Shown: positions 1 to 64,000 of the stretch, in pieces
Position numbering within the stretch: the stretch's first letter is position 1
Layout of the letters: each line of letters opens with the position of its first letter
Assembly (NCBI GenBank): GCA_003244205.1
Contig: QHBW01000019.1
Span: 62,001 to 126,000, forward strand
Reading direction: 5' to 3'
DNA from: Solirubrobacterales bacterium
GTDB lineage: Bacteria > Actinomycetota > Thermoleophilia > Solirubrobacterales > Solirubrobacteraceae
Length of the DNA: 64,000 bases
Program-made: the position numbers and the translations under genes
The notes under the pieces: model-generated
The model's database searches: none
Told to the model about the DNA's origin: nothing
The model's input: only the letters and a program-made list of their open reading frames with translations

Positions 1-2
1 TC

Positions 3-788
3 GCGGGCGGCCCCACCGGCACGCGGATCGTCGAGGGCCTGACTGCCGAGTCGGTGCTCACCGACTTCGTGCGCATTCGCGAGGAGTCTCGTACCAACAC
101 CGCTGTGCTCGATCCCACGACGGGCTTGCAGACCGAAATAAACGAGCGTGGTCCGCGGGTCTCCGAGCAGGAGGTCGAGCTTTTTCGCGACAAGCTGCTC
201 TACCTTGCGCAGGGCGCTCAGGTCTGCGTCTTCGCGGGCTCCATTCCCAATGGCGTCGAGGCGGACATCTACGCGGGATTGATTCGCGAGTTGCGCAAGC
301 GCGGTGTGTCCACGATCGTGGACACCGACGGCGAGCCGTTGCGGCTCGCGGTTCGCGCCGAGCCGAGCGTCGTTTCACCGAACGTGCTCGAGGCCGAGGA
401 GCTGGTGGGCCACGAGTTCAACGACGACGACGATCGCATCGTCGCCGTGCACGAGATGGTCGAGCTTGGCGCCCGCGAGGCGATCATGACCGCGTCGGAC
501 GGGTGCTTCGCCGAGGTCATCGACGATGGCACGCCACAGCTCTACCGGGTCCGGCTGGACCCGCTCGAGCCGGTCGCGGCCGTGGGATCGGGCGACGCCT
601 TCCTCGCGGGGTACGTGGCGGCCCGCTACACGGGCAGCCCGCCTGCCGAGTGTCTGCGCTTCGGTGTCGCCTGTGGCGCGGAGTCCACCCAACACTTCGG
701 CGCTGGCAGCGTCGATCCGCGCGAGGTGGAACGCCTCATGGGCGAGATCGACGTCGCACCGCTCGCGCTCCCGGCTGAGGTGTCCTGA
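3..788 (+). CDS. PfkB-family sugar(-phosphate) kinase, 5' truncated by window edge
   Basis: Ribokinase/PfkB-fold kinase expected to phosphorylate a sugar phosphate with ATP in the cytoplasm. The frame is open from base 3 and the first visible residues (AGGPTG) already belong to the fold, so the N-terminus lies outside the window; the in-frame GTG at 54 is internal. GGPTG followed about 40 residues later by EINERGP resembles the 1-phosphofructokinase/tagatose-6-phosphate kinase (FruK/LacC) branch. The ATP/anion-hole signature GSGDAFLAGYV with the catalytic Asp is about 60 residues before the end, where the family has it. The exact substrate cannot be told from the fragment. No partner gene of a PTS is visible on this side. 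Confidence 0.88.
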   Translation, partial: AGGPTGTRIVEGLTAESVLTDFVRIREESRTNTAVLDPTTGLQTEINERGPRVSEQEVELFRDKLLYLAQGAQVCVFAGSIPNGVEADIYAGLIRELRKRGVSTIVDTDGEPLRLAVRAEPSVVSPNVLEAEELVGHEFNDDDDRIVAVHEMVELGAREAIMTASDGCFAEVIDDGTPQLYRVRLDPLEPVAAVGSGDAFLAGYVAARYTGSPPAECLRFGVACGAESTQHFGAGSVDPREVERLMGEIDVAPLALPAEVS

Positions 789-866
789 GCGGCGAAAGAT
801 CGCGCTGGGAGCGCGCTGATCCGCGCTTCACGCAGGCCATATCGACCCCCTGCGCTGCTAGCATGT

Positions 867-937
867 GAGGGCGTTGGACACCCTCTTTGCCACCCCGTTC
901 ACCGCCGCTCCAAGACCCCGTGCCTGCGGGGTTTTTT
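867..937 (+). ncRNA. Possible short leader or small RNA ending in an intrinsic terminator
   Basis: Between the kinase and guaB3 lies a -10-like TAGCAT (859-864), a hairpin GAGGG/CCCTC (867-871 with 881-885) and then a clear intrinsic terminator (915-937). The 5' terminator arm ACCCCG (915-920) has a second identical copy at 892-897, so two pairings with CGGGGT (927-932) are possible. This fits either a short independent transcript or simply the kinase terminator. I do not recognise a riboswitch or sRNA family. Confidence 0.25.
915..937 (+). terminator. Intrinsic terminator upstream of guaB3
   Basis: Perfect 6-bp stem ACCCCG (915-920) / CGGGGT (927-932) with loop TGCCTG, followed by six T (932-937). 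It separates the kinase transcript from the guaB3 promoter. Confidence 0.8.
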
Positions 938-953
938 CGTCCGCCCACTCCCC

Positions 954-959
954 TAGGAT
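954..959 (+). promoter_or_regulatory. -10 element (TAGGAT) of guaB3, leaderless type
   Basis: TAGGAT ends 6 nt before the ATG at 966, and no ribosome-binding site fits between. A transcript starting at the usual distance would begin at or next to the A of the start codon. Confidence 0.55.
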
Positions 960-965
960 CGCCCG

Positions 966-2159
966 ATGGAAGTAGAGATCGGGCGCGGCAAGAAGGCGCG
1001 CCGCGCCTATGGCTTCGACGACATCGCGATCGTCCCCTCGCGGCGCACGCGCGATCCCGACGACGTGGACGTCTCGTGGACGCTGGGGCCGTACCGTTTC
1101 ACCCTGCCACTGCTAGCGGCCGCGCTCGACGGCGTCGTCTCGCCCGAGACCGCCGGCATCATCGGCAAGCTCGGCGGCTTGGCGGTCCTCAACCTCGAGG
1201 GCATCTACTGCCGCTATGAGGACGCCGACGCGCAACTCGAAAAGATCGCCGCCCTCCCGACCGCGACCGCGACGCGCGAGATGCAGGAGATCTACCGCGA
1301 GCCCGTCAAGCCGGAGCTGATCGCTCAGCGCATCCGCGAGATCAAGGCCCACGACGTCCCCGTCGCCGCGTCACTCACCCCCCAGCGCGTGCGCGGCTTC
1401 TACGACGTCGCGCTCGAGGCCGGCCTCGACATCCTCGTTGTCCAGGGTACGGTGGTCTCGGCCGAGCACGTCTCGACGGTCTCCGAGCCGCTGAACCTCA
1501 AGGAGTTCATCGCCGACATGGAGATCCCGGTCGTGGTGGGCGGTTGCGCCTCCTACCACACTGGTCTGCACCTGATGCGCACCGGCGCGGTCGGCGTCCT
1601 CGTGGGTGTCGGTCCGGGCGCGATCTGCACCACGCGCGGCGTGCTCGGGATCGGCGTGCCCCAGGCGACGGCGATCGCGGATGTCGCTGCAGCGCGCTCC
1701 CAACACATGCTCGAGACCGGTGACTACGTCAAGGTGATCGCCGACGGTGGCATGCGCAACGGCGGCGACGTGGCCAAGGCGATCGCCTGCGGTGCCGATG
1801 CCGTGATGCTCGGATCAGCTCTCGCGCGCGCGTACGAGGCGCCGGGGCGGGGTTTCAACTGGGGAATGGCGACCTTCCACCCGACGCTTCCTCGCGGAGC
1901 CCGGGTCATGACCACGCAAAATGGCTCGCTCCAGGAGATCTTGATCGGCCCTGCGCGTGAGAACGACGGGACATTCAACCTCGTCGGCGGGCTGCGCACT
2001 TCGATGGCCACCTGCGGCTACAAGGACATCGCCGAGTTCAACCGTGCCGAACTGATGGTGGCTCCCGCATTGCAGACCGAGGGCAAGCAGCTGCAGCGCG
2101 ATCAAGGGGTTGGCATGGGCGCCAACGGGCGCGCCATCGAGCTGGTCGCCGCGGACTGA
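966..2159 (+). CDS. guaB3: GuaB3-type IMP dehydrogenase/GMP reductase family protein
   Basis: A 397-residue TIM-barrel protein of the IMPDH/GMPR family without the CBS pair of classical GuaB. The catalytic loop [18 protein letters not shown] (residues ~218-235) carries the nucleophilic Cys that forms the covalent purine intermediate. [20 protein letters not shown] follows at the phosphate-binding site. The length and lack of CBS domains match the GuaB3 subfamily of actinobacteria and cyanobacteria. Such proteins are usually annotated as IMP dehydrogenase, but a GuaB3 has been reported to act as a GMP reductase, so direction of catalysis is open. The stop codon overlaps the guaA start (TGATG), implying one transcript and joint control of the guanine branch. 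Confidence 0.92.
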
Positions 2160-3817
2160 TGGCCGAGGTCGCGTCGCTCGCCACCGGCGGAGGCGAGATC
2201 GCCGCGACGGGCAAGGACGCAGGGAGCGACGTGTGCTCTGCACACGAGCGACCGAGGACGCCGCCCGGTGCCGGCGACCTCGCCTCCGAGACCGTCGTGG
2301 TGCTCGATTTCGGCGGTCAGTACTCGCAGCTGATCGCCAGGCGCGTCCGCGAATGTGGTGTTTTCTCCGAGCTTCTGCCCCACGACACCGGCGCCGAATC
2401 CCTGCGAGCGCGCGCTCCCAAGGGCCTGATCCTCTCGGGCGGCCCCGCCTCGGTGTATGCGCCGGGGGCGCCCGCGCTCGATCGCGAGTTGTTGGAGCTG
2501 GGGATCCCAGTGCTCGGGATCTGTTACGGGATGCAGCTGTTGGTGATGGAGCTCGGAGGTCAGGTCGAGGCAGCCGAGATTGGGGAGTTCGGGCGCTCCC
2601 AGCTGACGGTCTCACAACCCGGGCGGCTGCTCGCCGGACTGCCGTCCGAACAGGCGTGCTGGATGAGCCATCGCGACATCGTGCTGCGCGGGCCGCCCGG
2701 GTTCGCGGAGCTTGCAGCGTCGAGCGCTTCGCCGGTCGCCGCCGTGGAGGACGAGGGCCGCGGGCTCTACGGGATCCAGTTTCACCCCGAAGTCGTCCAC
2801 ACGCCCTACGGACAGCAGATTCTCGAGACGTTCCTGCGCGACGTGTGCGAGTGCACGGCGACGTGGACGCCGACGAACTTCATCGAGGACCAGGTGGCCG
2901 CGATCCGCGCCCGCGTCGGCGAGGGCCGCGTGATCTGCGGGCTGTCGGGCGGGGTCGACTCGTCGGTGGCGGCGCTGCTCGTCCACCGCGCCGTCGGCGA
3001 CCAGCTCACCTGCGTGTTCGTCGACCACGGGCTGATGCGCAAGGACGAGGGCCAGCAGGTGATCAGCGCCTTCGCCGATCACTTCAAGGTCGACCTCGTC
3101 GCTGTCGATGCCGAGCGACGCTTCCTCGAGCGCCTCGCTGGCCTCACCGACCCCGAGGCGAAGCGCAAAGCCATCGGCGGGGAGTTCATCCGCGTTTTCG
3201 AGGAGCAGGCAGCGCAGCTCGATGGAGCCCGCTACCTCGTCCAGGGCACGCTTTACTCCGACGTGATCGAGTCCGGCGGGTCCACCGGGGCCGACACGAT
3301 CAAAAGCCATCACAACGTCGGCGGCCTGCCGGAGGACATGGACTTCGAGCTGATCGAGCCGTTACGCGCGCTCTTCAAGGACGAGGTGCGCCGGGTGGGG
3401 TCTGAGCTGGGACTGCCTGAGCGGCTCGTCTGGCGCCAGCCCTTCCCCGGACCGGGCCTCGCGATCCGCGTCGTCGGCGGTCCAGCGACGAAGGAGAAAC
3501 TGGACACGCTCCGCGAAGCCGACGCCATCCTCCAGGACGAGATTCGCCAGGCCGGTCTCTACGGCGAGCTCTGGCAGTCCTTTTGCGTGCTGCCCGACGT
3601 TCGCACGGTCGGCGTGCAGGGTGACGGGCGCAGCTACGGCCAGCTCATCGCAATCCGGGCAGTGACATCCGATGACGCGATGACGGCCGACTGGGCACGG
3701 TTGCCCTACGACCTGCTCGAGCAGATCGCGTCGCGGATGATCAACGAATTGCGCGAGGTCAACCGGGTCGTGCTCGACATCACGTCGAAGCCGCCCGGGA
3801 CTATCGAGTGGGAGTGA
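2159..3817 (+). CDS. guaA: GMP synthase (glutamine-hydrolysing)
   Basis: Converts XMP to GMP using glutamine amide nitrogen and ATP. N-terminal class I glutamine amidotransferase: [14 protein letters not shown] starts near residue 43, nucleophile in GICYGMQ, catalytic His-Glu in FHPEV. The ATP-pyrophosphatase domain has LSGGVDSSV, and the dimerisation domain has [13 protein letters not shown]. The 552 residues include about 42 extra N-terminal residues relative to the family. The ATG at 2159 overlaps the guaB3 stop; an in-frame GTG at 2231 would give a shorter N-terminus. A large inverted repeat follows the stop codon. Confidence 0.97.
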
Positions 3818-3826
3818 CGCGGGCGC

Positions 3827-3911
3827 TTGGCCCCGCTCAGCCCCTTGCCTGCGAGTGCGGCTGGCCGAGCTTTGGAGCATTGAACGGCAGGACGGGGCTG
3901 GCGGGGGCCAA
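3827..3911 (+). repeat. Long imperfect inverted repeat downstream of guaA
   Basis: Arms 3827-3849 and 3886-3911 are largely complementary (TTGGCCCC...CAGCCCC with GGGGCTGG...GGGGCCAA), separated by about 36 nt. It starts 10 nt after the guaA stop. No T-tract follows, so a structured 3' end or mRNA-stabilising hairpin is as likely as an intrinsic terminator. The rest of the guaA-rplM gap holds no gene. Confidence 0.5.
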
Positions 3912-4013
3912 CCGCCGCTTTGGCTGCGGGCGCAGGGTGCGGTCGGGGCGGTTTAGGCTGGCTGCGAGGGCGCGCGACCCAGGCGGGGCTTTGAGTCTCC
4001 TATCATGGGCGCG

Positions 4014-4038
4014 CCGCGCGGGTGCCCGGGCGGTTTTT
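4014..4038 (+). promoter_or_regulatory. Terminator-like hairpin in the rplM leader
   Basis: A GC-rich stem with one mismatch (4014-4020 with 4027-4033) followed by TTTTT (4034-4038) lies about 40 nt upstream of the rplM ATG. -10-like hexamers (TAGGCT 3954-3959, TATCAT 4001-4006) lie on its 5' side. A terminator between promoter and an r-protein gene suggests attenuation, as known for other r-protein leaders. I cannot match it to a defined L13 leader family. Confidence 0.45.
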
Positions 4039-4076
4039 CTCAGTTCGCGGACGTGCTTCGCGCTCTGACCCATTAC

Positions 4077-4514
4077 ATGAAGACCTTTGTCGCCACCCCC
4101 GCCGACCGCCAGCGTGACTGGCTCGTCGTCGATGCCGCCGGGCAGACGCTCGGTCGCCTCGCGACGCAGATCGCAGACGCGCTGCGGGGCAAGCGCAAGC
4201 CCCAGTACACCCCGCATGTGGACACCGGAGACTTCGTCATCGTCGTCAACGCCGAGAAGATCGAGGTCACCGGAAACAAGCGCGGCGACAAGCGCTACTA
4301 CCGCCACACCGGCTACCCGGGAGGGCTCAAGATGCGCACCTTCGAGGAGATGCTCGCGCGCCGTCCCGAAGAGATCATCCGCAAGGCGGTCCGCGGCATG
4401 ATGCCCCACAACCGGCTGGCCCGCAAGCAGCTCACCAAGCTCAAGGTCTATGCGGGGCCTGAGCATCCCCACGCCGCACAGCAACCCCAGCCAATGGAGC
4501 TGATCAAGTCGTGA
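4077..4514 (+). CDS. rplM: 50S ribosomal protein L13 (uL13)
   Basis: A 145-residue large-subunit protein and early assembly protein. The start at ATG 4077 gives [15 protein letters not shown], matching the family N-terminus; longer in-frame versions from 4005 add non-conserved residues across the leader hairpin. [17 protein letters not shown] and MLPHNRLAR-like [11 protein letters not shown] are the family signatures, and [15 protein letters not shown] is the typical C-terminal segment. The stop overlaps the rpsI GTG (GTGA), the usual rplM-rpsI coupling. Confidence 0.97.
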
Positions 4515-5458
4515 TCGACGAAGAGCGCGAAGAGCCGACCTCGCCCGAGTCTCGCCCCGCCGCGGGCGACGACGCGCCGCCGACGGAAGGCAGTGGGACC
4601 ACCAAAGAGGAGCCAGTCCCCGCCGAGGAACCCGCTGTCCCCGCCGAGGAACCCGCTGTCCCCGCCGAGGAGCCCGCTGCCCCCGCGACCGAGGAGCCGG
4701 AGGAGCCTGCTGCCGAGGAGCCCGCTATCCCTGAGGCCGAAGCCGAGGGGCCCGCTGCTCCCGCGGCCGCCGAGGGGGCGGAGCCTGCCGCCGCTGAGGG
4801 CCAAGAGCCCGGCCCCGACCAGCCCGACGCAGCTGCGCCACCCCGTCAGCGACCGCCGCAGGCGGCCAAGGACGCCGATGCGGCGCCCACGGCGATCCCC
4901 GGCGCTGACCTCGTCCCTGACATCGTCCCCGAGGGGTTTGATCCGCTCTCCCACGCGGAGGACGACGGGTTCGCCGAGGACCTCGAACCCGTCGCCGAGG
5001 AGTCGGTGCCGGCGCCAGACGACGAAGAGCACGCGCGCCCGATTGCCCAGGCCGCGATCGACCTTGCCTCCGGAGCCCGCTACCGCGCCACCGGCAAGCG
5101 CAAGACCGCGGTCGCGCGCGTGATCCTGCGGCCGGGGAGCGGCAGCTATCTGGTCAACGGTCGCACGCTCGACGAATACTTCCCTCGCCCGACGCTGCAG
5201 CGCAACATCCGCCAGCCGCTCGAGACGGTCGGCTACCAGGACCGCATGGATATCGTCGTAACGCTGCACGGCGGCGGGGTCTCCTCGCAGGCGGGAGCGC
5301 TGCGCCACGGGATCTCGCGCGCGCTGCTCGAAGCCGACCCGGGCCTGCGTACGGAGCTCAAGCGCCGTGGATTTCTCACGCGCGACTCGCGCGCCAAGGA
5401 ACGCCGCAAGGCGGGCCTGAAGAAGGCGCGCAAGAAGCCGCAGTTCTCCAAGCGCTAG
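4511..5458 (+). CDS. rpsI: 30S ribosomal protein S9 (uS9) with long acidic N-terminal extension
   Basis: The last ~125 residues are a normal uS9: [13 protein letters not shown] at about residue 192, then [31 protein letters not shown], and a basic tail ending KKPQFSKR that reaches the ribosomal P site. Before it sit about 190 residues rich in Pro, Glu and Ala, including three copies of a 7-residue PAEEPAV-type unit, strongly acidic and probably disordered. The GTG at 4511 overlaps the rplM stop, and I see no good internal start with a ribosome-binding site near the core, so the extension is probably translated. Its function is unknown; an acidic shield of the basic core or an interaction tail is conceivable. 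The stop overlaps the glmM GTG (TAGTG). Confidence 0.95.
4621..4683 (+). repeat. 21-bp tandem repeat, three units, inside rpsI
   Basis: Units 4621-4641 and 4642-4662 are identical, and 4663-4683 differs at two bases. Each unit keeps the reading frame and encodes seven residues (PAEEPAV) of the acidic extension. Confidence 0.9.
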
Positions 5459-6837
5459 TGGCGCCCTCGACGGCGGCGCCGCATAGCGCCGCACGGTCCT
5501 CTCGTGATGCCAATGCCTTGACGCGAACGCTGTTTGGCACCGACGGCGTCCGCGGCGTCGCCGGCGAATTCCTGACGGCCGAGCTCGCCCTTGGCCTCGG
5601 ACGTGCGGCGACACTGCTGGCCTCCCCTGCGCGGCCGCAGGTGCTGGTCATCCGCGATACCCGCGAATCAGGTGAGATGCTCGAGGCGGCGCTGGCGGCG
5701 GGCGTGGCCGCAGGGGGCGGCGACGCGCTGCTAGGCGGCGTGCTGCCAACACCCGCCGCGCCGTTGCTGCTGCGCCGTTACGGCTTCGATCTCGCGGTCG
5801 TGATCTCGGCATCACACAACCCATTCGCCGACAACGGGATCAAGTTCTTTGGTCCTGAAGGCAACAAGCTCTCCGACGAGGCCGAGACGGAGATCGAGCG
5901 CGCGCTCGAGCAGCAGGCTGGCCCAGCCGCGCAGATCGGCGCGGTTCGCCGCATGCACGGGACGCTCGAGGATTACCTGCGCGAGCTGCATGTGCGCTTC
6001 GGCGATCTCGATCTCAACGGTCGTCGTGTCCTGCTGGACTGCGCAAACGGCGCGACCTTCCGCGCGGCGCCCGAGATCTTCCGGCGGCTCGGGGCCGTCG
6101 TAAAGACATCGGCAGACCGTCCCGACGGGCGCAACATCAACCGGGACTGTGGCTCTACGCATGTTGATGGACTGGCTCGCGCGGTGATCGCTGGCGAGGC
6201 CGATCTCGGCTTCGCCTTCGACGGTGACGGTGACCGTGTGCTTGCGGTCGATGGCTCGGGCGCACTCGTCGACGGCGACGAGCTGATCGCCCTCGTCGCG
6301 CGCCACCTCGATGCGACTGGGCGGTTGCCCGGGCGCGGCGTGGTGGTCACCGTGATGACGAACTACGGCTTCCACGCCAAGATGGCAGAGGCGGGCATCG
6401 AGGTCGCGGTGACGGCGGTGGGCGACCGCTACGTGCTCGAGGAGCTGCATGCCCGCGGCTGGACGCTCGGCGGCGAGCAATCGGGGCACATCATCGATCT
6501 CGCTTTCGCGCCCTCGGGCGATGGGATCGCGAGCGCCCTGCTGGCGCTGGAGGCGCTCGGCGAGCGCGATCTGCGCGAGCGCGACAGCATGCGCAAGCTC
6601 CCCCAGCGCCTAGTCAACGTGCGCGTGCCAGCGCGCAGTACGCTGGCGGATGCCACCGCAGTCGCAGAAGCGGTCGATCGCGAGAGCCGTGCGCTCGCCG
6701 GGCGAGGGCGCGTGCTGGTGCGGACGAGCGGCACGGAGCCGCTCGTCCGCGTCATGGTCGAGGCCCCCACCGAGGAGGAGGCGGCCGCCGCCTCCGCACG
6801 AATCGTCGCGGTGGTCGAGGCCGAAGCAGCCCGCTGA
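5458..6837 (+). CDS. glmM: Phosphoglucosamine mutase
   Basis: Interconverts glucosamine-6-phosphate and glucosamine-1-phosphate for UDP-GlcNAc and peptidoglycan. Alpha-D-phosphohexomutase layout: LFGTDGVRG at the N-terminus, phosphoserine loop ISASHNPFADNGIKFF (residues ~118-133), metal loop FDGDGDR (~257-263), sugar-binding loop GGEQSGH, and C-terminal phosphate-binding RTSGTEPLVRVMVE. The GTG at 5458 overlaps the rpsI stop. A TTG at 5518 would start four residues before LFGTDGVRG and fits the family length better, so the first 20 residues are uncertain. It heads a glmM-glmS pair acting in consecutive steps. Confidence 0.96.
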   Translation: MAPSTAAPHSAARSSRDANALTRTLFGTDGVRGVAGEFLTAELALGLGRAATLLASPARPQVLVIRDTRESGEMLEAALAAGVAAGGGDALLGGVLPTPAAPLLLRRYGFDLAVVISASHNPFADNGIKFFGPEGNKLSDEAETEIERALEQQAGPAAQIGAVRRMHGTLEDYLRELHVRFGDLDLNGRRVLLDCANGATFRAAPEIFRRLGAVVKTSADRPDGRNINRDCGSTHVDGLARAVIAGEADLGFAFDGDGDRVLAVDGSGALVDGDELIALVARHLDATGRLPGRGVVVTVMTNYGFHAKMAEAGIEVAVTAVGDRYVLEELHARGWTLGGEQSGHIIDLAFAPSGDGIASALLALEALGERDLRERDSMRKLPQRLVNVRVPARSTLADATAVAEAVDRESRALAGRGRVLVRTSGTEPLVRVMVEAPTEEEAAAASARIVAVVEAEAAR

Positions 6838-7008
6838 CGCGTTCGCAGCGCGCGTGAGCGCTGCGACGGGCGCCCTCGGCGGGCAGGCACGCGGCGGAGC
6901 GCGACGAACCCCAGCTGTGGCCGTCGCGCGACCCGAGGAAGCCGTCGCACTCGGCTAGACTGGGTTCCCGCCGGAGATGGGAATCGCGGTCGCGGTCCCT
7001 TTCCTCTC

Positions 7009-7015
7009 AAGGAGG
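7009..7015 (+). promoter_or_regulatory. Ribosome-binding site (AAGGAGG) that fixes the glmS start
   Basis: A strong Shine-Dalgarno sequence lies 9 nt before GTG 7025. This start places Cys directly after the initiator Met, as required for the N-terminal nucleophile. A -10-like TAGACT (6956-6961) lies upstream; no glmS ribozyme is recognisable. Confidence 0.8.
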
Positions 7016-7024
7016 TCGTGTCCC

Positions 7025-8929
7025 GTGTGCGGCATCGTCGGATACGTTGGTCCTCGACCCGCCCGCGAGCTGCTGCTGGCCGGGCTCGCGAAGCTCGAGT
7101 ATCGGGGCTATGACTCCGCCGGCATCTCGGTGCTTGGTGACGGCGGGATCGAGTCCGTGCGCGCGGTCGGCCCGCTCGCCGCGCTGCACGCAGCGCTGCA
7201 GGAGAATCGCGCACTTGCTGCTGGCGGGTCTGCTCGGTCGCTCCCAACAGAGGCTTCGACGGCCACGGTCGCCATGCTCGAGCCGCACCCCGCGACCGGA
7301 ATTGCGCACACGCGTTGGGCCACCCACGGCCGCGTATCCGAGGCCAACGCCCATCCGCACGCCGACGGCGAGGATCGCGTCCACATCGTCCTCAACGGCA
7401 TTGTCGAGAACTACGTCGCGCTGCGCGAGCGCCTGATCGGTGAGGGTTGTGCATTCACCTCGGAGACCGACGCCGAAGTCGTCGCTCATCTCGTCGCGCG
7501 CCACCACAATGGCGATCTCGAGACTGCCGTCCGCGATGCCTATCAGGAGCTCGAGGGTCACTACGCATTCGTGGCGATGAGCGCGGAGGAGCCCGGCCTG
7601 ATCGTCGGCGCTCGCAATCAGTGCCCGCTCGTTGTCGGGCGCGGAGATGGCGAGCAATTCCTGGCTTCGGCGGTTCCCGCCTTCCTGCGTGAGACCCGTC
7701 GAGTGCAATACGTCGAGGACGACGAGATCGTCTGCGTGCGTCCCAGCGGCGTCGCCTTCTCCACCGCCGACGGCGAGGCGCTCGAGCGCGAGGTCATCGA
7801 GGTCGATTGGGACACCGACACCGCGGAGAAGGGCGGCTATGAGAGCTTCATGCTCAAGGAGATCCACGAGCAGCCCCACGCGCTGGCCGAGACGATCGCC
7901 GACCGCGCCGCGCGCGGTGATCGGATCGACCTCGGTGACCTCGGTGAAATCGACGACGACGTGCTGAGGGACGCGCGCAGGATCGTGATCGTCGCTTGCG
8001 GGACTTCCTATCACGCCGGGCTCGTCGGTCGCTATGCGATCGAGGAGTGGGCGCGTGTGCCTGTCGAGATGGACGTTGCCTCCGAGTATCGCTATCGCAA
8101 CCCGGTCGTAGGTCCCGAGGACTTGGTGATCGGGATCTCACAATCGGGTGAGACTGCCGATACCCTCGCGGCGATGCGCCTGGCGCGCGAGCGCGGCGCC
8201 AAAGTGCTCGCGATCACCAACATCCAGGGCTCCCAGGCGACACGCGACGCCCACGGCGTCCTCTTCACGCGCGCGGGGCTGGAGATCGGCGTCGCCGCGA
8301 CGAAGACATTCGTCTCCCAGGTGGCCGCCATGTACCTCCTGGGGCTCCGTCTCGCGGAGTTACGCGGCACGCTCGCGCCCGAGCACCTGGCACGCCTCGT
8401 GGGCGAGCTCAGGCACCTTCCGCAGCTCCTCGCCGCTGTGCTCACCGATTGCGAAGAGTCTGTCGACGAGGTCGTCGAGCACGTCTGGCAGTCGGAGTTC
8501 TTCCTCTATCTCGGGCGCCACATCGGGCTCCCGATCGCGCTCGAGGGGGCGCTCAAGCTGAAGGAGATCTCCTACATCGCGACCGACGCCTACGCCGCCG
8601 GTGAGATGAAGCACGGCCCGATCGCGCTGCTCGATGAGCGCACTCCGGTGATCTGCGTCGCCACAGATTCGCCGCTGCTCGAGAAGGTGGTCTCCAACAT
8701 GCAGGAGGTTCGCGCCCGCGGGGCGCACGTGATCGCTGTGGCGACCGACGGCAACATCGCGATCGGCGAGCACGCCGAGCTCGTGCTGCGCGTTCCCGCC
8801 TGCTACTGGATGCTCCAGCCGCTGCTCGCGATCGTGCCGTTGCAGCTGCTCGCCTACCGGATCGCCCGCCGCCGCGGGCTGAACGTCGATCAGCCGCGCA
8901 ACCTCGCCAAGACCGTCACCGTCGAATAG
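7025..8929 (+). CDS. glmS: Glutamine--fructose-6-phosphate aminotransferase (isomerising)
   Basis: Makes glucosamine-6-phosphate from fructose-6-phosphate and glutamine, the entry step to amino sugars. The N-terminal class II amidotransferase begins CGIVGYVG, so Cys1 becomes the nucleophile after Met removal, and continues with HTRWATHGRVSEANAHPH and LNGIVENY. Two SIS isomerase domains follow (CGTSYHAGLVGRYAIEEWA; GISQSGETADTLAAMRLA), ending in DQPRNLAKTVTVE as in the family. At 634 residues it is slightly longer than usual because of an Ala/Thr-rich insert around residues 60-85. An in-frame ATG at 6977 is rejected because it would bury Cys1. It works with upstream glmM. Confidence 0.97.
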   Translation: MCGIVGYVGPRPARELLLAGLAKLEYRGYDSAGISVLGDGGIESVRAVGPLAALHAALQENRALAAGGSARSLPTEASTATVAMLEPHPATGIAHTRWATHGRVSEANAHPHADGEDRVHIVLNGIVENYVALRERLIGEGCAFTSETDAEVVAHLVARHHNGDLETAVRDAYQELEGHYAFVAMSAEEPGLIVGARNQCPLVVGRGDGEQFLASAVPAFLRETRRVQYVEDDEIVCVRPSGVAFSTADGEALEREVIEVDWDTDTAEKGGYESFMLKEIHEQPHALAETIADRAARGDRIDLGDLGEIDDDVLRDARRIVIVACGTSYHAGLVGRYAIEEWARVPVEMDVASEYRYRNPVVGPEDLVIGISQSGETADTLAAMRLARERGAKVLAITNIQGSQATRDAHGVLFTRAGLEIGVAATKTFVSQVAAMYLLGLRLAELRGTLAPEHLARLVGELRHLPQLLAAVLTDCEESVDEVVEHVWQSEFFLYLGRHIGLPIALEGALKLKEISYIATDAYAAGEMKHGPIALLDERTPVICVATDSPLLEKVVSNMQEVRARGAHVIAVATDGNIAIGEHAELVLRVPACYWMLQPLLAIVPLQLLAYRIARRRGLNVDQPRNLAKTVTVE

Positions 8930-8936
8930 CTCCGCC

Positions 8937-9311
8937 ATGGCCGGCGTCGGGATCGACCTGCTGGAGATCTCGCGGCTTCAGCGCGCGTTGCGGCGGCGGC
9001 CGCGGCTAGCGGGGCGCTTGTTTTGCGAAGGCGAGCGCGCCTACGCGGCCGGGCGAGCGCGGCCGGCGCAGCATCTCGCCGCGCGCTTCTGCGCCAAGGA
9101 AGCCGTCACCAAGGCGCTTGGGCTCGATGTCCTCGTTCCCCGCGAGATCGAGATCGTGGGCGGCGGTGAGGACGTCGAGATCGCTCTGCACGGCTCGGCC
9201 GCCGACCGCGCCCAACAGCTGGGGGTACGCGTGCAGGTCTCGCTCACACACTCGCGCAGCATTGCTGGCGCCGTCGCAGTGCTCGCCGAGGAGGGCGACG
9301 CAGACTCGTGA
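8937..9311 (+). CDS. acpS: Holo-[acyl-carrier-protein] synthase
   Basis: Transfers 4'-phosphopantetheine from CoA to the acyl carrier protein, activating fatty acid synthesis. AcpS signatures: VGIDLLEISR at the N-terminus (Mg2+ ligand Asp), RFCAKEAVTKALG in the middle (Glu-Ala metal/CoA site), and VSLTHSRSIAGAVAV at the end. The 124-residue length is normal. It starts 7 nt after glmS and its stop overlaps the nnr GTG, so it is part of the same run. Confidence 0.95.
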   Translation: MAGVGIDLLEISRLQRALRRRPRLAGRLFCEGERAYAAGRARPAQHLAARFCAKEAVTKALGLDVLVPREIEIVGGGEDVEIALHGSAADRAQQLGVRVQVSLTHSRSIAGAVAVLAEEGDADS

Positions 9312-10837
9312 GGCCCGCGGACCCCTTGCCCGGATGGCTGATGGCGCTCTATGACGCCGAGCGGATGCGGGCCACCGATCGGTGGGCGATCGAGGAGCGC
9401 GGAATCCGCTCGCTCGAGCTGATGGAGCGGGCGGGCGCCGGAGTTGCAGCACTCGTGGCTGAGGTTGCGCCCGCGGGACGGATCGTGATCGCGTGCGGGA
9501 AGGGCAACAACGGCGGCGACGGCCTCGTGGCGGCGCGCCTCTTGCGCGAGCGCGGGAGGGAGGTCGACGTGCTGCTCGCCGGCGATCCCGACGAGCTGCG
9601 CGGCGACGCCCGGGCCAACCTCGAACGCTTGCCTCAGGCCGCGCCCGAGCGCTTTGAGCGCGAGCGCTTGTCCGGCGCTGCTGTCGCCGTCGACGCGCTC
9701 CTCGGCACGGGCTTCACTGGCGCGCCCCGGGGCGCGGTTGCGACGGCGATCGCGGCTATCAACGCCGCCGGGTTGCCGGTGGTCGCCGTGGACGTCCCCA
9801 GCGGCGTCGACGCATCGACCGGCGAAGTCGCCGGCGACGCCGTCGCGGCGGTCGCGACGACGACGTTCCATGCAGCCAAGCCCGGACTCTGGATCCACCC
9901 GGGCAAGAGCCACACGGGCCGCCTTGCGGTGGTCGACATCGGGATCCCCGAGGGGGCACCGATCGCAGCGCCGACGGCCGGGCTGATCGGAGCGGGCGTG
10001 CTCGAGCTGATCCCCCGGCGGGAACCCGGCTCGACGAAGTTCGCCTCGGGAGCGCTGCTTGTCGGCGGCGGCTCGCGAGGGCTCAGCGGGGCGCCGTCGC
10101 TCGTCTGCGAGGCAGCCGCCCGCGCGGGCGCGGGCTACGTGACGGCCTGCGTCCCGCGTTCGCTGGAGATCGTCTTCGAGCTGCGGCTGCTGGAGGCGAT
10201 GAGCGTGGCTCTGCCCGACGCCGACGGGGCGCTCGGCATGGAGGCTGTGGACCCCATCCTGCAACGCAGCGGTCGGGCCGACGCCCTTGCGCTCGGTCCC
10301 GGGCTGGGCCGTGAGCAGCACACGCAGGCGTTCGCGCGCGCCGTAGCGCTCCAGGCGCAGTTGCCCCTGGTGCTCGACGCCGACGGTCTCAACGCCCATG
10401 CCGGACGCGTGGCCGAGCTGGCCGGTCGTCGAGCGCCAACCGTTCTCACCCCGCACGCCGGCGAGCTGGGCCGCTTGCTCGGCATCGACAGCGGCAAGGT
10501 CGAGCAGCACCGACACCAGCACGCGACCGCGGCGGCACGGGATGCGGAGGCGATCGTCGTGCTCAAGGGCGACGACACGCTGGTGGCGACCCCCGATGGG
10601 CGCGTGGGCGTCAGCCGCGGCGGCAGCCCGGCCCTGGCGACGGCCGGCACCGGCGATGTCCTCACCGGCGTAATCGGCGCGCTGCTGGCCAAGCGGATGG
10701 ATCCCTTTGCTGCGGCTTGCGCCGGGGTCTACGCCCATGCGCAGGCGGGCCGTCTGGCAGCACAGGCGCAGGGGTCGGTGGATGGCGTGATCGCCTCAGA
10801 CGTGATCGCGGCGCTGCCGCGCGCGCTCGCGTGCTGA
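9308..10837 (+). CDS. nnr: Bifunctional NAD(P)H-hydrate repair enzyme (epimerase + dehydratase)
   Basis: Repairs hydrated NADH/NADPH: the N-terminal YjeF_N epimerase equilibrates R and S forms, and the C-terminal ribokinase-like dehydratase removes water with ATP/ADP. The N-domain shows CGKGNNGGDGLVAARLL (residues ~63-79), DALLGTGF and VDVPSGVDASTGEV. The C-domain shows GPGLGREQHTQAF, DADGLNAHAG, LTPHAGELGRLLG and the catalytic TAGTGDVLTGVIGALLA. At 509 residues it is full length. GTG 9308 overlaps acpS; ATG 9341 (MALYDAERM) is an equally good start. Confidence 0.95.
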   Translation: MRPADPLPGWLMALYDAERMRATDRWAIEERGIRSLELMERAGAGVAALVAEVAPAGRIVIACGKGNNGGDGLVAARLLRERGREVDVLLAGDPDELRGDARANLERLPQAAPERFERERLSGAAVAVDALLGTGFTGAPRGAVATAIAAINAAGLPVVAVDVPSGVDASTGEVAGDAVAAVATTTFHAAKPGLWIHPGKSHTGRLAVVDIGIPEGAPIAAPTAGLIGAGVLELIPRREPGSTKFASGALLVGGGSRGLSGAPSLVCEAAARAGAGYVTACVPRSLEIVFELRLLEAMSVALPDADGALGMEAVDPILQRSGRADALALGPGLGREQHTQAFARAVALQAQLPLVLDADGLNAHAGRVAELAGRRAPTVLTPHAGELGRLLGIDSGKVEQHRHQHATAAARDAEAIVVLKGDDTLVATPDGRVGVSRGGSPALATAGTGDVLTGVIGALLAKRMDPFAAACAGVYAHAQAGRLAAQAQGSVDGVIASDVIAALPRALAC

Positions 10838-10863
10838 TTTGACGGACGCCCTCGGGCAACCGA

Positions 10864-10869
10864 TACCCT
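10864..10869 (+). promoter_or_regulatory. -10 element (TACCCT) before the CBS protein
   Basis: TACCCT lies 11 nt before ATG 10881 with no ribosome-binding site between; leaderless-type spacing. Confidence 0.35.
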
Positions 10870-10880
10870 GCCGCCCAGCC

Positions 10881-11339
10881 ATGCCAGACACCGTCGCGGA
10901 GATCATGGAGCGCGATCCGATCACGGTCACTCCCGATACCGACGTGGAGTCCGTGGTGCGGCTACTGCGCAAGCACGAGCTGCCGGGCATCCCTGTGGTC
11001 AACGACGGCGGCCGCTTGCTCGGAATCGTCACCGAGTCCGACCTCGTGCTGCGCGACTCCGAGGCAGACCTTCACCTGCCGTACCACATCGACCTCATGG
11101 GTGGCGTGATCTTCCTGGAATCGATGAAGCACTTCGAGGGGCGCATCACGAAGGCGTTCGCCTCGCGCGTCGAGGAGATGATGACCGCCGACCCCGTGAC
11201 GGTCTCGCCCGACACGCCGGTTGCCGACGCGGCGCGCGTGATCGCCCAGCGCAAGCACAATCGGCTGCCCGTGGTCGACCACGGCCGGCTGGTCGGCGTC
11301 ATCACCCGGATCGACGTGCTGGAGGCGCTGACCTCCTGA
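10881..11339 (+). CDS. CBS-domain-pair protein
   Basis: A 152-residue protein made of two CBS motifs and nothing else. CBS1 starts MERDPITVTPDTDVESVVRL (residues ~8-27) and ends GRLLGIVTESDLVL. CBS2 starts MTADPVTVSPDTPVADAARV and ends GRLVGVITRIDVLEAL. Stand-alone CBS pairs bind adenine nucleotides and act as energy or redox sensors; no effector domain is visible. A longer version from 10839 is possible, but the -10-like box and the conserved start favour 10881. It ends 26 nt before alr. Confidence 0.9.
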   Translation: MPDTVAEIMERDPITVTPDTDVESVVRLLRKHELPGIPVVNDGGRLLGIVTESDLVLRDSEADLHLPYHIDLMGGVIFLESMKHFEGRITKAFASRVEEMMTADPVTVSPDTPVADAARVIAQRKHNRLPVVDHGRLVGVITRIDVLEALTS

Positions 11340-11365
11340 GCTCCCCTGTCCGTGCGCTGGCCGCG

Positions 11366-12517
11366 GTGAATCTCGCCGCGATCGAGCGCAACTGCGCGCG
11401 ACTCCGCGCGGAGCTGCGCCCCGGGGCTTCGCTGTGCGCGGTGGTGAAAGCCGACGGGTACGGGCACGGGGCGGTCCAGAGTGCCAGGGCGGCGCAGGCG
11501 GGAGGTGCGATCTGGCTCGCTGTTGCCACCGCCGCCGAGGCTGCCGAGCTGCGCTTCGCCGGCATCGCGGGGTGTCTGCTCGTCTTGGGGGCACTCACGC
11601 CGGGGGAACTGGATGTCGCCCTCGGCGCCGACGCGGACGTGATCGCCTGGAGCGAGGAGTTCGTCGCTGCGGTCGCGGATCGCGCCGGCGAGGCGGGGGC
11701 GCGGGTACACGTGAAGCTCGACACCGGGATGGGTCGGTTGGGAACGCGGGATCCCGCCGAGGCGGACCGCGTCGCCGCCGCCGTGCTTGCGGCGCCGCGG
11801 CTCGAGCTCGCAGGGGCGATGACGCACTTCGCCACGGCCGACGAGCTCGGCGACGGCTTCTTCCCCGGGCAGCTCGAACGCTTTCGACTGTGGGCGTTGG
11901 CGCTGAAGGCCGAGCATCCGGGCCTCGCGCTGCACGCCGCAAACTCGGCTGCGCTGTTGCGCGACGAGGCTGCGCACTTCGACTTGGCCCGGGCGGGCGT
12001 CGCCATCTACGGGCTCGACCCCTTCCAGCGCGATGCCGGCGAGCGCGGGCTCGAGCCGGCGCTCGAGCTGCGTTCGTGGGTGGCTGCGCTGAAGCACTGC
12101 GAGGTCGGAGAAAGCGCAGGCTACGGGCGACGGTTCATCGCGCAGCGACCGACCACGCTCGGCGTCCTGCCGCTCGGCTACGGCGACGGGGTCCGCCGCG
12201 CCCTCGCCAACAACGCTGACGTGCTCGTGGGCGGTCAACGACGCGCCCTGGTGGGGGCGGTGAGCATGGACAACGTCACCGTCGACCTCGGAGACCCTCG
12301 GCCCGATAATGCCGGATTGGGAGCTGAGGCGGTGCTGGTCGGCGCCCAGGGAAGCGAGCGCATCACCGTCGAGGAGCTTGCCAAGCGACTGGGGACGATC
12401 AACTACGAGATCACCTGCGGATTGAGCGCGCGTGTCCCGCGGGCGCATCATCGCGACGGCGAGCCGGTTGCCGACGAGCGTGCGCGCGCGGCGGCTGGGG
12501 GTCGGACGGGCTCATGA
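11366..12517 (+). CDS. alr: Alanine racemase
   Basis: PLP enzyme making D-alanine for peptidoglycan. The PLP-binding Lys is in AVVKADGYGHG (residues ~29-39), the substrate-contacting segment VKLDTGMGRLG is present, and the catalytic Tyr region is AGYGRRF followed by LPLGYGDGVRR. VGAVSMDNVTVDLG and INYEITCGLSARVPR complete the fold. At 383 residues it is normal. The start is GTG 11366; no upstream ATG/GTG/TTG remains in frame. The stop overlaps the following ATG (ATGA). In many actinobacteria alr is followed by tsaE/tsaB; here a nucleotidyltransferase follows instead. Confidence 0.95.
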   Translation: MNLAAIERNCARLRAELRPGASLCAVVKADGYGHGAVQSARAAQAGGAIWLAVATAAEAAELRFAGIAGCLLVLGALTPGELDVALGADADVIAWSEEFVAAVADRAGEAGARVHVKLDTGMGRLGTRDPAEADRVAAAVLAAPRLELAGAMTHFATADELGDGFFPGQLERFRLWALALKAEHPGLALHAANSAALLRDEAAHFDLARAGVAIYGLDPFQRDAGERGLEPALELRSWVAALKHCEVGESAGYGRRFIAQRPTTLGVLPLGYGDGVRRALANNADVLVGGQRRALVGAVSMDNVTVDLGDPRPDNAGLGAEAVLVGAQGSERITVEELAKRLGTINYEITCGLSARVPRAHHRDGEPVADERARAAAGGRTGS

Positions 12518-13917
12518 GCGCGGACGTGCTGCGTGCCGTCCGCGAGGCTCTCGCTGGGAGCGACGGGTGGCTCGTCGGGGGCGCCGTGCGGGACCGGCTG
12601 CTGGGGAACGAGACGCCCGATCTCGATCTCGTCGTGAGCGGAGATCCACAAGCCGGAGCCCGGCTGCTGGCTCGAGCCACTCGCGGTCACGCCTTCGCAC
12701 TCTCGGAGGCGTTTGGCGCCTGGCGGGTCGTGGGCGCGCAGGGCTCCTGGCAAGTCGACATCTCCCCGCTGCGCGGAGCCGCGATCGAGGATGACCTCCT
12801 CCAGCGCGACTTCACCGTCAATGCGCTGGCCGAGCCGCTCGCCGGCGGCGCGCTGGTCGATCCGAGCGGCGGGGCGGGTGACCTGCGCGAGGGGCGGTTG
12901 CGGATGGTGTCCGCGAGCGCGTACGCGGCCGATCCCCTGCGCGTCCTGAGGCTCGCGCGGCTCGCCTGCGAGCTAGATCTGCTCCCCGAGCCCCAGACAC
13001 TGACCGCCGCTCGTGCGAGCGCGCCCGCGCTGGCGTCGGTGGCGCCGGAACGGATTTGGGCTGAGTTGCGACGGATCGTGCGGGCCGACCGGGTGCTCAC
13101 AGGACTCGAGCTGATGGAGCGCTCGGGGGCGGCGGACGCGGTACTTCCCGAGCTCGAGGCACTGCGCGGGATCTCCCAGACCCGCTATCACCACCTCGAT
13201 GTGCACGACCACACGCTGGCGGTGCTGTCGGAGGTCGTTGCACTGCAGACCGATGACAAGCACGCCGCCGACGTTCTCGGGCGCCACGCCTCCAGGACGC
13301 TCGCGCTGCTCGCCGAGCCGCTCGCCGATGGTCTCTCGCGCGGGGATGCGATGCGCTTGGGAGCGTTGCTTCATGATGCGGCCAAGCCCCTGACCCGTGT
13401 CGAGCTCGACAATGGTCGCATCGGCTTCCCTGGACACGACCGCGCCGGGGCGGACCTGACGATCACGATTCTGCGACGCCTGCGCACGAGCACACGCCTG
13501 GCCGAGCACGTTGCGGCGCTGGCCCGCCAGCACCTGCGTCTGGGCTTCCTCGTCCACCGACAGCCACTGGACCGGCGCGCCGTACATCGGTATCTGACCG
13601 CGTGCCACCCGGTAGAGGTAGACGTGACGATCCTCTCGATCGCCGACCGCTTGGCGACGCGAGGTCGCAACGCCAAGACGGCGATTGCCGCCCACCTGGC
13701 GCTCGCCGGCGATCTCCTCGGCGAAGCGCTCGCGTGGCGCGCCGGACCGCGTCCGGAGCCGCTCGTGCGCGGCGACGAGCTCGCAGCCGAGCTGGGGCTC
13801 GCCACCGGGCCACGACTGGGCGAGCTGCTCGGGGAGCTGGAGGAGGCGGCCTGGGCAGGCGAAATCTCCACGCGCGATGAGGCCATCGCACACGCCAGGG
13901 GATTGCTGGAGCGTTGA
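12514..13917 (+). CDS. CCA tRNA nucleotidyltransferase / poly(A) polymerase family, with HD domain
   Basis: Class II nucleotidyltransferase head: LVGGAVRDRLLGNETPDLDLV (the Gly-rich loop and the DxD metal site), then RDFTVNALA and DPLRVLRLARLACEL for the neck and RNA-binding region. A C-terminal HD phosphohydrolase domain follows (HHLDVHDHTLAVL; LLHDAAKP; RAGADLTITILRRL). This layout is seen in bacterial CCA-adding enzymes and in poly(A) polymerase-like paralogues, so A-adding versus CCA-adding cannot be decided by eye. At 467 residues it is full length. ATG 12514 overlaps the alr stop. Confidence 0.88.
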   Translation: MSADVLRAVREALAGSDGWLVGGAVRDRLLGNETPDLDLVVSGDPQAGARLLARATRGHAFALSEAFGAWRVVGAQGSWQVDISPLRGAAIEDDLLQRDFTVNALAEPLAGGALVDPSGGAGDLREGRLRMVSASAYAADPLRVLRLARLACELDLLPEPQTLTAARASAPALASVAPERIWAELRRIVRADRVLTGLELMERSGAADAVLPELEALRGISQTRYHHLDVHDHTLAVLSEVVALQTDDKHAADVLGRHASRTLALLAEPLADGLSRGDAMRLGALLHDAAKPLTRVELDNGRIGFPGHDRAGADLTITILRRLRTSTRLAEHVAALARQHLRLGFLVHRQPLDRRAVHRYLTACHPVEVDVTILSIADRLATRGRNAKTAIAAHLALAGDLLGEALAWRAGPRPEPLVRGDELAAELGLATGPRLGELLGELEEAAWAGEISTRDEAIAHARGLLER

Positions 13918-14159
13918 AGGCGCGGATGTCTCGACGGGCCGTCGGAGGCGGTCCAGAGCCCGCGGCGAGCGCGAGCTGTGGCCGGCGGTTCAATCCTGCG
14001 TTCGCCCGGACGAGGACGGGGATCGCGGTCCGGATGCAGAACCGAAGACTTGTCTTGCACTAGCGCCTGACGCGGCTCCGGCCGTTGCGGTCAATTATCC
14101 CCGGAGCAGCCGCGAAGATACCGGCCCAGCTCGCCGCCGAGTGAGCAGGCCATGTTCTC

Positions 14160-14993
14160 GTGTTCACATTCACGACAGCCCTGCTCCTGCTGCTGCTCGG
14201 CTTCGGCGTGGGCGTGTTCGGCACGCTCGTCGGTGCGGGCGGGGGCTTTGTCCTGACCCCGGTGCTGCTCGTCCTCTATCCCCACGAGTCACCCGCGCGG
14301 ATCACGGCAATCAGCCTGGTGGTCGTCTTCTTAAACGCCCTTTCGGGCTCCTCGGCCTATGCCCGGCAACGCCGGATTGACTATGGCTCCGGGCTTGCCT
14401 TCGCGGCCGCCGCTCTTCCGGGATCGATCGGGGGAGCGCTCGTCGTCCGCCTCGCGCCCGTGCGCCTCTTCGATGTGCTCATGGGGGCGACCCTGGCGAC
14501 GCTTGCGGTCTGGCTGACGCAGGGAAGCCACGGCGTCACGAGCTCACGGCCATCGGGCAAGCGCAGCGAACGGGTGCTGACCGACCGCGTCGGCCGTCAG
14601 CACCGCTACCGAGTCCCGGTTCGCCGTGGCGTGATCTACAGCGTCGGGGTCGGCTTCATCTCAAGCTTTCTGGGCATCGGTGGTGGCGTCATCCACGTCC
14701 CGCTGATGGTCGGTGCGCTTGGCTTTCCGACACACATCGCTACCGCAACCTCACACTTCGTGTTGACCTTCATGGCCGCCGCCGGCAGCATCACCCATGC
14801 CATAGCCGGCACCTTCAACGACGGCGTTGGGCTGCGTCGTGCTGCGGCGCTATCGGTGGGTGTCATCGGGGGCGCCCAGCTTGGCGCCCACCTCTCGCAG
14901 CGAGCCAGCGGGCCGCTCATCCGACGCCTACTGGCACTGGGACTGGTTGCCCTAGCCATCCGTCTGATCCTCGTCGGCACCGGAGCCGCCTGA
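14160..14993 (+). CDS. TauE/SafE-family permease
   Basis: A 277-residue membrane protein with two internally related halves. The first half carries LGFGVGVFGTLVGAGGGFVLTPVLL and the second VGFISSFLGIGGGVIHVPLMV, the duplicated Gly-rich motif of the TauE/SafE (sulfite/organosulfonate exporter-like) family. About eight hydrophobic segments are visible, with a charged cytoplasmic loop near residues 125-160. The start is GTG 14160. The substrate is unknown. The 242 nt upstream hold no recognisable gene. Confidence 0.85.
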   Translation: MFTFTTALLLLLLGFGVGVFGTLVGAGGGFVLTPVLLVLYPHESPARITAISLVVVFLNALSGSSAYARQRRIDYGSGLAFAAAALPGSIGGALVVRLAPVRLFDVLMGATLATLAVWLTQGSHGVTSSRPSGKRSERVLTDRVGRQHRYRVPVRRGVIYSVGVGFISSFLGIGGGVIHVPLMVGALGFPTHIATATSHFVLTFMAAAGSITHAIAGTFNDGVGLRRAAALSVGVIGGAQLGAHLSQRASGPLIRRLLALGLVALAIRLILVGTGAA

Positions 14994-15067
14994 CCCTGCG
15001 CCTGCACTCCACGATGGAGTTCGTACTGCGGCGCGCAACGGCTGAAGTTGGCTCGCTTCGCTTGCCC

Positions 15068-15073
15068 TAAGCT
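15068..15073 (+). promoter_or_regulatory. -10 element (TAAGCT) of the HIT gene, leaderless type
   Basis: TAAGCT ends 6 nt before GTG 15080; no ribosome-binding site lies between. Confidence 0.5.
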
Positions 15074-15079
15074 CCCCCG

Positions 15080-15490
15080 GTGCCCGACGACGAGTGCATC
15101 TTCTGCAAGATCATCGCGGGTGAGCTGGGATCGGAGCGCATCGACGAGGACGAGCGCACGGTGTCGTTCATGGACATCAATCCAGCAACCCGCGGTCACG
15201 CCCTGGTCGTGCCCCGCCAGCACACCACCGACCTGCTGTCGATCGATGCAGCGGATCTCGCTGCCTGCGCCGCCGCAGCGCAACGCCTCGCCAAGCGGAT
15301 GTCGCAGACCCTCGGCGTGGACGGTGTCAACCTGCTCAACTCTTGCGGCCGTGCGGCGTGGCAGACCGTCTTCCACTTCCACATCCATGTGATCCCGCGC
15401 TATGACGGCGATCCCCTGCGACTCCCATGGGTGCCGGGCCCGGGCGACAGCGAGGCGATTGCCGCGTCCGCGCGGGAGCTGCGCGCGTAG
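15080..15490 (+). CDS. HIT-family nucleotide hydrolase/transferase
   Basis: A 136-residue histidine-triad protein acting on nucleoside phosphoramidate or dinucleoside polyphosphate substrates. The N-terminus CIFCKIIAGEL is typical of Hint-like members (zinc-binding Cys pair). The catalytic triad motif HFHIHVIPR lies at residues ~99-107. GHALVVPRQHTTDL is the conserved substrate strand. The GTG start is supported by the immediately preceding -10 box. It is followed 11 nt later by an alpha/beta hydrolase, possibly co-transcribed. Confidence 0.93.
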   Translation: MPDDECIFCKIIAGELGSERIDEDERTVSFMDINPATRGHALVVPRQHTTDLLSIDAADLAACAAAAQRLAKRMSQTLGVDGVNLLNSCGRAAWQTVFHFHIHVIPRYDGDPLRLPWVPGPGDSEAIAASARELRA

Positions 15491-15501
15491 GGAGCTGAGG
15501 C

Positions 15502-16341
15502 GTGCCATTCGCCGAATACCACGGCGCCAGGATTGCATGGAGCGCGACCGGTCCCACCGAGGCGGACGAACCCGGCGAGCCTGTGCTGCTGATCATGGGC
15601 TTGGCCGGGTCATCGCGCGCGTGGTGGCGGCTGCTGAAGCACCTCGCGCCGCGCTACCGCGCGATTGCCTTCGACAATCGCGGCACCGGTGCATCCGATG
15701 CGGTCAGGGGCCCGCTGACGATGGACGACCTCGTGGGCGCAGGGATAGCGGTGCTCGACGACGCCGGTGTCGAGGCGGCCCACGTCATCGGCGTCTCGAT
15801 GGGCGGGATGATCGCACAGCACATGGCGCTCGATCACCGCCAGCGCGTGCGTTCGCTTGTGCTCGGGTGCACGGCGTCCGGGGGCCGGTCCGGGCCGCCG
15901 CCATGGCGCTTGCTGCTCGCCAACGCGGCCGGGACAGCGATCGGGCCTGCTCGCCGCTTTGCGCTCACCGCCCCGTTGCTCTACGCGCCGCGCACACTGC
16001 GTGAGCACCACGATCGGCTGCGCGACGACTTCGAGGTGCGCTTCGCCGACGCGACCAGCCCGGTGACCGCATGGGCCCAGCTAGCTGCGGTCGCGCGCCA
16101 CGACACCAGCGCGCGCCTGGCACAGCTGGAGGGTCTGCCCACGCTCGTGCTTCACGGCGCGGAGGATCGCCTCGTCGATCCGACCCGCGGCGTGGAGCTG
16201 GCGAGTGCGATCCCGGGTGCGCGCTACGTCGAGCTGCCATCCTGCGGGCACATGCTCACCACTGACGCCGAGGAAGCGACTGCCGAGGCGATCCTCGACT
16301 TCCTCGAGTGTTGCGGCGCGCGCGCCTCGCAGCCGGCCTAA
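15502..16341 (+). CDS. Alpha/beta-fold hydrolase
   Basis: A 279-residue serine hydrolase. Oxyanion region [12 protein letters not shown], then [10 protein letters not shown], nucleophile elbow [14 protein letters not shown] (Ser at residue ~97), acid [11 protein letters not shown], and catalytic His in [11 protein letters not shown]. The full triad is intact, so it should be active. The substrate (ester, lactone or similar) is not deducible. The start is GTG 15502 with GGAG 8 nt upstream. Confidence 0.9.
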
Positions 16342-16403
16342 TTCGGCCCGCTGGGCCCGATTGCAAGCCTCCCCGCGACAGGCAGTCAGCCGCCGTGCCC
16401 TGC

Positions 16404-16409
16404 TACGGT
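16404..16409 (+). promoter_or_regulatory. -10 element (TACGGT) of the cold-shock gene, leaderless type
   Basis: TACGGT ends 8 nt before ATG 16418; no ribosome-binding site is present. Confidence 0.5.
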
Positions 16410-16417
16410 TCCCGCCC

Positions 16418-16621
16418 ATGGCGACCGGTACGGTCAAGTGGTTCAGCGACGACAAGGGCTTCGGCTTCATCACGCCAGATGACGGCGGACGTGATCTCTT
16501 CGTGCACTTCAGCGCGATCTCCGGCGAGGGCTTCCGCTCCCTCTCAGAAGGCGCCAAGGTGTCCTATGAGGAGGAACAGGGAGACAAGGGCCCGAAGGCC
16601 GTCAACGTCACCACCGTCTGA
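16418..16621 (+). CDS. Cold-shock-domain protein (CspA family)
   Basis: A 67-residue single cold-shock domain that binds single-stranded RNA/DNA. Starts [18 protein letters not shown] (RNP1 in KGFGFI), then DLFVHFSAI (RNP2), and ends [10 protein letters not shown]. The length and motifs are those of CspA-type RNA chaperones. The start at 16418 is certain from homology; longer open frame upstream is spurious. Confidence 0.97.
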
Positions 16622-16683
16622 GCGATCCTGAGAACGGCGTGGGACGTACAGCGCAACCACGGCCGGTCTGCTGTGTTCAAGCG

Positions 16684-17355
16684 ATGAACATGCGAATGCG
16701 ATCAACTGCCATCCTCGCCGGCGCCGTGGCCTCGCTGGCCGTGGCTGCGCCCGCGCAGGCCGCGATCACCGAGATCGGCGATCTCCCCAACATGCCGGCT
16801 CCGAGCTGCCCCGGCGTTGATTGCACGGCGATCACGCGGACCACCGGGATCCAGACCCTGACGGCGGGAAACCGCGGGAGCTACCAGTCCCCGGTCGCGC
16901 AGAAGCAGCAGCGGGTCGTCGCGTTCACGCTCAAGTTGGGCAATCCCAACGCGACCGAGATCACGTTCTTCAACTCCCACGCTGGGGGCCCGGCCGAGGC
17001 GCAGCTGGCGGTGATCCGCGGCGGGCGCAAGCAGAAAACGCTGCTGCAGGTCGTGGCGGTGAGCGAAGTGTTCAGCCTGCAGCCGTGGTTCGGTCAGACC
17101 GTCCAGTTCCCGCTGGTGACGTCGCTGCCGATCCGTAAGGGCGACTTCATCGGCCTGACGGTGCCGACGTGGGCACCGGTGCTCGCCGTCGGCCAGGGCA
17201 CCAGCAACGCCTGGAGTGCGAGCCGCAAGCTGTGCGCCACCGCCAACGTCTTCGACCAGACCGCGCAAACGATCCCGGGGCGCCTGGCGCGCTTCGGCTG
17301 CTCCTTCACGACGGCGCGGCTCACGTTCGCGGCGACCCTTATTTCCACGCCCTAG
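16684..17355 (+). CDS. Secreted protein of unknown function
   Basis: Signal peptide at the N-terminus: basic MNMRMRS, hydrophobic ILAGAVASLAVAA, cleavage after APAQA (about residue 25). The mature part is about 198 residues with predicted beta-strand character, four Cys (CPGVDC near the start, CAT and FGC near the end) that could form disulphides, and no transmembrane segment. I recognise no domain. ATG 16684 is preferred; ATG 16690 is also possible. It stands alone between the cold-shock and acetyltransferase genes. Confidence 0.75.
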   Translation: MNMRMRSTAILAGAVASLAVAAPAQAAITEIGDLPNMPAPSCPGVDCTAITRTTGIQTLTAGNRGSYQSPVAQKQQRVVAFTLKLGNPNATEITFFNSHAGGPAEAQLAVIRGGRKQKTLLQVVAVSEVFSLQPWFGQTVQFPLVTSLPIRKGDFIGLTVPTWAPVLAVGQGTSNAWSASRKLCATANVFDQTAQTIPGRLARFGCSFTTARLTFAATLISTP

Positions 17356-17418
17356 TGGCACCCAGCCCGCTGGCGGACCCGTCGTTGGTCGGGCGACATC
17401 CCTGACAGCGGGCCGGCG

Positions 17419-17886
17419 GTGGAGGTGCGCACCGCGCGGGAGGATGACCTCCCTGGGCTCGTTGGGCTGATGGTCGACTACTGTCGCTTCTATCGCAGCG
17501 ATCCAGGCGCCGAGGCCCTGGAGGCCCTGGCGCGCGCGCTGCTCGCCGACCCCGAGCGTGAGGGGGTCCAGCTTGTTGCGGTTACGCGCGCAGCGTCGCC
17601 GGTGGGCTTCGCCACAGTGTTCTGGACGTGGTCCACGACCGCGGCCCAACGGCTGGCGGTGATGAACGATCTCTACGTCGTCCCCAGCTCGCGTGGTCAG
17701 GGGATCGCCGAGGTCCTGATCGACGGCTGCCGGGAATTGGCACGCGCACACGGCGCGCGCAGGCTCGGCTGGCAGACGGCGCCCGACAACTACCGCGCGC
17801 AGGCCGTCTACGACCGCGTCGGCGCCCAGCGTGAGCAATGGGTCGACTACTGGCTGGCGGTCGTCGGCGAGACGGCTGGCAGATAG
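17419..17886 (+). CDS. GNAT-family N-acetyltransferase
   Basis: A 155-residue acetyl-CoA-dependent acetyltransferase. The acetyl-CoA pyrophosphate loop is PSSRGQGIAEVLIDG (motif A, R/Q-x-x-G-x-G/A) after the strand AVMNDLYVV; motif B is APDNYRAQAVYDRVGA. The N-terminus VRTAREDDLPGLVGLM is typical of the fold. The target amine is unknown. The start is GTG 17419. It converges on the lipoprotein gene with 53 nt between. Confidence 0.88.
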   Translation: MEVRTAREDDLPGLVGLMVDYCRFYRSDPGAEALEALARALLADPEREGVQLVAVTRAASPVGFATVFWTWSTTAAQRLAVMNDLYVVPSSRGQGIAEVLIDGCRELARAHGARRLGWQTAPDNYRAQAVYDRVGAQREQWVDYWLAVVGETAGR

Positions 17887-17939
17887 TCCCGCGGGCGCCT
17901 TTCGCGGCTAGGCACGGCGCGACCAACAGCTGGGCCGGT

Positions 17940-18413
17940 TCAGCAGGCGCCGGGGTTCTGCTGACAGAACTGCTGGAAGCCGGCGCCGCCAGAGCCGTTT
18001 GAGCTCCCGCCCGAGCTGCCGCCGCCGGAGCGACCCCCGGATCCCCCGGCCGACGCGCCTCCGCTCGAGCCGCCGCTCGAGCCGCCGCCGCCGCTCGGGC
18101 TCGCGCCGGTCGTGTCGGTGCTTGCTCCCGTCGTGTCGGTGCTCGCGCCGGTCGTGTCGGTGCTGGCGCCTCCAGCGCTGGAGCTCGAGGAGCTCGCGCC
18201 GCTCGCGCCGGTGGGGCCGCTGGTCCCGGTTGCGGGCGTCGCTATCGCGGGGTTGTTGGAGGCGACCGCGGTGTTCCCCGACGGAGGTGTGATCTCAGGC
18301 GCGGGCAGCGTGCCGTCGGCGACCCCGCCGCTGCCGCTGGAGCCGCAGCCGCTTGCCGCGACGGTCACGATTGCCGTTGCGCACAACACGACGATGCGAG
18401 CTCGAGCACGCAC
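17940..18413 (-). CDS. Low-complexity putative lipoprotein
   Basis: A 157-residue protein with a lipoprotein signal: basic start, hydrophobic core and VAASGC with the lipid-modified Cys at about residue 23. The rest is Gly/Ser/Thr/Ala-rich, with three copies of a seven-residue TTGASTD unit and long GGSSGG stretches, probably an extended surface stalk. The last residues QQFCQQNPGAC are not low-complexity and hold two Cys, suggesting a small conserved C-terminal tag. Function unknown. It lies 3 nt downstream of the zinc-ribbon gene, so the two are probably co-transcribed. Confidence 0.65.
   Translation of the reverse strand: MRARARIVVLCATAIVTVAASGCGSSGSGGVADGTLPAPEITPPSGNTAVASNNPAIATPATGTSGPTGASGASSSSSSAGGASTDTTGASTDTTGASTDTTGASPSGGGGSSGGSSGGASAGGSGGRSGGGSSGGSSNGSGGAGFQQFCQQNPGAC
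18109..18171 (-). repeat. 21-bp tandem repeat, three units, in the lipoprotein gene
   Basis: Units 18109-18129, 18130-18150 and 18151-18171 keep frame and encode the Thr/Ser/Ala/Gly-rich repeat. They are coding repeats, not an array of spaced repeats. Confidence 0.85.
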
Positions 18414-18416
18414 CGC

Positions 18417-18695
18417 TCAGCCTCCCAGTGCGGCCATCCTGCGGCCGCAGCGGGGGCAATCGTTCAGGTCCTTCTGGCAGTGCTGATCGCACCAGTTGCA
18501 GAAGCGCAGGTTCTCGACTGCCCATGGGAGATCCGAAGGTGATGGTGCGAGCGGCAGCAGTGCCCCGACGATCTCCAGCTGCTCCCCGGTCTCGCGATCC
18601 ACGTAGGGGCGATCGGGCTCGGCCTCGATGATCACCTCACGACCGGTGGAGGGGGCCCTCAGGCGGTAACTCTGGTGCACGCTCACGCGCGCCAC
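18417..18695 (-). CDS. Small C-terminal zinc-ribbon protein
   Basis: A 92-residue protein. The N-terminal ~60 residues (RVSVHQSYRLRAPSTGREV...) look like a small beta domain. The C-terminus carries CNWCDQHCQKDLNDCPRCGRR, two CxxC knuckles typical of a zinc ribbon. No catalytic motif is present. Probably a nucleic-acid or protein adaptor; I cannot name a family. It lies upstream of the lipoprotein gene in the same direction. Confidence 0.7.
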   Translation of the reverse strand: MARVSVHQSYRLRAPSTGREVIIEAEPDRPYVDRETGEQLEIVGALLPLAPSPSDLPWAVENLRFCNWCDQHCQKDLNDCPRCGRRMAALGG

Positions 18696-18729
18696 CTTAC
18701 CAACGCGCCGGGGCGCTCCGGCCGGCTTC

Positions 18730-18735
18730 TAACCT
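18730..18735 (+). promoter_or_regulatory. -10 element (TAACCT) of the glycosyltransferase gene
   Basis: TAACCT ends 10 nt before GTG 18746; no ribosome-binding site lies between. Confidence 0.4.
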
Positions 18736-18745
18736 CCGCCGCCAC

Positions 18746-20368
18746 GTGCGAATCCTGATCTTCCACGGCTACCTGCTGCGCGGAACCGGCTCCAACGTCT
18801 ACAACGCCAGCATCGCCTCAGCGCTTGTGCAAGCCGGCCACCGGGTCGAGCTGCTCTGCCAGGAGCGCGACCCATTCGGGCTGGAATGGGTGGACGCCGC
18901 CGGTGACTGGGATGGCGGCGAGCTGGATGTCCGCATCCGCCATGAGCCGGTGCGCGCAACCGTGTACCGCCCGGACATCGGCGGGCTGCTTCCGGTCTAC
19001 GTCGCCGACCGCTATGCCGGCCTCGAGGCGCGGCCGTTCCCCGACTGCAGCGACGCCGAGGTCGAGCACTATGTGGCCGCCAACGTCTCGGCGGTGCGGG
19101 AGGTGGTGGCGCTCGCGCAGCCCGATCTCGCGCTCGCCAACCACCTCGTGATGGGCCCGGCGATCCTCGCTCGTGCGCTCGCCGGGACGGCGGTGCCGTT
19201 CGCCGCCAAGGTGCACGGCAGCGCGCTCGAGTACACCGTCAAGCCCAACCGGCGTTTTCTCCCCTGGGCACGCGAGGGGATGCAGGCCGCGCGCACGGTG
19301 CTCGTCGGCTCGCGCCATACTGCCCAGAGCCTCTGGGCTGCGCTCGGGGATTCCACGCTCCCGCCAAAGACTCGACTCGGGCCTCCGGGCGTCGACCTCG
19401 CGCGCTTCCGTCTGCGATCCCGTGAGGAGGCGGTGGGCGCGCTCGTTGGGCTGCGCGCTCGCCTGGCGCAGAGCGCGAGGCGTCCCGCGTCTGACTCCGG
19501 CGCGGGCCGCGATGTGGACTCCAGTGTCGGCCGCGACGTGGACTCCGGCGTGCGCCGCGACGGGGACGCCGGCGCGGATTCGACTTTCGCCGCTGACCCC
19601 ATCGAGGCAGCGGCGGCGCTTGCCGATCTTGACCCCGACCGCGGGCCGTTGGTCGCCTTCGTCGGGAAGCTGATCGCGGCGAAAGGCATCGATCTGCTGC
19701 TCGCCGCCTTTCCGTTGGTGCTCGCGCAGGCGCCGTCCACCCAGCTCGTGGTTGTCGGGTTCGGAGCGTTCCGCGCCGCCGCCGAGGGGATCGTGGACGC
19801 CCTCGGCGGCGGTGACCTCGAAGGCGCCCACGCAGCGGCACAGCAGGGTGCGGGACAGCGGATGTCGCAGCTGGAGGCGTTCCTCGTCGCCCTGACGGGC
19901 GCCGAGCGCGCCCGCTACCTAGTGGCGGCCAGCGCGATGCGCGAGCAGGTTCGCTTCAGCGGGCGCCTCGAGCACGCTGAGCTCGCCGAGCTGCTGCCCG
20001 CGTGCACAGCGCTCGTTGTCCCCTCCACCTTCCCCGAGGCATTTGGGATGGTCGCGGCCGAAGCCGCCGCGTGCGGCGCGCTGCCGATCAGCGCCGCGCA
20101 CTCGGGCCTGGCCGAGGTCACACGTGAGCTGGAGGCAGCGGTCGCGACCGACCAGCGCGACCTGCTGTCGTTTGCGCTCGGACCCGGGTCGGTCCAGGCG
20201 CTCGCGAATCGGCTCGTGCGCTGGCTGGAGATGGACCCGCGGCGACGCGAGGCGACGCGCACCGCGCTCGCCGCGACGGCCGCGCGACGCTACGGCTGGA
20301 GCGCCGTCGCCGAGGGCGTGATCGCAGCGGCAGAGGGCCGTCTGGACGCGTTGCCGACAGCGGTCTGA
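18746..20368 (+). CDS. GT4-family glycosyltransferase with repeat-bearing insert
   Basis: GT-B fold, family GT4-like. The N-domain begins RILIFHGYLLRGTGSNVYNA and includes KVHGSALEYTVK. The C-terminal Glycos_transf_1 domain has FVGKLIAAKGIDLLLAAFP, then VVPSTFPEAFGMVAAEAAACG with the E-x7-E motif that binds the nucleotide sugar. At 540 residues it is longer than usual GT4 enzymes (~380-420). Extra length comes from a linker at residues ~235-285, including a Gly/Asp/Arg repeat (DSGAGRDV units), and an insert near 350-395. The acceptor and sugar are unknown; it stands alone. Confidence 0.88.
   Translation: MRILIFHGYLLRGTGSNVYNASIASALVQAGHRVELLCQERDPFGLEWVDAAGDWDGGELDVRIRHEPVRATVYRPDIGGLLPVYVADRYAGLEARPFPDCSDAEVEHYVAANVSAVREVVALAQPDLALANHLVMGPAILARALAGTAVPFAAKVHGSALEYTVKPNRRFLPWAREGMQAARTVLVGSRHTAQSLWAALGDSTLPPKTRLGPPGVDLARFRLRSREEAVGALVGLRARLAQSARRPASDSGAGRDVDSSVGRDVDSGVRRDGDAGADSTFAADPIEAAAALADLDPDRGPLVAFVGKLIAAKGIDLLLAAFPLVLAQAPSTQLVVVGFGAFRAAAEGIVDALGGGDLEGAHAAAQQGAGQRMSQLEAFLVALTGAERARYLVAASAMREQVRFSGRLEHAELAELLPACTALVVPSTFPEAFGMVAAEAAACGALPISAAHSGLAEVTRELEAAVATDQRDLLSFALGPGSVQALANRLVRWLEMDPRRREATRTALAATAARRYGWSAVAEGVIAAAEGRLDALPTAV
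19493..19570 (+). repeat. 24-bp tandem repeat, three units plus a partial, in the glycosyltransferase gene
   Basis: Units 19493-19516, 19517-19540 and 19541-19564 with a partial fourth. Each encodes an eight-residue D-S-x-x-x-R-D-x unit and stays in frame, inserted in the linker between the two GT-B domains. Confidence 0.85.
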
Positions 20369-20407
20369 GAGGCACGATGCGGGCGCGCTGACGCGCCGGA
20401 GCTCGGA

Positions 20408-20413
20408 TAGAGT
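20408..20413 (+). promoter_or_regulatory. -10 element (TAGAGT) of the cytochrome c-cupredoxin gene, leaderless type
   Basis: TAGAGT ends 8 nt before ATG 20422; no ribosome-binding site is present. Confidence 0.5.
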
Positions 20414-20421
20414 TCCGCCGC

Positions 20422-21177
20422 ATGTCGCCGTCGCGCCCGCACCGCCGCGCCCCGACTGCGGTCTCGACGCTGGCCGGACTGGCTGTCGTGATCAGCATGC
20501 TGGCGGGCTGCGCACTCAAGACGCACAACGACCCGGTGAACGGCAAGCGGCTGTTCGTCGCCAGGTGCGGATCCTGTCACGAGCTCGCCCATGCGAACAC
20601 CAAAGGGATCCCGGGACCGCCCAACCTCGACGCGGCGTTCGGTCCCGCGCGCCAGAGCGGCTTCAACGCGAACACGATCCAGGGGATCGTCTACTCGCAG
20701 ATCCTCAACCCCAATCAGCAGGTCCAAAACGACGCCACGGGGACCTACCGGATGCCGGCAAACCTCGCCAAGGGCCAGGACGCGCGCGACATCGCTGCGT
20801 ATGTCGGGCTGGTGGCCGGGGTACCTGGTCAGGACTCGGGCCTCCTGGCGACCGCTGTCCTGAGCGCAACGCGCAAGCCGGCTGCCGAGCAGAACGGCAA
20901 GCTCGAGATCGACGCCGACCCCACGGGCCAGCTTCAGTACCTCGCGCCATCGGCCGCCGCCAAGGCCGGGCCGGTGACGATCACGATGAAGAACGCATCG
21001 AGCATCCAGCACGACATCGCGATCCAGGGCACGGGCGCCAACGCGACCAGCCAGATCGTCGCCAACGGCGCGAGCGCGAGCGTCAGCGTGACCCTCAAGC
21101 CCGGCAGCTACACCTTCTACTGCTCGGTGCCCGGCCACCGCCAGGCCGGAATGCAGGGGACGCTGACCGTGAAGTAG
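20422..21177 (+). CDS. Cytochrome c-cupredoxin fusion lipoprotein
   Basis: A 251-residue exported electron carrier. Signal with lipobox SMLAGC (Cys ~30), so probably membrane-anchored outside. Domain 1 is a class I cytochrome c: haem site CGSCH at residues ~49-53, sixth ligand likely the Met in YRMPANL (~112). Domain 2 (~155-251) is a type I copper fold: His in QHDIAIQG and the Cys-His-Met set in FYCSVPGHRQAGM near the C-terminus. One polypeptide thus carries haem and copper centres. It converges on the cytochrome oxidase cluster and is a natural candidate electron donor to it (inference). Confidence 0.88.
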   Translation: MSPSRPHRRAPTAVSTLAGLAVVISMLAGCALKTHNDPVNGKRLFVARCGSCHELAHANTKGIPGPPNLDAAFGPARQSGFNANTIQGIVYSQILNPNQQVQNDATGTYRMPANLAKGQDARDIAAYVGLVAGVPGQDSGLLATAVLSATRKPAAEQNGKLEIDADPTGQLQYLAPSAAAKAGPVTITMKNASSIQHDIAIQGTGANATSQIVANGASASVSVTLKPGSYTFYCSVPGHRQAGMQGTLTVK

Positions 21178-21257
21178 CCACGCGCAGCACGGGCCTGCTC
21201 TCGCCCTCGTCGCTGCCATCGCGTGCGCCCACCCAGCCGGCCGGTGGCCGCGCCCGC

Positions 21258-21368
21258 CTACAGCAGCGCCCTGGCGATCGCCACCGTCACCACGATCACC
21301 ACCATCACGGCGACGACATAGATCAGCAGCCGAAAGGCCTCGCCCTCTGAGCGCAGGGGGTTGAGCAC
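21258..21368 (-). CDS. 36-residue single-span membrane protein at the end of the oxidase cluster
   Basis: GTG at 21368, stop TAG at 21258-21260. The N-terminus LNPLRSEGEAFRLL is followed by one long hydrophobic helix (IYVVAVMVVIVVTVAIA) and ends RALL. An AGAGG Shine-Dalgarno overlaps the ctaE stop codon about 12 nt upstream, giving translational coupling. Charge placement suggests N-terminus inside. Position and size are like tiny accessory subunits of respiratory oxidases; function unproven. Confidence 0.6.
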   Translation of the reverse strand: MLNPLRSEGEAFRLLIYVVAVMVVIVVTVAIARALL

Positions 21369-21383
21369 GGCGTCGACGGTCCT

Positions 21384-22001
21384 CTAGAGCAGGTAGACGG
21401 TGCTGTAGACCACGACCCACATGATGTCGACGAAGTGCCAGTAAATCCCTGGAATCTCGACCCCCCGATGCGCCTCGGGGGAGAAGTGACCGCGGAAGGC
21501 ACGGACGTTGGCGAAGAGCAGCAGCGTGAGGCCGATGAAGACGTGAGCGCCGTGAAGCCCGGTGAGCCCGTAGAAGATCGATCCCTGGGCGGTGTCGTGG
21601 GGGGCGAACCCGATGTGCACGTACTCGTTGATCTGCACGGTCAAAAAGGTCATGCCGAGCAGGAACGTCATTAGCAGCCCGGTCTTCATGCCACGCCGGT
21701 TGCCCCCCTTGGCCGACGTCAGCGCCCAGTGCATGGTCAACGAGGAGGACAGCAGGATCGCGGCGTTGGTCCCCGCCACCGGGATCGGCAGCGACGTCCC
21801 CTTCGCTGGCCAGGCGTCGTGGTTCACCACGCGCAAGAAGAAATACGCGGTGAAGAACGCCGCGAAGAGCATCACTTCGGAGATGATGAAAAGCAGCATC
21901 CCCAGCAGTTGCGGATCCACCCGCGAGCTGCGATTGGCCTCCGGCGGGCCGTGGTGGTGGTCGTCGTGCTCGACCGGGATCGACACCGAGGCGGCTTCCA
22001 T
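21384..22001 (-). CDS. ctaE: Cytochrome c oxidase subunit III
   Basis: A 205-residue subunit III with five to six transmembrane helices: LLGMLLFIISEVMLFAAFFTAYF, then INEYVHIGFAP, GLTGLHGAHVFIGLTLLL and the C-terminal signature YWHFVDIMWVVVYSTVYLL. It supports proton pumping and stability of the haem-copper oxidase. A His-rich N-terminus (EHDDHHHG) precedes the first helix. Its ATG overlaps the upstream stop by one base (TAATG). It is the only subunit III gene in a cluster with two subunit I genes. Confidence 0.95.
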   Translation of the reverse strand: MEAASVSIPVEHDDHHHGPPEANRSSRVDPQLLGMLLFIISEVMLFAAFFTAYFFLRVVNHDAWPAKGTSLPIPVAGTNAAILLSSSLTMHWALTSAKGGNRRGMKTGLLMTFLLGMTFLTVQINEYVHIGFAPHDTAQGSIFYGLTGLHGAHVFIGLTLLLFANVRAFRGHFSPEAHRGVEIPGIYWHFVDIMWVVVYSTVYLL

Positions 22002-22870
22002 TACGGTGTCACCCCGCTCGCTGGGGCCGGCGCGGCCGCCTCCTCGGACTCGGCGACGACGTGCTCGACGGGGAGCCGTGTCGAGCTGCGTACGCGCTCA
22101 ATCAGGTTGGAGCGCAGCCAGCCCGATCGCTGATTGGGATAAGTCGAGATCACGATCTCGTCGATGCGAAAGAACTGCACGGCGTTCATGACGGCGTCAT
22201 AGGGATCGGGGTCGCCGACCATGCCCTCGGCGAGCATCCCGTCGCCCTGGAGCTCCTTCACCAGCGCGCGAAGCTGTCCGCGCGCCCGCGAGGCCGCGCT
22301 GCCGTCCTTGCTGGCGAGCGGCACGACGACGATGAAGAGGTGCTCGCGTTGCTCCTGGCTGCGGGCACGCAGATGCTCGTGGAGCTCGCGGCCGCGCGCC
22401 GTGCGCGCGGCGACGACGAGCGTGACCACGAACGGGGGGCGATCCTGCTCGAGGTCGATGACGATGTGCTCGACCGGCAGGCCGCTTGCCTGCTCGATCC
22501 GCTCGACCAGATCACGCCGCAGCCAGCCTGACGAGGTCGCGGGAAACGTCGAGACGATGATCTCCTCGGGCGCGTGCTCGGCGATGGCGTCCATCGCCGC
22601 TGTGAACGGGTCAGGATCGCCGACCTCGCCGAAGGCCTCGACACCACGCTGGCGCATGTAGTCAACGGCGAGGTCGACGCGCACCTGAGCCGCGTCTCTG
22701 ACGGCGTCGTCATAGACGACAAGCCCGCTCTGGGGGCGGTTGCGCGGAACAACTGCGACGAAGCGCACATCGCCGTGGGCGGCGCGCTCCTGCACGGCTT
22801 CCAGCAGCTTGACCCCGCTCAGCGTCTGGTTGGCCACGACCAGCACGGTTCGCTTCATCGCGTCGCTCAC
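22001..22870 (-). CDS. Tandem Usp-like (universal stress fold) protein in the oxidase operon
   Basis: A 289-residue soluble protein made of two related halves (~1-140 and ~145-289). Each half ends with the same signature: GDPDPFTAAMDAI ... EEIIVSTFP ... SGWLRRDLVERI ... LPVEHIV in half 1, and GDPDPYDAVMNAV ... DEIVISTYP ... SGWLRSNLIERV ... LPVEHVV in half 2. The N-termini (RTVLVVANQTLSG; PPFVVTLVVAARTARG) fit the nucleotide-binding alpha/beta Usp fold, although a canonical G-x2-G-x9-G(S/T) is not clear. It lies between ctaD1 and ctaE with overlapping ends, so it is co-translated with the oxidase. Role unknown. GTG 22870 or ATG 22858. Confidence 0.75.
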   Translation of the reverse strand: MSDAMKRTVLVVANQTLSGVKLLEAVQERAAHGDVRFVAVVPRNRPQSGLVVYDDAVRDAAQVRVDLAVDYMRQRGVEAFGEVGDPDPFTAAMDAIAEHAPEEIIVSTFPATSSGWLRRDLVERIEQASGLPVEHIVIDLEQDRPPFVVTLVVAARTARGRELHEHLRARSQEQREHLFIVVVPLASKDGSAASRARGQLRALVKELQGDGMLAEGMVGDPDPYDAVMNAVQFFRIDEIVISTYPNQRSGWLRSNLIERVRSSTRLPVEHVVAESEEAAAPAPASGVTP

Positions 22871-24867
22871 TCGCGTGCCGGCCCGTGCGCGGTCCCCGCT
22901 GGCCCGTCGCCGCCGCCCCCGACGCCCGCGGCCCCGCCGCTCCCGCCGCTCCCGCCGCCGGCGCTAACCGCGGGCTGGAAGATCCCGTGGACGGCGTCTT
23001 GCACGCCGTACTCGTAGGGACCGCCAACGACCGTTGGGATCGTGTCAAAGTTGAACACGGGCGGGGGAGAGGAGACCTGCCACTCCAGCGTCAACGCTCG
23101 CCATGGGTTGGCACCCGCGCGCGGACCGCCGCGCCAGCTGGAGATCACGTTGTAGAGGAAGACGAAAGTGCTCAGCCCGAGTGCGAATGCGGCGATCGAA
23201 ATGAAGAGGTTGAGCCCGGCGAACTTCGAGGCGTAGTCGGCGACCCGGCGAGGCATGCCCTGTAGGCCGAGGATGTGCATGGGCCCGAAGGTCAAGTTGA
23301 AGCCGATGAACGTCAGCCAGAAGTGCAGCTTGCCGAGCGTCTCGTCGTACATCCGCCCCGTCATTTTCGGGAACCAGTAGTACACACCAGCGAAGATCGT
23401 GAACAGCGATCCGCCAAAGAGCACGTAGTGGATGTGGGCCACGATGAAGTAGGTCCCCGACACATGAATATCGATCGGGATCATCGCGAGCATCACGCCC
23501 GAGATTCCACCCAGCGTGAACATCGTCAAAAAGCCGTAGACGAACAGCATCGGGGTGTCGACGCGCAATATTCCTCGCCACAACGTGGCAAGCCAGGAGA
23601 AGATCTTGATGCCCGTCGGCACCGCGATGATCGCGGTCGTGATCATCATCGGTATTCGGATCCATGCCTGCATGCCCGAGGTGAACATGTGATGAGCCCA
23701 CACCGTGAATCCAAGCACGACGATGGCCAGCAGTGAGAAGGCCATCATGCGGTAACCGAAGATCGGCTTGCGCGCCTTCACCGAGAGGACTTCGGAGACG
23801 ATCCCGAATCCGGGCAGCATCATGATGTAGACGGCGGGGTGTGAATAGAACCAGAATATGTGTTGGTACATGACGACGTTGCCGCCACTGCCAGCGTCGA
23901 AGAAGTGGAAGCCGAGCGCACGGTCGAGCAGGACGAGGAACTGGGAGGCGGCGATGAATGGGGTGGCGATGACGACCAGCAGCGATGTGGAGAAGTTCGC
24001 CCACACCAGCAATGGCATGCGAAAGAAGCTCATGCCCGGCGCACGCATGGTGATGATCGTCACAAGGAAGTTGAGCGCGGTGGCGATCGAGCTCGCGCCG
24101 GCGAACTGCACGGCGATCGTGAAGAACGTCTGTCCCAGGGGGACGTTGGTCGACAGCGGGGCATAGGCCGTCCAGCCCGTGCTGAACGCGCCGCCGGGAG
24201 CAAGGAACGATGCCACCATCATGATCCCGGCGATCGGCAGCAGCCAGAAGGACAGCGCGTTGAGTCGCGGGAACGCCATGTCGGGCGCGCCGATCATCAG
24301 CGGCAGCACGAAGTTCGCCAGGCCCGCGAACACCGGGATGATGAAGAGGAAGATCAGCAGCGAGGCGTGCACCGAGAAGAGCTCGTTGAAGGAGTTTGCG
24401 CTCATGAACTGCGCCCCGGGCGAGGCCAGCTCGGCGCGCATCAGCTCGGCCAGCAGGCCACCCACGAGGAAGAAGAAGAAGGAGTTGACGACGTACTGGA
24501 TCCCGATCACCTTGTGATCGGTGTTGACGCGGAAGTAGTCGCGCCATGAGTGCGCGCCGTGACCGGAGTGGTCCTCCGGGCGCGTGCGGCGGCCCGCGGC
24601 CCAGTAGAACCAGTAGTCGAAGGCGCCGAGCCCGATCAGGAAGGCGAAGGGCACACCGATCAGCGACGTGGTGGTGATCGCCTTGCCGCTGAGCACTGGG
24701 GTGTAGCCGGAGACCGCCCGGATCCCGGTCACCAAGCCGTAACAGAGTCCGAAGCCCAGTGGTGTGGTCCAGAGCACGCGATACCAGCCGGGGGCCTTCA
24801 GCTTGGCGGCTAGCGGGCGCCGCTGCGGCGTCGTCGGGGGCGGGTGCTGGAGGACGGCGGTGCTCAT
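22867..24867 (-). CDS. ctaD: Cytochrome c oxidase subunit I (oxidase 1, caa3-like)
   Basis: Catalytic subunit of a haem-copper oxidase. The low-spin haem His is in LFSVHASLLIFLF, the CuB/Tyr site is YSHPAVYIMMLPGFG, further CuB His are in WAHHMFTSG, the K-channel Lys is in VPTGIKIF, and the haem a3 site is VAHIHYVLFGG. The YSHPAVY form (no Glu) marks an A2-type D channel. At 666 residues it is longer than usual: two extra N-terminal hydrophobic segments (~residues 35-95) precede the core, and a Gly/Ala-rich tail follows. ATG 24867 is chosen because longer versions run into ctaC1. Confidence 0.96.
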   Translation of the reverse strand: MSTAVLQHPPPTTPQRRPLAAKLKAPGWYRVLWTTPLGFGLCYGLVTGIRAVSGYTPVLSGKAITTTSLIGVPFAFLIGLGAFDYWFYWAAGRRTRPEDHSGHGAHSWRDYFRVNTDHKVIGIQYVVNSFFFFLVGGLLAELMRAELASPGAQFMSANSFNELFSVHASLLIFLFIIPVFAGLANFVLPLMIGAPDMAFPRLNALSFWLLPIAGIMMVASFLAPGGAFSTGWTAYAPLSTNVPLGQTFFTIAVQFAGASSIATALNFLVTIITMRAPGMSFFRMPLLVWANFSTSLLVVIATPFIAASQFLVLLDRALGFHFFDAGSGGNVVMYQHIFWFYSHPAVYIMMLPGFGIVSEVLSVKARKPIFGYRMMAFSLLAIVVLGFTVWAHHMFTSGMQAWIRIPMMITTAIIAVPTGIKIFSWLATLWRGILRVDTPMLFVYGFLTMFTLGGISGVMLAMIPIDIHVSGTYFIVAHIHYVLFGGSLFTIFAGVYYWFPKMTGRMYDETLGKLHFWLTFIGFNLTFGPMHILGLQGMPRRVADYASKFAGLNLFISIAAFALGLSTFVFLYNVISSWRGGPRAGANPWRALTLEWQVSSPPPVFNFDTIPTVVGGPYEYGVQDAVHGIFQPAVSAGGGSGGSGGAAGVGGGGDGPAGTAHGPARE

Positions 24868-24901
24868 TGGATGACCCGGTCTAAGTCTCTCATGCCGGCG
24901 C

Positions 24902-25936
24902 TCACTTCGACACCTGCCGGAGGTATGCCACGAGCGCATCGATCTGGGTTGGCTGCAGCACCGCGCCGAAGGTCTGGGGCATCACGTTCGCCGGGTAGCC
25001 TTTCTCGATGAAGGCGTTGGGTTGGAGGATCGACTGGCGGATGAACGCCGCCGAGTGCTTGGGCCCCTTGAGGACCTGGTCGAGGTGCGGCCCCACCGTT
25101 CCACTGGTGCCGGCGTCGGCGATCGTGTGGCAGCCCCCGCAGCCCAACGAGGAGGTGAACATCTGCTTGCCAAGCGCGGCCGGGGCCTGGCCCGGCGCGG
25201 CTGTGACGGGGCCGCCCGCCTTGGCCTCCCAGGCGGCGAACTGGCCCGGGGGCATGACGTGGACGAAGGAGCGCATCGTGCTGTGACCCAGCCCGCAGAG
25301 CACGGCGCAGACGATCGGATAGGTGGCCGCTGTGTTCGTCGTTGTCGCGCGGTAGTCGGTCGTGATCCCCGGCACGGCGTCCTCCTGGAGGCGGAAGGCC
25401 GGGATCCAGAAGGAGTGGATGACGTCCTTGGAATGGATTCGGAAATAGATGTGTGCGTTGCTGGGGAGGTAGAGCTCGAGCGACTTGACCGGCGGCTGGC
25501 CGTTGGCCCGTGGATAGGAGAACGTCCACGTGAACTGCTGACCGGTGACGTCGACGATCATCTCGTTGGCCTTCTTCTTCTCGTTGGAGTGCAAGACGGT
25601 GAAGGCATAGGTGCACAACGACAAGAGCAGGATCGCCGGCAGCGCCGTCCAGACCACTTCGAGCCTCGTGTTGCCGTGAATCGGCGGCCCGTCCATGTTC
25701 TCCTGACCCGGGCGCATGCGGAACTTCCAGACGCTGAAGACGACGACGGTCTCCACCAGCACGAAGATCGGCACCGACACGATCAGCATGACCTTGTAGA
25801 GCCGATCGACGTTGCGGGCCTGTGCCGTGGCCGCCGCCGGGAACCAGTGCACGACGTCGAGCACGATGAACAGCAGCACGCCCGTGCCGACCAAGAAGAA
25901 GGCCAGCATCTGCAGGATCAGGCGCCGGTCGCGCAT
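24902..25936 (-). CDS. ctaC: Cytochrome c oxidase subunit II with fused cytochrome c (caa3 type)
   Basis: A 344-residue subunit II. Two N-terminal helices (LQMLAFFLVGTGVLLFIVLDVV; VMLIVSVPIFVLVETVVVFS), then GNTRLEVVWTALPA and the periplasm-side cupredoxin with the CuA site CAVLCGLGHSTM. A cytochrome c domain is fused at the C-terminus: haem motif CGGCH and Met in ANVMPQTFG. This fusion defines caa3-type oxidases, letting the enzyme carry its own electron entry haem. ATG 25936 has AAGGAGG 10 nt upstream. A TAGGAT (complement of 25968-25973) could be its promoter. It precedes ctaD1 by 34 nt. Confidence 0.95.
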   Translation of the reverse strand: MRDRRLILQMLAFFLVGTGVLLFIVLDVVHWFPAAATAQARNVDRLYKVMLIVSVPIFVLVETVVVFSVWKFRMRPGQENMDGPPIHGNTRLEVVWTALPAILLLSLCTYAFTVLHSNEKKKANEMIVDVTGQQFTWTFSYPRANGQPPVKSLELYLPSNAHIYFRIHSKDVIHSFWIPAFRLQEDAVPGITTDYRATTTNTAATYPIVCAVLCGLGHSTMRSFVHVMPPGQFAAWEAKAGGPVTAAPGQAPAALGKQMFTSSLGCGGCHTIADAGTSGTVGPHLDQVLKGPKHSAAFIRQSILQPNAFIEKGYPANVMPQTFGAVLQPTQIDALVAYLRQVSK

Positions 25937-25970
25937 TAGCCCAGGACCTCCTTCGGCATCGCGCGGCATC

Positions 25971-26354
25971 CTACGTGACCGTCGCGACGCGCGCCCCCCG
26001 TCTGCTGAACTTGCCGTAGGCGGCTGGGGCCAGGCCGTGGCGGCGACGAAACGCCTTGGCGAACTGGGCCGACTGGCGATAGCCGACCTGGCGGGCGACG
26101 TCGGCAACCGCCAGCTCGCCATGGGCGAGCAGCTCCGCGGCGCGATCCATGCGCACATTGGCCAGATGGGAACGGAACGTCGTCTGGCCGATCTCCGCGT
26201 AGGCGCGCTGGAGCTGGCGCCGCGAAGATGCCAGTCGTTGCGCGATCTCGTCGAGGTTTACGTCGGTGGCGTACTCGTTCTCCACGATCGCCACGGCGTC
26301 CTCGAACAGGCTGGCGCGTTGGCGGATCGTGGCTGGGCGGTGACGCGTCGTCAA
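25971..26354 (-). CDS. Small AraC-type HTH regulator inside the oxidase cluster
   Basis: About 127 residues holding one AraC/XylS DNA-binding region with both helix-turn-helix motifs: VNLDEIAQRLASSRRQLQRAY and LAVADVARQVGYRQSAQFAKAF, ending GLAPAAYGKFSR. No effector-binding domain is attached. The start is uncertain: TTG 26354 is the most plausible start beyond the end of the upstream gene (CTG 26396 is an alternative). Longer open frame would overlap a real gene. Sitting directly upstream of ctaC1, it may regulate oxidase 1. Confidence 0.75.
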   Translation of the reverse strand: MTTRHRPATIRQRASLFEDAVAIVENEYATDVNLDEIAQRLASSRRQLQRAYAEIGQTTFRSHLANVRMDRAAELLAHGELAVADVARQVGYRQSAQFAKAFRRRHGLAPAAYGKFSRRGARVATVT

Positions 26355-26392
26355 GTTGGCGCGTACGCGCGCGTCGCCGCGGCGAGCGAGCG

Positions 26393-26632
26393 TCAGTCGT
26401 GTTGGCGTGGCAGGTCGTCGATAGCGTGACGGGTGTCGCGGATCCAGCGCACCAAGGACAGCACGAAGATGACCAGCCCGACAATCGTGATGCCGATGCC
26501 CAGCGCCAGTCCGATGACCGCGAGCGCGAGCCCGAAGGCGTTGATGAGCGGAACTGCGGTCGGTCCGGGAAGGTGGATCTCTTCTGCCACCGGAGGCGCC
26601 TCCGAGCCGGCGACATCGGGTCCGTCGGCCAT
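26393..26632 (-). CDS. Cytochrome oxidase subunit IV-like small membrane protein
   Basis: A 79-residue protein with an N-terminal hydrophilic stretch, the motif EEIHLPGPTAVPLINAFG, then two closely spaced hydrophobic helices (GLALAVIGLALGIGITIVGL; VIFVLSLV) and a basic/acidic tail RWIRDTRHAIDDL. Small two-helix proteins with a HLPxP-type motif accompany actinobacterial aa3/caa3 oxidases and are assigned as subunit IV-like; I use this as analogy. ATG 26632 overlaps the stop of the 36-residue gene (TGATG). Confidence 0.7.
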   Translation of the reverse strand: MADGPDVAGSEAPPVAEEIHLPGPTAVPLINAFGLALAVIGLALGIGITIVGLVIFVLSLVRWIRDTRHAIDDLPRQHD

Positions 26633-26742
26633 CAGGAGATGTAGATGTAGGCCGCCACGAACGTGATTCCAAACATGAACACGCTCACGCCCGCGACGAT
26701 CAGTCCGGTGCGCAGGTTGCGGCGGGCTAGCTCACGGTCCAC
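26632..26742 (-). CDS. 36-residue single-span membrane protein in the oxidase cluster
   Basis: GTG 26742, stop TGA at 26632-26634. The N-terminus DRELARRNLRTG is positively charged, then one helix GLIVAGVSVFMFGITFVAA, ending YIYIS. The stop overlaps the start of the subunit IV-like gene by one base, and it starts 17 nt after ctaB. The coupled position argues for a real, conserved micro-subunit or assembly factor. Confidence 0.65.
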   Translation of the reverse strand: MDRELARRNLRTGLIVAGVSVFMFGITFVAAYIYIS

Positions 26743-26759
26743 GGGCGCGAAAGTCTAGA

Positions 26760-27712
<953 letters not shown>

Positions 27713-27716
<4 letters not shown>

Positions 27717-29431
27717 GCGCTCACTGTCTCGCGGGCAGCTTCGCCACCTACGCGCTCGCTGTCGCGCTGTATTGCGCGGCGCAGGTCCTGCATCGGCTCG
27801 ACGGAACGCACCCGTGGGATCGCATCGAAGTTGTTGGCCGGCGGTGGAGAGGGTGTGAACCACTCGAGCGTGTTGCCCTTCCAGGGATCCGGACCAGCGA
27901 CCCTCCCGTGGCGCAGCGAGCGCACGACGTTGATGAGGGTGAGTCCGATGCCAGCGGAAAGGATGAAGGAGCCGATCGTCGAGACGAGGTTGTAGCCCGT
28001 CCAGCCCGCACTGGCCGGATACTCGTAGACGCGTCGCGGCATGCCCGACAGCCCGAGCGAGTGCTGGACCAGGAAGGTGACGTTGAAGCCGATCAAGATC
28101 GTCCAAAACGACGCCTTCCCGAGGCGCTCGGAGAGCATCCGCCCGGACATCTTCGGGAACCAGTAGTACAGCCCAGCGAAGACCCCGAAGACCGACCCGC
28201 CGAAGAGCACGTAGTGGATGTGTGCGACGAGGAAGTAGGTGTCGTTGAGCACCCAGTCGACGGGGAACATCGCGAGCATCACGCCGGAGATCCCCCCGAT
28301 CACGAAGGTCCCGATCAGCCCGCACGCGAACATCAGAGCCACGCGGAACTCCACCGCTCCTTGCCATAGCGTGGCTATCCAGTTGATCAGCTTGATCCCC
28401 GTTGGTACTGCGATCAGCATCGAGGAGATCATGAAAAACGCGAACACGATCGTGGAGATCGGCCACGTGAAGAGGTGGTGACCCCACACGAGCATGCCCA
28501 GGAACGCGATCGCCACGGTCGATGCGGCGATCGCCTTGTAGCCAAATATCGGTTTGCGGGCGAACACCGGCAGCACCTCGGAGACGATGCCGAACGCTGG
28601 CAGCACCATGATGTAGACAGCGGGGTGCGAGTAGAACCAGAACAGGTGCTGATATAGCAACGCCGATCCCTCGCGTATCCCCGAGCCGGGCACGCTTGGT
28701 ATGAAGAAGTGGGTGCCATAGTGGCGATCGGTCAGCAGCATCAGCAACGCCGCCGTCAGCGCGGGCGATGCGACTACCACCAGATAAGAGGTGACGAGCA
28801 TCGCCCAGCCGAATAGTGGCAACCGGCTCCACCCCATCCCGGGAGCGCGCATGTTGTGAATCGTGGCGATGAAGTTGATACCGCCGAGGATCGAGCTCAG
28901 CCCGATGAGGTGGATTGCCACGATGAACGCGTCGGAGCCGCCGCTGTGTGAGTACTGCACCGATGACAGTGGCGGGAAGTTCCACCAGCTCGCCTCCGGC
29001 GGATTGAAGAAGAGCGAGCCGTAGAGCACGAGCCCCCCGAACAGCAGCATCCAGAACGACCACGCGTTGACCCGCGGGAACGCCATGTCGCGGGCCCCGA
29101 TCATCAGCGGAATCACGTAGTTGGCGAAGCCTGCGAACACGGGGATGATGAAGAGGAAGATCATCGTCGTGCCGTGCAGGGTGAAGAGCTCGTTGTAGCG
29201 CTGCGGGGTGAGGAAGGTGTTGTCGGGGGCCCCGAGCTGGACGCGCAGCAGCAGCGCCTCCACGCCGCCGATTACGAAGAAGGCGAAGGTCAGATAGAGG
29301 TACAGAATCCCGATCCGCTTGTGATCGGTGCCGGTCACCCACTCGATCCAGCTCAGGCGCTTGCGCGGCACCGAGTGCGCAACCACCTGCGGCCGCGGCT
29401 TGAGCACAACTGTGGTGTCAGTGGCGGCCAT
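27713..29431 (-). CDS. ctaD: Cytochrome c oxidase subunit I (oxidase 2)
   Basis: A 572-residue standard-length subunit I. Low-spin haem His in LFTLHGTTMIFLF, CuB/Tyr site YSHPAVYIMVLPAFG, CuB His pair WGHHLFTW, K-channel Lys in VPTGIKLINW, and haem a3 site VAHIHYVLFGG. As in oxidase 1, the YSHPAVY form lacks the D-channel Glu (A2 type). It differs from ctaD1 in lacking the N-terminal helices and Gly-rich tail. It is preceded by ctaC2 (2 nt gap) and overlaps ctaB. Both subunits I keep all metal ligands, so both should be active. Confidence 0.96.
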
Positions 29432-29433
29432 GA

Positions 29434-30453
29434 TCAGGGGGCGGTGGTCACGTTACAGCCGGGGGGGATGTAGCTGGGTCCCACCGGCTCGGCGAGCTGG
29501 AGCTGGAGCTCGTGTGCGGTCGGCGGCGCGGCGGCGGAGCCGCCCTGGCGGGTTTGCAGGGCGCGCTCGTCGCTGACGTCTTTGTTGGCCTGCGTGATGG
29601 CCGCCTTCTGCGTATCCACCCAAGTCTGGTACTGGTCGACCGGCACAGCACAGACGTGGGCGACCATGTTGGCGTGACCCTGGCCGCAGAGCAGTGCGCA
29701 CTGGCCGTAGTAGACGCCGGGCTTTGAGATCTTGAACCAGGTGTGGTTGGTATAGCCGGGAATTGCGTCGATCGCGCCCCCGAGCTTGGGGATCCACCAC
29801 TGGTGGGCCACGTCTGACGCCTCGAGGTCCAGCAAGACCGTGGTGTTGACGGGCACGTACATCGTCTCAAAGGAGGAGGCGCCGTTGGGATAGTCGTAGC
29901 GCCAAACGAACTGCTGGCCGTTGACGTGAATGCGCAGCGCGTTGCCGCCCGGTGGCGCCGGCTGGTTGAGCGCGGCGAACTCGGCGTCGCCTGCGAGCGC
30001 GAGCCCGGCAGGGCCGCTGCGCGCCGGGTTTTTGATGACCGAGAGCTGGATGAAGACGAGAACGGTGAGGACCGTCACCAGCACCACGGCGCCAGCCGTC
30101 CAGGCCGTCTCGAGTCGGGTGTTGCCGCGGATCTGGGCAGCGACCTGGTCCTTGCGGGCGCGGAAGCGAGCGAGCGCGACGATCAGGCCGATCTCGACGG
30201 CGAGGAAGACGACGAAGCCCATGATCAGGGCGACCGTGTACAGGCTGTCGGTGTGGCTTTGATTGGGCGAGGCCCCGGGTTGGGGCAAGAGCGCGCGAGC
30301 CGACGCTACGGGGACGAGCACGGCGCAGGCGACCAGGACGCCCAGCGCGACGGGCGCTGCGAGGCGCGCCGCAAGGGCGCTGCGCAGCAGGCGCGGGCGC
30401 GCGCACCGGGAGGGGCGCTGGGTGCGGTCGGGCCGGCGCAAGGCGGACGGCAT
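29434..30453 (-). CDS. ctaC: Cytochrome c oxidase subunit II (oxidase 2, no fused cytochrome c)
   Basis: A 339-residue subunit II: signal/first helix PVALGVLVACAVLVPVASA, two membrane helices, GNTRLETAWT, and a CuA domain with QQFVWRYDYP and CALLCGQGHANM. No CxxCH is present, so unlike ctaC1 it needs a separate cytochrome or copper donor. ATG 30453 is used, but a TAATAT hexamer on the same strand (complement of 30452-30457) overlaps it; if that is the -10, the TTG at 30441 would be the leaderless start. It is first of the oxidase gene run and lies 33 nt after the enoyl-CoA hydratase gene. Confidence 0.94.
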   Translation of the reverse strand: MPSALRRPDRTQRPSRCARPRLLRSALAARLAAPVALGVLVACAVLVPVASARALLPQPGASPNQSHTDSLYTVALIMGFVVFLAVEIGLIVALARFRARKDQVAAQIRGNTRLETAWTAGAVVLVTVLTVLVFIQLSVIKNPARSGPAGLALAGDAEFAALNQPAPPGGNALRIHVNGQQFVWRYDYPNGASSFETMYVPVNTTVLLDLEASDVAHQWWIPKLGGAIDAIPGYTNHTWFKISKPGVYYGQCALLCGQGHANMVAHVCAVPVDQYQTWVDTQKAAITQANKDVSDERALQTRQGGSAAAPPTAHELQLQLAEPVGPSYIPPGCNVTTAP

Positions 30454-30486
30454 ATTACCCGCGCGAAGCGGCGGCCCGCCCGGCGA

Positions 30487-31299
30487 TCAGCGACCCTCGA
30501 AGACGGCCGGGCGCTTCTCGGCGAACGCGACGACGCCTTCCACGAAGTCGGTCGTCGCTGCCTGCTGCTGCTGGATCTCGGCCTCGAGCTCGAGCTGGGC
30601 CTCGATACCGGCGAATACGCGAGCGTTGAGCTGGCGCTTGGCCCCGGCGTAGGATCGGGTCGGTCCCGCGGCCAGGCGCTCCATCAACGTTGCCACCTCG
30701 CCCTCCAGGCGATCATCGTCGACGACCCGGTTGATGAGGCCCCACGCAAGCGCCTGCTCGGCGTCCACGCGCTCGCCGAGCATCGCCATCTCGATCGCCC
30801 GCGTGAAGCCGATGCGTGCAGGGACGAACACCGAGGAGCCACCATCGGGGACCAGCCCGATGTTGACGAAGGCGAGCAGGAAGTACGCGCTGCGGGCGGC
30901 GACGATCAGATCGCAGGCGAGCGCGAGCGAGCACCCGATCCCGACTGCGGCGCCGTTGACTGCGGCCACGACCGGCTTCTCCATCCTGCGGATCGCCAGG
31001 ATGATCGGGTGGTAGCGCTCCCGCAGTACGGTCTGGACATCGGGATGGCCATCTGGCCTGGGGTCGAAGCCGGCCTTGAGGTCGGCACCGGAGGAGAAGC
31101 CGCGCCCGGCGCCGCCGATCTCCACTGCGCGCACGTCGGGGTCGTCGGCGACGGCGCGCACTGCAGCCAGCAGGTCGTGGCCAAACTGCTTGTCCCAGGC
31201 ATTCATCGTCTGCGGGCGGTTGAGCTCGACGCGCGCGGCGTTATCGCGTCGCAGCACGGTCACCGTCTCGTACTCGTGGGTAGGCTCGTAGGCGCTCAT
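30487..31299 (-). CDS. Enoyl-CoA hydratase/isomerase family protein
   Basis: A 270-residue crotonase-fold enzyme hydrating or isomerising enoyl-CoA. The oxyanion-hole strand is GRGFSSGADLKAGF, the second oxyanion segment KPVVAAVNGAAVGIGCSLAL, and the catalytic region LVPDGGSSVFVPARIG. DGGSS resembles isomerase/PaaG-like members, so hydratase versus isomerase is open. ATG 31299 is supported by TAGGGT (complement of 31308-31313) 8 nt upstream, the leaderless arrangement. The start codon overlaps a possible + strand start (CATG). It is probably part of the same beta-oxidation capacity as the genes at 35-39 kb. Confidence 0.9.
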   Translation of the reverse strand: MSAYEPTHEYETVTVLRRDNAARVELNRPQTMNAWDKQFGHDLLAAVRAVADDPDVRAVEIGGAGRGFSSGADLKAGFDPRPDGHPDVQTVLRERYHPIILAIRRMEKPVVAAVNGAAVGIGCSLALACDLIVAARSAYFLLAFVNIGLVPDGGSSVFVPARIGFTRAIEMAMLGERVDAEQALAWGLINRVVDDDRLEGEVATLMERLAAGPTRSYAGAKRQLNARVFAGIEAQLELEAEIQQQQAATTDFVEGVVAFAEKRPAVFEGR

Positions 31300-31324
31300 G
31301 ACCGCGGACCCTATCGGTGGGGGG

Positions 31325-32011
31325 ATGGATCTCCTCGCCCGGGCGCTGCGTTATCCGTTCCCGGCCCCCGATCGCTCCATCAGCCTGCGCGATGGACTGC
31401 AGACGCCCCTCGATCCCTCCCGCGCGCGCTGGCAGGGGCGCCGCGCAATCCTCGCCTACGGCGCCAACGCGGCGCCCGAAGCGCTCGCGCTCAAGCTCGG
31501 ACTTGACGCCCACCTCGATCTCCTGCGGGGAACCCTGCACGGCTTCGACGTCGTCTACTCGGCCCACCTGAGCGCCTACGGCGCAATCCCGTCGACGCTG
31601 CGGCGCAGCTCCGGCACGAGCATCGCCGCCTATGTCCTGCTGCTCAGCGACGACCAGCTCGCCAGGCTGCATACGACCGAGCCCAACTACAAGTTCGTCG
31701 CGCTCTCGGGACTGGAGATCACGATCCACGGACTCGAGCACGACGCAGGCCCGCAGCTGCGGCTCGACGGCGCTTACGTCTCGCGTCACGGCTCCCTGGC
31801 CGTCGCCGGGCGGGAGCTGGCCGTGCAAGCAATCCCGGCGCGTCAGCGCCGGCTGCCAGCGGCGGGCGAGCGCGACGCGCTGAAGCTTGCCCGCGATCGC
31901 CTCGCGCCGGGGATCGGCCTGGCCGAGTTCGTCGCGATCGCGGTCAGCGACGCTGAGCAGCGCGATCAGTGGACGGCTGCGCTGCGACGCGATGCGATCG
32001 CCGCGCCCTGA
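31325..32011 (+). CDS. Uncharacterised protein, possible GGCT-like fold
   Basis: About 228 residues. AILAYGANAAPEALALKLG, a later VVYSAHLSAYGAIPSTL and SGTSIAAYVLLLSDDQLARLHTTEPNY resemble the gamma-glutamylcyclotransferase-like (BtrG) layout: a YGxN-type substrate loop then a strand-Glu pattern. That is analogy by eye, not a firm assignment. Start: ATG 31325 gives MDLLARALRYPF; ATG 31298 is longer but would overlap the start codon of the divergent hydratase gene. Nothing indicates its substrate. Confidence 0.7.
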   Translation: MDLLARALRYPFPAPDRSISLRDGLQTPLDPSRARWQGRRAILAYGANAAPEALALKLGLDAHLDLLRGTLHGFDVVYSAHLSAYGAIPSTLRRSSGTSIAAYVLLLSDDQLARLHTTEPNYKFVALSGLEITIHGLEHDAGPQLRLDGAYVSRHGSLAVAGRELAVQAIPARQRRLPAAGERDALKLARDRLAPGIGLAEFVAIAVSDAEQRDQWTAALRRDAIAAP

Positions 32012-32043
32012 GTGGGCGATCGCGGCAGTGCCCGACGGCCTTA

Positions 32044-32049
32044 TATCCT
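32044..32049 (+). promoter_or_regulatory. -10 element (TATCCT) of the PAP2 gene
   Basis: TATCCT ends 9 nt before GTG 32059; no ribosome-binding site is present. Confidence 0.4.
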
Positions 32050-32058
32050 GCGCGCCCG

Positions 32059-32991
32059 GTGCGCACATCGACGGCCATTCGAGCGAGCGCGCTCGCGGTC
32101 GTCGCCGCCGGTGTCGCTCTCCCGCCGCTGCGCGGGAGGCTGAGGCTGCCCAACTGGGCGGTGATCACCGCCGCCGCGGCTGCGCCGGCGGCGCTGTGCG
32201 TCGTCGCTGAGCCCTCGCGGCATCGAGACGTCAGCGTCTGCGTCTTGCAGATGTGGGCGTATATCGCGGCCTACGAGATGCCCGCCGACGAGCCGGACTT
32301 ACAGCGCTCGCACGTCCACATCCGCTACCCCGTAGTGCTCGACCGCGTCATCGGCGTCGGCAAGATCCCCTCGGTGCGCCTGCAGCGCCGCTATCACGCG
32401 GTCGACCGCTTGCGCGGCTACGAGCGCGTGCTTGTGTGGTCTCACTGGCTGTGGTTCATGGTGCCCCACGGCACCGTGATCGCTGTGCTGCTGCGGCGGC
32501 GGGAGCGCTTCGCCGCCTCGGCGGCGCGGATGTATGCGGTCTTTGACCTGGGCGCGATCGTCTACTGGCTGCTGCCGACGGCGCCGCCGTGGTATGCCGC
32601 CGAGCTGGGGTTGCTGGACGATGGCGACACTCGCCGGCTGCGGCGATTGATGCTCGAGTACGGCGAGGAGTTCTGGCGCGACGGCTGGGGTCCCATCTAC
32701 AGTCTGCTGGCCGGGAACCCACTCGCAGCCATGCCGTCGCTGCATTTCGCCACCTCCGTGATGAGCGCCCACCTGCTCACCGAGCAGGGTCCGTTGGCCG
32801 GCGCGATCGGCTGGACCTACGCGCTGACGCTGGCGATTGCGCTCGTCTATCTCGGAGAGCACTACGTCGTCGACATCATCGGCGGCGTCGCGCTCACCGA
32901 GGCCGTCCGCCACGCCGCTCCGCGCTTGACGCCCGCGGCTACGGCGCTGGTCTCCCGCCTCGACCACCTGCGCGCCCTCGCGCGAGGCTGA
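32059..32991 (+). CDS. PAP2-superfamily membrane phosphatase/phosphotransferase
   Basis: About 310 residues with six or so hydrophobic segments. PAP2 core: MPSLHFATSVMSA (catalytic His of motif 2) and YLGEHYVVDIIGG (motif 3). The arrangement resembles the inositol-phosphorylceramide synthase/lipid phosphotransferase subgroup. It may act on isoprenoid or phospholipid phosphates at the membrane outer face. GTG 32059 is chosen because of the -10 box 9 nt upstream; an ATG at 31969 would overlap the previous gene. It is 6 nt from the next gene, probably co-transcribed. Confidence 0.85.
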   Translation: MRTSTAIRASALAVVAAGVALPPLRGRLRLPNWAVITAAAAAPAALCVVAEPSRHRDVSVCVLQMWAYIAAYEMPADEPDLQRSHVHIRYPVVLDRVIGVGKIPSVRLQRRYHAVDRLRGYERVLVWSHWLWFMVPHGTVIAVLLRRRERFAASAARMYAVFDLGAIVYWLLPTAPPWYAAELGLLDDGDTRRLRRLMLEYGEEFWRDGWGPIYSLLAGNPLAAMPSLHFATSVMSAHLLTEQGPLAGAIGWTYALTLAIALVYLGEHYVVDIIGGVALTEAVRHAAPRLTPAATALVSRLDHLRALARG

Positions 32992-32997
32992 GCGACG

Positions 32998-34077
32998 ATG
33001 GAGGGCACGCCCGAGAGAGCGGATCTCCCCCCCGCCGGCGAGGAGATGCCGCGCATCTACCTCACTCGCAGGGCGATCATCGCTCTGGGATTGTTCGTCG
33101 CGTCCGCGCTGGCGCTCTTCTACTTCGTCGTGCCGCGCCTCGCGGGCGCCGGCAAGACGTGGGATCGCCTGGATCGGGGCGATCCAGCGTGGCTGGGGGT
33201 CGCGGTCGCCCTCGAGCTGGTCTCCTTCGTCAGCTACGTGGCGCTCTTTCGAGCCGTCTTCATCAGGGGGGAGACGCGCGTCGGCTGGCGCGAGAGCTAT
33301 CAGATCACGATGGCCGGTCTGGCCGCGACGCGGCTGTTCGCGGCCGCCGGGGCGGGCGGGATTGCCCTCACCGCGTGGGCGCTGCGGCGATCGGGGATGG
33401 CGACGCGCGTGGTGGCCGTGCGCATGATCGCCTTCAATGCGCTGCTCTACACCGTCTACATGGTCGCGCTTGTGGTGATCGGGATCGGATTGCGTGTGGG
33501 CCTGCTGGAGGGAGGTGCGCCGTTCGGGATCACCGTCATCCCCGCCGCCTTTGGCGCCGCGATCCTGATCCTGATGTCTGTCCTGTCGGCTTTGCCGGCG
33601 GGCTTCGAGCGCCGATTGCAGAGGCAGGACAGGCGCTCCAGCCGCTTTGCGAAGCTGCTCGCGCGCGCCGCATCGGTGCCCGTCTCGGTTGCCGAGGGCA
33701 CGCGCGCGGCGATCCGGCTGGTGCGCACACGCGACCCGGCCCTGCTCGGCGCGATCGGCTGGTGGGGGTTCGACATCGCCACGCTGTGGGCGAGCTTTCA
33801 CGCGTTCGGCCACGCGCCGCCCTGGGCGGTCATCATCATGGGCTACTTCGTCGGCATGCTCGCCAACGTGTTGCCATTCCCCGGCGGGATTGGCGGAATC
33901 GAGGGCGGCATGATCGGCGCCTTCCTCGCTTTCGGCGTCAGCGGCAGCCTCGCCCTGGTGGCGGTGATCACGTACCGGGCGTTCGCCTTTTGGCTACCCA
34001 CGATCCCCGGTGCGATCGCCTATCTGCAGCTGCGACGCACCGTGCGCCACTGGCGTCGAGACCCCGCTGTTGCGTGA
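32998..34077 (+). CDS. Lysylphosphatidylglycerol synthase-type (UPF0104) membrane protein
   Basis: A 359-residue polytopic protein with about eight helices and no soluble synthetase domain. The LPG_synthase_TM features ATRLFAAAGAGGIALTAWAL and VGMLANVLPFPGGIGGIEGGM are clear. This fold is found in MprF flippases and in stand-alone transporters of lipids or glycolipid precursors. The neighbouring PAP2 gene suggests a shared lipid-linked role (inference). ATG at 32998. Confidence 0.85.
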   Translation: MEGTPERADLPPAGEEMPRIYLTRRAIIALGLFVASALALFYFVVPRLAGAGKTWDRLDRGDPAWLGVAVALELVSFVSYVALFRAVFIRGETRVGWRESYQITMAGLAATRLFAAAGAGGIALTAWALRRSGMATRVVAVRMIAFNALLYTVYMVALVVIGIGLRVGLLEGGAPFGITVIPAAFGAAILILMSVLSALPAGFERRLQRQDRRSSRFAKLLARAASVPVSVAEGTRAAIRLVRTRDPALLGAIGWWGFDIATLWASFHAFGHAPPWAVIIMGYFVGMLANVLPFPGGIGGIEGGMIGAFLAFGVSGSLALVAVITYRAFAFWLPTIPGAIAYLQLRRTVRHWRRDPAVA

Positions 34078-34092
34078 GCAGGCGTGCCCGCC

Positions 34093-34135
34093 TTGACCGG
34101 CTTGCGCTGGGCACTATACTTTATGAAGTAATACT
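34093..34135 (+). promoter_or_regulatory. trxB promoter with ATACT direct repeat
   Basis: TTGACC (34093-34098), 16-nt spacer, TATACT (34115-34120): a good -35/-10 pair. ATACT at 34116-34120 recurs at 34131-34135 with 10 nt between. A short palindrome TACTT-TATG-AAGTA lies at the centre. The AT-rich block stands out from the GC-rich surroundings. The same ATACT-N10-ATAC element precedes the rhodanese gene at 40165. Confidence 0.7.
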
Positions 34136-34151
34136 AACACGGAGCGTCTGA

Positions 34152-35162
34152 ATGCCTGATCCCGAGAACGTCCTCATCATCGGCAGCGGTCCCGCCGGCT
34201 ATACCGCGGCGCTGTACACCGCGCGCGCGAACCTGCAGCCGCTGGTCATCGAGGGCTTCCTCTGGGGCGGACTGCTGCAGCAAACGACGGATGTCGAGAA
34301 CTACCCGGGCTATCGCGACGGGGTCATGGGCCCGGCGATGATGCAGGAGTTCCGTGACCAGGCCGAGCGCTTCGGGGCGCGCTTCGTCACCGACCAGGTG
34401 ACCGCGGTGACGCTTGCCGACCTCCCCGGTGGCGTGCACCGCGTCTACGTCGGCGAGGACGAGTACCGCGCGCGCACGGTCGTGCTGGCGATGGGCGCCG
34501 AGCACCGCAAGCTCGAGGTCCCCGGCGAGCAGGAGCTGAGCGGTCGCGGCGTGAGCTACTGCGCGACCTGCGACGCCGCCTTCTTCAAGGACCGCGAAAT
34601 CGTTGTGGTTGGCGGTGGAGACTCGGCAATGGAGGAGGCGATCTTCCTCTCGAAGTTCGGCTCGCGCGTGACGGTCGTGCACCGTCGCGACGAGTTCCGC
34701 GCGTCCTCGATCATGCTCGAGCGCGCGCGGGCGGCCGACAACCTCGAGTTCCTCACGCCATATGTAGTGGAGGAGCTCGCCGCCGACGATGGCAAAGGGC
34801 TGACGACCGTGCGTGTGCGCCACGCCGAGAGCGGTGAGACGAAGGAGATCGCCGCGGCCGGCGCCTTCATTGCCGTCGGACACGAGCCGCAGTCGGGGAT
34901 CGTCCGCGGCCAGGTCGACGTCGACGAGGCGGGCTACGTCGTCACCCAGGACAGGAGCACGCGTACCAACCTCCCGGGCGTGCTGGCGGCCGGCGACGTT
35001 GTCGACCACACCTACCGCCAGGCGGTTACAGCCGCGGGATCAGGCTGTCAGGCGGCGCTCGATGCCGAGTGGTATCTGCGCGACACGCCCGAAGTCCCGG
35101 TCCCCGATGCGATGCCCGCCGGCCCTGTTCCCGAGTCTCACTGGGCAGCTCCGCGCGTGTAG
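34152..35162 (+). CDS. trxB: Thioredoxin-disulfide reductase
   Basis: FAD/NADPH flavoenzyme reducing thioredoxin. FAD site IIGSGPAGYTAALYTARANL at the N-terminus, redox-active disulfide CATCDAAFF (residues ~137-145), NADPH site VVGGGDSAMEEAIFLSKF, and C-terminal FAD site GVLAAGDVVDHTYRQAVTAAGSG. At 336 residues, with a short Pro-rich tail, it is normal. It has its own sigma70-type promoter. No thioredoxin gene is adjacent. Confidence 0.96.
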   Translation: MPDPENVLIIGSGPAGYTAALYTARANLQPLVIEGFLWGGLLQQTTDVENYPGYRDGVMGPAMMQEFRDQAERFGARFVTDQVTAVTLADLPGGVHRVYVGEDEYRARTVVLAMGAEHRKLEVPGEQELSGRGVSYCATCDAAFFKDREIVVVGGGDSAMEEAIFLSKFGSRVTVVHRRDEFRASSIMLERARAADNLEFLTPYVVEELAADDGKGLTTVRVRHAESGETKEIAAAGAFIAVGHEPQSGIVRGQVDVDEAGYVVTQDRSTRTNLPGVLAAGDVVDHTYRQAVTAAGSGCQAALDAEWYLRDTPEVPVPDAMPAGPVPESHWAAPRV

Positions 35163-35171
35163 TGCGCGCGG
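35151..35171. terminator. Hairpin at the convergent trxB / hydroxyacyl-CoA dehydrogenase junction
   Basis: Perfect 7-bp stem CCGCGCG (35151-35157) / CGCGCGG (35165-35171) with a 7-nt loop covering the trxB stop. No T-tract is present on either strand, so its terminator role is inferred from position between convergent genes. Confidence 0.4.
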
Positions 35172-35179
35172 CGGCAGCG

Positions 35180-36775
35180 TCAGCCCGCGCTCGGCGTTGG
35201 GTCGTGGAATCCGGCCCCCGTGCTCTCGCCCAGGCGCCCGGCCAGCACGTGGCGGCGTAGCAGCGGGGCTGGGCGGTAGCGCTCCTCGCGGTATTCCTCG
35301 CCGAGGCCCTCGAGCAGCTCGAGCACGTGATCGAGCCCGAGCGCATCGGCGCGCGCGAGCGGCCCGACGGGGTGGTTGAGGCCCAGCCGCATGCCAGCGT
35401 CGACGTCCGCGGGGGTGCCGATGCCCTCGCCGACGGCGAAGGCCGCCTCGTTGGCAAGTTGGCAGACGATCCGCCCGAGCACCAGGCCGGGGGCGTCGCC
35501 CACCCATTCCGCGAGACGCCCCAGCGAGCCGAAGAATTCGACGGCCCGCTGGCTCGCCAACGCCGAGCTCGTCTGCGTCCGCGTCAGCTCGACCAGCCCG
35601 GAGGATGGCAGCGTGTAGAAGCCGACCGCCGAGCCCGCCGGATCGAGCATCCCCAGCGAGCCCTCGGCGCACAGCACGACCCGGGGCCCGCTCTGCCAGG
35701 CGGCGTCGTCCTCCAACGCGCCTCCGACGCAGTCCACGACCAGCCACGCCGGCTCTTCCGAGGTCCGCTCGGGGTCGGCCAGCGTCCAGCCCGCCGCGCC
35801 CGCGCCCGCGCGCAGTGCCTCGGCGTGGACGCCGCCGCCGATGATCGCCAGCGGTCCTGCCCCGCCGCCTCCGCCAGCAGGCAGCTCGGGATCCTCCGGC
35901 CGGTGGGGGCCGCCGCGGTAGTCATAGAACCCGCGCCCGGTCTTGCGCCCGAGGCGCCCCGCGGCGACCATGCGGGCTGTCAGCGGAGAGGGCCGCCAGC
36001 GCGGCTCCCCGAAGCTCTGCGCGAAGAACGAGCGCGCCACCTCGAGCCCGGTGTCGATGCCAACGAGATCCATCAGCTCGAAGGGGCCCATGCGAAAGCC
36101 GCCGCCCACCCGGCAGATGCGGTCGACCTGCTCGGGCTCGGCGATGCGTTCGCTGACGAGCCTCAGCGCTTCGAGGCCGAAGGGGCGATTGCAGCGGTTG
36201 ACGAGGAAGCCGGGACCGTCGGCGGCGTCGATCACGTGGCGCGCCATCGCCCTGCCGGTGGCGCGTGCGAGCTCGAGCGCGACGGCATCGGAGTCGGGGC
36301 CCGCGACGACCTCGAGCAGGCGCATCACGGGCGCGGGATTAAAGAAGTGCATCCCCACCACCCGCTGGGGCCGAGCACACACGCCGGCCAGCGCGGCGAT
36401 CGGCAGAGAGGACGTGTTGGTCGCAAGCACGCAGCGCTCGGAGACAATCGATTCCAGCGCTCCGAACAGCTCGTGCTTGAGCTCGAGGCGCTCGGGCGCG
36501 GCCTCGATCACGAGCTCGCAATCGGCGAGCGCGTCGATTGAGGGGGCGGCTTCCAGCCGCCCCGCGGCGGCGTCTGCGTCGTCGGGAGCCAGCCGGCCAC
36601 GCTCGGCGGAGCGCGCTAGCGCTGCGCGAATCGACTCCAAGCCGCACTCCAGGGCGTCGCCGATCGGGTCGTGGAGGAGTGTGCGGGCGCCGGACTGGGC
36701 GGCGAGCTGGGCGATGCCCGCACCCATCGTCCCCGCGCCGAGTACGCCGATCGTGCGCGCGGGGGTAGCGCTCAC
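35180..36775 (-). CDS. 3-hydroxyacyl-CoA dehydrogenase
   Basis: Oxidises 3-hydroxyacyl-CoA with NAD+ in beta-oxidation. NAD site IGVLGAGTMGAGIAQLAAQSG, catalytic region NTSSLPIAAL and GMHFFNPAPVMRLLEVV, then the C-domain DGPGFLVNRCNRP and GGGFRMGPFELMDLVG. At 531 residues it is a two-unit version: after a Gly-rich linker (~residue 290) a degenerate second unit follows, ending in another 3HCDH C-domain (GDAPGLVLGRIVCQLANEAA). It lies 7 nt downstream of the acyl-CoA dehydrogenase gene in one operon. Confidence 0.94.
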   Translation of the reverse strand: MSATPARTIGVLGAGTMGAGIAQLAAQSGARTLLHDPIGDALECGLESIRAALARSAERGRLAPDDADAAAGRLEAAPSIDALADCELVIEAAPERLELKHELFGALESIVSERCVLATNTSSLPIAALAGVCARPQRVVGMHFFNPAPVMRLLEVVAGPDSDAVALELARATGRAMARHVIDAADGPGFLVNRCNRPFGLEALRLVSERIAEPEQVDRICRVGGGFRMGPFELMDLVGIDTGLEVARSFFAQSFGEPRWRPSPLTARMVAAGRLGRKTGRGFYDYRGGPHRPEDPELPAGGGGGAGPLAIIGGGVHAEALRAGAGAAGWTLADPERTSEEPAWLVVDCVGGALEDDAAWQSGPRVVLCAEGSLGMLDPAGSAVGFYTLPSSGLVELTRTQTSSALASQRAVEFFGSLGRLAEWVGDAPGLVLGRIVCQLANEAAFAVGEGIGTPADVDAGMRLGLNHPVGPLARADALGLDHVLELLEGLGEEYREERYRPAPLLRRHVLAGRLGESTGAGFHDPTPSAG

Positions 36776-36782
36776 CGTTCGC

Positions 36783-37943
36783 TCACTGCGGGACGAGCGC
36801 GTTGATCCCGGTCGCGGCTCGGCCGATGATCAGCTTCTGGATCTGCGAGGTGCCCTCGTAGAGGGTCGTCACGCGCACGTCACGGAAGTAGCGCTCAACG
36901 GGGTGGTCATCTACATACCCCGATCCACCGTGGACCTGGATCGCTGTGTTCGCGCAGGCGACGGCAGCCTCGGTGGCGTAGAGCTTGGCGATCGACGTCT
37001 CGGTGGTGTTCGGGCGCCCCGCGTCCTTGAGGAAGCCGGCGCGCCAGGTGAGCATCCGCGCCGCATCGGTCTGCACGACCATCTCGGCGATCATCGCCTG
37101 GACGAGCTGGAAGGAGGCGATCGGCCGTCCGAACTGCTCGCGCTCGCGCGCGTATGCCGTCGAGTGCTCGACGCAGCCCTGACAGATGCCCACGCACCCC
37201 GCTGCGACGCTGTAGCGCCCGGAGTCAAGCGCCGACATCGCGACCTTGAAGCCGTCACCGACGTTGCCGAGGACGGCGTCGTCGGGCACCTCGACCTCGT
37301 CGAGCGCGAGCGACGCGGTGTCGGACCCATGCAGCCCCATCTTGCCGTGGATCTCCTGGCTGGAGAAGCCGGGGTGCTCGGTGTCGACGAGGAAGCAGGC
37401 GAGGCCGCGGTGCGCGAGCGCAGGGTCGGTCTGGGCGAAGATCAACGCGACGCGGGCGTGGTTGCCCATCGAGATCCACATCTTCTGGCCGGAGATCGAC
37501 CAGCCGCCGTCCCGGCGCTTCGCACGCGTGCGCTGGTTGGCGGCGTCGGAGCCCGTGTCGGGTTCCGTCAGCCCGAAGCAGCCAAGCCACTCGCCGGAGC
37601 ACAGCTTGGGGAGGTAGTGCTGCTTCTGCTGCTCGGTGCCCCAGCGCAGGATCGACGAGCACACCAGCGACGTCTGCACGGAGACGACCGTGCGCATCGC
37701 CGAGCACGCGCGGCCCACCTCCTCCACGATCAGTCCATAGGTCAGATAGTCAAGGCCGGCGCCGCCGTACTCGCGGGGCATGATCGCCCCGAGGTATCCC
37801 TGCGCGGCGAGCTTGGCGATCAGCTCCAGGTCGAAGTGGGCGTTGCGGTCGTTCTCGCGAGCGCGTGGGACGATTTCGCCGTTGGCGAAGTCGCGGGCCG
37901 TTTCGCGAACCAGCTTCTGCTCGTCGCTGAGATCGAAGTCCAT
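36783..37943 (-). CDS. Acyl-CoA dehydrogenase
   Basis: A 386-residue FAD enzyme for the first oxidation of acyl-CoA. The N-terminus MDFDLSDEQKLVRETARDFA is typical. FAD/substrate segments are CFGLTEPDTGSDAANQRT and WISMGNHARVALIFAQT. The C-terminal FAD-contact region QVHGGSGYVDDHPVERYFRD is followed by TTLYEGTSQIQKLIIGRA with the catalytic Glu in YEGTS. Short-chain acyl specificity is likely from overall look but not proven. It lies between thiolase and hydroxyacyl-CoA dehydrogenase genes. Confidence 0.95.
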   Translation of the reverse strand: MDFDLSDEQKLVRETARDFANGEIVPRARENDRNAHFDLELIAKLAAQGYLGAIMPREYGGAGLDYLTYGLIVEEVGRACSAMRTVVSVQTSLVCSSILRWGTEQQKQHYLPKLCSGEWLGCFGLTEPDTGSDAANQRTRAKRRDGGWSISGQKMWISMGNHARVALIFAQTDPALAHRGLACFLVDTEHPGFSSQEIHGKMGLHGSDTASLALDEVEVPDDAVLGNVGDGFKVAMSALDSGRYSVAAGCVGICQGCVEHSTAYAREREQFGRPIASFQLVQAMIAEMVVQTDAARMLTWRAGFLKDAGRPNTTETSIAKLYATEAAVACANTAIQVHGGSGYVDDHPVERYFRDVRVTTLYEGTSQIQKLIIGRAATGINALVPQ

Positions 37944-37992
37944 TTGCGGCGAAGCCTACGTGGCGCGCTGCTTCGACGATTTCGTGTGGTGC

Positions 37993-39189
37993 TTAGACGG
38001 CCTCGATGATCGTCGCCAGTCCCATGCCGACGCCGATACACAGGGTCGTGAGCCCGTAGCGCAGACCACGCTCGCGCAGCTCGAAGGCCAGCGTCCCCAC
38101 CAGCCGGGCGCCCGAGCACCCGAGCGGGTGGCCGATCGCGATCGCGCCGCCGTTGACGTTGAGCTTCTCGGGCGCAATCTCCAGCTCCCGCGCGCAGGCC
38201 AGCGCCTGTGAGGCGAACGCCTCGTTGAGCTCGACGAGATCGATGTCCTCCATCTCCAGACCGGCGCGCGCGAGCGCAGCGTGCGTCGCCGGGATCGGAC
38301 CCGTGCCCATGATCGCCGGGTCCACCCCGGCGGCGGCGCACGCCACGATCCGCGCGAGCGGCTCGCGCCCGAGCTCCTCGGCAGCCGCCGGCGAGGCGAC
38401 CACCAGGCAGGCAGCGCCGTCGTTGAGCGGCGAGGCGTTACCCGCGGTTACCGAGCCCCCCTCGCGGAAGATCGCTGGCAGCTCGGCGAGCCGCTCCAGC
38501 GTGGTGTCGGCGCGGGGACCCTCGTCGGTCTCCAGCACGGCGGTCGCGGACCCGTGCTCGCCATTGACTGCCACGATCTCGCGCTCGAAGACCCCGGCCT
38601 CGCGCGCGGCGACCGCGCGCTCGTGGGAGCGCAGGGCAAAGCGGTCCTGGTCGGCGCGCGTGATCTCGTAGCGCTCGGCGACGTTCTCGGCGGTCTCGCC
38701 CATGCTCTCGGTCGAGTAGCGCTCGGCCATGCGCCGGTTCACGAAGCGCCAGCCGATCGTGGTGTCGGCCGTCTCCGGCACGCCGCGACCAAACGCGCGG
38801 TCGGCCTTCAGCGTGACAAGCGGCGCCCGCGTCATCGACTCCACGCCCCCGGCGAGCACCAGCTCCGCGTCGCCGAGCTGCACGGCCCGCGCGGCCTGAT
38901 TGACCGCCTCCAGGCCCGAGGCGCAAAGACGGTTGACGGTCACGCCTGGGACCTCAACCGGCAGGCCTGCGAGCAGCGCGGCCATGCGCGCGACGTTGCG
39001 GTTGTCCTCGCCCGCGGCGTTGGTGGCCCCGAAGACGACATCGTCCACGCGGTCGCCCGCGATTCCGTTGCGCTCCAGCGCCGCGGCGATCACCGTCGCG
39101 GCGAGGTCGTCGGGACGCACGTGGGCCAGCGCCCGCCCGTAGCGGCCGATCGGCGTGCGTGCCATGTCGAGGATGAGTGCGTCGGTCAC
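37993..39189 (-). CDS. Acetyl-CoA acyltransferase (thiolase)
   Basis: A 398-residue degradative thiolase cleaving 3-ketoacyl-CoA. Acyl-enzyme Cys in VNRLCASGLEAVNQAA (~residue 88), NEAFASQALA, the active-site GGAIAIGHPLGCSGARLVGTL with His and the second Cys, and the end TLCIGVGMG. Similarity to PcaF/PaaJ-like enzymes is possible. It is first of the thiolase-acyl-CoA dehydrogenase-hydroxyacyl-CoA dehydrogenase operon. Its 5' end faces the + strand gene at 39231. Confidence 0.95.
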   Translation of the reverse strand: MTDALILDMARTPIGRYGRALAHVRPDDLAATVIAAALERNGIAGDRVDDVVFGATNAAGEDNRNVARMAALLAGLPVEVPGVTVNRLCASGLEAVNQAARAVQLGDAELVLAGGVESMTRAPLVTLKADRAFGRGVPETADTTIGWRFVNRRMAERYSTESMGETAENVAERYEITRADQDRFALRSHERAVAAREAGVFEREIVAVNGEHGSATAVLETDEGPRADTTLERLAELPAIFREGGSVTAGNASPLNDGAACLVVASPAAAEELGREPLARIVACAAAGVDPAIMGTGPIPATHAALARAGLEMEDIDLVELNEAFASQALACARELEIAPEKLNVNGGAIAIGHPLGCSGARLVGTLAFELRERGLRYGLTTLCIGVGMGLATIIEAV

Positions 39190-39214
39190 GGGCGCGATGC
39201 TACGCGCACGGGGT

Positions 39215-39220
39215 TAGACT
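39215..39220 (+). promoter_or_regulatory. -10 element (TAGACT) before the gene at 39231
   Basis: TAGACT ends 10 nt before GTG 39231; no ribosome-binding site is present. Confidence 0.4.
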
Positions 39221-39230
39221 CGCGAGCAAC

Positions 39231-39644
39231 GTGGACCCCTTCGCCGTGATCATTCTCGGCGGGATCGGCGTCGTCGTCGTGGCGCTGGTGCTGCTAGGGC
39301 GCTTCTATCCAGGCTCGGGCGCCGACCAGCTCGACTGGAGACCGGCGCGCTCGCCCGAGGTCGAGTTCGAGCTGGAGTTGCGCGACGTTCAGCAGATGAT
39401 CGACGCCCAGAACGTCCGCCGGCGCGCGCGCGGCGAGGCCGAGCTAACCGAGACCCAGATCCACGAGCGCATCGAGGCCGACCGCTTTGCGGCCAGCGCC
39501 CGCCGCGATGCGTACGTCGCCGAGTCCGACCTCGAGGAGATGCTCGCGGCGACGAACACACGCCGGCGCAGGCGCGGTCTCCCCGACCTCACGGTCGCCC
39601 AGCTCGAGGACGAGATCGCGCGTCGCGGACTCGGGTCCGGTTGA
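39231..39644 (+). CDS. Membrane-anchored protein with a duplicated helical motif
   Basis: About 137 residues: one N-terminal helix (AVIILGGIGVVVVALVLLG), then a charged helical tail with two copies of one unit. Copy 1 reads DVQQMIDAQNVRRRARGEAE and goes on LTETQIHERI. Copy 2 reads DLEEMLAATNTRRRRRGLPD and goes on LTVAQLEDEI. The Arg-rich core and following LTxxQ helix are conserved between copies. No known domain is recognised. GTG 39231 is preferred over an upstream in-frame start because of the -10 box. Confidence 0.7.
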   Translation: MDPFAVIILGGIGVVVVALVLLGRFYPGSGADQLDWRPARSPEVEFELELRDVQQMIDAQNVRRRARGEAELTETQIHERIEADRFAASARRDAYVAESDLEEMLAATNTRRRRRGLPDLTVAQLEDEIARRGLGSG

Positions 39645-39666
39645 GTCTCGTCGGCGCGGGCCTCGC

Positions 39667-40188
39667 GTGGCGCGGGTCCTGATCGTTGGCTGCGGCTGTC
39701 GCGGACGCCTGCTCGGTCGCCTGCTTGCCGCCGACGGCCACGCTGTTCGCGGCACCTCCCGCGGGCATGCCGGAACGCTCGACATCGCCGCGGCGGGGCT
39801 CGAGCCCTGGCTCGGGGACCCCGACCGCATCGCCAGCCTCACCGCCGCGCTTGACGCCGTCACGATCCTCTGCTGGCTGCTCGGCTCCGCGCGAGGCGAT
39901 GCGGCTTCGCTGGCTGCGCTGCACGCGTCGCGGCTCGAGCGGATGCTCGAGGAAGCCGTCGACACGACGGTGCGCGGCGTCGTCTACGAGGCAGCGGGGT
40001 CGGTGCATGCGGGGGTGCTCGCACGCGGGGGCGAGCTCGTCGGCGAGGCGAGCGCACGTTGGAGCATCCCGACCGCGACGATCGACCACGATCCCGCCGA
40101 TCACGCGGGCTGGCTGCGTGCCGGAAAGGGCGCTGTCGACGGTCTCCTGGGTGCTCGAGGGCGCTATACTCGAAGGCGAAATACATAA
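39667..40188 (+). CDS. Short NAD(P)-binding Rossmann protein
   Basis: About 173 residues. It begins VARVLIVGCGCRGRLLGRLLA, a beta-alpha-beta nucleotide-binding unit, and continues through VTILCWLLGSARG and VRGVVYEAAGSV like an extended-SDR/NAD-dependent epimerase N-terminal half. It is shorter than full epimerases and lacks a visible YxxxK, so it is probably not a catalytic SDR. The promoter element of the downstream rhodanese gene lies inside its last codons. Confidence 0.65.
   Translation: MARVLIVGCGCRGRLLGRLLAADGHAVRGTSRGHAGTLDIAAAGLEPWLGDPDRIASLTAALDAVTILCWLLGSARGDAASLAALHASRLERMLEEAVDTTVRGVVYEAAGSVHAGVLARGGELVGEASARWSIPTATIDHDPADHAGWLRAGKGAVDGLLGARGRYTRRRNT
40165..40184 (+). promoter_or_regulatory. 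Rhodanese-gene promoter with ATACT-N10-ATAC element
   Basis: TATACT (40165-40170) is a strong -10. ATACT (40166-40170) is followed after 10 nt by ATAC (40181-40184), the same spacing as upstream of trxB. GCRC before TATACT and A before the second ATAC are also shared. The element overlaps the 3' end of the preceding gene. Confidence 0.6.
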
Positions 40189-40218
40189 AAGCCGATAGAG
40201 ATTCAGGAGGTGGAGGAG

Positions 40219-41064
40219 ATGGCGGACTACGCCAAGGACGTGCTGGTGGACACAGAGTGGCTCGAGGCCCACCTCGACGACGATTCCATCCGCGTCGTCG
40301 AGGTCGATGAGAACCCGGCCCTTTATGCCGAGGCGCACATCCCGGGGGCGATCGGCTTCGACTGGAAGACCGACCTGCAGGACCAGGTCAAGCGCGACTT
40401 CCTCGACCCGCGGGAGTTCGGCGAGCTGTTCGGCTCGCGCGGCATCTCCAACGACCACACGATCGTCCTCTACGGCGATCGCAACAACTGGTTCGCGGCC
40501 TACACCTACTGGTATCTGAAGTACTACGGCCACGACAACGTCAAGCTGGTCAACGGGCCCCGGGAGAAGTGGATCGCCGAGCAGCGACCGACCACGACCG
40601 ACCTCCCCTCCTACGAGCCCACCAGCTTCAACGCGACACCCGGAGACGACAGCATCCGCGCCAAGCGCGACGAGGTCTACGCCGCGCTCGACAGCGACAC
40701 GCGCCTGGTCGACGTGCGCTCTCCGGGGGAGTACTCCGGCGAGCTGATCGCGATGCCCGGGTACGAGCAGGAGGGCGCCCAGCGCGGTGGACACATCCCC
40801 GGCGCGGCGTCGGTCCCCTGGGCCCAAGCAGTGCAGGAGGACGGCACCTTCAAGTCGGCCGACGAGCTGAGCGCGCTCTACAGCAGCAAGGACGTGCTCT
40901 CCAACGGCAACCCGATCATCGCCTACTGCCGCATCGGCGAACGCTCGGCACACACCTGGTTCGTGCTCCACGAGCTGCTCGGGCGCGATGACGTCAAGAA
41001 CTACGACGGCTCGTGGACGGAGTGGGGCAACCTCGTCGACGTGCCGATCGAGAAGAGTGTCTGA
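40219..41064 (+). CDS. sseA: Thiosulfate/3-mercaptopyruvate sulfurtransferase (rhodanese)
   Basis: Two rhodanese domains in 281 residues. The N-terminal inactive domain has RVVEVDENPALYAEAHIPGA and VLYGDRNNWFA (Asp instead of Cys). The C-terminal active domain has LVDVRSPGEYSGE, GHIPGAASVPW and the catalytic Cys loop AYCRIGERSAHTW. It moves sulfane sulfur from thiosulfate or mercaptopyruvate to thiols or cyanide; CRIGERS favours the thiosulfate type. ATG 40219 has AGGAGG 8 nt upstream, a better start than GTG 40210. The shared promoter element links its control to trxB. Confidence 0.93.
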   Translation: MADYAKDVLVDTEWLEAHLDDDSIRVVEVDENPALYAEAHIPGAIGFDWKTDLQDQVKRDFLDPREFGELFGSRGISNDHTIVLYGDRNNWFAAYTYWYLKYYGHDNVKLVNGPREKWIAEQRPTTTDLPSYEPTSFNATPGDDSIRAKRDEVYAALDSDTRLVDVRSPGEYSGELIAMPGYEQEGAQRGGHIPGAASVPWAQAVQEDGTFKSADELSALYSSKDVLSNGNPIIAYCRIGERSAHTWFVLHELLGRDDVKNYDGSWTEWGNLVDVPIEKSV

Positions 41065-41088
41065 GGCGGGCTGCGCCGCGCGAAACGG

Positions 41089-41565
41089 TTAGTGGTCGCT
41101 CAGGCGATCCAGCAGCTCGGCGACGATGCGGGCGGTAGCGCCCCAGATGAGCGCACCGCCGACCTCGTAGACATCGGTGCGGATCGGCACACCACGCCGG
41201 ATCAGCCGGCGGCGGGCGTGGCTCGCCGCAACCGCGCGCAGCGGCAGCTCCAGCACTTCGGCCACCTCGCGCGCGCTCGGGCTCCAGCGCTGGCCGGGCT
41301 CGATCAGGCCGACGAAGGGGTAGACCGCGTAGCCCGTCACGAACGTGGGAGTTGGTGTGAGCGCACCGACCACATGCACGCCCGCGGGGTCGAGGCCGAT
41401 CTCCTCGTGAGCCTCGCGCAGCGCCGTGCTGATCAGGTCTGAATCGGCGTCGTCGCGGCGCCCACCGGGAAACGAGATCTCGCCGGCGTGGCGGCGAAGG
41501 TCCTGGCGGCGGCGGGTGAGGACCGCGTGCAGCTCCCCGCCAGCGACGAACAGCGGAACGAGCAC
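41089..41565 (-). CDS. NUDIX hydrolase, CoA pyrophosphatase (NudL)-like
   Basis: A 158-residue NUDIX enzyme. The NUDIX box starts GEISFPGGRRDDADSD, goes on LISTALREAHEEIGL, and has the upstream GEISFPGG of the CoA pyrophosphatase subgroup. The start is doubtful: GTG 41565 gives MLVPLFVAGG, which begins in the first strand, while the frame stays open and protein-like upstream (LLDPAEAAELEVHGATIAA) without ATG/GTG/TTG. A non-standard or lost start is possible. It converges on the rhodanese gene. Confidence 0.85.
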   Translation of the reverse strand: MLVPLFVAGGELHAVLTRRRQDLRRHAGEISFPGGRRDDADSDLISTALREAHEEIGLDPAGVHVVGALTPTPTFVTGYAVYPFVGLIEPGQRWSPSAREVAEVLELPLRAVAASHARRRLIRRGVPIRTDVYEVGGALIWGATARIVAELLDRLSDH

Positions 41566-41651
41566 TGCGGCGATCGTTGCACCGTGAACCTCGAGCTCAG
41601 CCGCCTCGGCGGGATCGAGCAGGACGGCGGAGAGCGACTCAACGTCTGGGC

Positions 41652-42062
41652 TCAGCGCGCCCCGCTCATGACCTCAACGCGCTCGGCGAACATGACCTCA
41701 CCGTCGAGGGTGCGGTGTACCGGACACTTGGCCGCAATCGTGCGCAGACGCTCGACCTGCTCGTCGGAGAGGGTGTCGGGCAGGCGCATGACCAGGTCGA
41801 AACGCGTGGGGCAGCCCCGCTCGGCCGGGACGTACTGGACCTCGACCTCGACGCCGCCGATGTCCCATCCCTTGCGGCCGGCGTACATCTCCATCGTCAC
41901 CGCCGTACACGAGGCCAGGCTTGCGGCGAGCAGCTCCTGCGGGCTGGGGGCGGTGTCGTCGCCACCCTTGTCGAGCCCTTCGTCGACCGCGGTGGTGTGG
42001 TCGTTGATCCTAATGTCGTGCTGGTAGCCGCTGGAGTTGCGGCGGCGGGCGAGTGCCTTCAT
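41652..42062 (-). CDS. OsmC-family peroxiredoxin-like protein
   Basis: A 136-residue OsmC/Ohr-fold protein, a thiol peroxidase acting on organic or other hydroperoxides. PQELLAASLASCTAVTMEMYA holds the first catalytic Cys, and IAAKCPVHRTL the second; both are present. The conserved Glu/Arg network is not checkable by eye. The last codons lie just upstream of the NUDIX gene, probably in the same transcript. Confidence 0.9.
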   Translation of the reverse strand: MKALARRRNSSGYQHDIRINDHTTAVDEGLDKGGDDTAPSPQELLAASLASCTAVTMEMYAGRKGWDIGGVEVEVQYVPAERGCPTRFDLVMRLPDTLSDEQVERLRTIAAKCPVHRTLDGEVMFAERVEVMSGAR

Positions 42063-42121
42063 TTCTTCCTTCTCTGGTCGGGTGTCCGAGCAACCTCCAA
42101 TCGTAGTCCGAGTCGGATCGC

Positions 42122-43396
42122 CTACTCCTCGTCGAGCGGATTGAACAGCAGTCCGGTGAGGATCTTGGGAAAGAAGTACGTCGACTTTGGCGGCATCGAC
42201 TCCCCAGCGGCGGCGATCGCGCGGACCTGTTCGACCGGCGGCGGCGCCATGAAGAAGGCGCTGCCAGCGCGCCCGTCGCCGACCGCGCTGATCGCCTCCT
42301 CGAAGTCGCGCGCGTAGTCGAGCCCGTGCTTGTGGGAGATGTCGTCTTCGGAGAGCCCGAGCGCCCGCCGCAGCACGAGCACCTCGAGCAACGCCGTGTC
42401 GAGTCGCCGGTATGGCTCGGAATAGCCCTCGAGCGCGCGATCGGCGGTCGACTGCTCGCGCAAGGTCAGCGTCCGCGGCCGTCCGTCGGTCCCGTCGAGG
42501 AAGCCGATTCGCACGGGCTCTCCGACGGACGCGGCGCTCGGCACGAGCGCGTCGATCGTGGTCTCCTCGACGATGAAATCGCGTTCGAGCGTGGCGTAGA
42601 CCCTCGCGTGCGCGCCGTCGTCGAGCTCGTCGAGCAGGCGATGGGTGGGGAAGACTGCGAGTCCCGGGTCCTCCAGCGCGACGAGGCAGCAGAGCACGTA
42701 GCGGTGGGCGCCTTCGCCGCCGATCTCCTCCGCGTACACGCGCGCGGTCTCGTAACGGTGATGGCCGTCGGCGATAAGCAGCTCGGCCTCCGCGAGGGCG
42801 GCGACGTAGCCGTCGATCGCCGCAGGCGAGCTAACGGACCAGAGGCGGTGACGGGTGCCGTCGCAGTCGGTGATGTCGCCGAAGGGCGGTTCGGTCAAGT
42901 GATCCTGCAGCGATGACCAGGCGGCGCCGGCTGGATCGGAGTGCAGCGCGAAGATCGGCGAGAGGTTCGCGCGCGTCGCACGCGTGAGGCGGAGGCGATC
43001 CTCCTTGGGCCCGGGATGGGTGCGTTCGTGTGGGCGCACCTGGCCGGGGCCGTACTGCTGGACACGAACGCGCGCGAGAACCCCTCGGCGGGTGCGACGG
43101 ACACCGTCGGGACCGAGGAAGTCCTGGCTGAGCGCCCACAGCCCTGGCTGCTGGGCGCGGACAACTGCGCCCTCGGCGCGCCAGCGGCGCAGGAGCTCGG
43201 CGGCGCTGGCGTAGGGGTCAGCGCTGCCTTCGTCCTCGGGCAGATCGATATGGACGACATTGTGCTCGGCACCCGCGGCCAGGGCCGCGCGCTGGGCGAA
43301 ATCGATCACGTCATAAGGGGGAGACACGAGGCGCTCGAGCGGCCCGCAGACGGCGGGCTCGTAGCGCAGGGCGCGGAGTGGGCGAACCTCGGCCAT
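42122..43396 (-). CDS. DUF1015-family protein
   Basis: A 424-residue cytosolic protein. It begins MAEVRPLRALRYEPAVCG and LVSPPYDVI, and contains GLWALSQDF, YGPGQVRPHERTHPGPKEDR, LIADGHHRYETARVYAEE and ISHKHGLDYARDFEEAI, all hallmarks of the DUF1015 family. No biochemical role is established that I know of; the GHHRYETA motif looks like an active or metal site. ATG 43396 matches the family start. It lies 13 nt after the EamA gene. Confidence 0.92.
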   Translation of the reverse strand: MAEVRPLRALRYEPAVCGPLERLVSPPYDVIDFAQRAALAAGAEHNVVHIDLPEDEGSADPYASAAELLRRWRAEGAVVRAQQPGLWALSQDFLGPDGVRRTRRGVLARVRVQQYGPGQVRPHERTHPGPKEDRLRLTRATRANLSPIFALHSDPAGAAWSSLQDHLTEPPFGDITDCDGTRHRLWSVSSPAAIDGYVAALAEAELLIADGHHRYETARVYAEEIGGEGAHRYVLCCLVALEDPGLAVFPTHRLLDELDDGAHARVYATLERDFIVEETTIDALVPSAASVGEPVRIGFLDGTDGRPRTLTLREQSTADRALEGYSEPYRRLDTALLEVLVLRRALGLSEDDISHKHGLDYARDFEEAISAVGDGRAGSAFFMAPPPVEQVRAIAAAGESMPPKSTYFFPKILTGLLFNPLDEE

Positions 43397-43409
43397 CGCG
43401 GGCGGCAGG

Positions 43410-44420
43410 CTAGCGTCCGCCGGTCCTGGCCGCCGCGGCCTTGCGCAGCCGTCCACGCGCGCGCGCCGGAGCGGCGCCCTCGGCCTCGAGCGACGGCCGC
43501 TTCGACTGCACCCACAGCACCGCTCCAACGACCAGCAGCCCGCCGGCGACCTGGATCGCTGCGAGCGACTGGCCGAGCGCAAGCCACGCGACGATCGCGG
43601 CGAGCACCGGCTCCAGCGTGGCCACCACTGCGGCGCGAGGCGCGGGGATGTGGCGCAGGGCGGCGAGCATGCAGACGAAGGGCAGCAGCGTCCCGACGAT
43701 CGCCACGCCGAGCGCGGGCAGCAGCCGCTGCGCGCCGTTGAGCTGGTGGAACGGGAATGTCCACGGCGGCTCGACGAGCGCCCAGAACAGCGTGGCGAAG
43801 CCGAATCCCCACAGCAGTGTCGTGGCCGGCGCGTAGCGGTGACCGGAGCGCTCCGATTCGGTCAAATAGAGCGCGAAGCTGATCGCGGCGCCGAACGCGT
43901 AGCCGACGCCGACGGGATCGAGAGCACCCGGGGCATAGGCCTTCAGGACGAGCACGCAGCCGGCGAGCGACAGCGCCGCGGCTCCCCACAGCGAGCGCGC
44001 CAGCTGGCGGCGGTGCACGAGCCGCAGCCACAGCAGCAGCAGCAGCGGCCCGAGATACTGGATCGTGAGCGCGACACCAATCTTCAGACGGGCGATCGCA
44101 GCGAAGTAGGTCGCGCTGACGAGCGCCAGTCCGGCGATCCCCAGGTAGGCGAAGCGGGGGATGTCCGAGGGCGCGACAAGGAGCAGCCGGCGCCCGCGCG
44201 CGCTCGCCGCAAGCACGGCGAGTGCGATCGCCCACGTCAGCGTCGCGCGCAGTTGCGCGAGCCTCGAGGCGCTGACGCCGTGGTCGAGCACGAGCTTTGC
44301 GAGCGTGCCGTTGACGCCCCAGAGCGTTGCCGCGGCGACGGCGAGCAGGTAGCCGCGGCGGGGGGAGCGCTGATCGGCGCGCGCCGGCGCCGACAAGGTA
44401 CGCGGCGACTGCGCGGCCAT
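43410..44420 (-). CDS. EamA/DMT-superfamily transporter
   Basis: A 336-residue exporter with ten helices in two EamA repeats. Repeat 1 begins LLAVAAATLWGVNGTLAKLVL; repeat 2 begins VGVGYAFGAAISFALYL, each ending in a Pro-Leu/Glu-Pro helix (ALTIQYLGPLLLLLWLRL; VVATLEPVLAAIVAWLALGQ). The substrate (amino acids or metabolites) is unknown. The C-terminal tail is Arg/Ala-rich and cytosolic. Confidence 0.9.
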   Translation of the reverse strand: MAAQSPRTLSAPARADQRSPRRGYLLAVAAATLWGVNGTLAKLVLDHGVSASRLAQLRATLTWAIALAVLAASARGRRLLLVAPSDIPRFAYLGIAGLALVSATYFAAIARLKIGVALTIQYLGPLLLLLWLRLVHRRQLARSLWGAAALSLAGCVLVLKAYAPGALDPVGVGYAFGAAISFALYLTESERSGHRYAPATTLLWGFGFATLFWALVEPPWTFPFHQLNGAQRLLPALGVAIVGTLLPFVCMLAALRHIPAPRAAVVATLEPVLAAIVAWLALGQSLAAIQVAGGLLVVGAVLWVQSKRPSLEAEGAAPARARGRLRKAAAARTGGR

Positions 44421-44504
44421 CGTCTCAGTGTGACCGAGGCCGGTGATCCGCCGTGATCAGGCGCCCTTTCGCAGCTGGGGCCCGTGCAATACTCGCCTCA
44501 CACA

Positions 44505-44578
44505 CGGGGCGTGGCGCAGCCTGGCAGCGCGCCTGCTTTGGGAGCAGGAGGTCCCGGGTTCAAATCCCGGCGCCCCGA
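44505..44578 (+). tRNA. tRNA-Pro (anticodon TGG)
   Basis: Cloverleaf by eye: acceptor CGGGGCG (44505-44511) with CGCCCCG (44571-44577), discriminator A 44578. Anticodon stem CCTGC/GCAGG around loop TTTGGGA with TGG at 44539-44541, and T-arm GTTCAAAT. No encoded CCA. Confidence 0.97.
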
Positions 44579-44675
44579 TGGGAGAAGCAGCTGGAAATGG
44601 GCTGGTATTGGGAGCGAGAGTGCCTGTCTGGACTGAAGAGTGATCCCTGTGTCCCGGTGAGTGTGCCGATTTTCG

Positions 44676-44852
44676 GGGATGCTCTCGGGCGTGATACGGC
44701 CGAGCCCATGCCGCGCGACGTCGAGTTCGACACGAACGAGTTCTCAAACGTGCGCCTCGCCTACGCCCACACGTCTACAAGGCCCAAGGAATCACCGCCG
44801 ACGCGCGCTCGTGCTCACCGGCAGAGGCCTCCGCGACGAGCAAGCCAGCGAC
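44676..44852 (+). pseudogene. Remnant of a TraA/RecD-type conjugative helicase-relaxase
   Basis: Reading with two single-base corrections gives FDTNEFSNVRLAYAHT, VYKAQGITAD, then RALVLTGRGLRDEQAS. This is the conserved C-terminal motor motif (YAxTxHKAQGxTxDRAxVL...EQAY) of TraA/MobA relaxase-helicases. The frame breaks near 44771 and again near 44800. Only about 60 codons survive. It lies 100 nt after tRNA-Pro, a common integration site, so it is probably scar tissue of an integrative element. Confidence 0.65.
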
Positions 44853-44920
44853 TACGGCAACGACGCAACCCAGGCGACAGCGCAGACGCACGGACTCATG
44901 CTCCCCCATTCATCGCCCGC

Positions 44921-45391
44921 TCACACATCAGCGGCCTCTCCCGGTTCGCGCTCACCCGCGCAGGCGGGGCACAACCCGACCACCGGAAAGTGGTTGAAGC
45001 GCGCGCGGTAGCCGAATAGCTCCCTGATGCGGTCTCGAACCGGGTCGAGCTGGTCGGGGGTGAGCGTGCGGATCGCGCCGCAGCGTTCGCACGAGAGGTA
45101 TTCCCGCTCGCCGTGACCGACGAGCACGTAGAGCCCTGGTCCGTGACCGAGATGCACGTGGCGCGCGAATCCGTGCTGCTCAAAGGCCTCGAGGTTGCGG
45201 TAGACCGAGGTGGGCTCGAGACTCGAGCTGCGGGCGATCTGCTCGGCCGACACCGGACCTTCCGCGGCGAACAACGCCTCCAACACGAGCCGCCGTGGGG
45301 TCGACACTCGTAGCCCCCGTTGGCGCAGCGCGTCGACGGCATCAGCGAGATCCGTGAACGCCAGTGGTGGCGTGTCGGGAGAGAGCGTCAT
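44921..45391 (-). CDS. Fur-family metalloregulator, likely nickel-responsive (Nur-like)
   Basis: A 156-residue Fur-type repressor. Winged helix: RVSTPRRLVLEALFAAEGPV and LEPTSVYRNLEAFEQHG. Metal-binding region HVHLGHGPGLYVLVGHGERE, then structural zinc Cys pairs CERC and CPAC. The divergent gene is a NiCoT nickel/cobalt permease and a palindrome lies between them, so nickel or cobalt sensing is more likely than iron (inference from context). ATG 45391 matches the family length; longer frame upstream is spurious. Confidence 0.88.
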   Translation of the reverse strand: MTLSPDTPPLAFTDLADAVDALRQRGLRVSTPRRLVLEALFAAEGPVSAEQIARSSSLEPTSVYRNLEAFEQHGFARHVHLGHGPGLYVLVGHGEREYLSCERCGAIRTLTPDQLDPVRDRIRELFGYRARFNHFPVVGLCPACAGEREPGEAADV

Positions 45392-45408
45392 GGCAGCCTC
45401 AAACGTCA

Positions 45409-45435
45409 CACTAATGATATGCACTTGCATTAGTG
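45409..45435. promoter_or_regulatory. Palindromic operator between the Fur-family gene and the nickel permease
   Basis: CACTAATG (45409-45416) and CATTAGTG (45428-45435) are perfect 8-bp inverted repeats with 11 nt between. The block is AT-rich against a GC-rich background and overlaps a TATCAT -10 of the regulator (complement of 45415-45420). It lies 17 nt before the regulator start and 76 nt before the permease start, well placed for autoregulation and permease control. Confidence 0.75.
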
Positions 45436-45511
45436 GGCCGCTCGCGCTAGGTTCTTTCGCCGCTGCCAGTGATCGCCGCCGGGGCGATCTCGTGTCATTG
45501 GAGCGGTGCTG

Positions 45512-46654
45512 ATGGAAGCGGTGCCCCAAGCCTCCCGCCGGTCTCGGGTCAAGCACGCGCTGACCCCCGGGGAGTGGCGTCGTGCTGCTGGCATGGTCGC
45601 GGTCATCGGCGGGTTGCACGTGATCGGCTTCGGCATCCTGATCCTCGTCGTGGCGCCACAGCACTACCGCCTCGGATCGACTGGCACGTTCGCGATCGGC
45701 ACCGGTATCACGGCCTATACGCTTGGCCTGCGCCACGCCTTCGACGCCGACCACGTCTCGGCGATCGACAACACGACGCGCAAGCTGATGAGCGAGGGCA
45801 AGCGCCCGCTGAGCGTCGGCTTCTTCTTCTCGCTCGGCCACTCCACGATCGTCTTCACGCTCGCCCTCCTCTTGGCGATCGGCGTCAAGGCGCTCAGCGG
45901 CTCAGTCCAGAACGGCCAGTCGACGCTGCACAAGGCGACCAACGTCATCGGCACGACCGTATCGGGGACGTTCCTCTACATGATCGCGGCGCTGAACATC
46001 GTGATCTTGGTCAGCATCCTGCGGATCTTCTTCGAGATGCGCGCTGGCAAGTACGACGAAGAGCAACTCGAGCAAGAGCTGAACTCACGCGGGTTCATGA
46101 ACCGCCTCTTTGGACGCTTCACAAAGGCGGTCAAGCAGCCATGGCAGATGTACCCGGTCGGGATGCTGTTCGGGCTAGGCTTTGATACCGCGAGCGAGGT
46201 GGCGTTGCTCGTCCTGGCCGGCAGCGCCGGGGCGGCCGGGCTGCCGTTCTACGCGATCCTCTGCCTGCCGGTCCTGTTTGCCGCCGGCATGTCGCTACTG
46301 GACACGATCGACGGGTCGTTTATGAACTTTGCCTACGGCTGGGCGTTCTCCAAACCCGTGCGCAAGGTCTACTACAACATTACGATCACGGGACTGTCGA
46401 TTGCGGTCGCGATGTTCATCGGAACGATCGAGCTCGTTGGCCTGATCACGGACAAGCTTGGGCTCAAGGGCTCCGTCGTCGACTGGTTTCAAAACTTCAA
46501 CATCAACACGGCCGGCCTCATCATCGTCGGCATGTTCGTGGCGACCTGGCTGATCGCCCTCGCCGTCTGGCGTTTCGCGCGAATCGAGGAGAAGTGGACG
46601 GCTGGCATGGAGGCAGGCGCCAGCCCCAAGGAAATAGCCGCCGTCGACGGGTAG
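45512..46654 (+). CDS. NiCoT-family nickel/cobalt permease
   Basis: A 380-residue high-affinity Ni2+/Co2+ importer with about eight helices. The family signature RHAFDADHVSAIDNTTRK on helix 2 is intact (H-x4-D-H metal site), followed by GFFFSLGHSTIVF and LFGLGFDTASEVALL. A charged loop around residues 170-205 lies between the halves. ATG 45512 has GGAG 8 nt upstream; GTG 45506 is an alternative. It is divergent from the Fur-family regulator with the palindrome in between. Confidence 0.94.
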   Translation: MEAVPQASRRSRVKHALTPGEWRRAAGMVAVIGGLHVIGFGILILVVAPQHYRLGSTGTFAIGTGITAYTLGLRHAFDADHVSAIDNTTRKLMSEGKRPLSVGFFFSLGHSTIVFTLALLLAIGVKALSGSVQNGQSTLHKATNVIGTTVSGTFLYMIAALNIVILVSILRIFFEMRAGKYDEEQLEQELNSRGFMNRLFGRFTKAVKQPWQMYPVGMLFGLGFDTASEVALLVLAGSAGAAGLPFYAILCLPVLFAAGMSLLDTIDGSFMNFAYGWAFSKPVRKVYYNITITGLSIAVAMFIGTIELVGLITDKLGLKGSVVDWFQNFNINTAGLIIVGMFVATWLIALAVWRFARIEEKWTAGMEAGASPKEIAAVDG

Positions 46655-46702
46655 GCGACCCCAAGTCAGTGGTCGGCGGCGTCCACACGGTAGAACAGCA
46701 GC

Positions 46703-47725
46703 GTGAGTCCACGCGCATGGATCGCCTTCGGCGGCGTCGCGACGCTTTGGGGAATCCCCTACCTCTTCATCAAGGTGTCCGACGACGGCGGCATCCCGCC
46801 GGTGTTCCTGGCCTGGTCCAGGCTCACGCTCGCGGCGGGTGTGCTGTTGGCACTGTCGAAGCGCGCCGGCGTGCTCGGTCCCCTGCGCGGCCGGCTGCGG
46901 TGGCTGGTGATCTACGCGGCGCTCGAGATGGCTATCCCATTCCCGCTGATCGCGACGGGCGAGCAGCGCATCGCCTCATCGCTGGCGGCGATCCTCATCG
47001 CCACGGTTCCGCTGATCATCGCGCTGCTGGCGTTGCGCTTCGATCCCACGGAGCGCGTCAACGGGCGGCGATTGGCCGGTCTCGCGGTCGGGCTCGCGGG
47101 AGTTGTCGCGCTCGTGGGGATCGACGTCGCCGGCCGACCCAGCGAGTTGATCGGGGCCGCGATGGTGCTACTGGCGGCGGTCGGCTACGCCGCCGGTCCG
47201 ATGATCTTCAACCGCAAACTCGCAGACCTCGACCCCCGCGCAGCGATGGGAGCGGCGCTGGCGCTGGCCGCCATTGTGCTGACGCCAGCTGCCGCGCTCG
47301 ATCCGCCCCAGGCGAGGCCGTCGGCGGGCGCGCTGATGGCGGTCGTCGTGCTCGGCCTCTTCTGCACCGCCGCTGCATTCGTGCTGTTCGCGGGACTGGT
47401 TAGCGAGATCGGTCCCGGCCGCGCGGCCGTGATCACCTACATCGCGCCGATCGTCGCGGTCGCCTTGGGCGTGACCGTCCTGGGGGAGAGCATTGGGGCG
47501 GGTGCGGTGGCGGGCCTGCTGCTGATCCTCGCCGGGTCGTGGATCTCGACCGATGGACGCCTGCCGCCTGGGGTCGCCGCCGTGAGCTCGCGGGTCTCGC
47601 GGCGGCGTCGTCGACGGCCCGGCGCGCCGGCTTCCGGGCTGCGACCACCGCTGGAGCACTCCATGCCGGGACGGCCCGATGCGCCGGGCGCAAGCGCCAG
47701 CGCGTCAGGGTACGAGCGCGGCTAG
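46703..47725 (+). CDS. EamA/DMT-superfamily transporter (second copy)
   Basis: A 340-residue DMT exporter with two EamA repeats: WIAFGGVATLWGIPYLFIKV at the start, SLAAILIATVPLIIALLALRF closing repeat 1, and VITYIAPIVAVALGVTVLGE closing repeat 2. The tail (~residues 295-340) is Arg/Pro/Ser-rich and cytosolic. The substrate is unknown. GTG 46703. The stop overlaps the ROK kinase stop on the other strand (CTAG), with no room for a terminator between. Confidence 0.9.
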   Translation: MSPRAWIAFGGVATLWGIPYLFIKVSDDGGIPPVFLAWSRLTLAAGVLLALSKRAGVLGPLRGRLRWLVIYAALEMAIPFPLIATGEQRIASSLAAILIATVPLIIALLALRFDPTERVNGRRLAGLAVGLAGVVALVGIDVAGRPSELIGAAMVLLAAVGYAAGPMIFNRKLADLDPRAAMGAALALAAIVLTPAAALDPPQARPSAGALMAVVVLGLFCTAAAFVLFAGLVSEIGPGRAAVITYIAPIVAVALGVTVLGESIGAGAVAGLLLILAGSWISTDGRLPPGVAAVSSRVSRRRRRRPGAPASGLRPPLEHSMPGRPDAPGASASASGYERG

Positions 47726-48789
47726 TCCGCGGCGCGGGGGCGCCGGCGGCGCGCCGGGGGATGGCGCTTGGTGACGGACTCGCGGACGCTGAGGGAGGCG
47801 CCAAGCGCGCCCGAGAGATCGCCCAGTCCGGCGACGTGAAAATTCGGCGGGCGATCATCGACGAACAGGTGGGGATGCATCGCCGCCTCGACGCGGCGCG
47901 CGCCCGCTTCGCCGAAGCGCACCCCGAGACCGCCGCCGAGGATCACCGCCTCGACGTCGACAAGGTTGATCGCAGAGGCGATGCCGACTCCTAGCGCCTC
48001 GATCGCACGGTCGATCAAGCGGGTCGCGACGGGGTCGCCGGCATGCAGCGCGCGCTCCCAGATCGAGCTGGTCAGGCGCGGGCGGTCATGCTTCTTCATG
48101 AGCGAGAAGAGCTTCGTCTTCTCGCCGCGGTGCTCGGCCTTGCGGGCAGCCACTTCCATTGCGGCGCGACCGGCGTAGGCCTCCAGACAGCCGCGCCGCC
48201 CGCAGGGGCAACGAGCGCCGGCGCGGCGGATCACCATGTGGCCGATCTCGCCAGCGGCTCCACGCCCACGCCAGGGCTTGCCGTCGAAGACGAGGCCGCC
48301 GCCGATCCCGGTGCCCCAGAAGACGCCCAGCAGGGAGCGATACGGCTTGCCAGCTCCAAGCTCGAACTCCGCGGCTGTCGCCGCCTGGACGTCGTTGGCG
48401 ACGCGCACCTTCGTGCCAAAGGCCTCCGAGAGCACGGCAGCGAGCGGGAAGGGCTCGATCCAGTCCGAGAGGTTGCCCGCGCGCGCCACCGTCCCGGAAG
48501 CGGAGTCGACCGAGCCGGGCGAGCACACGCCGACGCCGCGTAGAGCACCGCTCTCGACGCAAGCGTCGCCGGCGGCGGCGGTCATCGTCGCCACCATCGC
48601 CGCAGCGATCGCCTGTGGTCCTCCGTCCTGCGGTGTCGGCTGGCGCGCCTTGCCGAGTACCTTGCTGGCCTCGTCGGCGACGATCGCCTGGATCTTGCTG
48701 CCGCCGAGGTCGATGCCGCCATAGGCACCCTTTGGACGGGTTCGTCGCGAGGGCGAACGACGCGTCCCGGGGCCGGTCGGCGAGGCCAT
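47722..48789 (-). CDS. ROK-family sugar kinase (glucokinase-like)
   Basis: About 355 residues. ATP loop GGIDLGGSKIQAIVADE, sugar site VRVANDVQAATAAEF, phosphate 2 loop GVFWGTGIGGGLVF, catalytic/His site AAGEIGHMVI, and the ROK zinc site CPCGRRGCLEAYAGRAAM. All points to a ROK kinase with no N-terminal HTH, so an enzyme not a repressor; glucose or a related hexose/amino sugar is likely. ATG 48789 gives MASPTGPGTRR; longer starts at 48801 and 48843 exist. Confidence 0.9.
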   Translation of the reverse strand: MASPTGPGTRRSPSRRTRPKGAYGGIDLGGSKIQAIVADEASKVLGKARQPTPQDGGPQAIAAAMVATMTAAAGDACVESGALRGVGVCSPGSVDSASGTVARAGNLSDWIEPFPLAAVLSEAFGTKVRVANDVQAATAAEFELGAGKPYRSLLGVFWGTGIGGGLVFDGKPWRGRGAAGEIGHMVIRRAGARCPCGRRGCLEAYAGRAAMEVAARKAEHRGEKTKLFSLMKKHDRPRLTSSIWERALHAGDPVATRLIDRAIEALGVGIASAINLVDVEAVILGGGLGVRFGEAGARRVEAAMHPHLFVDDRPPNFHVAGLGDLSGALGASLSVRESVTKRHPPARRRRPRAAD

Positions 48790-48889
48790 GGCGTAAAGCA
48801 TGTCGCAGTTGCACCGACGGCGCACGCCCGCTCGCGGCGCCACGGCTTGTTACAACTGAGCCCGCGCGGGCGCGATCGGCGCCCCGTTA

Positions 48890-48963
48890 GCCCCCGTAGC
48901 TCAGCTGGATAGAGCGGCGGCCTTCTAAGCCGCGGGTCGCAGGTTCGAGTCCTGCCGGGGGCA
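48890..48963 (+). tRNA. tRNA-Arg (anticodon TCT)
   Basis: Acceptor GCCCCCG (48890-48896) with CGGGGGC (48956-48962), discriminator A. D-arm GCTC/GAGC, anticodon stem GCGGC/GCCGC around CTTCTAA (TCT), T-arm GCAGG-TTCGAGT-CCTGC. No encoded CCA. Confidence 0.97.
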
Positions 48964-48972
48964 CTGTGCCCG

Positions 48973-49140
48973 TCAGCGACTTCGGGCTACCGCGCGCTTG
49001 AGTTCTGCCTTGTCCATCTTCGATCGTTCGTGTATGTCGAGCTTCCGCGCTTGCGCCTCCAGCTCCTTCCGCGTCGGCGCATCGCCGCGGCGCACCGCTG
49101 CGGCTTCCTTGCCAAGGGCGGTGCGTGTCTGCTCCATCAT
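48973..49140 (-). CDS. 55-residue protein with a Rho-N/SAP-like helical segment
   Basis: ATG 49140 (tandem ATGATG), stop TGA at 48973-48975. The central and C-terminal part TRKELEAQARKLDIHERSKM followed by DKAELKRAVARSR resembles the small helix-extended-loop-helix of Rho N-terminal/SAP-like nucleic-acid-binding motifs. Basic, soluble. It ends 10 nt from tRNA-Arg, antisense to it. Identity by eye only; could bind RNA or DNA. Confidence 0.6.
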   Translation of the reverse strand: MMEQTRTALGKEAAAVRRGDAPTRKELEAQARKLDIHERSKMDKAELKRAVARSR

Positions 49141-49241
49141 GGAAGCGACGCGCCGATTGCGCCGGATGCTTCGTACGCGATCTCGTCACACGCCCGGTCG
49201 GCCAAGGGTAATTCGACGCCAGCCGGCGCTCCGCCCGACGC

Positions 49242-49415
49242 TCAGATCGGGCGCGGGCTCGGATTCGGGGGAAGCGGGCCGGGATCTGGCCCCGGTGTCG
49301 GAGGAGCGGGATCCGGGCCCGGCGGTCCACCGGGGTCGGGCATCGGTGGGGCGGGGTCGGGACTGGGCGTTGGGGGCATCGGAACCTCGGCGACCGGACG
49401 GGTGAGCGTAGGCAT
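49242..49415 (-). CDS. 57-residue proline-rich protein
   Basis: ATG 49415 has GGAGAG 6 nt upstream, a good ribosome-binding site. The first dozen residues (MPTLTRPVAEVPMPP) are followed by an almost pure Pro/Asp/Gly/Ser run (PDPAPPMPDPGGPPGPDP and similar). Likely extended and unstructured; no signal peptide or membrane helix. Function unknown. An in-frame ATG at 49448 is also possible. Confidence 0.5.
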   Translation of the reverse strand: MPTLTRPVAEVPMPPTPSPDPAPPMPDPGGPPGPDPAPPTPGPDPGPLPPNPSPRPI

Positions 49416-49509
49416 GTCGTGCTCTCCAAGCTGGGTGAACGTCATCACCCAACATTACGCTCCATCTCGGCGCGTCGCATGCGGCGCTGAGGCGCAGCAC
49501 CAACGCCGC

Positions 49510-49881
49510 TCAGACGCTGCGCGCGCTGCGCTGTGCTTCAAGCCCCCAGGAGACGATCCGCTCGGGGTGAATGCGGATCATCGGCCGTGGGTCATTGATC
49601 GCCTCGGCACGACCGCGGATCTCGATGCCGCGCGGTCGCCAGGGATCGGTGCTGGCGAGGTCATCGATCACGATCGCGGCGCGGCCGTTGCGCGTCACGT
49701 CGCGGAACTTCTTTGACTGCTCGAAGTCGCGGCCGCCGATGTCGATCGTGTCGATCTCTGTGTTGTGGATCCACCCGACGGGCACGACGTGCGGCGTTCC
49801 GTCTTTGCCCACGGTGGCGATCCGCGCCAAGTGACGCTCGCCGTGGAGGTAGGCGAGCTCGGCTTCGTTGAAGATGCTCAC
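49510..49881 (-). CDS. PPOX-class (F420/flavin-binding) family protein
   Basis: About 123 residues of the pyridoxamine-5'-phosphate oxidase-like split beta-barrel. FNEAELAYLHGERHLARIAT then VGKDGTPHVVPVGW is the typical start of the actinobacterial F420-dependent PPOX group; FEQSKKFRDVTRNGRAAIVI and RGIEIRGRAEAI follow, ending RIHPERIVSWGL. F420 versus FMN cannot be told by eye. GTG 49881 overlaps the QueA-like stop (GTGA), so the pair is co-translated. Confidence 0.9.
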   Translation of the reverse strand: MSIFNEAELAYLHGERHLARIATVGKDGTPHVVPVGWIHNTEIDTIDIGGRDFEQSKKFRDVTRNGRAAIVIDDLASTDPWRPRGIEIRGRAEAINDPRPMIRIHPERIVSWGLEAQRSARSV

Positions 49882-50933
49882 TGGACGCCGCGTAGCGTCC
49901 GCCGGGGGAGAAGCAAGTGAAGGTCGCCGAACTCGTGGCGCAGATAGCCGGCCTGGGCTGCGGCCGCGTAGCAACGCTCGAGGACCCGCCCGCCGGCGAT
50001 CGAGTCCAGCAGCTGGAGGTGCGACGCGTCGGGATCGTGGAAGCCGCTCACGATCCCGTCCACAGCGCGAACGCCACGCGCGGGCTCGACGACGAGGTCC
50101 GTCCAACCGCTCCTCGCGCGAACCAGACCATCCTCGTCGCAGGCCGATTCGAGCGCGCGCACGACCGTGGTTCCGACCGCGACGACGCGACCGCCGAGCC
50201 GCCGGGCGAGGTTGACCCGCTCGGCGGTAGCTCGGGAGACGGCGAAGCGCTCGGGGTAGGGCCGCTCTCCGCGCTCCAGCGACGAGACCCCGGTGTGCAA
50301 CAGCAGCGGGGCGACATCGATCCCCCGCGCCACGAGCCGCGTCACAAGCTCGGCGCTGAAGGGGCGCCCGGCGCTCGGCATCTCGGCGCTGCCGGGCTCC
50401 GTCGCGTAGGGGGTCTGGTATGCGCTCAGCGGCCAGCGACCGTCGACGTGCCCGTAGCGGATCGGCTCGCCATGGCGAGCGAGGTAGTCGTGGAGGGGGA
50501 GAGGAAGGAAAAGGGCGGCGACCCACAGACGACTCCCGAGGTAGGGGGCCAACAGCTCAGCGCTTGCACCGCCCTGCAGCGCGAGTCGCTCTCCCGCGCG
50601 TCCGTCGTGCACGCGGGCGCCGTCGCGACGCAGCTCGACGACCCAGCGGTCGCCCTCGTCGTCGGGTGCAGGCGTCGAGAGATGCAGTGCGAGCGCGCCA
50701 CCGTCGGCGCGGTGCGCGGGAAGCGCAGCCGGCAGCGTCGCCGACGAGTTGACCACGACGACGTCGCCGGGGGCGAGCAGCTCCGGCAGCTCCGCGAAGC
50801 GCGTGTGGCGAAGCTCTCCGCCCGGGAGCGAGGCGACGAGCAGGCGCACGTCGTCGCGGGCAAGGCCACGTGCCTCGGGGGGGACGCGCGCTTCGCGCAG
50901 CTCCGGGAGCTGCCCGGCGAGCGCGGTCGTCAT
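49878..50933 (-). CDS. queA: S-adenosylmethionine:tRNA ribosyltransferase-isomerase (QueA-like)
   Basis: A 351-residue QueA-family protein, in queuosine synthesis transferring the ribosyl part of SAM to preQ1-tRNA. Family marks: DVRLLVASLPGGELRHTRF, GDVVVVNSSATLPAALPA, IRYGHVDGRWPLSAYQTPYA, ELVTRLVARGIDVAPLLLHT and VAVGTTVVRALESA. Actinobacteria carry QueA-like paralogues with no other queuosine genes, so the substrate may differ. It overlaps the neighbours at both ends. Confidence 0.85.
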   Translation of the reverse strand: MTTALAGQLPELREARVPPEARGLARDDVRLLVASLPGGELRHTRFAELPELLAPGDVVVVNSSATLPAALPAHRADGGALALHLSTPAPDDEGDRWVVELRRDGARVHDGRAGERLALQGGASAELLAPYLGSRLWVAALFLPLPLHDYLARHGEPIRYGHVDGRWPLSAYQTPYATEPGSAEMPSAGRPFSAELVTRLVARGIDVAPLLLHTGVSSLERGERPYPERFAVSRATAERVNLARRLGGRVVAVGTTVVRALESACDEDGLVRARSGWTDLVVEPARGVRAVDGIVSGFHDPDASHLQLLDSIAGGRVLERCYAAAAQAGYLRHEFGDLHLLLPRRTLRGVQ

Positions 50934-51615
50934 GCCGGCGCCACAGCGATGTCGGCCGCACGGTAGCGACCGCTCGGCAGGCCGCCGTCGATCAAGGCGA
51001 GCAGACGGGGGACGCTGTCCTCCGGCGGCGCTCGGTCGGAGATGTCCTCGCCGGGGAAGGCGTCCTGGTGCATCCTCGTGCGCATGTCCCCGGGATCCAC
51101 GCTGTAGATGCGCAGGTCCGGCCGTTCGACTCCGAGGACCCGGGTCAGCTGCTCGAGTGCGGCCTTCGAGGAGCCGTAGCCGCCCCAGCCCTCGTAGGCC
51201 TCCACCGCCGCATCGGAGGTGACAGTGATGACGCTCGCGCCGCCGGGGAGTCGTGGAAGCGCGAGCTGGACGAGCGCGAGCGGCGCCAGCACGTTGACGC
51301 GGTAGACGGCTTCCAGCTCGGCGAGGGGGTAGTCGGCGAGCGCCGGCAGCGGGGAAGGTCCAAGCGCGCTGGCGTTGTTGACGAGCAAGTCGATCCGCGC
51401 CCCCGCCGCCTCGATCAGCTCGCGTCGGTGCTCTGGATCGGCGACGTCCCCGGCGACGCCGACACCGCCGTGACCGCTGCCAGCTCGGCGCGTGCTCGCT
51501 CGAGCGCCTCGCCGCCGCGGGCGTCGATCACGAGCCGCCAAGCGCGCGTCGCCAGGCCGTGCGCGAGCGCAAGACCCAGTCCTCGCGAGGCGCCCGTGAT
51601 GACCGCGATTGGCAT
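50930..51615 (-). pseudogene. Short-chain dehydrogenase/reductase broken by one frameshift
   Basis: The N-terminal part from ATG 51615 (AVITGASRGLGLALAHGLA, the NAD(P) glycine motif) and the C-terminal part (DLLVNNASALG, ITVTSDAAVEAYEGWGGYGS with the catalytic Tyr/Lys region YGSSKAALEQL, VDPGDMRTRM) are in different frames. They join at about 51461-51473 if one base is added. All SDR elements are otherwise present, so this is a very recent break or a sequencing/assembly error. It overlaps the queA start codon. Confidence 0.8.
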
Positions 51616-51678
51616 GGCTCTGACGCTAGGCCTCCAACGGCTCGCGCACCATCGGCAATTGGCCCTAGGGCGAAAGGC

Positions 51679-52323
51679 CTACTGCGGGTCCACGAGCCGT
51701 TCGCGCACCGCGTGCAGCGCCGCCTGGGTGCGATCGGCGACGCCGAGCTTGCGCAGCACGCTGGAGACATGGATCTTCACAGTCTTCTCGGCGATCCCGA
51801 GCTCCAGCGCGATCCGTTTGTTCGAAAGCCCGCGTGCGATCAGCTCGAGCACCTCCTGCTCGCGTGGCGTGAGAACCTGGGCGCCGGGGAGTGGGCTGTG
51901 CGTCGCGATCTCTTCCATCAAGCGGGCCGCCACTGCCGGGTGTAGGAGCGCTTCCCCGCCGTAGACGGTGTGGATCGCCCGCACGAGGTCCTGGGGCTGG
52001 ACGTCCTTGAGCAGGTAGCCCGCCGCCCCCGCGCGGACGGCCGGGAAGACCTTGTCGTCGTCGAGGAAGCTGGTCAGCGCGATCACCCTCGTCGCGGGAT
52101 ACTCGTCCGTGATCTGTCGGATCGCCTCGACGCCGTCCGTCCCGGGCATCACGAGATCCATCAGCACGACGTCTGGCCGCTGGTCGCGCACCGCCGCCAC
52201 AGCCTCGGCGCCGTCGGCGACGTCGCCGACGACCGCGATGTCCTCCTGGAGCTCCAGCAACGTGCGCAGCCCCTGGCGCACGACCGCGTGGTCGTCAGCG
52301 ATCAGGACGCGAATCGCCGTCAA
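51679..52323 (-). CDS. NarL/LuxR-type response regulator
   Basis: A 214-residue response regulator. Receiver: DD of LIADDHAVVRQGL, phospho-Asp in VVLMDLVMPGTDG (~residue 54), Thr/Ser switch ALTS, Lys in GYLLKDV. LuxR HTH: LTPREQEVLELIARGLSNKRIA then LELGIAEKTVKIHVSSVLRK. TTG 52323 is used as start and overlaps the sensor kinase 3' end by 29 nt, so the two are co-expressed. Confidence 0.93.
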   Translation of the reverse strand: MTAIRVLIADDHAVVRQGLRTLLELQEDIAVVGDVADGAEAVAAVRDQRPDVVLMDLVMPGTDGVEAIRQITDEYPATRVIALTSFLDDDKVFPAVRAGAAGYLLKDVQPQDLVRAIHTVYGGEALLHPAVAARLMEEIATHSPLPGAQVLTPREQEVLELIARGLSNKRIALELGIAEKTVKIHVSSVLRKLGVADRTQAALHAVRERLVDPQ

Positions 52324-53449
52324 GCGCGACCTCCAGGCCGATAGTCGTCCCCGCGCCGGGGGCCGAGGAGATCGCGAGCGTTGTCCCCAGCGCGTGGGCG
52401 CGCTCCTCCATCGACGTTAGCCCGAGGCTGTGTGAGCGCAGACCTGCCGCCTGCAGGTCGAAGCCGACGCCGTCGTCGTGCACCCGCAGCGTAACCGCGT
52501 CGCTGCGCTCCACGAGCCCGACCTCGAGCCGCCCGGCTGAGGCGTGCTTGAGCGCGTTCTGCAGCGCCTCCTGGGCAATCTTGAAGAGCTCCTCATCGAT
52601 CCCCGGGCGCACTCGCGCGGGTCCCTCGATCTGCAGGGCGATCGGCAGGTGGTGCACCCGGCGCAGAACCTCGACGTGCTTGGTCAGCGCCACCGCCAGT
52701 CCCTCGGTCTCGATCGCTGCGGGACGCAGCTGGAGGACGAGTGAGCGCAGCTCGCCGATCGCGTCCTGAGCGAGCTCCTGGACGCGGACCACGTGCTCGC
52801 GGGCGCCCTCCGGCGAGCGCTCCAGCAAGGTGGCGGCGGACTGTGCGGCGAGCACCACTCCGAAGAGCTTCTGCACGACCGAGTCGTGAAGGTCGCGCGC
52901 GAGCCGGTTGCGCTCCTCGATCGAGCTCAGCTCGCGGCTGCGCTCGTAGAGCCTGGCGTTCTCGATCGCGATCGCGGCGTGCGTGGCAAGCATCTCGATC
53001 AGGCGCTGGTCGGCCGAGGTGAACTCGGGCGTACCTACCTTTTCGGTGAGGTAGAAGGCCCCCAGGATTCCGTTGCGCGACACGATCGGCACTCCCAAGA
53101 AGGAACCCATCTGGGGGTGTGCCTCCGGCCACCAGCCGCGGAAGCGGGGGTCCTGGCGGACGTCGTCGGTGCGATAGGAGTCCTCGGACTCGAGCATCGC
53201 GCCGAGCAGCCCATGGGTACGGGGCAGCGGACCCATCGCGGCGATCAGCTCCTCGCTCATCCCGGCGGTGATGAATTGGGAGAAAGCGCCTTCGCCGTCG
53301 GGGACGCCGAGGGCGGCATAGCGAGCGACGGCGAGCTCGCGCGCGACGTTGAGGATGCGCTGCAAGACGCGGTCGACCGAGCGCTCCTCGGCGATCGCCA
53401 GCACGGCGTCGCTCATCGCGTCGAGAGCGGTGGTCGCGCGCTCGCTCAC
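52295..53449 (-). CDS. GAF-domain sensor histidine kinase (NarX/HisKA_3 type)
   Basis: About 384 residues, soluble. A GAF domain (~20-170; FLGVPIVSRNGILGAFYLTEK, DQRLIEMLATHAAIAIENARL) is followed by the HisKA_3 dimerisation helix with phospho-acceptor His in RNRLARDLHDSVVQKLFG. The HATPase has N-box EALQNALKHA and G-box DDGVGFD. No transmembrane segment, so it senses a cytosolic signal, possibly redox or gas via GAF (inference). GTG 53449 fits the 10-nt gap to the upstream SDR gene. Confidence 0.92.
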   Translation of the reverse strand: MSERATTALDAMSDAVLAIAEERSVDRVLQRILNVARELAVARYAALGVPDGEGAFSQFITAGMSEELIAAMGPLPRTHGLLGAMLESEDSYRTDDVRQDPRFRGWWPEAHPQMGSFLGVPIVSRNGILGAFYLTEKVGTPEFTSADQRLIEMLATHAAIAIENARLYERSRELSSIEERNRLARDLHDSVVQKLFGVVLAAQSAATLLERSPEGAREHVVRVQELAQDAIGELRSLVLQLRPAAIETEGLAVALTKHVEVLRRVHHLPIALQIEGPARVRPGIDEELFKIAQEALQNALKHASAGRLEVGLVERSDAVTLRVHDDGVGFDLQAAGLRSHSLGLTSMEERAHALGTTLAISSAPGAGTTIGLEVALDGDSRPDR

Positions 53450-53459
53450 GCCCACCGCT

Positions 53460-54173
53460 TCAGAAGGGCACGGGGTTGCCGTCGCGGAAGAAGCCGCCGG
53501 TCGGCCCGTCGTCGGGCAGCGTCGCCAGCCAGACGATGCCCGCGGCACCGGCTTCGACGGGTTTCTTGGCGCCGAACTGGCCGCCCATGTCGGTCGCGAC
53601 GAAGCCCGGGCAGGCGGAGTTGACGAGGATGCGCTGGTCGGCCAGCTCGGTGGAGAGGATGCGCGTCACGGCGTTCAGCGCGGCCTTGGAGATGCGATAG
53701 CCCGGCGACCAGCCGCCCATCTCCGCCACCCCTCCCATGCCGGAGGAGACGTTGACCACGCGTGCGTGCTCGCCCGCGCGAAGCAGCGCAAGAAGCGCGA
53801 TCGTGAGCCGATAGGCGCCATAGAAGTTCGTCTCCAACGCCGCCTGGATCGCCTCGAAGTTGGGGTCGCTGCCGGCCACGCCCCAGTCCGTGCCCACGCC
53901 CGCGTTGTTGACCAACACGTCGAGGCGTCCGGGGTCGCTCGTCAGGCACTCCGCCGCCCGCGCGATGCTGTCGGGATCGGCGACGTCGAGCGCCAGCGGA
54001 ATCACGGTCGCACCCGTCTCGGAGGCGATCGCCTCGGCCGCGGCGCCGGCCTTCGCCTCGTCGCGCGCCGTCAGGATGACCGTGTGGCCGGCGTCGGCGA
54101 GCTGGCGCGCAACCTCGCGCCCGATCCCGCGATTCGCGCCGCTCACCAGCGCCACGCGCCCGTTCTCGGTCAT
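53460..54173 (-). CDS. Short-chain dehydrogenase/reductase
   Basis: A 237-residue NAD(P)-dependent SDR. GANRGIGREVARQLADAGH (TGxxxGxG site), NNAGVG, catalytic Ser in NVSSGMGG, YRISKAALNAVTR (YxxxK), and PGFVATDMGG. An intact catalytic set; looks like the carbonyl reductase-like group. ATG 54173 with GGGAGAG upstream. It lies upstream of the two-component pair and may be in the same transcript. Confidence 0.92.
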   Translation of the reverse strand: MTENGRVALVSGANRGIGREVARQLADAGHTVILTARDEAKAGAAAEAIASETGATVIPLALDVADPDSIARAAECLTSDPGRLDVLVNNAGVGTDWGVAGSDPNFEAIQAALETNFYGAYRLTIALLALLRAGEHARVVNVSSGMGGVAEMGGWSPGYRISKAALNAVTRILSTELADQRILVNSACPGFVATDMGGQFGAKKPVEAGAAGIVWLATLPDDGPTGGFFRDGNPVPF

Positions 54174-54304
54174 CCCGCTCTCCCTGTCGTTTGCTGGACC
54201 AGCAACGCTACCGCCCTTGGCGCGGGGAGCATCTGCAAGGCGGCGTGCAGAAAGCCGGTTGCGCAACTTGGCTTGCATTGATCGGTTTGTGCAGATCGAG
54301 TGGC

Positions 54305-54310
54305 TATCGT
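54305..54310 (+). promoter_or_regulatory. -10 element (TATCGT) of the secreted glycoside-hydrolase-like gene
   Basis: TATCGT ends 8 nt before ATG 54319; no ribosome-binding site is present. Confidence 0.4.
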
Positions 54311-54318
54311 CGACTGCG

Positions 54319-55917
54319 ATGGCTGCCGCCGCCAGCGCTACAGCGCTGCCGGCGGGTCCGGTGGACGGCCGCGCTGGCCGCTCACCCGAGACGATCGCTG
54401 TGCCTGACGCCCCCACCGCCCCGCCCGCACGCGCACGCCGACGCCCCTGTGCGCCGAGCTCCTCGCGCGGCCAGCGAGCGTTTGCGTCGTCGGCGCTCGC
54501 TGCGCTGATCGCGACGCTGGCGGTCGCCAACGCGGCTGCGCCCGCGATCGCGGCCCCGATCCGCCCGCACATCCAGCAGGCCTTCTGCGTCGTCGCCTGC
54601 GGCGGAAAGGACCCCCATCGCATCCAGCGGGGAGGTCGTCTACGGCTGATTGGGAAGCTTCGCGTGGGAGAGCTGGTGCAGTTCGCTCGCCGTCCGACAC
54701 GCGGCTCGGCGACCACGCGTGCCCATGTGACCGCGACGTTGCGCAAAACGCCAGTCGGCCTGGTGGTGACCGTCCCGAAGACCGCGATCTCGGGCCACAT
54801 CGTGGTCATCGGCCCGAGCGGCGTGCACTCCAACCCCTTCGGTCCGATCTACATCCAAAGTCCCCCAGCACCCAAGCCGCCCTCGTCGCTGGCGCCGGGG
54901 CCAAGCGGCTCCCCGTTTGACGGCACGGGCATGTGGATCTGGTACCTCTCGCGGTCGGACGGCGGCGATCCCGCGGCGATCGGGGCTCGCGCGCAAGCGC
55001 TCGGCATCCGTACCGTCTTCATCAAGAGCTCCGACGGCGGGTCGAGCTACTGGTCGCAGTTCTCCTCGAGCACCGTTGCCGCGCTCCAGGCCCAGCACCT
55101 GCATGTCTGCGCTTGGCAGTACGTCTACGGGTCGCACCCCCTGCAGGAGGCAAACCTTGGCGCGCAAGCCAAGAGCGCAGGCGCCGAGTGTCTGGTGATC
55201 GACGCCGAGAGCGAGTACGAAGGGCGCTACGCGGCAGCGCAGACCTACATTCAGCACTTGCGCTCGCTCGTCGGTCCGGGCTATCCGATCGGGCTTGCTT
55301 CCTTCCCCTACGTCGACTTTCACCTCCAGCTTCCCTACTCGGTCTTCCTCGGGCCGGGCGGGGCTCAGTACAACCTGCCCCAGATGTACTGGAAGGCCAT
55401 CGGCACCACGGTCGACGCCAACTACGCGCACACGTACACCTGGAACCGCGAATACCAGCGCCCGATCTTCCCGCTCGGGCAGAGCTACACCGACCCGGCC
55501 CCCTCGCAGCTGACGCGCTTCCGCCAGCTCGCCGGCGCCTACGGCGCGACGGGCCTGTCGTGGTGGGACTGGCAGGAGACGACCGCTCGCGGTTGGCAGG
55601 CGATCGGGGCGCCGCTGACCCCGGTTTCCGGATTCACTCCCACGGCGGGGTACCCGGTGCTCTCCAAGGGCGCGAGCGGCGACGTGGTGATCTGGATGCA
55701 GGAGCACCTCGCGAGCGCGGACTCATCGACTCCGACCAGCGGAAAATTCGACTCCGCAACCGCCCAGGCGCTGACGAACTTCCAGACGAGCCATGGCCTC
55801 ACCGGCGACGGGGTGGTGGGGAGCGCGACCTGGGCGGCTTTGCTGGCGCTCCGTCCGACGGACGTTGTCTGGGCGGCGTCGGCTCGGCCTGGTGCAGCTC
55901 GCTCCCAAGGGCGATAG
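54319..55917 (+). CDS. Secreted DUF1906/glycoside-hydrolase-like protein with peptidoglycan-binding domain
   Basis: About 532 residues. A long Ala/Pro/Arg N-terminus, then an export signal (FASSALAALIATLAVANAAAPAIAA, ~residues 55-80), and a small domain with CVVACGGKDPH. A TIM-barrel-like catalytic region (~200-440) has GTGMWIWYLSRSDGGD, VFIKSSDGGSSYW, CLVIDAESEYEG, ASFPYVDF, LPQMYWKAIG and LSWWDWQET. The acidic DAESEYE and late WWDWQE suggest a hydrolase. The C-terminus (~447-515) is a PG_binding_1 repeat (GDVVIWMQEHL ... GDGVVGSATWAAL). Likely cell-wall lysis or remodelling (inference). Confidence 0.8.
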   Translation: MAAAASATALPAGPVDGRAGRSPETIAVPDAPTAPPARARRRPCAPSSSRGQRAFASSALAALIATLAVANAAAPAIAAPIRPHIQQAFCVVACGGKDPHRIQRGGRLRLIGKLRVGELVQFARRPTRGSATTRAHVTATLRKTPVGLVVTVPKTAISGHIVVIGPSGVHSNPFGPIYIQSPPAPKPPSSLAPGPSGSPFDGTGMWIWYLSRSDGGDPAAIGARAQALGIRTVFIKSSDGGSSYWSQFSSSTVAALQAQHLHVCAWQYVYGSHPLQEANLGAQAKSAGAECLVIDAESEYEGRYAAAQTYIQHLRSLVGPGYPIGLASFPYVDFHLQLPYSVFLGPGGAQYNLPQMYWKAIGTTVDANYAHTYTWNREYQRPIFPLGQSYTDPAPSQLTRFRQLAGAYGATGLSWWDWQETTARGWQAIGAPLTPVSGFTPTAGYPVLSKGASGDVVIWMQEHLASADSSTPTSGKFDSATAQALTNFQTSHGLTGDGVVGSATWAALLALRPTDVVWAASARPGAARSQGR

Positions 55918-55951
55918 CATCGGCCGCGATGGGCGGGGAGGACTGATAGGC

Positions 55952-56347
55952 GTGCCGCCGCTGCTGGCTACGCGTGCGCCCGTGGCCCAGGTGCTGCTCG
56001 CGGTGATCGTTCCCGCGGTCTACGGCGCCCTTTGTGGGCTCGCCATCGACAGCTCCAAGGGCCTGTACACGATCCTCCAGATCCTCGCCGTCGTGGGCGG
56101 GATCGGCGCCGGCGTGCTCGACCACGAGAACGCAGGAGAGGCGGCCTGGCGCGGCTTGATCAGCGGCGCGGTGTTCGGATCCTTCATCCTCATCGCCCAT
56201 CGCCTCGACAACGCCGTGCCGAAGGCGTCGCTGCCCAACCCGCAGGTGGTCCTCGCCGTCGTGACGGCGCTCGGCGGTTGCGTGCTCGCGGCGCTTGGTT
56301 CGGCACTCGGCGCGCGCTTGCGTCGGCGCGGCGTCGCGACGTCCTGA
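55952..56347 (+). CDS. Four-helix membrane protein of unknown function
   Basis: About 131 residues with four hydrophobic segments: VAQVLLAVIVPAVYGALCGLA, LYTILQILAVVGGIGAGVL, GLISGAVFGSFILIAHRL and VVLAVVTALGGCVLAALGSALG, ending in a basic tail RLRRRGVATS. No known family. GTG 55952 has GGGGAGGA 9 nt upstream. It lies 34 nt after the secreted hydrolase-like gene and may be co-transcribed. Confidence 0.7.
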   Translation: MPPLLATRAPVAQVLLAVIVPAVYGALCGLAIDSSKGLYTILQILAVVGGIGAGVLDHENAGEAAWRGLISGAVFGSFILIAHRLDNAVPKASLPNPQVVLAVVTALGGCVLAALGSALGARLRRRGVATS

Positions 56348-56423
56348 CCGCCGGGCGCGTGCCGATGTCGAGCCCGCGAGCCACGCTTTCGGCCGCCCGG
56401 CCGCTGGTAGATTGACAGCGCCT

Positions 56424-56497
56424 GGTGGGCGTAGCTCAGCTGGTAGAGCTCCGGGTTGTGGTCCCGGCGGTCGGGGGTTCGAGTCCCCTCGCTCACC
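56424..56497 (+). tRNA. tRNA-His (anticodon GTG)
   Basis: Includes the extra G-1 (56424) opposite C73. Acceptor GTGGGCG/CGCTCAC with one G-T wobble. Anticodon stem CCGGG/CCCGG around TTGTGGT with GTG at 56458-56460. T-arm GGGGG-TTCGAGT-CCCCT. A TAGATT (56408-56413) just upstream is a plausible -10. It marks the left edge of the decayed region. Confidence 0.97.
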
Positions 56498-56834
56498 CTT
56501 TCGCCGAAGTAGCTGCAAACAGGCGTGTTCTACGCTTGTGACGACCTGACACAAGCGGCGCCAAGGTACCAATGGGGTACCAAACTTTTGGAGCCGCGGA
56601 GACTTTTCGACCTCGGGCGGTGGGGATGCGGGTCTCGTGGCGTTGGCCCAGGCGGGTCGCACGCGTGCGAGTGGATTCACGCGAAAGCGCAACTCCTATC
56701 CGAGCCGAAGTGAATCGGCGGCCGGGGTCGGCGCCTGCACTCGACGCCCATAGCTCTTGACCATCGTTCTTCGGTGGCGTGGTTGCCGTGGTGCTGCGTT
56801 AGGTTGGCCGCGTTATCCGGACGGGAGAGGACAC
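56498..56834 (+). other. Gap between tRNA-His and the SDR pseudogene
   Basis: About 337 nt without a recognisable gene on either strand. It contains two GGTACC sites 11 nt apart (56565-56580). No second copy of the tRNA-His 3' end is visible to mark an attachment site. Confidence 0.5.
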
Positions 56835-57660
56835 ATGAGCGTCACCGACGCGAACCAGGTGGTCGCCGTGACCGGCGGCGCAAGCGGGCTTGGCCATGCC
56901 ACCGCCCGCGAGCTATCCAGGCGCGGAGCTCGTGTCGCGGTGATCGATCTGGATGGACAGGCCGCTGAGGCTGCAGTCAGAGATCTGCCCGGTGAGTCGA
57001 TTGCGATCGGGGCGGACGTCACAGACAGCGACGCGATGCGGCAGGCCTTCGAGCAGATCGCCGCGAGATTTGGAGCAGGCGATGTCGTTATGGCTGGCGC
57101 GGGGATCGTCGGCTGGGGACCCGCCCTCGTGGTCGACCGCGAGACGTGGGTGAGGACGATCGAGACCAATGTCCTTGGGACCTGGCGCACGGTCCACGCC
57201 GCGGCTCCCGCACCTGCTGGCATCCAAGGGCTACCTACTGATCGTCTCGTCGGGTTTTGCCTCCAGCCCGGGACCGGCCGTCTCGGCTTACGCCGCGAGC
57301 AAGGCAGCCGTCGAGTCATTAGGCCGCACGCTGATGAGGATCGAGCTCGCTCATCATGGCGTCGCGGTCGGAGTGCTACTACACGTTCCTGGACACCCCG
57401 ATGGTCGATGCGATCGAAGCAAACCCAGCCGCGACGCGCGCACGAGCGGCGATGCCGCCGCCGATCAGGCGCACCTACCCGCTGGACAAGGCGGTCAAGG
57501 CGACCGTCGCCGGCATCGACCGGCGAGCGTCACGCATCATCTTCCCGGGCTCTTACGGTTGGGGCTGCTACTGCGGGGTTTCTTTGGGCCGCGCACCGAT
57601 GGGGCGGCCATGAAGGCGATGCCAGAAGTCGAACGCATCGCGCAGGAACAGGCTGGTAAC
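56835..57660 (+). pseudogene. Short-chain dehydrogenase/reductase with at least three frameshifts
   Basis: From ATG 56835: VVAVTGGASGLGHATARELS, DVVMAGAGIVGWGP and ETNVLGTWRTVHAA are in frame. After an extra base at about 57212 the protein continues LPHLLASKGYLLIVSSGFAS and YAASKAAVESLGRTL (YxxxK). A second break near 57369 leads to YYTFLDTPMVDAIEANP and SRIIFPGS, and a third near 57550 to GFFGPRTDGAAMKAMPEVE. The ribosome-binding site and all family motifs survive, so decay is recent or the bases are miscalled. It resembles the larger SDR with a C-terminal membrane-associated tail. Confidence 0.8.
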
Positions 57661-57917
57661 GAGTGGCCCACCGCTGACAGCCTGGTACGGCCCCGACGGC
57701 GGCGGACCAGCGAAGGGCCGTCAACAGGCACCAACCCGCACCGCGACCAGGGCTTCTCGTTTGTCGCCAATCCGGCAGCCAGAACCACGCGACTGCTCGT
57801 GAGGAGAGGCAGCACGCTGGGCGAGCGATCGCGAGAGTTGCGCTCTGCGCGAGATCCGCTCGCGTTGCCCTGTCGGGCGGACTATGGGTTCCTTATCGCT
57901 GAGGCGAGGAGGGTCTG

Positions 57918-58566
57918 ATGGAAGCGGTGTTGTTGGATGTGGCTGGGCGGCGGCGCTCACCGGCGACGTTCGCATGGTTTCACTCGGATCGCGCGCCGCG
58001 GAATAAGGGGAAGTGATATCCCGCTGACCCGCCAAGAGTTGAGGAGATCGTCGCGGTGATGCGCGAGGCTGGCCGGACGGTTCATGGCGATCGGTGGCGA
58101 GCGTTGATTGTTCTGCTGTGGCGGTCGGGGTTGGCGGATCCAGGAGGCGCTTGATCTCGCCGAGGTCGACCTCGACTACGGTCGCGGAGCGGTGCTCGTG
58201 CGTCACAGAAAGGGCGATAAGCGCCGCGAGGTCGGGATGGATGCCTGGGGTTGGGACCACCTGCGTACTTGGTCGACGCACCGCGCGGAGCTCCCGGTCG
58301 GCAAGCTGCTGTGCGTGATCGCGGGCCCGACGCGCGGCCGGCCGTGGAATGGCGCAGCCGCGCGCGAGCAGCTCGCCTGGATCGCTGCGCGGGCGGGTGT
58401 TCGGCGCCGGTTCGCGCCACATCAGCTTCGTCACGCCCATGCTGTTGAAATGGCGCGCGAGGGGGTGCCGCTCAACGTCATCCAACGCCAGCTCGGTCAC
58501 GCGGATCTCGGCGTCACCTCCGTCTATCTGCAGGGCGTCGACAACGCCGAAATCATCGACACGATC
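57918..58566 (+). pseudogene. Tyrosine recombinase/integrase with internal stop, frameshift and truncated end
   Basis: ATG 57918 (GGAGGG upstream) gives MEAVLLDVAGRRRSPAT, then an in-frame TGA at 58014-58016, then YPADPPRVEEIVAVMREAGR and RWRALIVLLWRSGL. One extra base at about 58131 breaks the box I Arg region (LRIQEALDLAEVDLD). Beyond it box II HQLRHAHAVEMAREG and the Tyr nucleophile in LGHADLGVTSVYLQG are intact. Homology ends at NAEIIDTI, where it runs into antisense pgi at about 58566 (the open frame continues to 58593). It belongs to a recombinase type common in actinobacteria. Confidence 0.85.
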
Positions 58567-58757
58567 TCCTCGGTGACGCGGTGCTTGGAGTAGTCAAGGA
58601 CCAGGTCACCGGCACTGGCGACCATCCGGGTCGCGCGCTCGGGATCCCGTGCGAACAGCTCGCGCAGATGGACCTCCGCGACCTGCTCGTGATGGGCTCC
58701 AAGCGCCGCCCATTCCGCGCTTGCGGCAATCGGCGCTTCAGCGCTCACGTCTACCAC
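58566..58757 (-). pseudogene. pgi: Glucose-6-phosphate isomerase, N-terminal stub
   Basis: From GTG 58757 the first ~64 residues match Pgi: EWAALGAHHEQVAEVHLREL, FARDPERATRM and LVLDYSKHRVTEE. Homology stops at about 58566, where the recombinase 3' end begins on the other strand. It follows tal by 50 nt in the same direction, the usual pentose-phosphate/glycolysis pairing. No other part of pgi is found in the window, so this copy is dead. Confidence 0.8.
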
Positions 58758-58806
58758 CTGGTCATCCCAGCCGGCGGAGACATCGTGGTTCTCAGGCGGC
58801 CGCCGA

Positions 58807-59895
58807 TCACGACGCCGCGGCCGTGACGGCGGCCGCTTTTGAGTGGATCGAGGCCATCAGGTCCTCCCAGGCGCTCACGAACGACGCTGCCCCTTCGGTC
58901 TGCAGCGCGGCGGCCAGCTCCGCGACGTCGACCCCGGCCGCTTCGATCTTGGCGATCGTCGTATCGGCGTCGCCGCCGTCGGCCGGCAGCATCTCGCCCA
59001 CCTTGCCGTGGTCGGCGAACGCCTCCAGCGTCGCCGGCGGGATCGTGTTGATCGTTTCCGGCGCCGCCAGCGCCTCGAGGTAGTAGGTGTCCGGCTTGGC
59101 CGGGTCCTTGGTCCCTGTGCTGGCGAACAGAAGCCGCTGCGGGCGGGCGCCCTGCGTCGCGAGGGCACGCCAGCCCTCCGAGTTGATGATCTGGCGATAG
59201 CTGCGGTAGGCCTGCTTTGCCACCGCGATCCCCAGCCGGTCCTTGAGCTCCGCCGGGAGCGCCTCGACGCTGGCAACGTCCCAGCGCGAGACGAAGATCG
59301 ACGCCACCGACGCCACCGCCAGGTCGAGGTGAGCCGCGCTGCGGCGCTGCAACCCTCGCTGGTAGGCGCCCGCGGCAGCCCTGTACTGGGAAGCGGAGAA
59401 CAGCAGCGTGACGTTGACCGGAACGCCGGCAAACGTCAGCTCCTCGATCGCCGGCACGCCCTCGGCGGTGCCGGGGATCTTGATGAACAGGTTCGGCGTC
59501 GCGGCCTGGCGATGCAGCGCCTTCGCCTGGGCGATCGAGCCCGCGGTGTCGTGCGCGAGACGCGGCGAGACCTCTAGCGAGACCCAGCCGTCCCTGCCCG
59601 CGGTGTCGGCCCAGACTGGCTTGAACAGCGCCGCAGCCTTGCGCAGGTCGTCGAGCGCCAGCTCGAAGAACTGCTCCTCGGTGTCGAGACCCCCGGCCGC
59701 CAGCTCCCGCTCCTGCTCGTCGTAGGCGTCGCTCCCGGTGATCGCCTTGTCGAAAATCGAGGGATTCGAGGTCAGGCCGGTGACCGCGGCCTGCTCGATA
59801 TAGCGCGCGAGCTGGCCACCGGTGAGCAGCGCTCGTGTGATGTTGTCGAGCCATAGGCTCTGGCCCGCCTCGTGAAGCTGCTGTGCTGCGTTCAT
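58807..59895 (-). CDS. tal: Transaldolase
   Basis: A 362-residue transaldolase (bacterial type II length), moving dihydroxyacetone units between sugar phosphates in the pentose phosphate pathway. SLWLDNITRALLTGG and GLTSNPSIFDKAI at the N-terminus, the Schiff-base Lys in NLFIKIPGTAEGVPAIEEL, VNVTLLFSASQYRA, and LLFASTGTKDPAKPDTYYLE. No frameshifts, in contrast to its neighbours. ATG 59895 has GGAAGGAGC 4-5 nt upstream. Downstream is the truncated pgi. Confidence 0.95.
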   Translation of the reverse strand: MNAAQQLHEAGQSLWLDNITRALLTGGQLARYIEQAAVTGLTSNPSIFDKAITGSDAYDEQERELAAGGLDTEEQFFELALDDLRKAAALFKPVWADTAGRDGWVSLEVSPRLAHDTAGSIAQAKALHRQAATPNLFIKIPGTAEGVPAIEELTFAGVPVNVTLLFSASQYRAAAGAYQRGLQRRSAAHLDLAVASVASIFVSRWDVASVEALPAELKDRLGIAVAKQAYRSYRQIINSEGWRALATQGARPQRLLFASTGTKDPAKPDTYYLEALAAPETINTIPPATLEAFADHGKVGEMLPADGGDADTTIAKIEAAGVDVAELAAALQTEGAASFVSAWEDLMASIHSKAAAVTAAAS

Positions 59896-60055
59896 GCTTG
59901 CTCCTTCCGATGCCGATCGGCAGCGTGTGAATCAGGTCGCCATCGGACACCCTCGCGGGCAACGGTCGCGCACCGCGCTCCGGCCGTGGAGTCCAGGCTG
60001 GCGAGAGCCTGCGCGGGGTTCTGGAAGCTCACGGAAGTTGTGTTTGCGCGCTCGG

Positions 60056-60324
60056 CTACGACGCGTCGAGGGTCGTCTCGATGGGGACCGCCTGCTCACC
60101 CTGGGGCATGACGTCGGCGGCGTCGCCGACCTGGCCTGAGAGGTACGGCGCGAGGTAGCGTCCCGCGAGCTTGTCCGGTGGCCACCACAGAGCCTCTCCG
60201 GAGATCGTTGAGTCGTCGCCGGCGCTGCCGCTGATGTCGGCGCGCAGGTAGCGCTCGGGCCCACGATCAGCACCCGCTTCCGACCCCGTTCAGGGCAACC
60301 GCGACTGTGATCCTTGGCAGCCAT
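60056..60324 (-). pseudogene. C-terminal remnant of an FAD-dependent oxidoreductase-like protein
   Basis: From ATG 60324 (with TATACT 10 nt upstream, complement of 60335-60340) the frame reads MAAKDHSRGCPERGRKRVLI. After one base shift near 60270 it continues ERYLRADISGSAGDDS, GEALWWPPDKLAGRYLAPYL and ends VPIETTLDAS with TAG at 60056-60058. The LWWPP-x-K-(I/L)-AGRYLAPYL end resembles the C-terminus of actinobacterial sulfide:quinone reductase-like flavoproteins, from memory only. The rest of that protein is absent, so this is a deletion remnant. Confidence 0.4.
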
Positions 60325-60422
60325 CTCGCGCTCAAGTATAGTTTCTGAGGCCAGCCGGCCGCCTTCGTTAGGCCAGCGTTCGATGCCGGTCTCTTCCTGT
60401 GTCCGTTCCGCCCGTCGCCGCG

Positions 60423-60451
60423 CGGAACTCATCCTTTCGGAACTCATCCTT
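60423..60451. repeat. 14-bp direct repeat, two copies
   Basis: CGGAACTCATCCTT at 60423-60436 and again at 60438-60451. It lies in a 300-nt stretch (60325-60640) with no recognisable gene. Confidence 0.6.
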
Positions 60452-60668
60452 CTCTAGCGTCAGAGCCGGGCGGGAGTCTTACGTGATCCGCTCCTTGTCG
60501 ATCGTAAGAGATCGTCGCAGAACGACGCCAAGGGTTCATGCGCCGCGTGTCGTTCGCGGTGGGAGTCGACCGCCGCCGTGTCGGCGACAAGCCGCCGCGG
60601 CTGCTCTCAGGCCGGGGCGCTGAGCGATCGACGTCCGCCTGAAGCGCGCCTATGAGCCGGCGACCTCC

Positions 60669-60998
60669 GTGGATGGCTGTCGCGTGCTGGTGGACAGGTT
60701 GTGGCCACGCGAGGTCTCCCGCGCGCGAGCGAAGCTAGATCACTGGGAGAAGGAGCTGGCACCGAGCACCGAGCTCAGGAAGTGGTTTGGGCACGAGCCG
60801 AACCGCTTTGAGGAGTTTCGCCGGCGCTACGTCGAGGAGCTTCGCGGCCAGCGTCCGCGGTTGACGGCGCTCCGGCGCCAGGCGCGGGCCGGCACGTTGA
60901 CGCTCGTCTACGGCGCCCGCGACAGCGAGCACAACGAAGCGGTCGTCCTCGCGGAGGTCTTGCGGCGCGGACTGCCGAAGGCGCGGAGCCGGCGATGA
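60669..60998 (+). CDS. DUF488-family protein (YeaO-like), start uncertain
   Basis: About 109 residues. DGCRVLVDRLWPREVSRARAK, LDHWEKELAPSTELRKWFGH and RRRYVEELRGQ, LTLVYGARDSEHNEAVVL are the hallmarks of the YeaO-type DUF488 group. Homology extends upstream in frame (IDVRLKRAYEPATS), but no ATG/GTG/TTG precedes it before a stop. GTG 60669 is therefore an internal start of a probably 5'-damaged gene. Function of the family is not established. Confidence 0.7.
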   Translation: MDGCRVLVDRLWPREVSRARAKLDHWEKELAPSTELRKWFGHEPNRFEEFRRRYVEELRGQRPRLTALRRQARAGTLTLVYGARDSEHNEAVVLAEVLRRGLPKARSRR

Positions 60999-61338
60999 AT
61001 GTGGGTCCGAGGTGACCGTAAGAACCGCTTGCCGACTGACGCTATAGATGTGTGCAAGGCCGAACGCTACCGTGTGATATTCCGATCCCGCAAACGGATC
61101 AAGCGCTCGGGCGCGGCGCACGAGCGTGTCCAGCTCCCTCTCCTCTGTCAGGTCGCGCGTGCTCCAACCGCCACGTCCAGGCATGACCAGGTGGCTCGCC
61201 GATCGGCGGGGCACCCGGTCGCCGTGCGTGAACATTGAGCGATCGCGAGGGGCGATGTCTGCCCGCACCGGAGGAGTCTCGTGACGACGCAGAGCCGCAC
61301 ACTGACCGTCGAGATCGCCGCGGTCGATCGACGCGGAC
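60999..61338. other. Gap with no recognisable gene
   Basis: About 340 nt between the DUF488 gene and the dehydrogenase fragments. Open frames exist on both strands but none resembles a protein I know. Confidence 0.4.
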
Positions 61339-61438
61339 TTGGTGGAGCCGATTCGTATGGTCGCTGACGGGGTCGAAGTGCTCTACAAGCCGGATCTGCT
61401 GCCTCCGATCCGCTACCCCGGTGATCATCAGGGGGTTG
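61339..61438 (+). pseudogene. 2-hydroxyacid dehydrogenase, N-terminal fragment
   Basis: About 33 codons reading MVADGVEVLYKPDLLPPIRY and PGDHQG, as found early in actinobacterial D-isomer-specific 2-hydroxyacid dehydrogenases (VLYEPDLLPPxRYPxDH). It ends at about 61438, where the C-terminal fragment begins on the opposite strand. Confidence 0.6.
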
Positions 61439-61618
61439 AGGGGTTCGGTCGCGACCCCCTCCAGCGCTGCACCCTTCAGACGCCGCTCGCGGAGCCCTGC
61501 ACGAGCGCCGGCTCGTCGATCGCCCCGCCACGGCCCGCGTTGACGAGAATCGCGCCCGGCGCGATCACCGTGAACGCATCGGAGTCGAGCATCCCACGGG
61601 TCTCCTCGGTCCGCCTGT
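61437..61618 (-). pseudogene. 2-hydroxyacid dehydrogenase, C-terminal fragment in inverted orientation
   Basis: On the - strand: [37 protein letters not shown], then after one base shift LRERRLKGAALEGVATEPLN. These are the conserved NAD-domain segments (LVNxARGxxVDExAL; GAALDVFxxEPL) of the same family as the + strand fragment. The middle of the gene is missing. N- and C-terminal parts meet at about 61438 in opposite directions, implying an inversion plus deletion. Confidence 0.65.
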
Positions 61619-61645
61619 GAAATCGAACAGCGAGGAGATAGCCGG

Positions 61646-61783
61646 ATGCAACTGGGAATGATCGGGTTGGGCCGGATGGGGTCGAACCTCGTGCGGCGCC
61701 TGCTGCCGGCGGGCCACGAATGCGTTGTCTACGACGTGAACGCGGATGCCGTCACCGCGCTCGGGGAGCTGATGGAGGCTTAG
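61646..61783 (+). pseudogene. gnd: 6-phosphogluconate dehydrogenase, 45-codon N-terminal stub
   Basis: ATG 61646 with GAGGAGA upstream encodes [33 protein letters not shown], then TALGELMEA and TAG at 61781-61783. This is the NADP-binding start of Gnd (GLGxMGxNLxRRL). The remaining ~250-430 residues are absent. Together with pgi it shows loss of pentose-phosphate genes in this copy. Confidence 0.75.
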
Positions 61784-61824
61784 GACCCTGGAAGTTTGCG
61801 CTCGTGAAACGGCCACCGGAGGCA

Positions 61825-62385
61825 TCACACCAACAGCGAGCCCTGCGGCGGCGGATAGCTGAGCGCCGTTCCCTGCTGCACGACCGCGAATCTCGGTAGC
61901 TGGTGGATCGCCCTGTGGCCGCCCAGCCCCAGATGCTCGACTCGCCACCCCCGGACTGTGAGCGCATCCGCGATCAGCCTACGGTGACAGCGCCACCAGA
62001 CAGCCTCCGCGCACATCATTACGGTCGGCCGTTCGCACGCCAGCTCCTCCAGGCCGACGAGACCGTCGGCGAACTCGCGCGAGGACATGTGATCAGCGTA
62101 GCCGCGGAACCCGAGCTCCCGCCAGCCACCGTTCGGCGACCCGGGGACCGGGACGCGGCGTCCGCCGAGCTGCGACAGATGCACGTATCGAATCCCGGCT
62201 TCCGGTAGCCAATGAGCCAGCGCTCCGTGATCGAACTGCGGGCATCGACGCGAGCTGGGAAATGCTCGCACGTCGGCGAGCGTTCGCACGCCGGCCGCGC
62301 CGAGCAAGGCCGACAGTTCGTCTTGCGAGCGGGTCGAGTGCCCGATCGTAAAGGCGATCTTCTCTGGGTGGCCGGCCACTGGCAC
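61825..62385 (-). CDS. DUF488-family protein
   Basis: A 186-residue protein. FTIGHSTRSQDELSALLGAAG, RTLADVRAFPSSRRCPQFD, GIRYVHLSQLGGRR, GWRELGFRGYADHMSSREF and VMMCAEAVWWRCHRRLIADAL are the full series of DUF488 motifs, with Arg/Cys/His residues typical of the family intact. No biochemical function is settled. GTG 62385. One of the few intact genes right of 57 kb, and of the same superfamily as the one at 60669 but a different subgroup. Confidence 0.88.
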   Translation of the reverse strand: MPVAGHPEKIAFTIGHSTRSQDELSALLGAAGVRTLADVRAFPSSRRCPQFDHGALAHWLPEAGIRYVHLSQLGGRRVPVPGSPNGGWRELGFRGYADHMSSREFADGLVGLEELACERPTVMMCAEAVWWRCHRRLIADALTVRGWRVEHLGLGGHRAIHQLPRFAVVQQGTALSYPPPQGSLLV

Positions 62386-62431
62386 CAGGATCGCAGCGTG
62401 GATCGACGGCCGCAGGCAGGCAGCGCCGTAC

Positions 62432-62524
62432 TTAGGCCTTGGCGAGCATCTCGAGGATCTGCTCGCGCTTGTTGCAATTGGCCCCGGCGAGGATCCCCGT
62501 GGTTGCTGTGTCGGTGCTCATCAT
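62432..62524 (-). CDS. Possible 30-residue protein
   Basis: ATGATG at 62519-62524 (complement), stop TAA at 62432-62434. Sequence MSTDTATTGILAGANCNKRE followed by QILEMLAKA: a plausible short helix at the end. No homology recognised and no clear ribosome-binding site. It could be a fragment. Confidence 0.25.
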   Translation of the reverse strand: MMSTDTATTGILAGANCNKREQILEMLAKA

Positions 62525-62652
62525 CGGGTCATAACGATCGCGTTGCCCAGCTCATGCGTCTAGCGTCCCCGCGCGCCCAGGTCTTACCCCTCCCGCGCGT
62601 GAGGTAAGAGGCTCGCGCCGCTCGACGCTGGTGGATCACGCCAATGTCAGCC

Positions 62653-63045
62653 ATGACCGAGTGCACCCTCAAGCTCCGCCGTTTTCGATCAGGAGGCGGT
62701 CAGGGGGCTCTACTGGCAGGAGTTCATGGTGGCGCCGGAGGGTCACCGGTCGGTGCTCGACGCGATCCTCAAGCAGCGCGACGAGGTCGACGGCTCGATC
62801 GGCATCCGTTGCTCGTGCCTGCAGGCGAGCTGGGGTCCTGCGGCGTGCGGATCAACGACAAGCCGGGCATGGCGTGTCACAGCCAGCTCCAGCGCGCGGC
62901 CCAGGCCGGTCCCGAGGGCAGCCGAGTGATTACGGTCGAGCCGATGGGCAACATGCCGGCGATCCGCCATCTGATCGTCGACGTGGACGCGGTGCACTGG
63001 AAGAAGATCCAGCGCGTCACGCCGTGGCTAATCAACAAGGAGTCT
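62653..63045 (+). pseudogene. sdhB: Succinate dehydrogenase iron-sulfur subunit, frameshifted and 3' truncated
   Basis: From ATG 62653: TECTLKLRRF, then (extra base near 62690) FDQEAVRGLYWQEFMVAPEG, SVLDAILKQRDEVDGSIGIR and CSCLQAS. After a missing base near 62833: GSCGVRINDKPGMACHSQLQ, VITVEPMGNMPAIRHLIVDV and DAVHWKKIQRVTPWLINKE. These are the [2Fe-2S] domain and linker of SdhB. The C-terminal ferredoxin-like domain with the [4Fe-4S]/[3Fe-4S] Cys clusters is missing, replaced by the next remnant at about 63050. Confidence 0.8.
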
Positions 63046-63062
63046 GCGCCGGCTCGTGGACC

Positions 63063-63893
63063 CGATCGATCGCCGGCAGCGGCGCTGCGAGCTCAACCTG
63101 TGCGTCAGCGGCTACCTGCGGCGCAGGGGCGATCTTCCGAGCACAACCAGGAGCTCGCCGACACGCTCAACGCGCGCACGTTCGCGCTCGCCCAGCAGAC
63201 CGACGGCGAGCTGATGTTGAACATCTGCTCCACCTGTCACGGGCGCAGGTCGAGCGCCAGCAGCGCCTCGACGCCAACATCGCCTACCGCGAGCAGGTCA
63301 GCGGCGTCGCTGCAATCCGAAGGCCTGTCCTACCAGCCGGCGCTGACCAACAAGAACTTCCTCTGGCTGCTGGTCGAGGAGATCGGCCTGCCCGCGGTTC
63401 AAGCCAAGGTCGTGCGCCCGCTCGCCGGTCTCAGGGCGGGCCCCTTCTACGGTTGCTACGTCGTGCGCCCGATGGACCAGCTTCGGATCGACGACGACCA
63501 TCCACGCCACCGCTACCTGCACTGGGTGATCGAGGCGCCCGGCGGCACCGTCGTGGACTCCGCCGGCGTCTACAGTGCTGCGGCTTTCCGATCATCACGA
63601 TGAGCAAGGAGGCCTCGCTGCGCCAGGCCAGCCGCCACCTCGGCGACGTGCTCGACGCCGGCGCCGACTGCCTCGTCACCCCCCGCCCCCTCTGCCACCT
63701 CAACCTCGACCTGCAGCAGCCGCTCGCGGCGAAGGTCGTCAGCCGCCAGCTCGGCCTTTCCGGTGCTGTACCTTCCCCAGCTCCTCGGCTCGCGCTCAGG
63801 CTCGACCCCGAGCAGCTCGGCATGAGCAAGCACGTGGTGCGCCCGGCGTCGGTGATCGACTGGAGCACCGCGGTCGTCGCCGCGAGGGCGTAA
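63063..63893 (+). pseudogene. HdrB/SdhE-like CCG-domain protein, frameshifted and 5' truncated
   Basis: Pieces in at least two frames: CGAGAIF, HNQELADTLNARTFALAQQT, LMLNICSTCHG, VERQQRLDANIAYREQV, LTNKNFLWLLVEEIGLP, GPFYGCYVVRPMDQL, CCGFPIITMSKEASLRQASR, DAGADCLVTPRPLCHLNLDL and a C-terminus ending STAVVAARA (stop 63891). This is the CCG-domain family of heterodisulfide reductase B and the SdhE-type subunit of non-classical succinate dehydrogenases. The usual TPCPLCH has become TPRPLCH, losing one cluster Cys. The N-terminal ~50 residues are gone. Context with sdhB supports the SdhE reading. Confidence 0.75.
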
Positions 63894-63897
63894 TCGC

Positions 63898-64000
63898 TCA
63901 GCCGGGCGCCGGCGCTGTTGACCCCGCAGCCACGAGGCCGGCTGCGGTCAGCGAGTCGAGCAGCAGGTGGAAGTAGATGACTCCCGCATAGGGGTGCCAG
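63898..64000 (-). CDS. C-terminal end of an unidentified protein, runs off the window
   Basis: The - strand frame is open from the window edge to TGA at 63898-63900: WHPYAGVIYFHLLLDSLTAA, GLVAAGSTAPAPG. Too short to identify. It converges on the CCG-domain remnant with 4 nt between. Confidence 0.3.
   Translation of the reverse strand, partial: WHPYAGVIYFHLLLDSLTAAGLVAAGSTAPAPG

Follow-up and report, generated by a model that had tools for sequence, protein, structure and literature searches.

The closest described relatives of the recombinase at this locus are the XerC/XerD-like tyrosine recombinases (PF00589), with which it shares a recognisable catalytic domain, but it differs from them in belonging to a family of ~235 residues that consists of the catalytic domain only and is present in many relatives, and in being a pseudogene in the window (the whole stretch of 64,000 nucleotides analysed here). 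The glucose-6-phosphate isomerase side may be compared with the bifunctional transaldolase/phosphoglucose isomerase (NF007080, PRK09533), as a gene on another contig of the same bin (C46) contains both domains and scores above the curated cut-off, whereas in the window transaldolase (tal) and isomerase (pgi) are separate and pgi is a stump. A literature search on the transaldolase/PGI fusion enzyme found nothing usable. With regard to the join itself, spontaneous deletions in Salmonella have been recognised, as against chimeric reads, by junction microhomology of at least 8 bp (PMC3411829). That work surveyed spontaneous rearrangements in this genus. The locus resembles the deletion scars of bacterial pseudogenes, which arise by illegitimate recombination at sites of little or no microhomology, in the abrupt loss of gene ends, the repeat-free join and the damaged neighbours; its join lacks long microhomology.

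The window very probably records an ordinary illegitimate deletion where an accessory cluster of pentose-phosphate and redox genes, itself decaying by serial deletion, begins; as a process, this is ordinary pseudogene formation.

Junction of the recombinase and pgi remnants

The two truncated genes, their junction and the adjacent transaldolase gene are as follows.

57918..58565, plus strand: tyrosine recombinase pseudogene, with a TGA at ~58014, a frameshift at ~58130 and the final ~18 residues gone
58562..58566, no strand: junction, with at most 2 bp (TC, 58564-58565) attributable to both sides
58566..58757, minus strand: 5' stump of pgi, a standalone glucose-6-phosphate isomerase of about 540-550 aa in relatives (NF001211, E=2.2e-13; ORFs of relatives)
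58807..59895, minus strand: intact transaldolase of 362 amino acids (NF002881; conserved-coding codon-position pattern)

When a 236-bp query across the junction was compared with 146 genomes of the same family, no match spanned the junction and none of these relatives had the same one. Matches on the recombinase side end at query positions 91-108, most commonly at 98 (window 58562), and those on the pgi side begin at positions 96-118, often at 101 (window 58565). The same edges are found in 41 relatives with a 701-base query, where the recombinase-type sequence ends at 58557-58566 and the pgi-type sequence starts at 58565 or later; the comparison with 146 genomes yielded more matches to either side. 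At the base level, the match of the recombinase to its relatives holds through ...GACACGATC (58565), after which the nearest intact copy, from genome G041, goes on as CACGGTCGCAGAGCC..., coding HGRRAPMMSASAALQI and a stop; the recombinases of relatives contain a conserved tail of the HARRAPMMPASAGL type after GACACGATC/GACACCGTC. Past the breakpoint the window reads TCCTCGGTGACG, the minus strand of which is pgi coding ...HRVTEE, and the match of pgi to its relatives starts at TCTCCTC (58564). The sequence common to both sides is thus 0-2 bp, a long repeat is absent, and 2 bp in common is the chance expectation. As the cut-offs in PMC3411829 are at least 8 bp, such a join speaks neither for nor against a genuine deletion. 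The junction shows no significant hairpin (z=-1.36) and no match to plasmids, and a 20-nt inverted repeat pairing 58041-58060 with the junction (85%) was judged to be due to chance.

The recombinase is encoded in two frames, 57918-58133 (the 5' part, with the internal TGA) and 58129-58566. Its catalytic domain is matched by PF00589 at 58108-58590 (E=3.9e-21; 76 bits, above the cut-off of 27.1), but with the TGA, the frameshift and the missing tail it possesses neither an uninterrupted frame nor the C-terminal end, and because of the 5' in-frame TGA and the frame change it is non-functional regardless of the 3' loss. Short tyrosine recombinases in relatives are often truncated or frameshifted as well, at differing positions (e.g. 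L136, L006, L008, L111 and L121), and no relatives of the recombinase were confirmed in viral contigs. A role as a tRNA-linked integrase was rejected, as the eight larger loci analysed in relatives include one copy with a tRNA within 2 kb and another with tRNAs at ~6 kb.

The pgi stump retains 64 of ~545 codons (58757-58566), which form the first part of ORF 58524-58757 before it runs antisense into the recombinase. It contains the N-terminal region with the LDYSK motif (positions 6-70 of 544 in NF001211) and scores 49.5 bits against the curated cut-off of 492, thus failing as a full-length enzyme; ~470 residues are gone, including the whole SIS region, and intact pgi ORFs in relatives have about 540-575 residues. 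The transaldolase is full length (residues 1-357; 444.7 bits against a cut-off of 367 for NF002881), and its differences from relatives cluster at third codon positions. Its best named relative (75% identity) is from Candidatus Aeolococcus gillhamiae, where the gene order is dehydrogenase-pgi-tal-gnd, and intact tal-pgi pairs are present in the relatives G103 (tal-pgi-gnd) and G021, with pgi directly after tal as in the window. The sequence-only reading had placed a shared breakpoint near 58566 and a destroyed pgi copy beside an intact transaldolase, and both are borne out by these results. It had also stated that each gene was cut at its 3' end, which holds in full for the large loss from pgi, but the recombinase lacks only its last ~18 residues and was already a pseudogene.

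Neighbouring scars and the accessory block

The features to the left of the recombinase and to the right of the transaldolase are as follows.

56425..56498, plus strand: tRNA-His (gtg), the left neighbour
56836..57613, plus strand: short-chain dehydrogenase pseudogene, frame broken several times
60044..60420, minus strand: FAD/NAD-linked oxidoreductase remnant that has lost 959 bp internally, at 60262/60264 (alignment to C56/G100:C251)
60669..60998, plus strand: DUF488-family gene, retained inside the remnant (PF22752, E=2.3e-35)
61325..61457, plus strand: 5' remnant of a D-2-hydroxyacid dehydrogenase (alignment)
61439..61611, minus strand: inverted internal piece of the same D-2-hydroxyacid dehydrogenase gene (alignment)
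61611..61623, no strand: deletion junction, ~3.06 kb missing relative to C56
61646..61780, plus strand: 5' stump of 6-phosphogluconate dehydrogenase (gnd; NF007161, E=1.1e-12), with a further 117-bp internal deletion

Positions 60044-61779 align with an intact homologue of the cluster (C56/G100:C251) at 80-92% identity; relative to this homologue, the window lacks 959, ~537, ~3060 and 117 bp, and a piece of 174 bp is inverted. The gap of ~3060 bp took the remaining part of the D-2-hydroxyacid dehydrogenase gene together with one complete transaldolase-PGI fusion. The junction at 58564 is thus one of several scars and not a single notable event. The inverted dehydrogenase piece (61439-61611) adjoins the 5' remnant of its own gene, and a weak similarity of ~19 nt at the point where the strand switches hints at a template-switch event. 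Farther to the right, an iron-sulfur/succinate-dehydrogenase-like gene (62644-63893) is split across two frames; in G132, G136 and G138 it forms two blocks that lie farther apart, which indicates that this part of the window has also lost DNA. In the cluster homologue of G132, a member of another genus, a separate deletion (L209, G132:C252, 15675-16334) has removed most of the transaldolase-PGI fusion gene, so that residues 1-164 of the dehydrogenase now continue in frame with residues 888-944 of the fusion protein.

From ~58.9 to ~77 kb (in window coordinates, thus extending past its right end), the contig contains blocks common to the accessory contigs of G132, G136, G138 and G100, in shuffled order, while the flank at 47-56.4 kb maps mostly to other contigs of these four genomes. 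Since synteny with the accessory contigs starts at the junction and the left flank maps elsewhere, the junction is placed on the border of an accessory block that varies between genomes. The pieces of the short-chain dehydrogenase in the left flank lie in three frames, only one of which is matched by adh_short (positions 120-176). No second copy of the 3' end of tRNA-His was found on the 170-kb contig with up to 3 mismatches allowed, and the tRNA was rejected as the integration site of an island, no repeat of its 3' end being present at a far edge in the 170 kb searched.

Origin of the join

Before the deletion, the plus-strand recombinase would have faced the 3' end of a minus-strand tal-pgi operon. 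The deletion would have taken the final ~18 codons of the recombinase, the spacer and pgi codons 65 to ~545, and the two stumps, sharing 0-2 bp, may have been joined tail to tail via end joining or replication slippage. We infer that one deletion was the sole cause, and selection on this copy of pgi may have been relaxed because another enzyme does the same job. As at deletion scars, a long repeat is absent from the join, and the bin yielded no 3' part of pgi. The search for this part, which the sequence-only reading had proposed, covered the 170-kb contig and the rest of the bin; the pgi N-terminus occurs at the junction only, and in a bin that is 93% complete a second piece of pgi could be hidden.

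An assembly chimera, in which sequences of unrelated origin meet at 58564, is improbable. The bin is metagenome-like, with 100 contigs and 4.97% contamination; at least one of its contigs, C56, is probably misbinned, and the junction is shared by none of the 146 relatives and lies where synteny with their accessory-cluster contigs begins. As no relative contains the same junction, comparison does not separate a one-off event from a local chimera. Against a misjoin, the junction lies inside the 170-kb contig without any N, G+C is 65-73% on both sides (in 500-base steps), both partners have decayed independently of the join, and similar joins are found within 3 kb. The bin contains no repeat of either side (the best other match being 82%), so that no long overlap was available for a misjoin, and nothing specific points to a chimera.

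The insertion of a recombinase-bearing element into pgi, with the far side lost or located elsewhere, is very unlikely. It would fit a recombinase that abuts the break, and a join that coincides with the edge of the accessory block ~2 kb downstream of tRNA-His, but the recombinase itself is cut, unlike in a clean insertion, most of its relatives are not near tRNAs, and the 3' end of the tRNA is unrepeated on the contig. As the rest of pgi was found neither on the 170-kb contig nor elsewhere in the bin, a deletion is preferred; of the deletion or insertion put forward by the sequence-only reading, the breakpoint and the deletion are retained and the insertion fits less well. An inversion or translocation whose two ends lie in the recombinase gene and in pgi is equally unlikely: the small inversion at 61439-61611 is nearby, but a search of the bin gave no reciprocal join of the recombinase tail to the 3' part of pgi.

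A further reading, also very unlikely, is that this family of short recombinases with only a catalytic domain itself promotes the loss and reshuffling of parts of the accessory pentose-phosphate cluster, in which case the adjacent breaks would be non-random.

Other predicted isomerase genes in the bin

The PGI profile matches two other loci in the bin, on contigs C46 and C56, both of which are transaldolase-PGI fusions; this search answers the proposal that a second pgi be looked for. The contig C56 (L141) is 99.7% identical across all of its 6982 bases to G100:C251, from a genome assigned to another genus of the family, and was thus rejected as proof of a native second PGI. It is probably a misbinned contig, a very recent transfer being less favoured, and this seeming backup copy should be treated with caution.

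The fusion gene on C46 encodes 922 residues, with TAL_FSA and PGI in one frame, and is assigned to NF007080 (1089 bits, the cut-off being 712); it adjoins a transketolase-like ORF. DNA homologous to C46 is present in 50 of the 146 family genomes at 67-78% identity, and none of the 146 contains a near-identical copy, which makes the C46 fusion probably native to the genome. Through this predicted bifunctional enzyme, shared by many relatives and well above its cut-off at full length, glucose-6-phosphate isomerase function is probably retained, and the loss of that function implied by the earlier interpretation is unsupported. What looks like the loss of a central enzyme of glycolysis is thus probably an accessory copy in decay, with a predicted isomerase still encoded in fusion with transaldolase; as the genome retains another gene predicted for the lost job, the stump in the window is attributed to ordinary genome decay.
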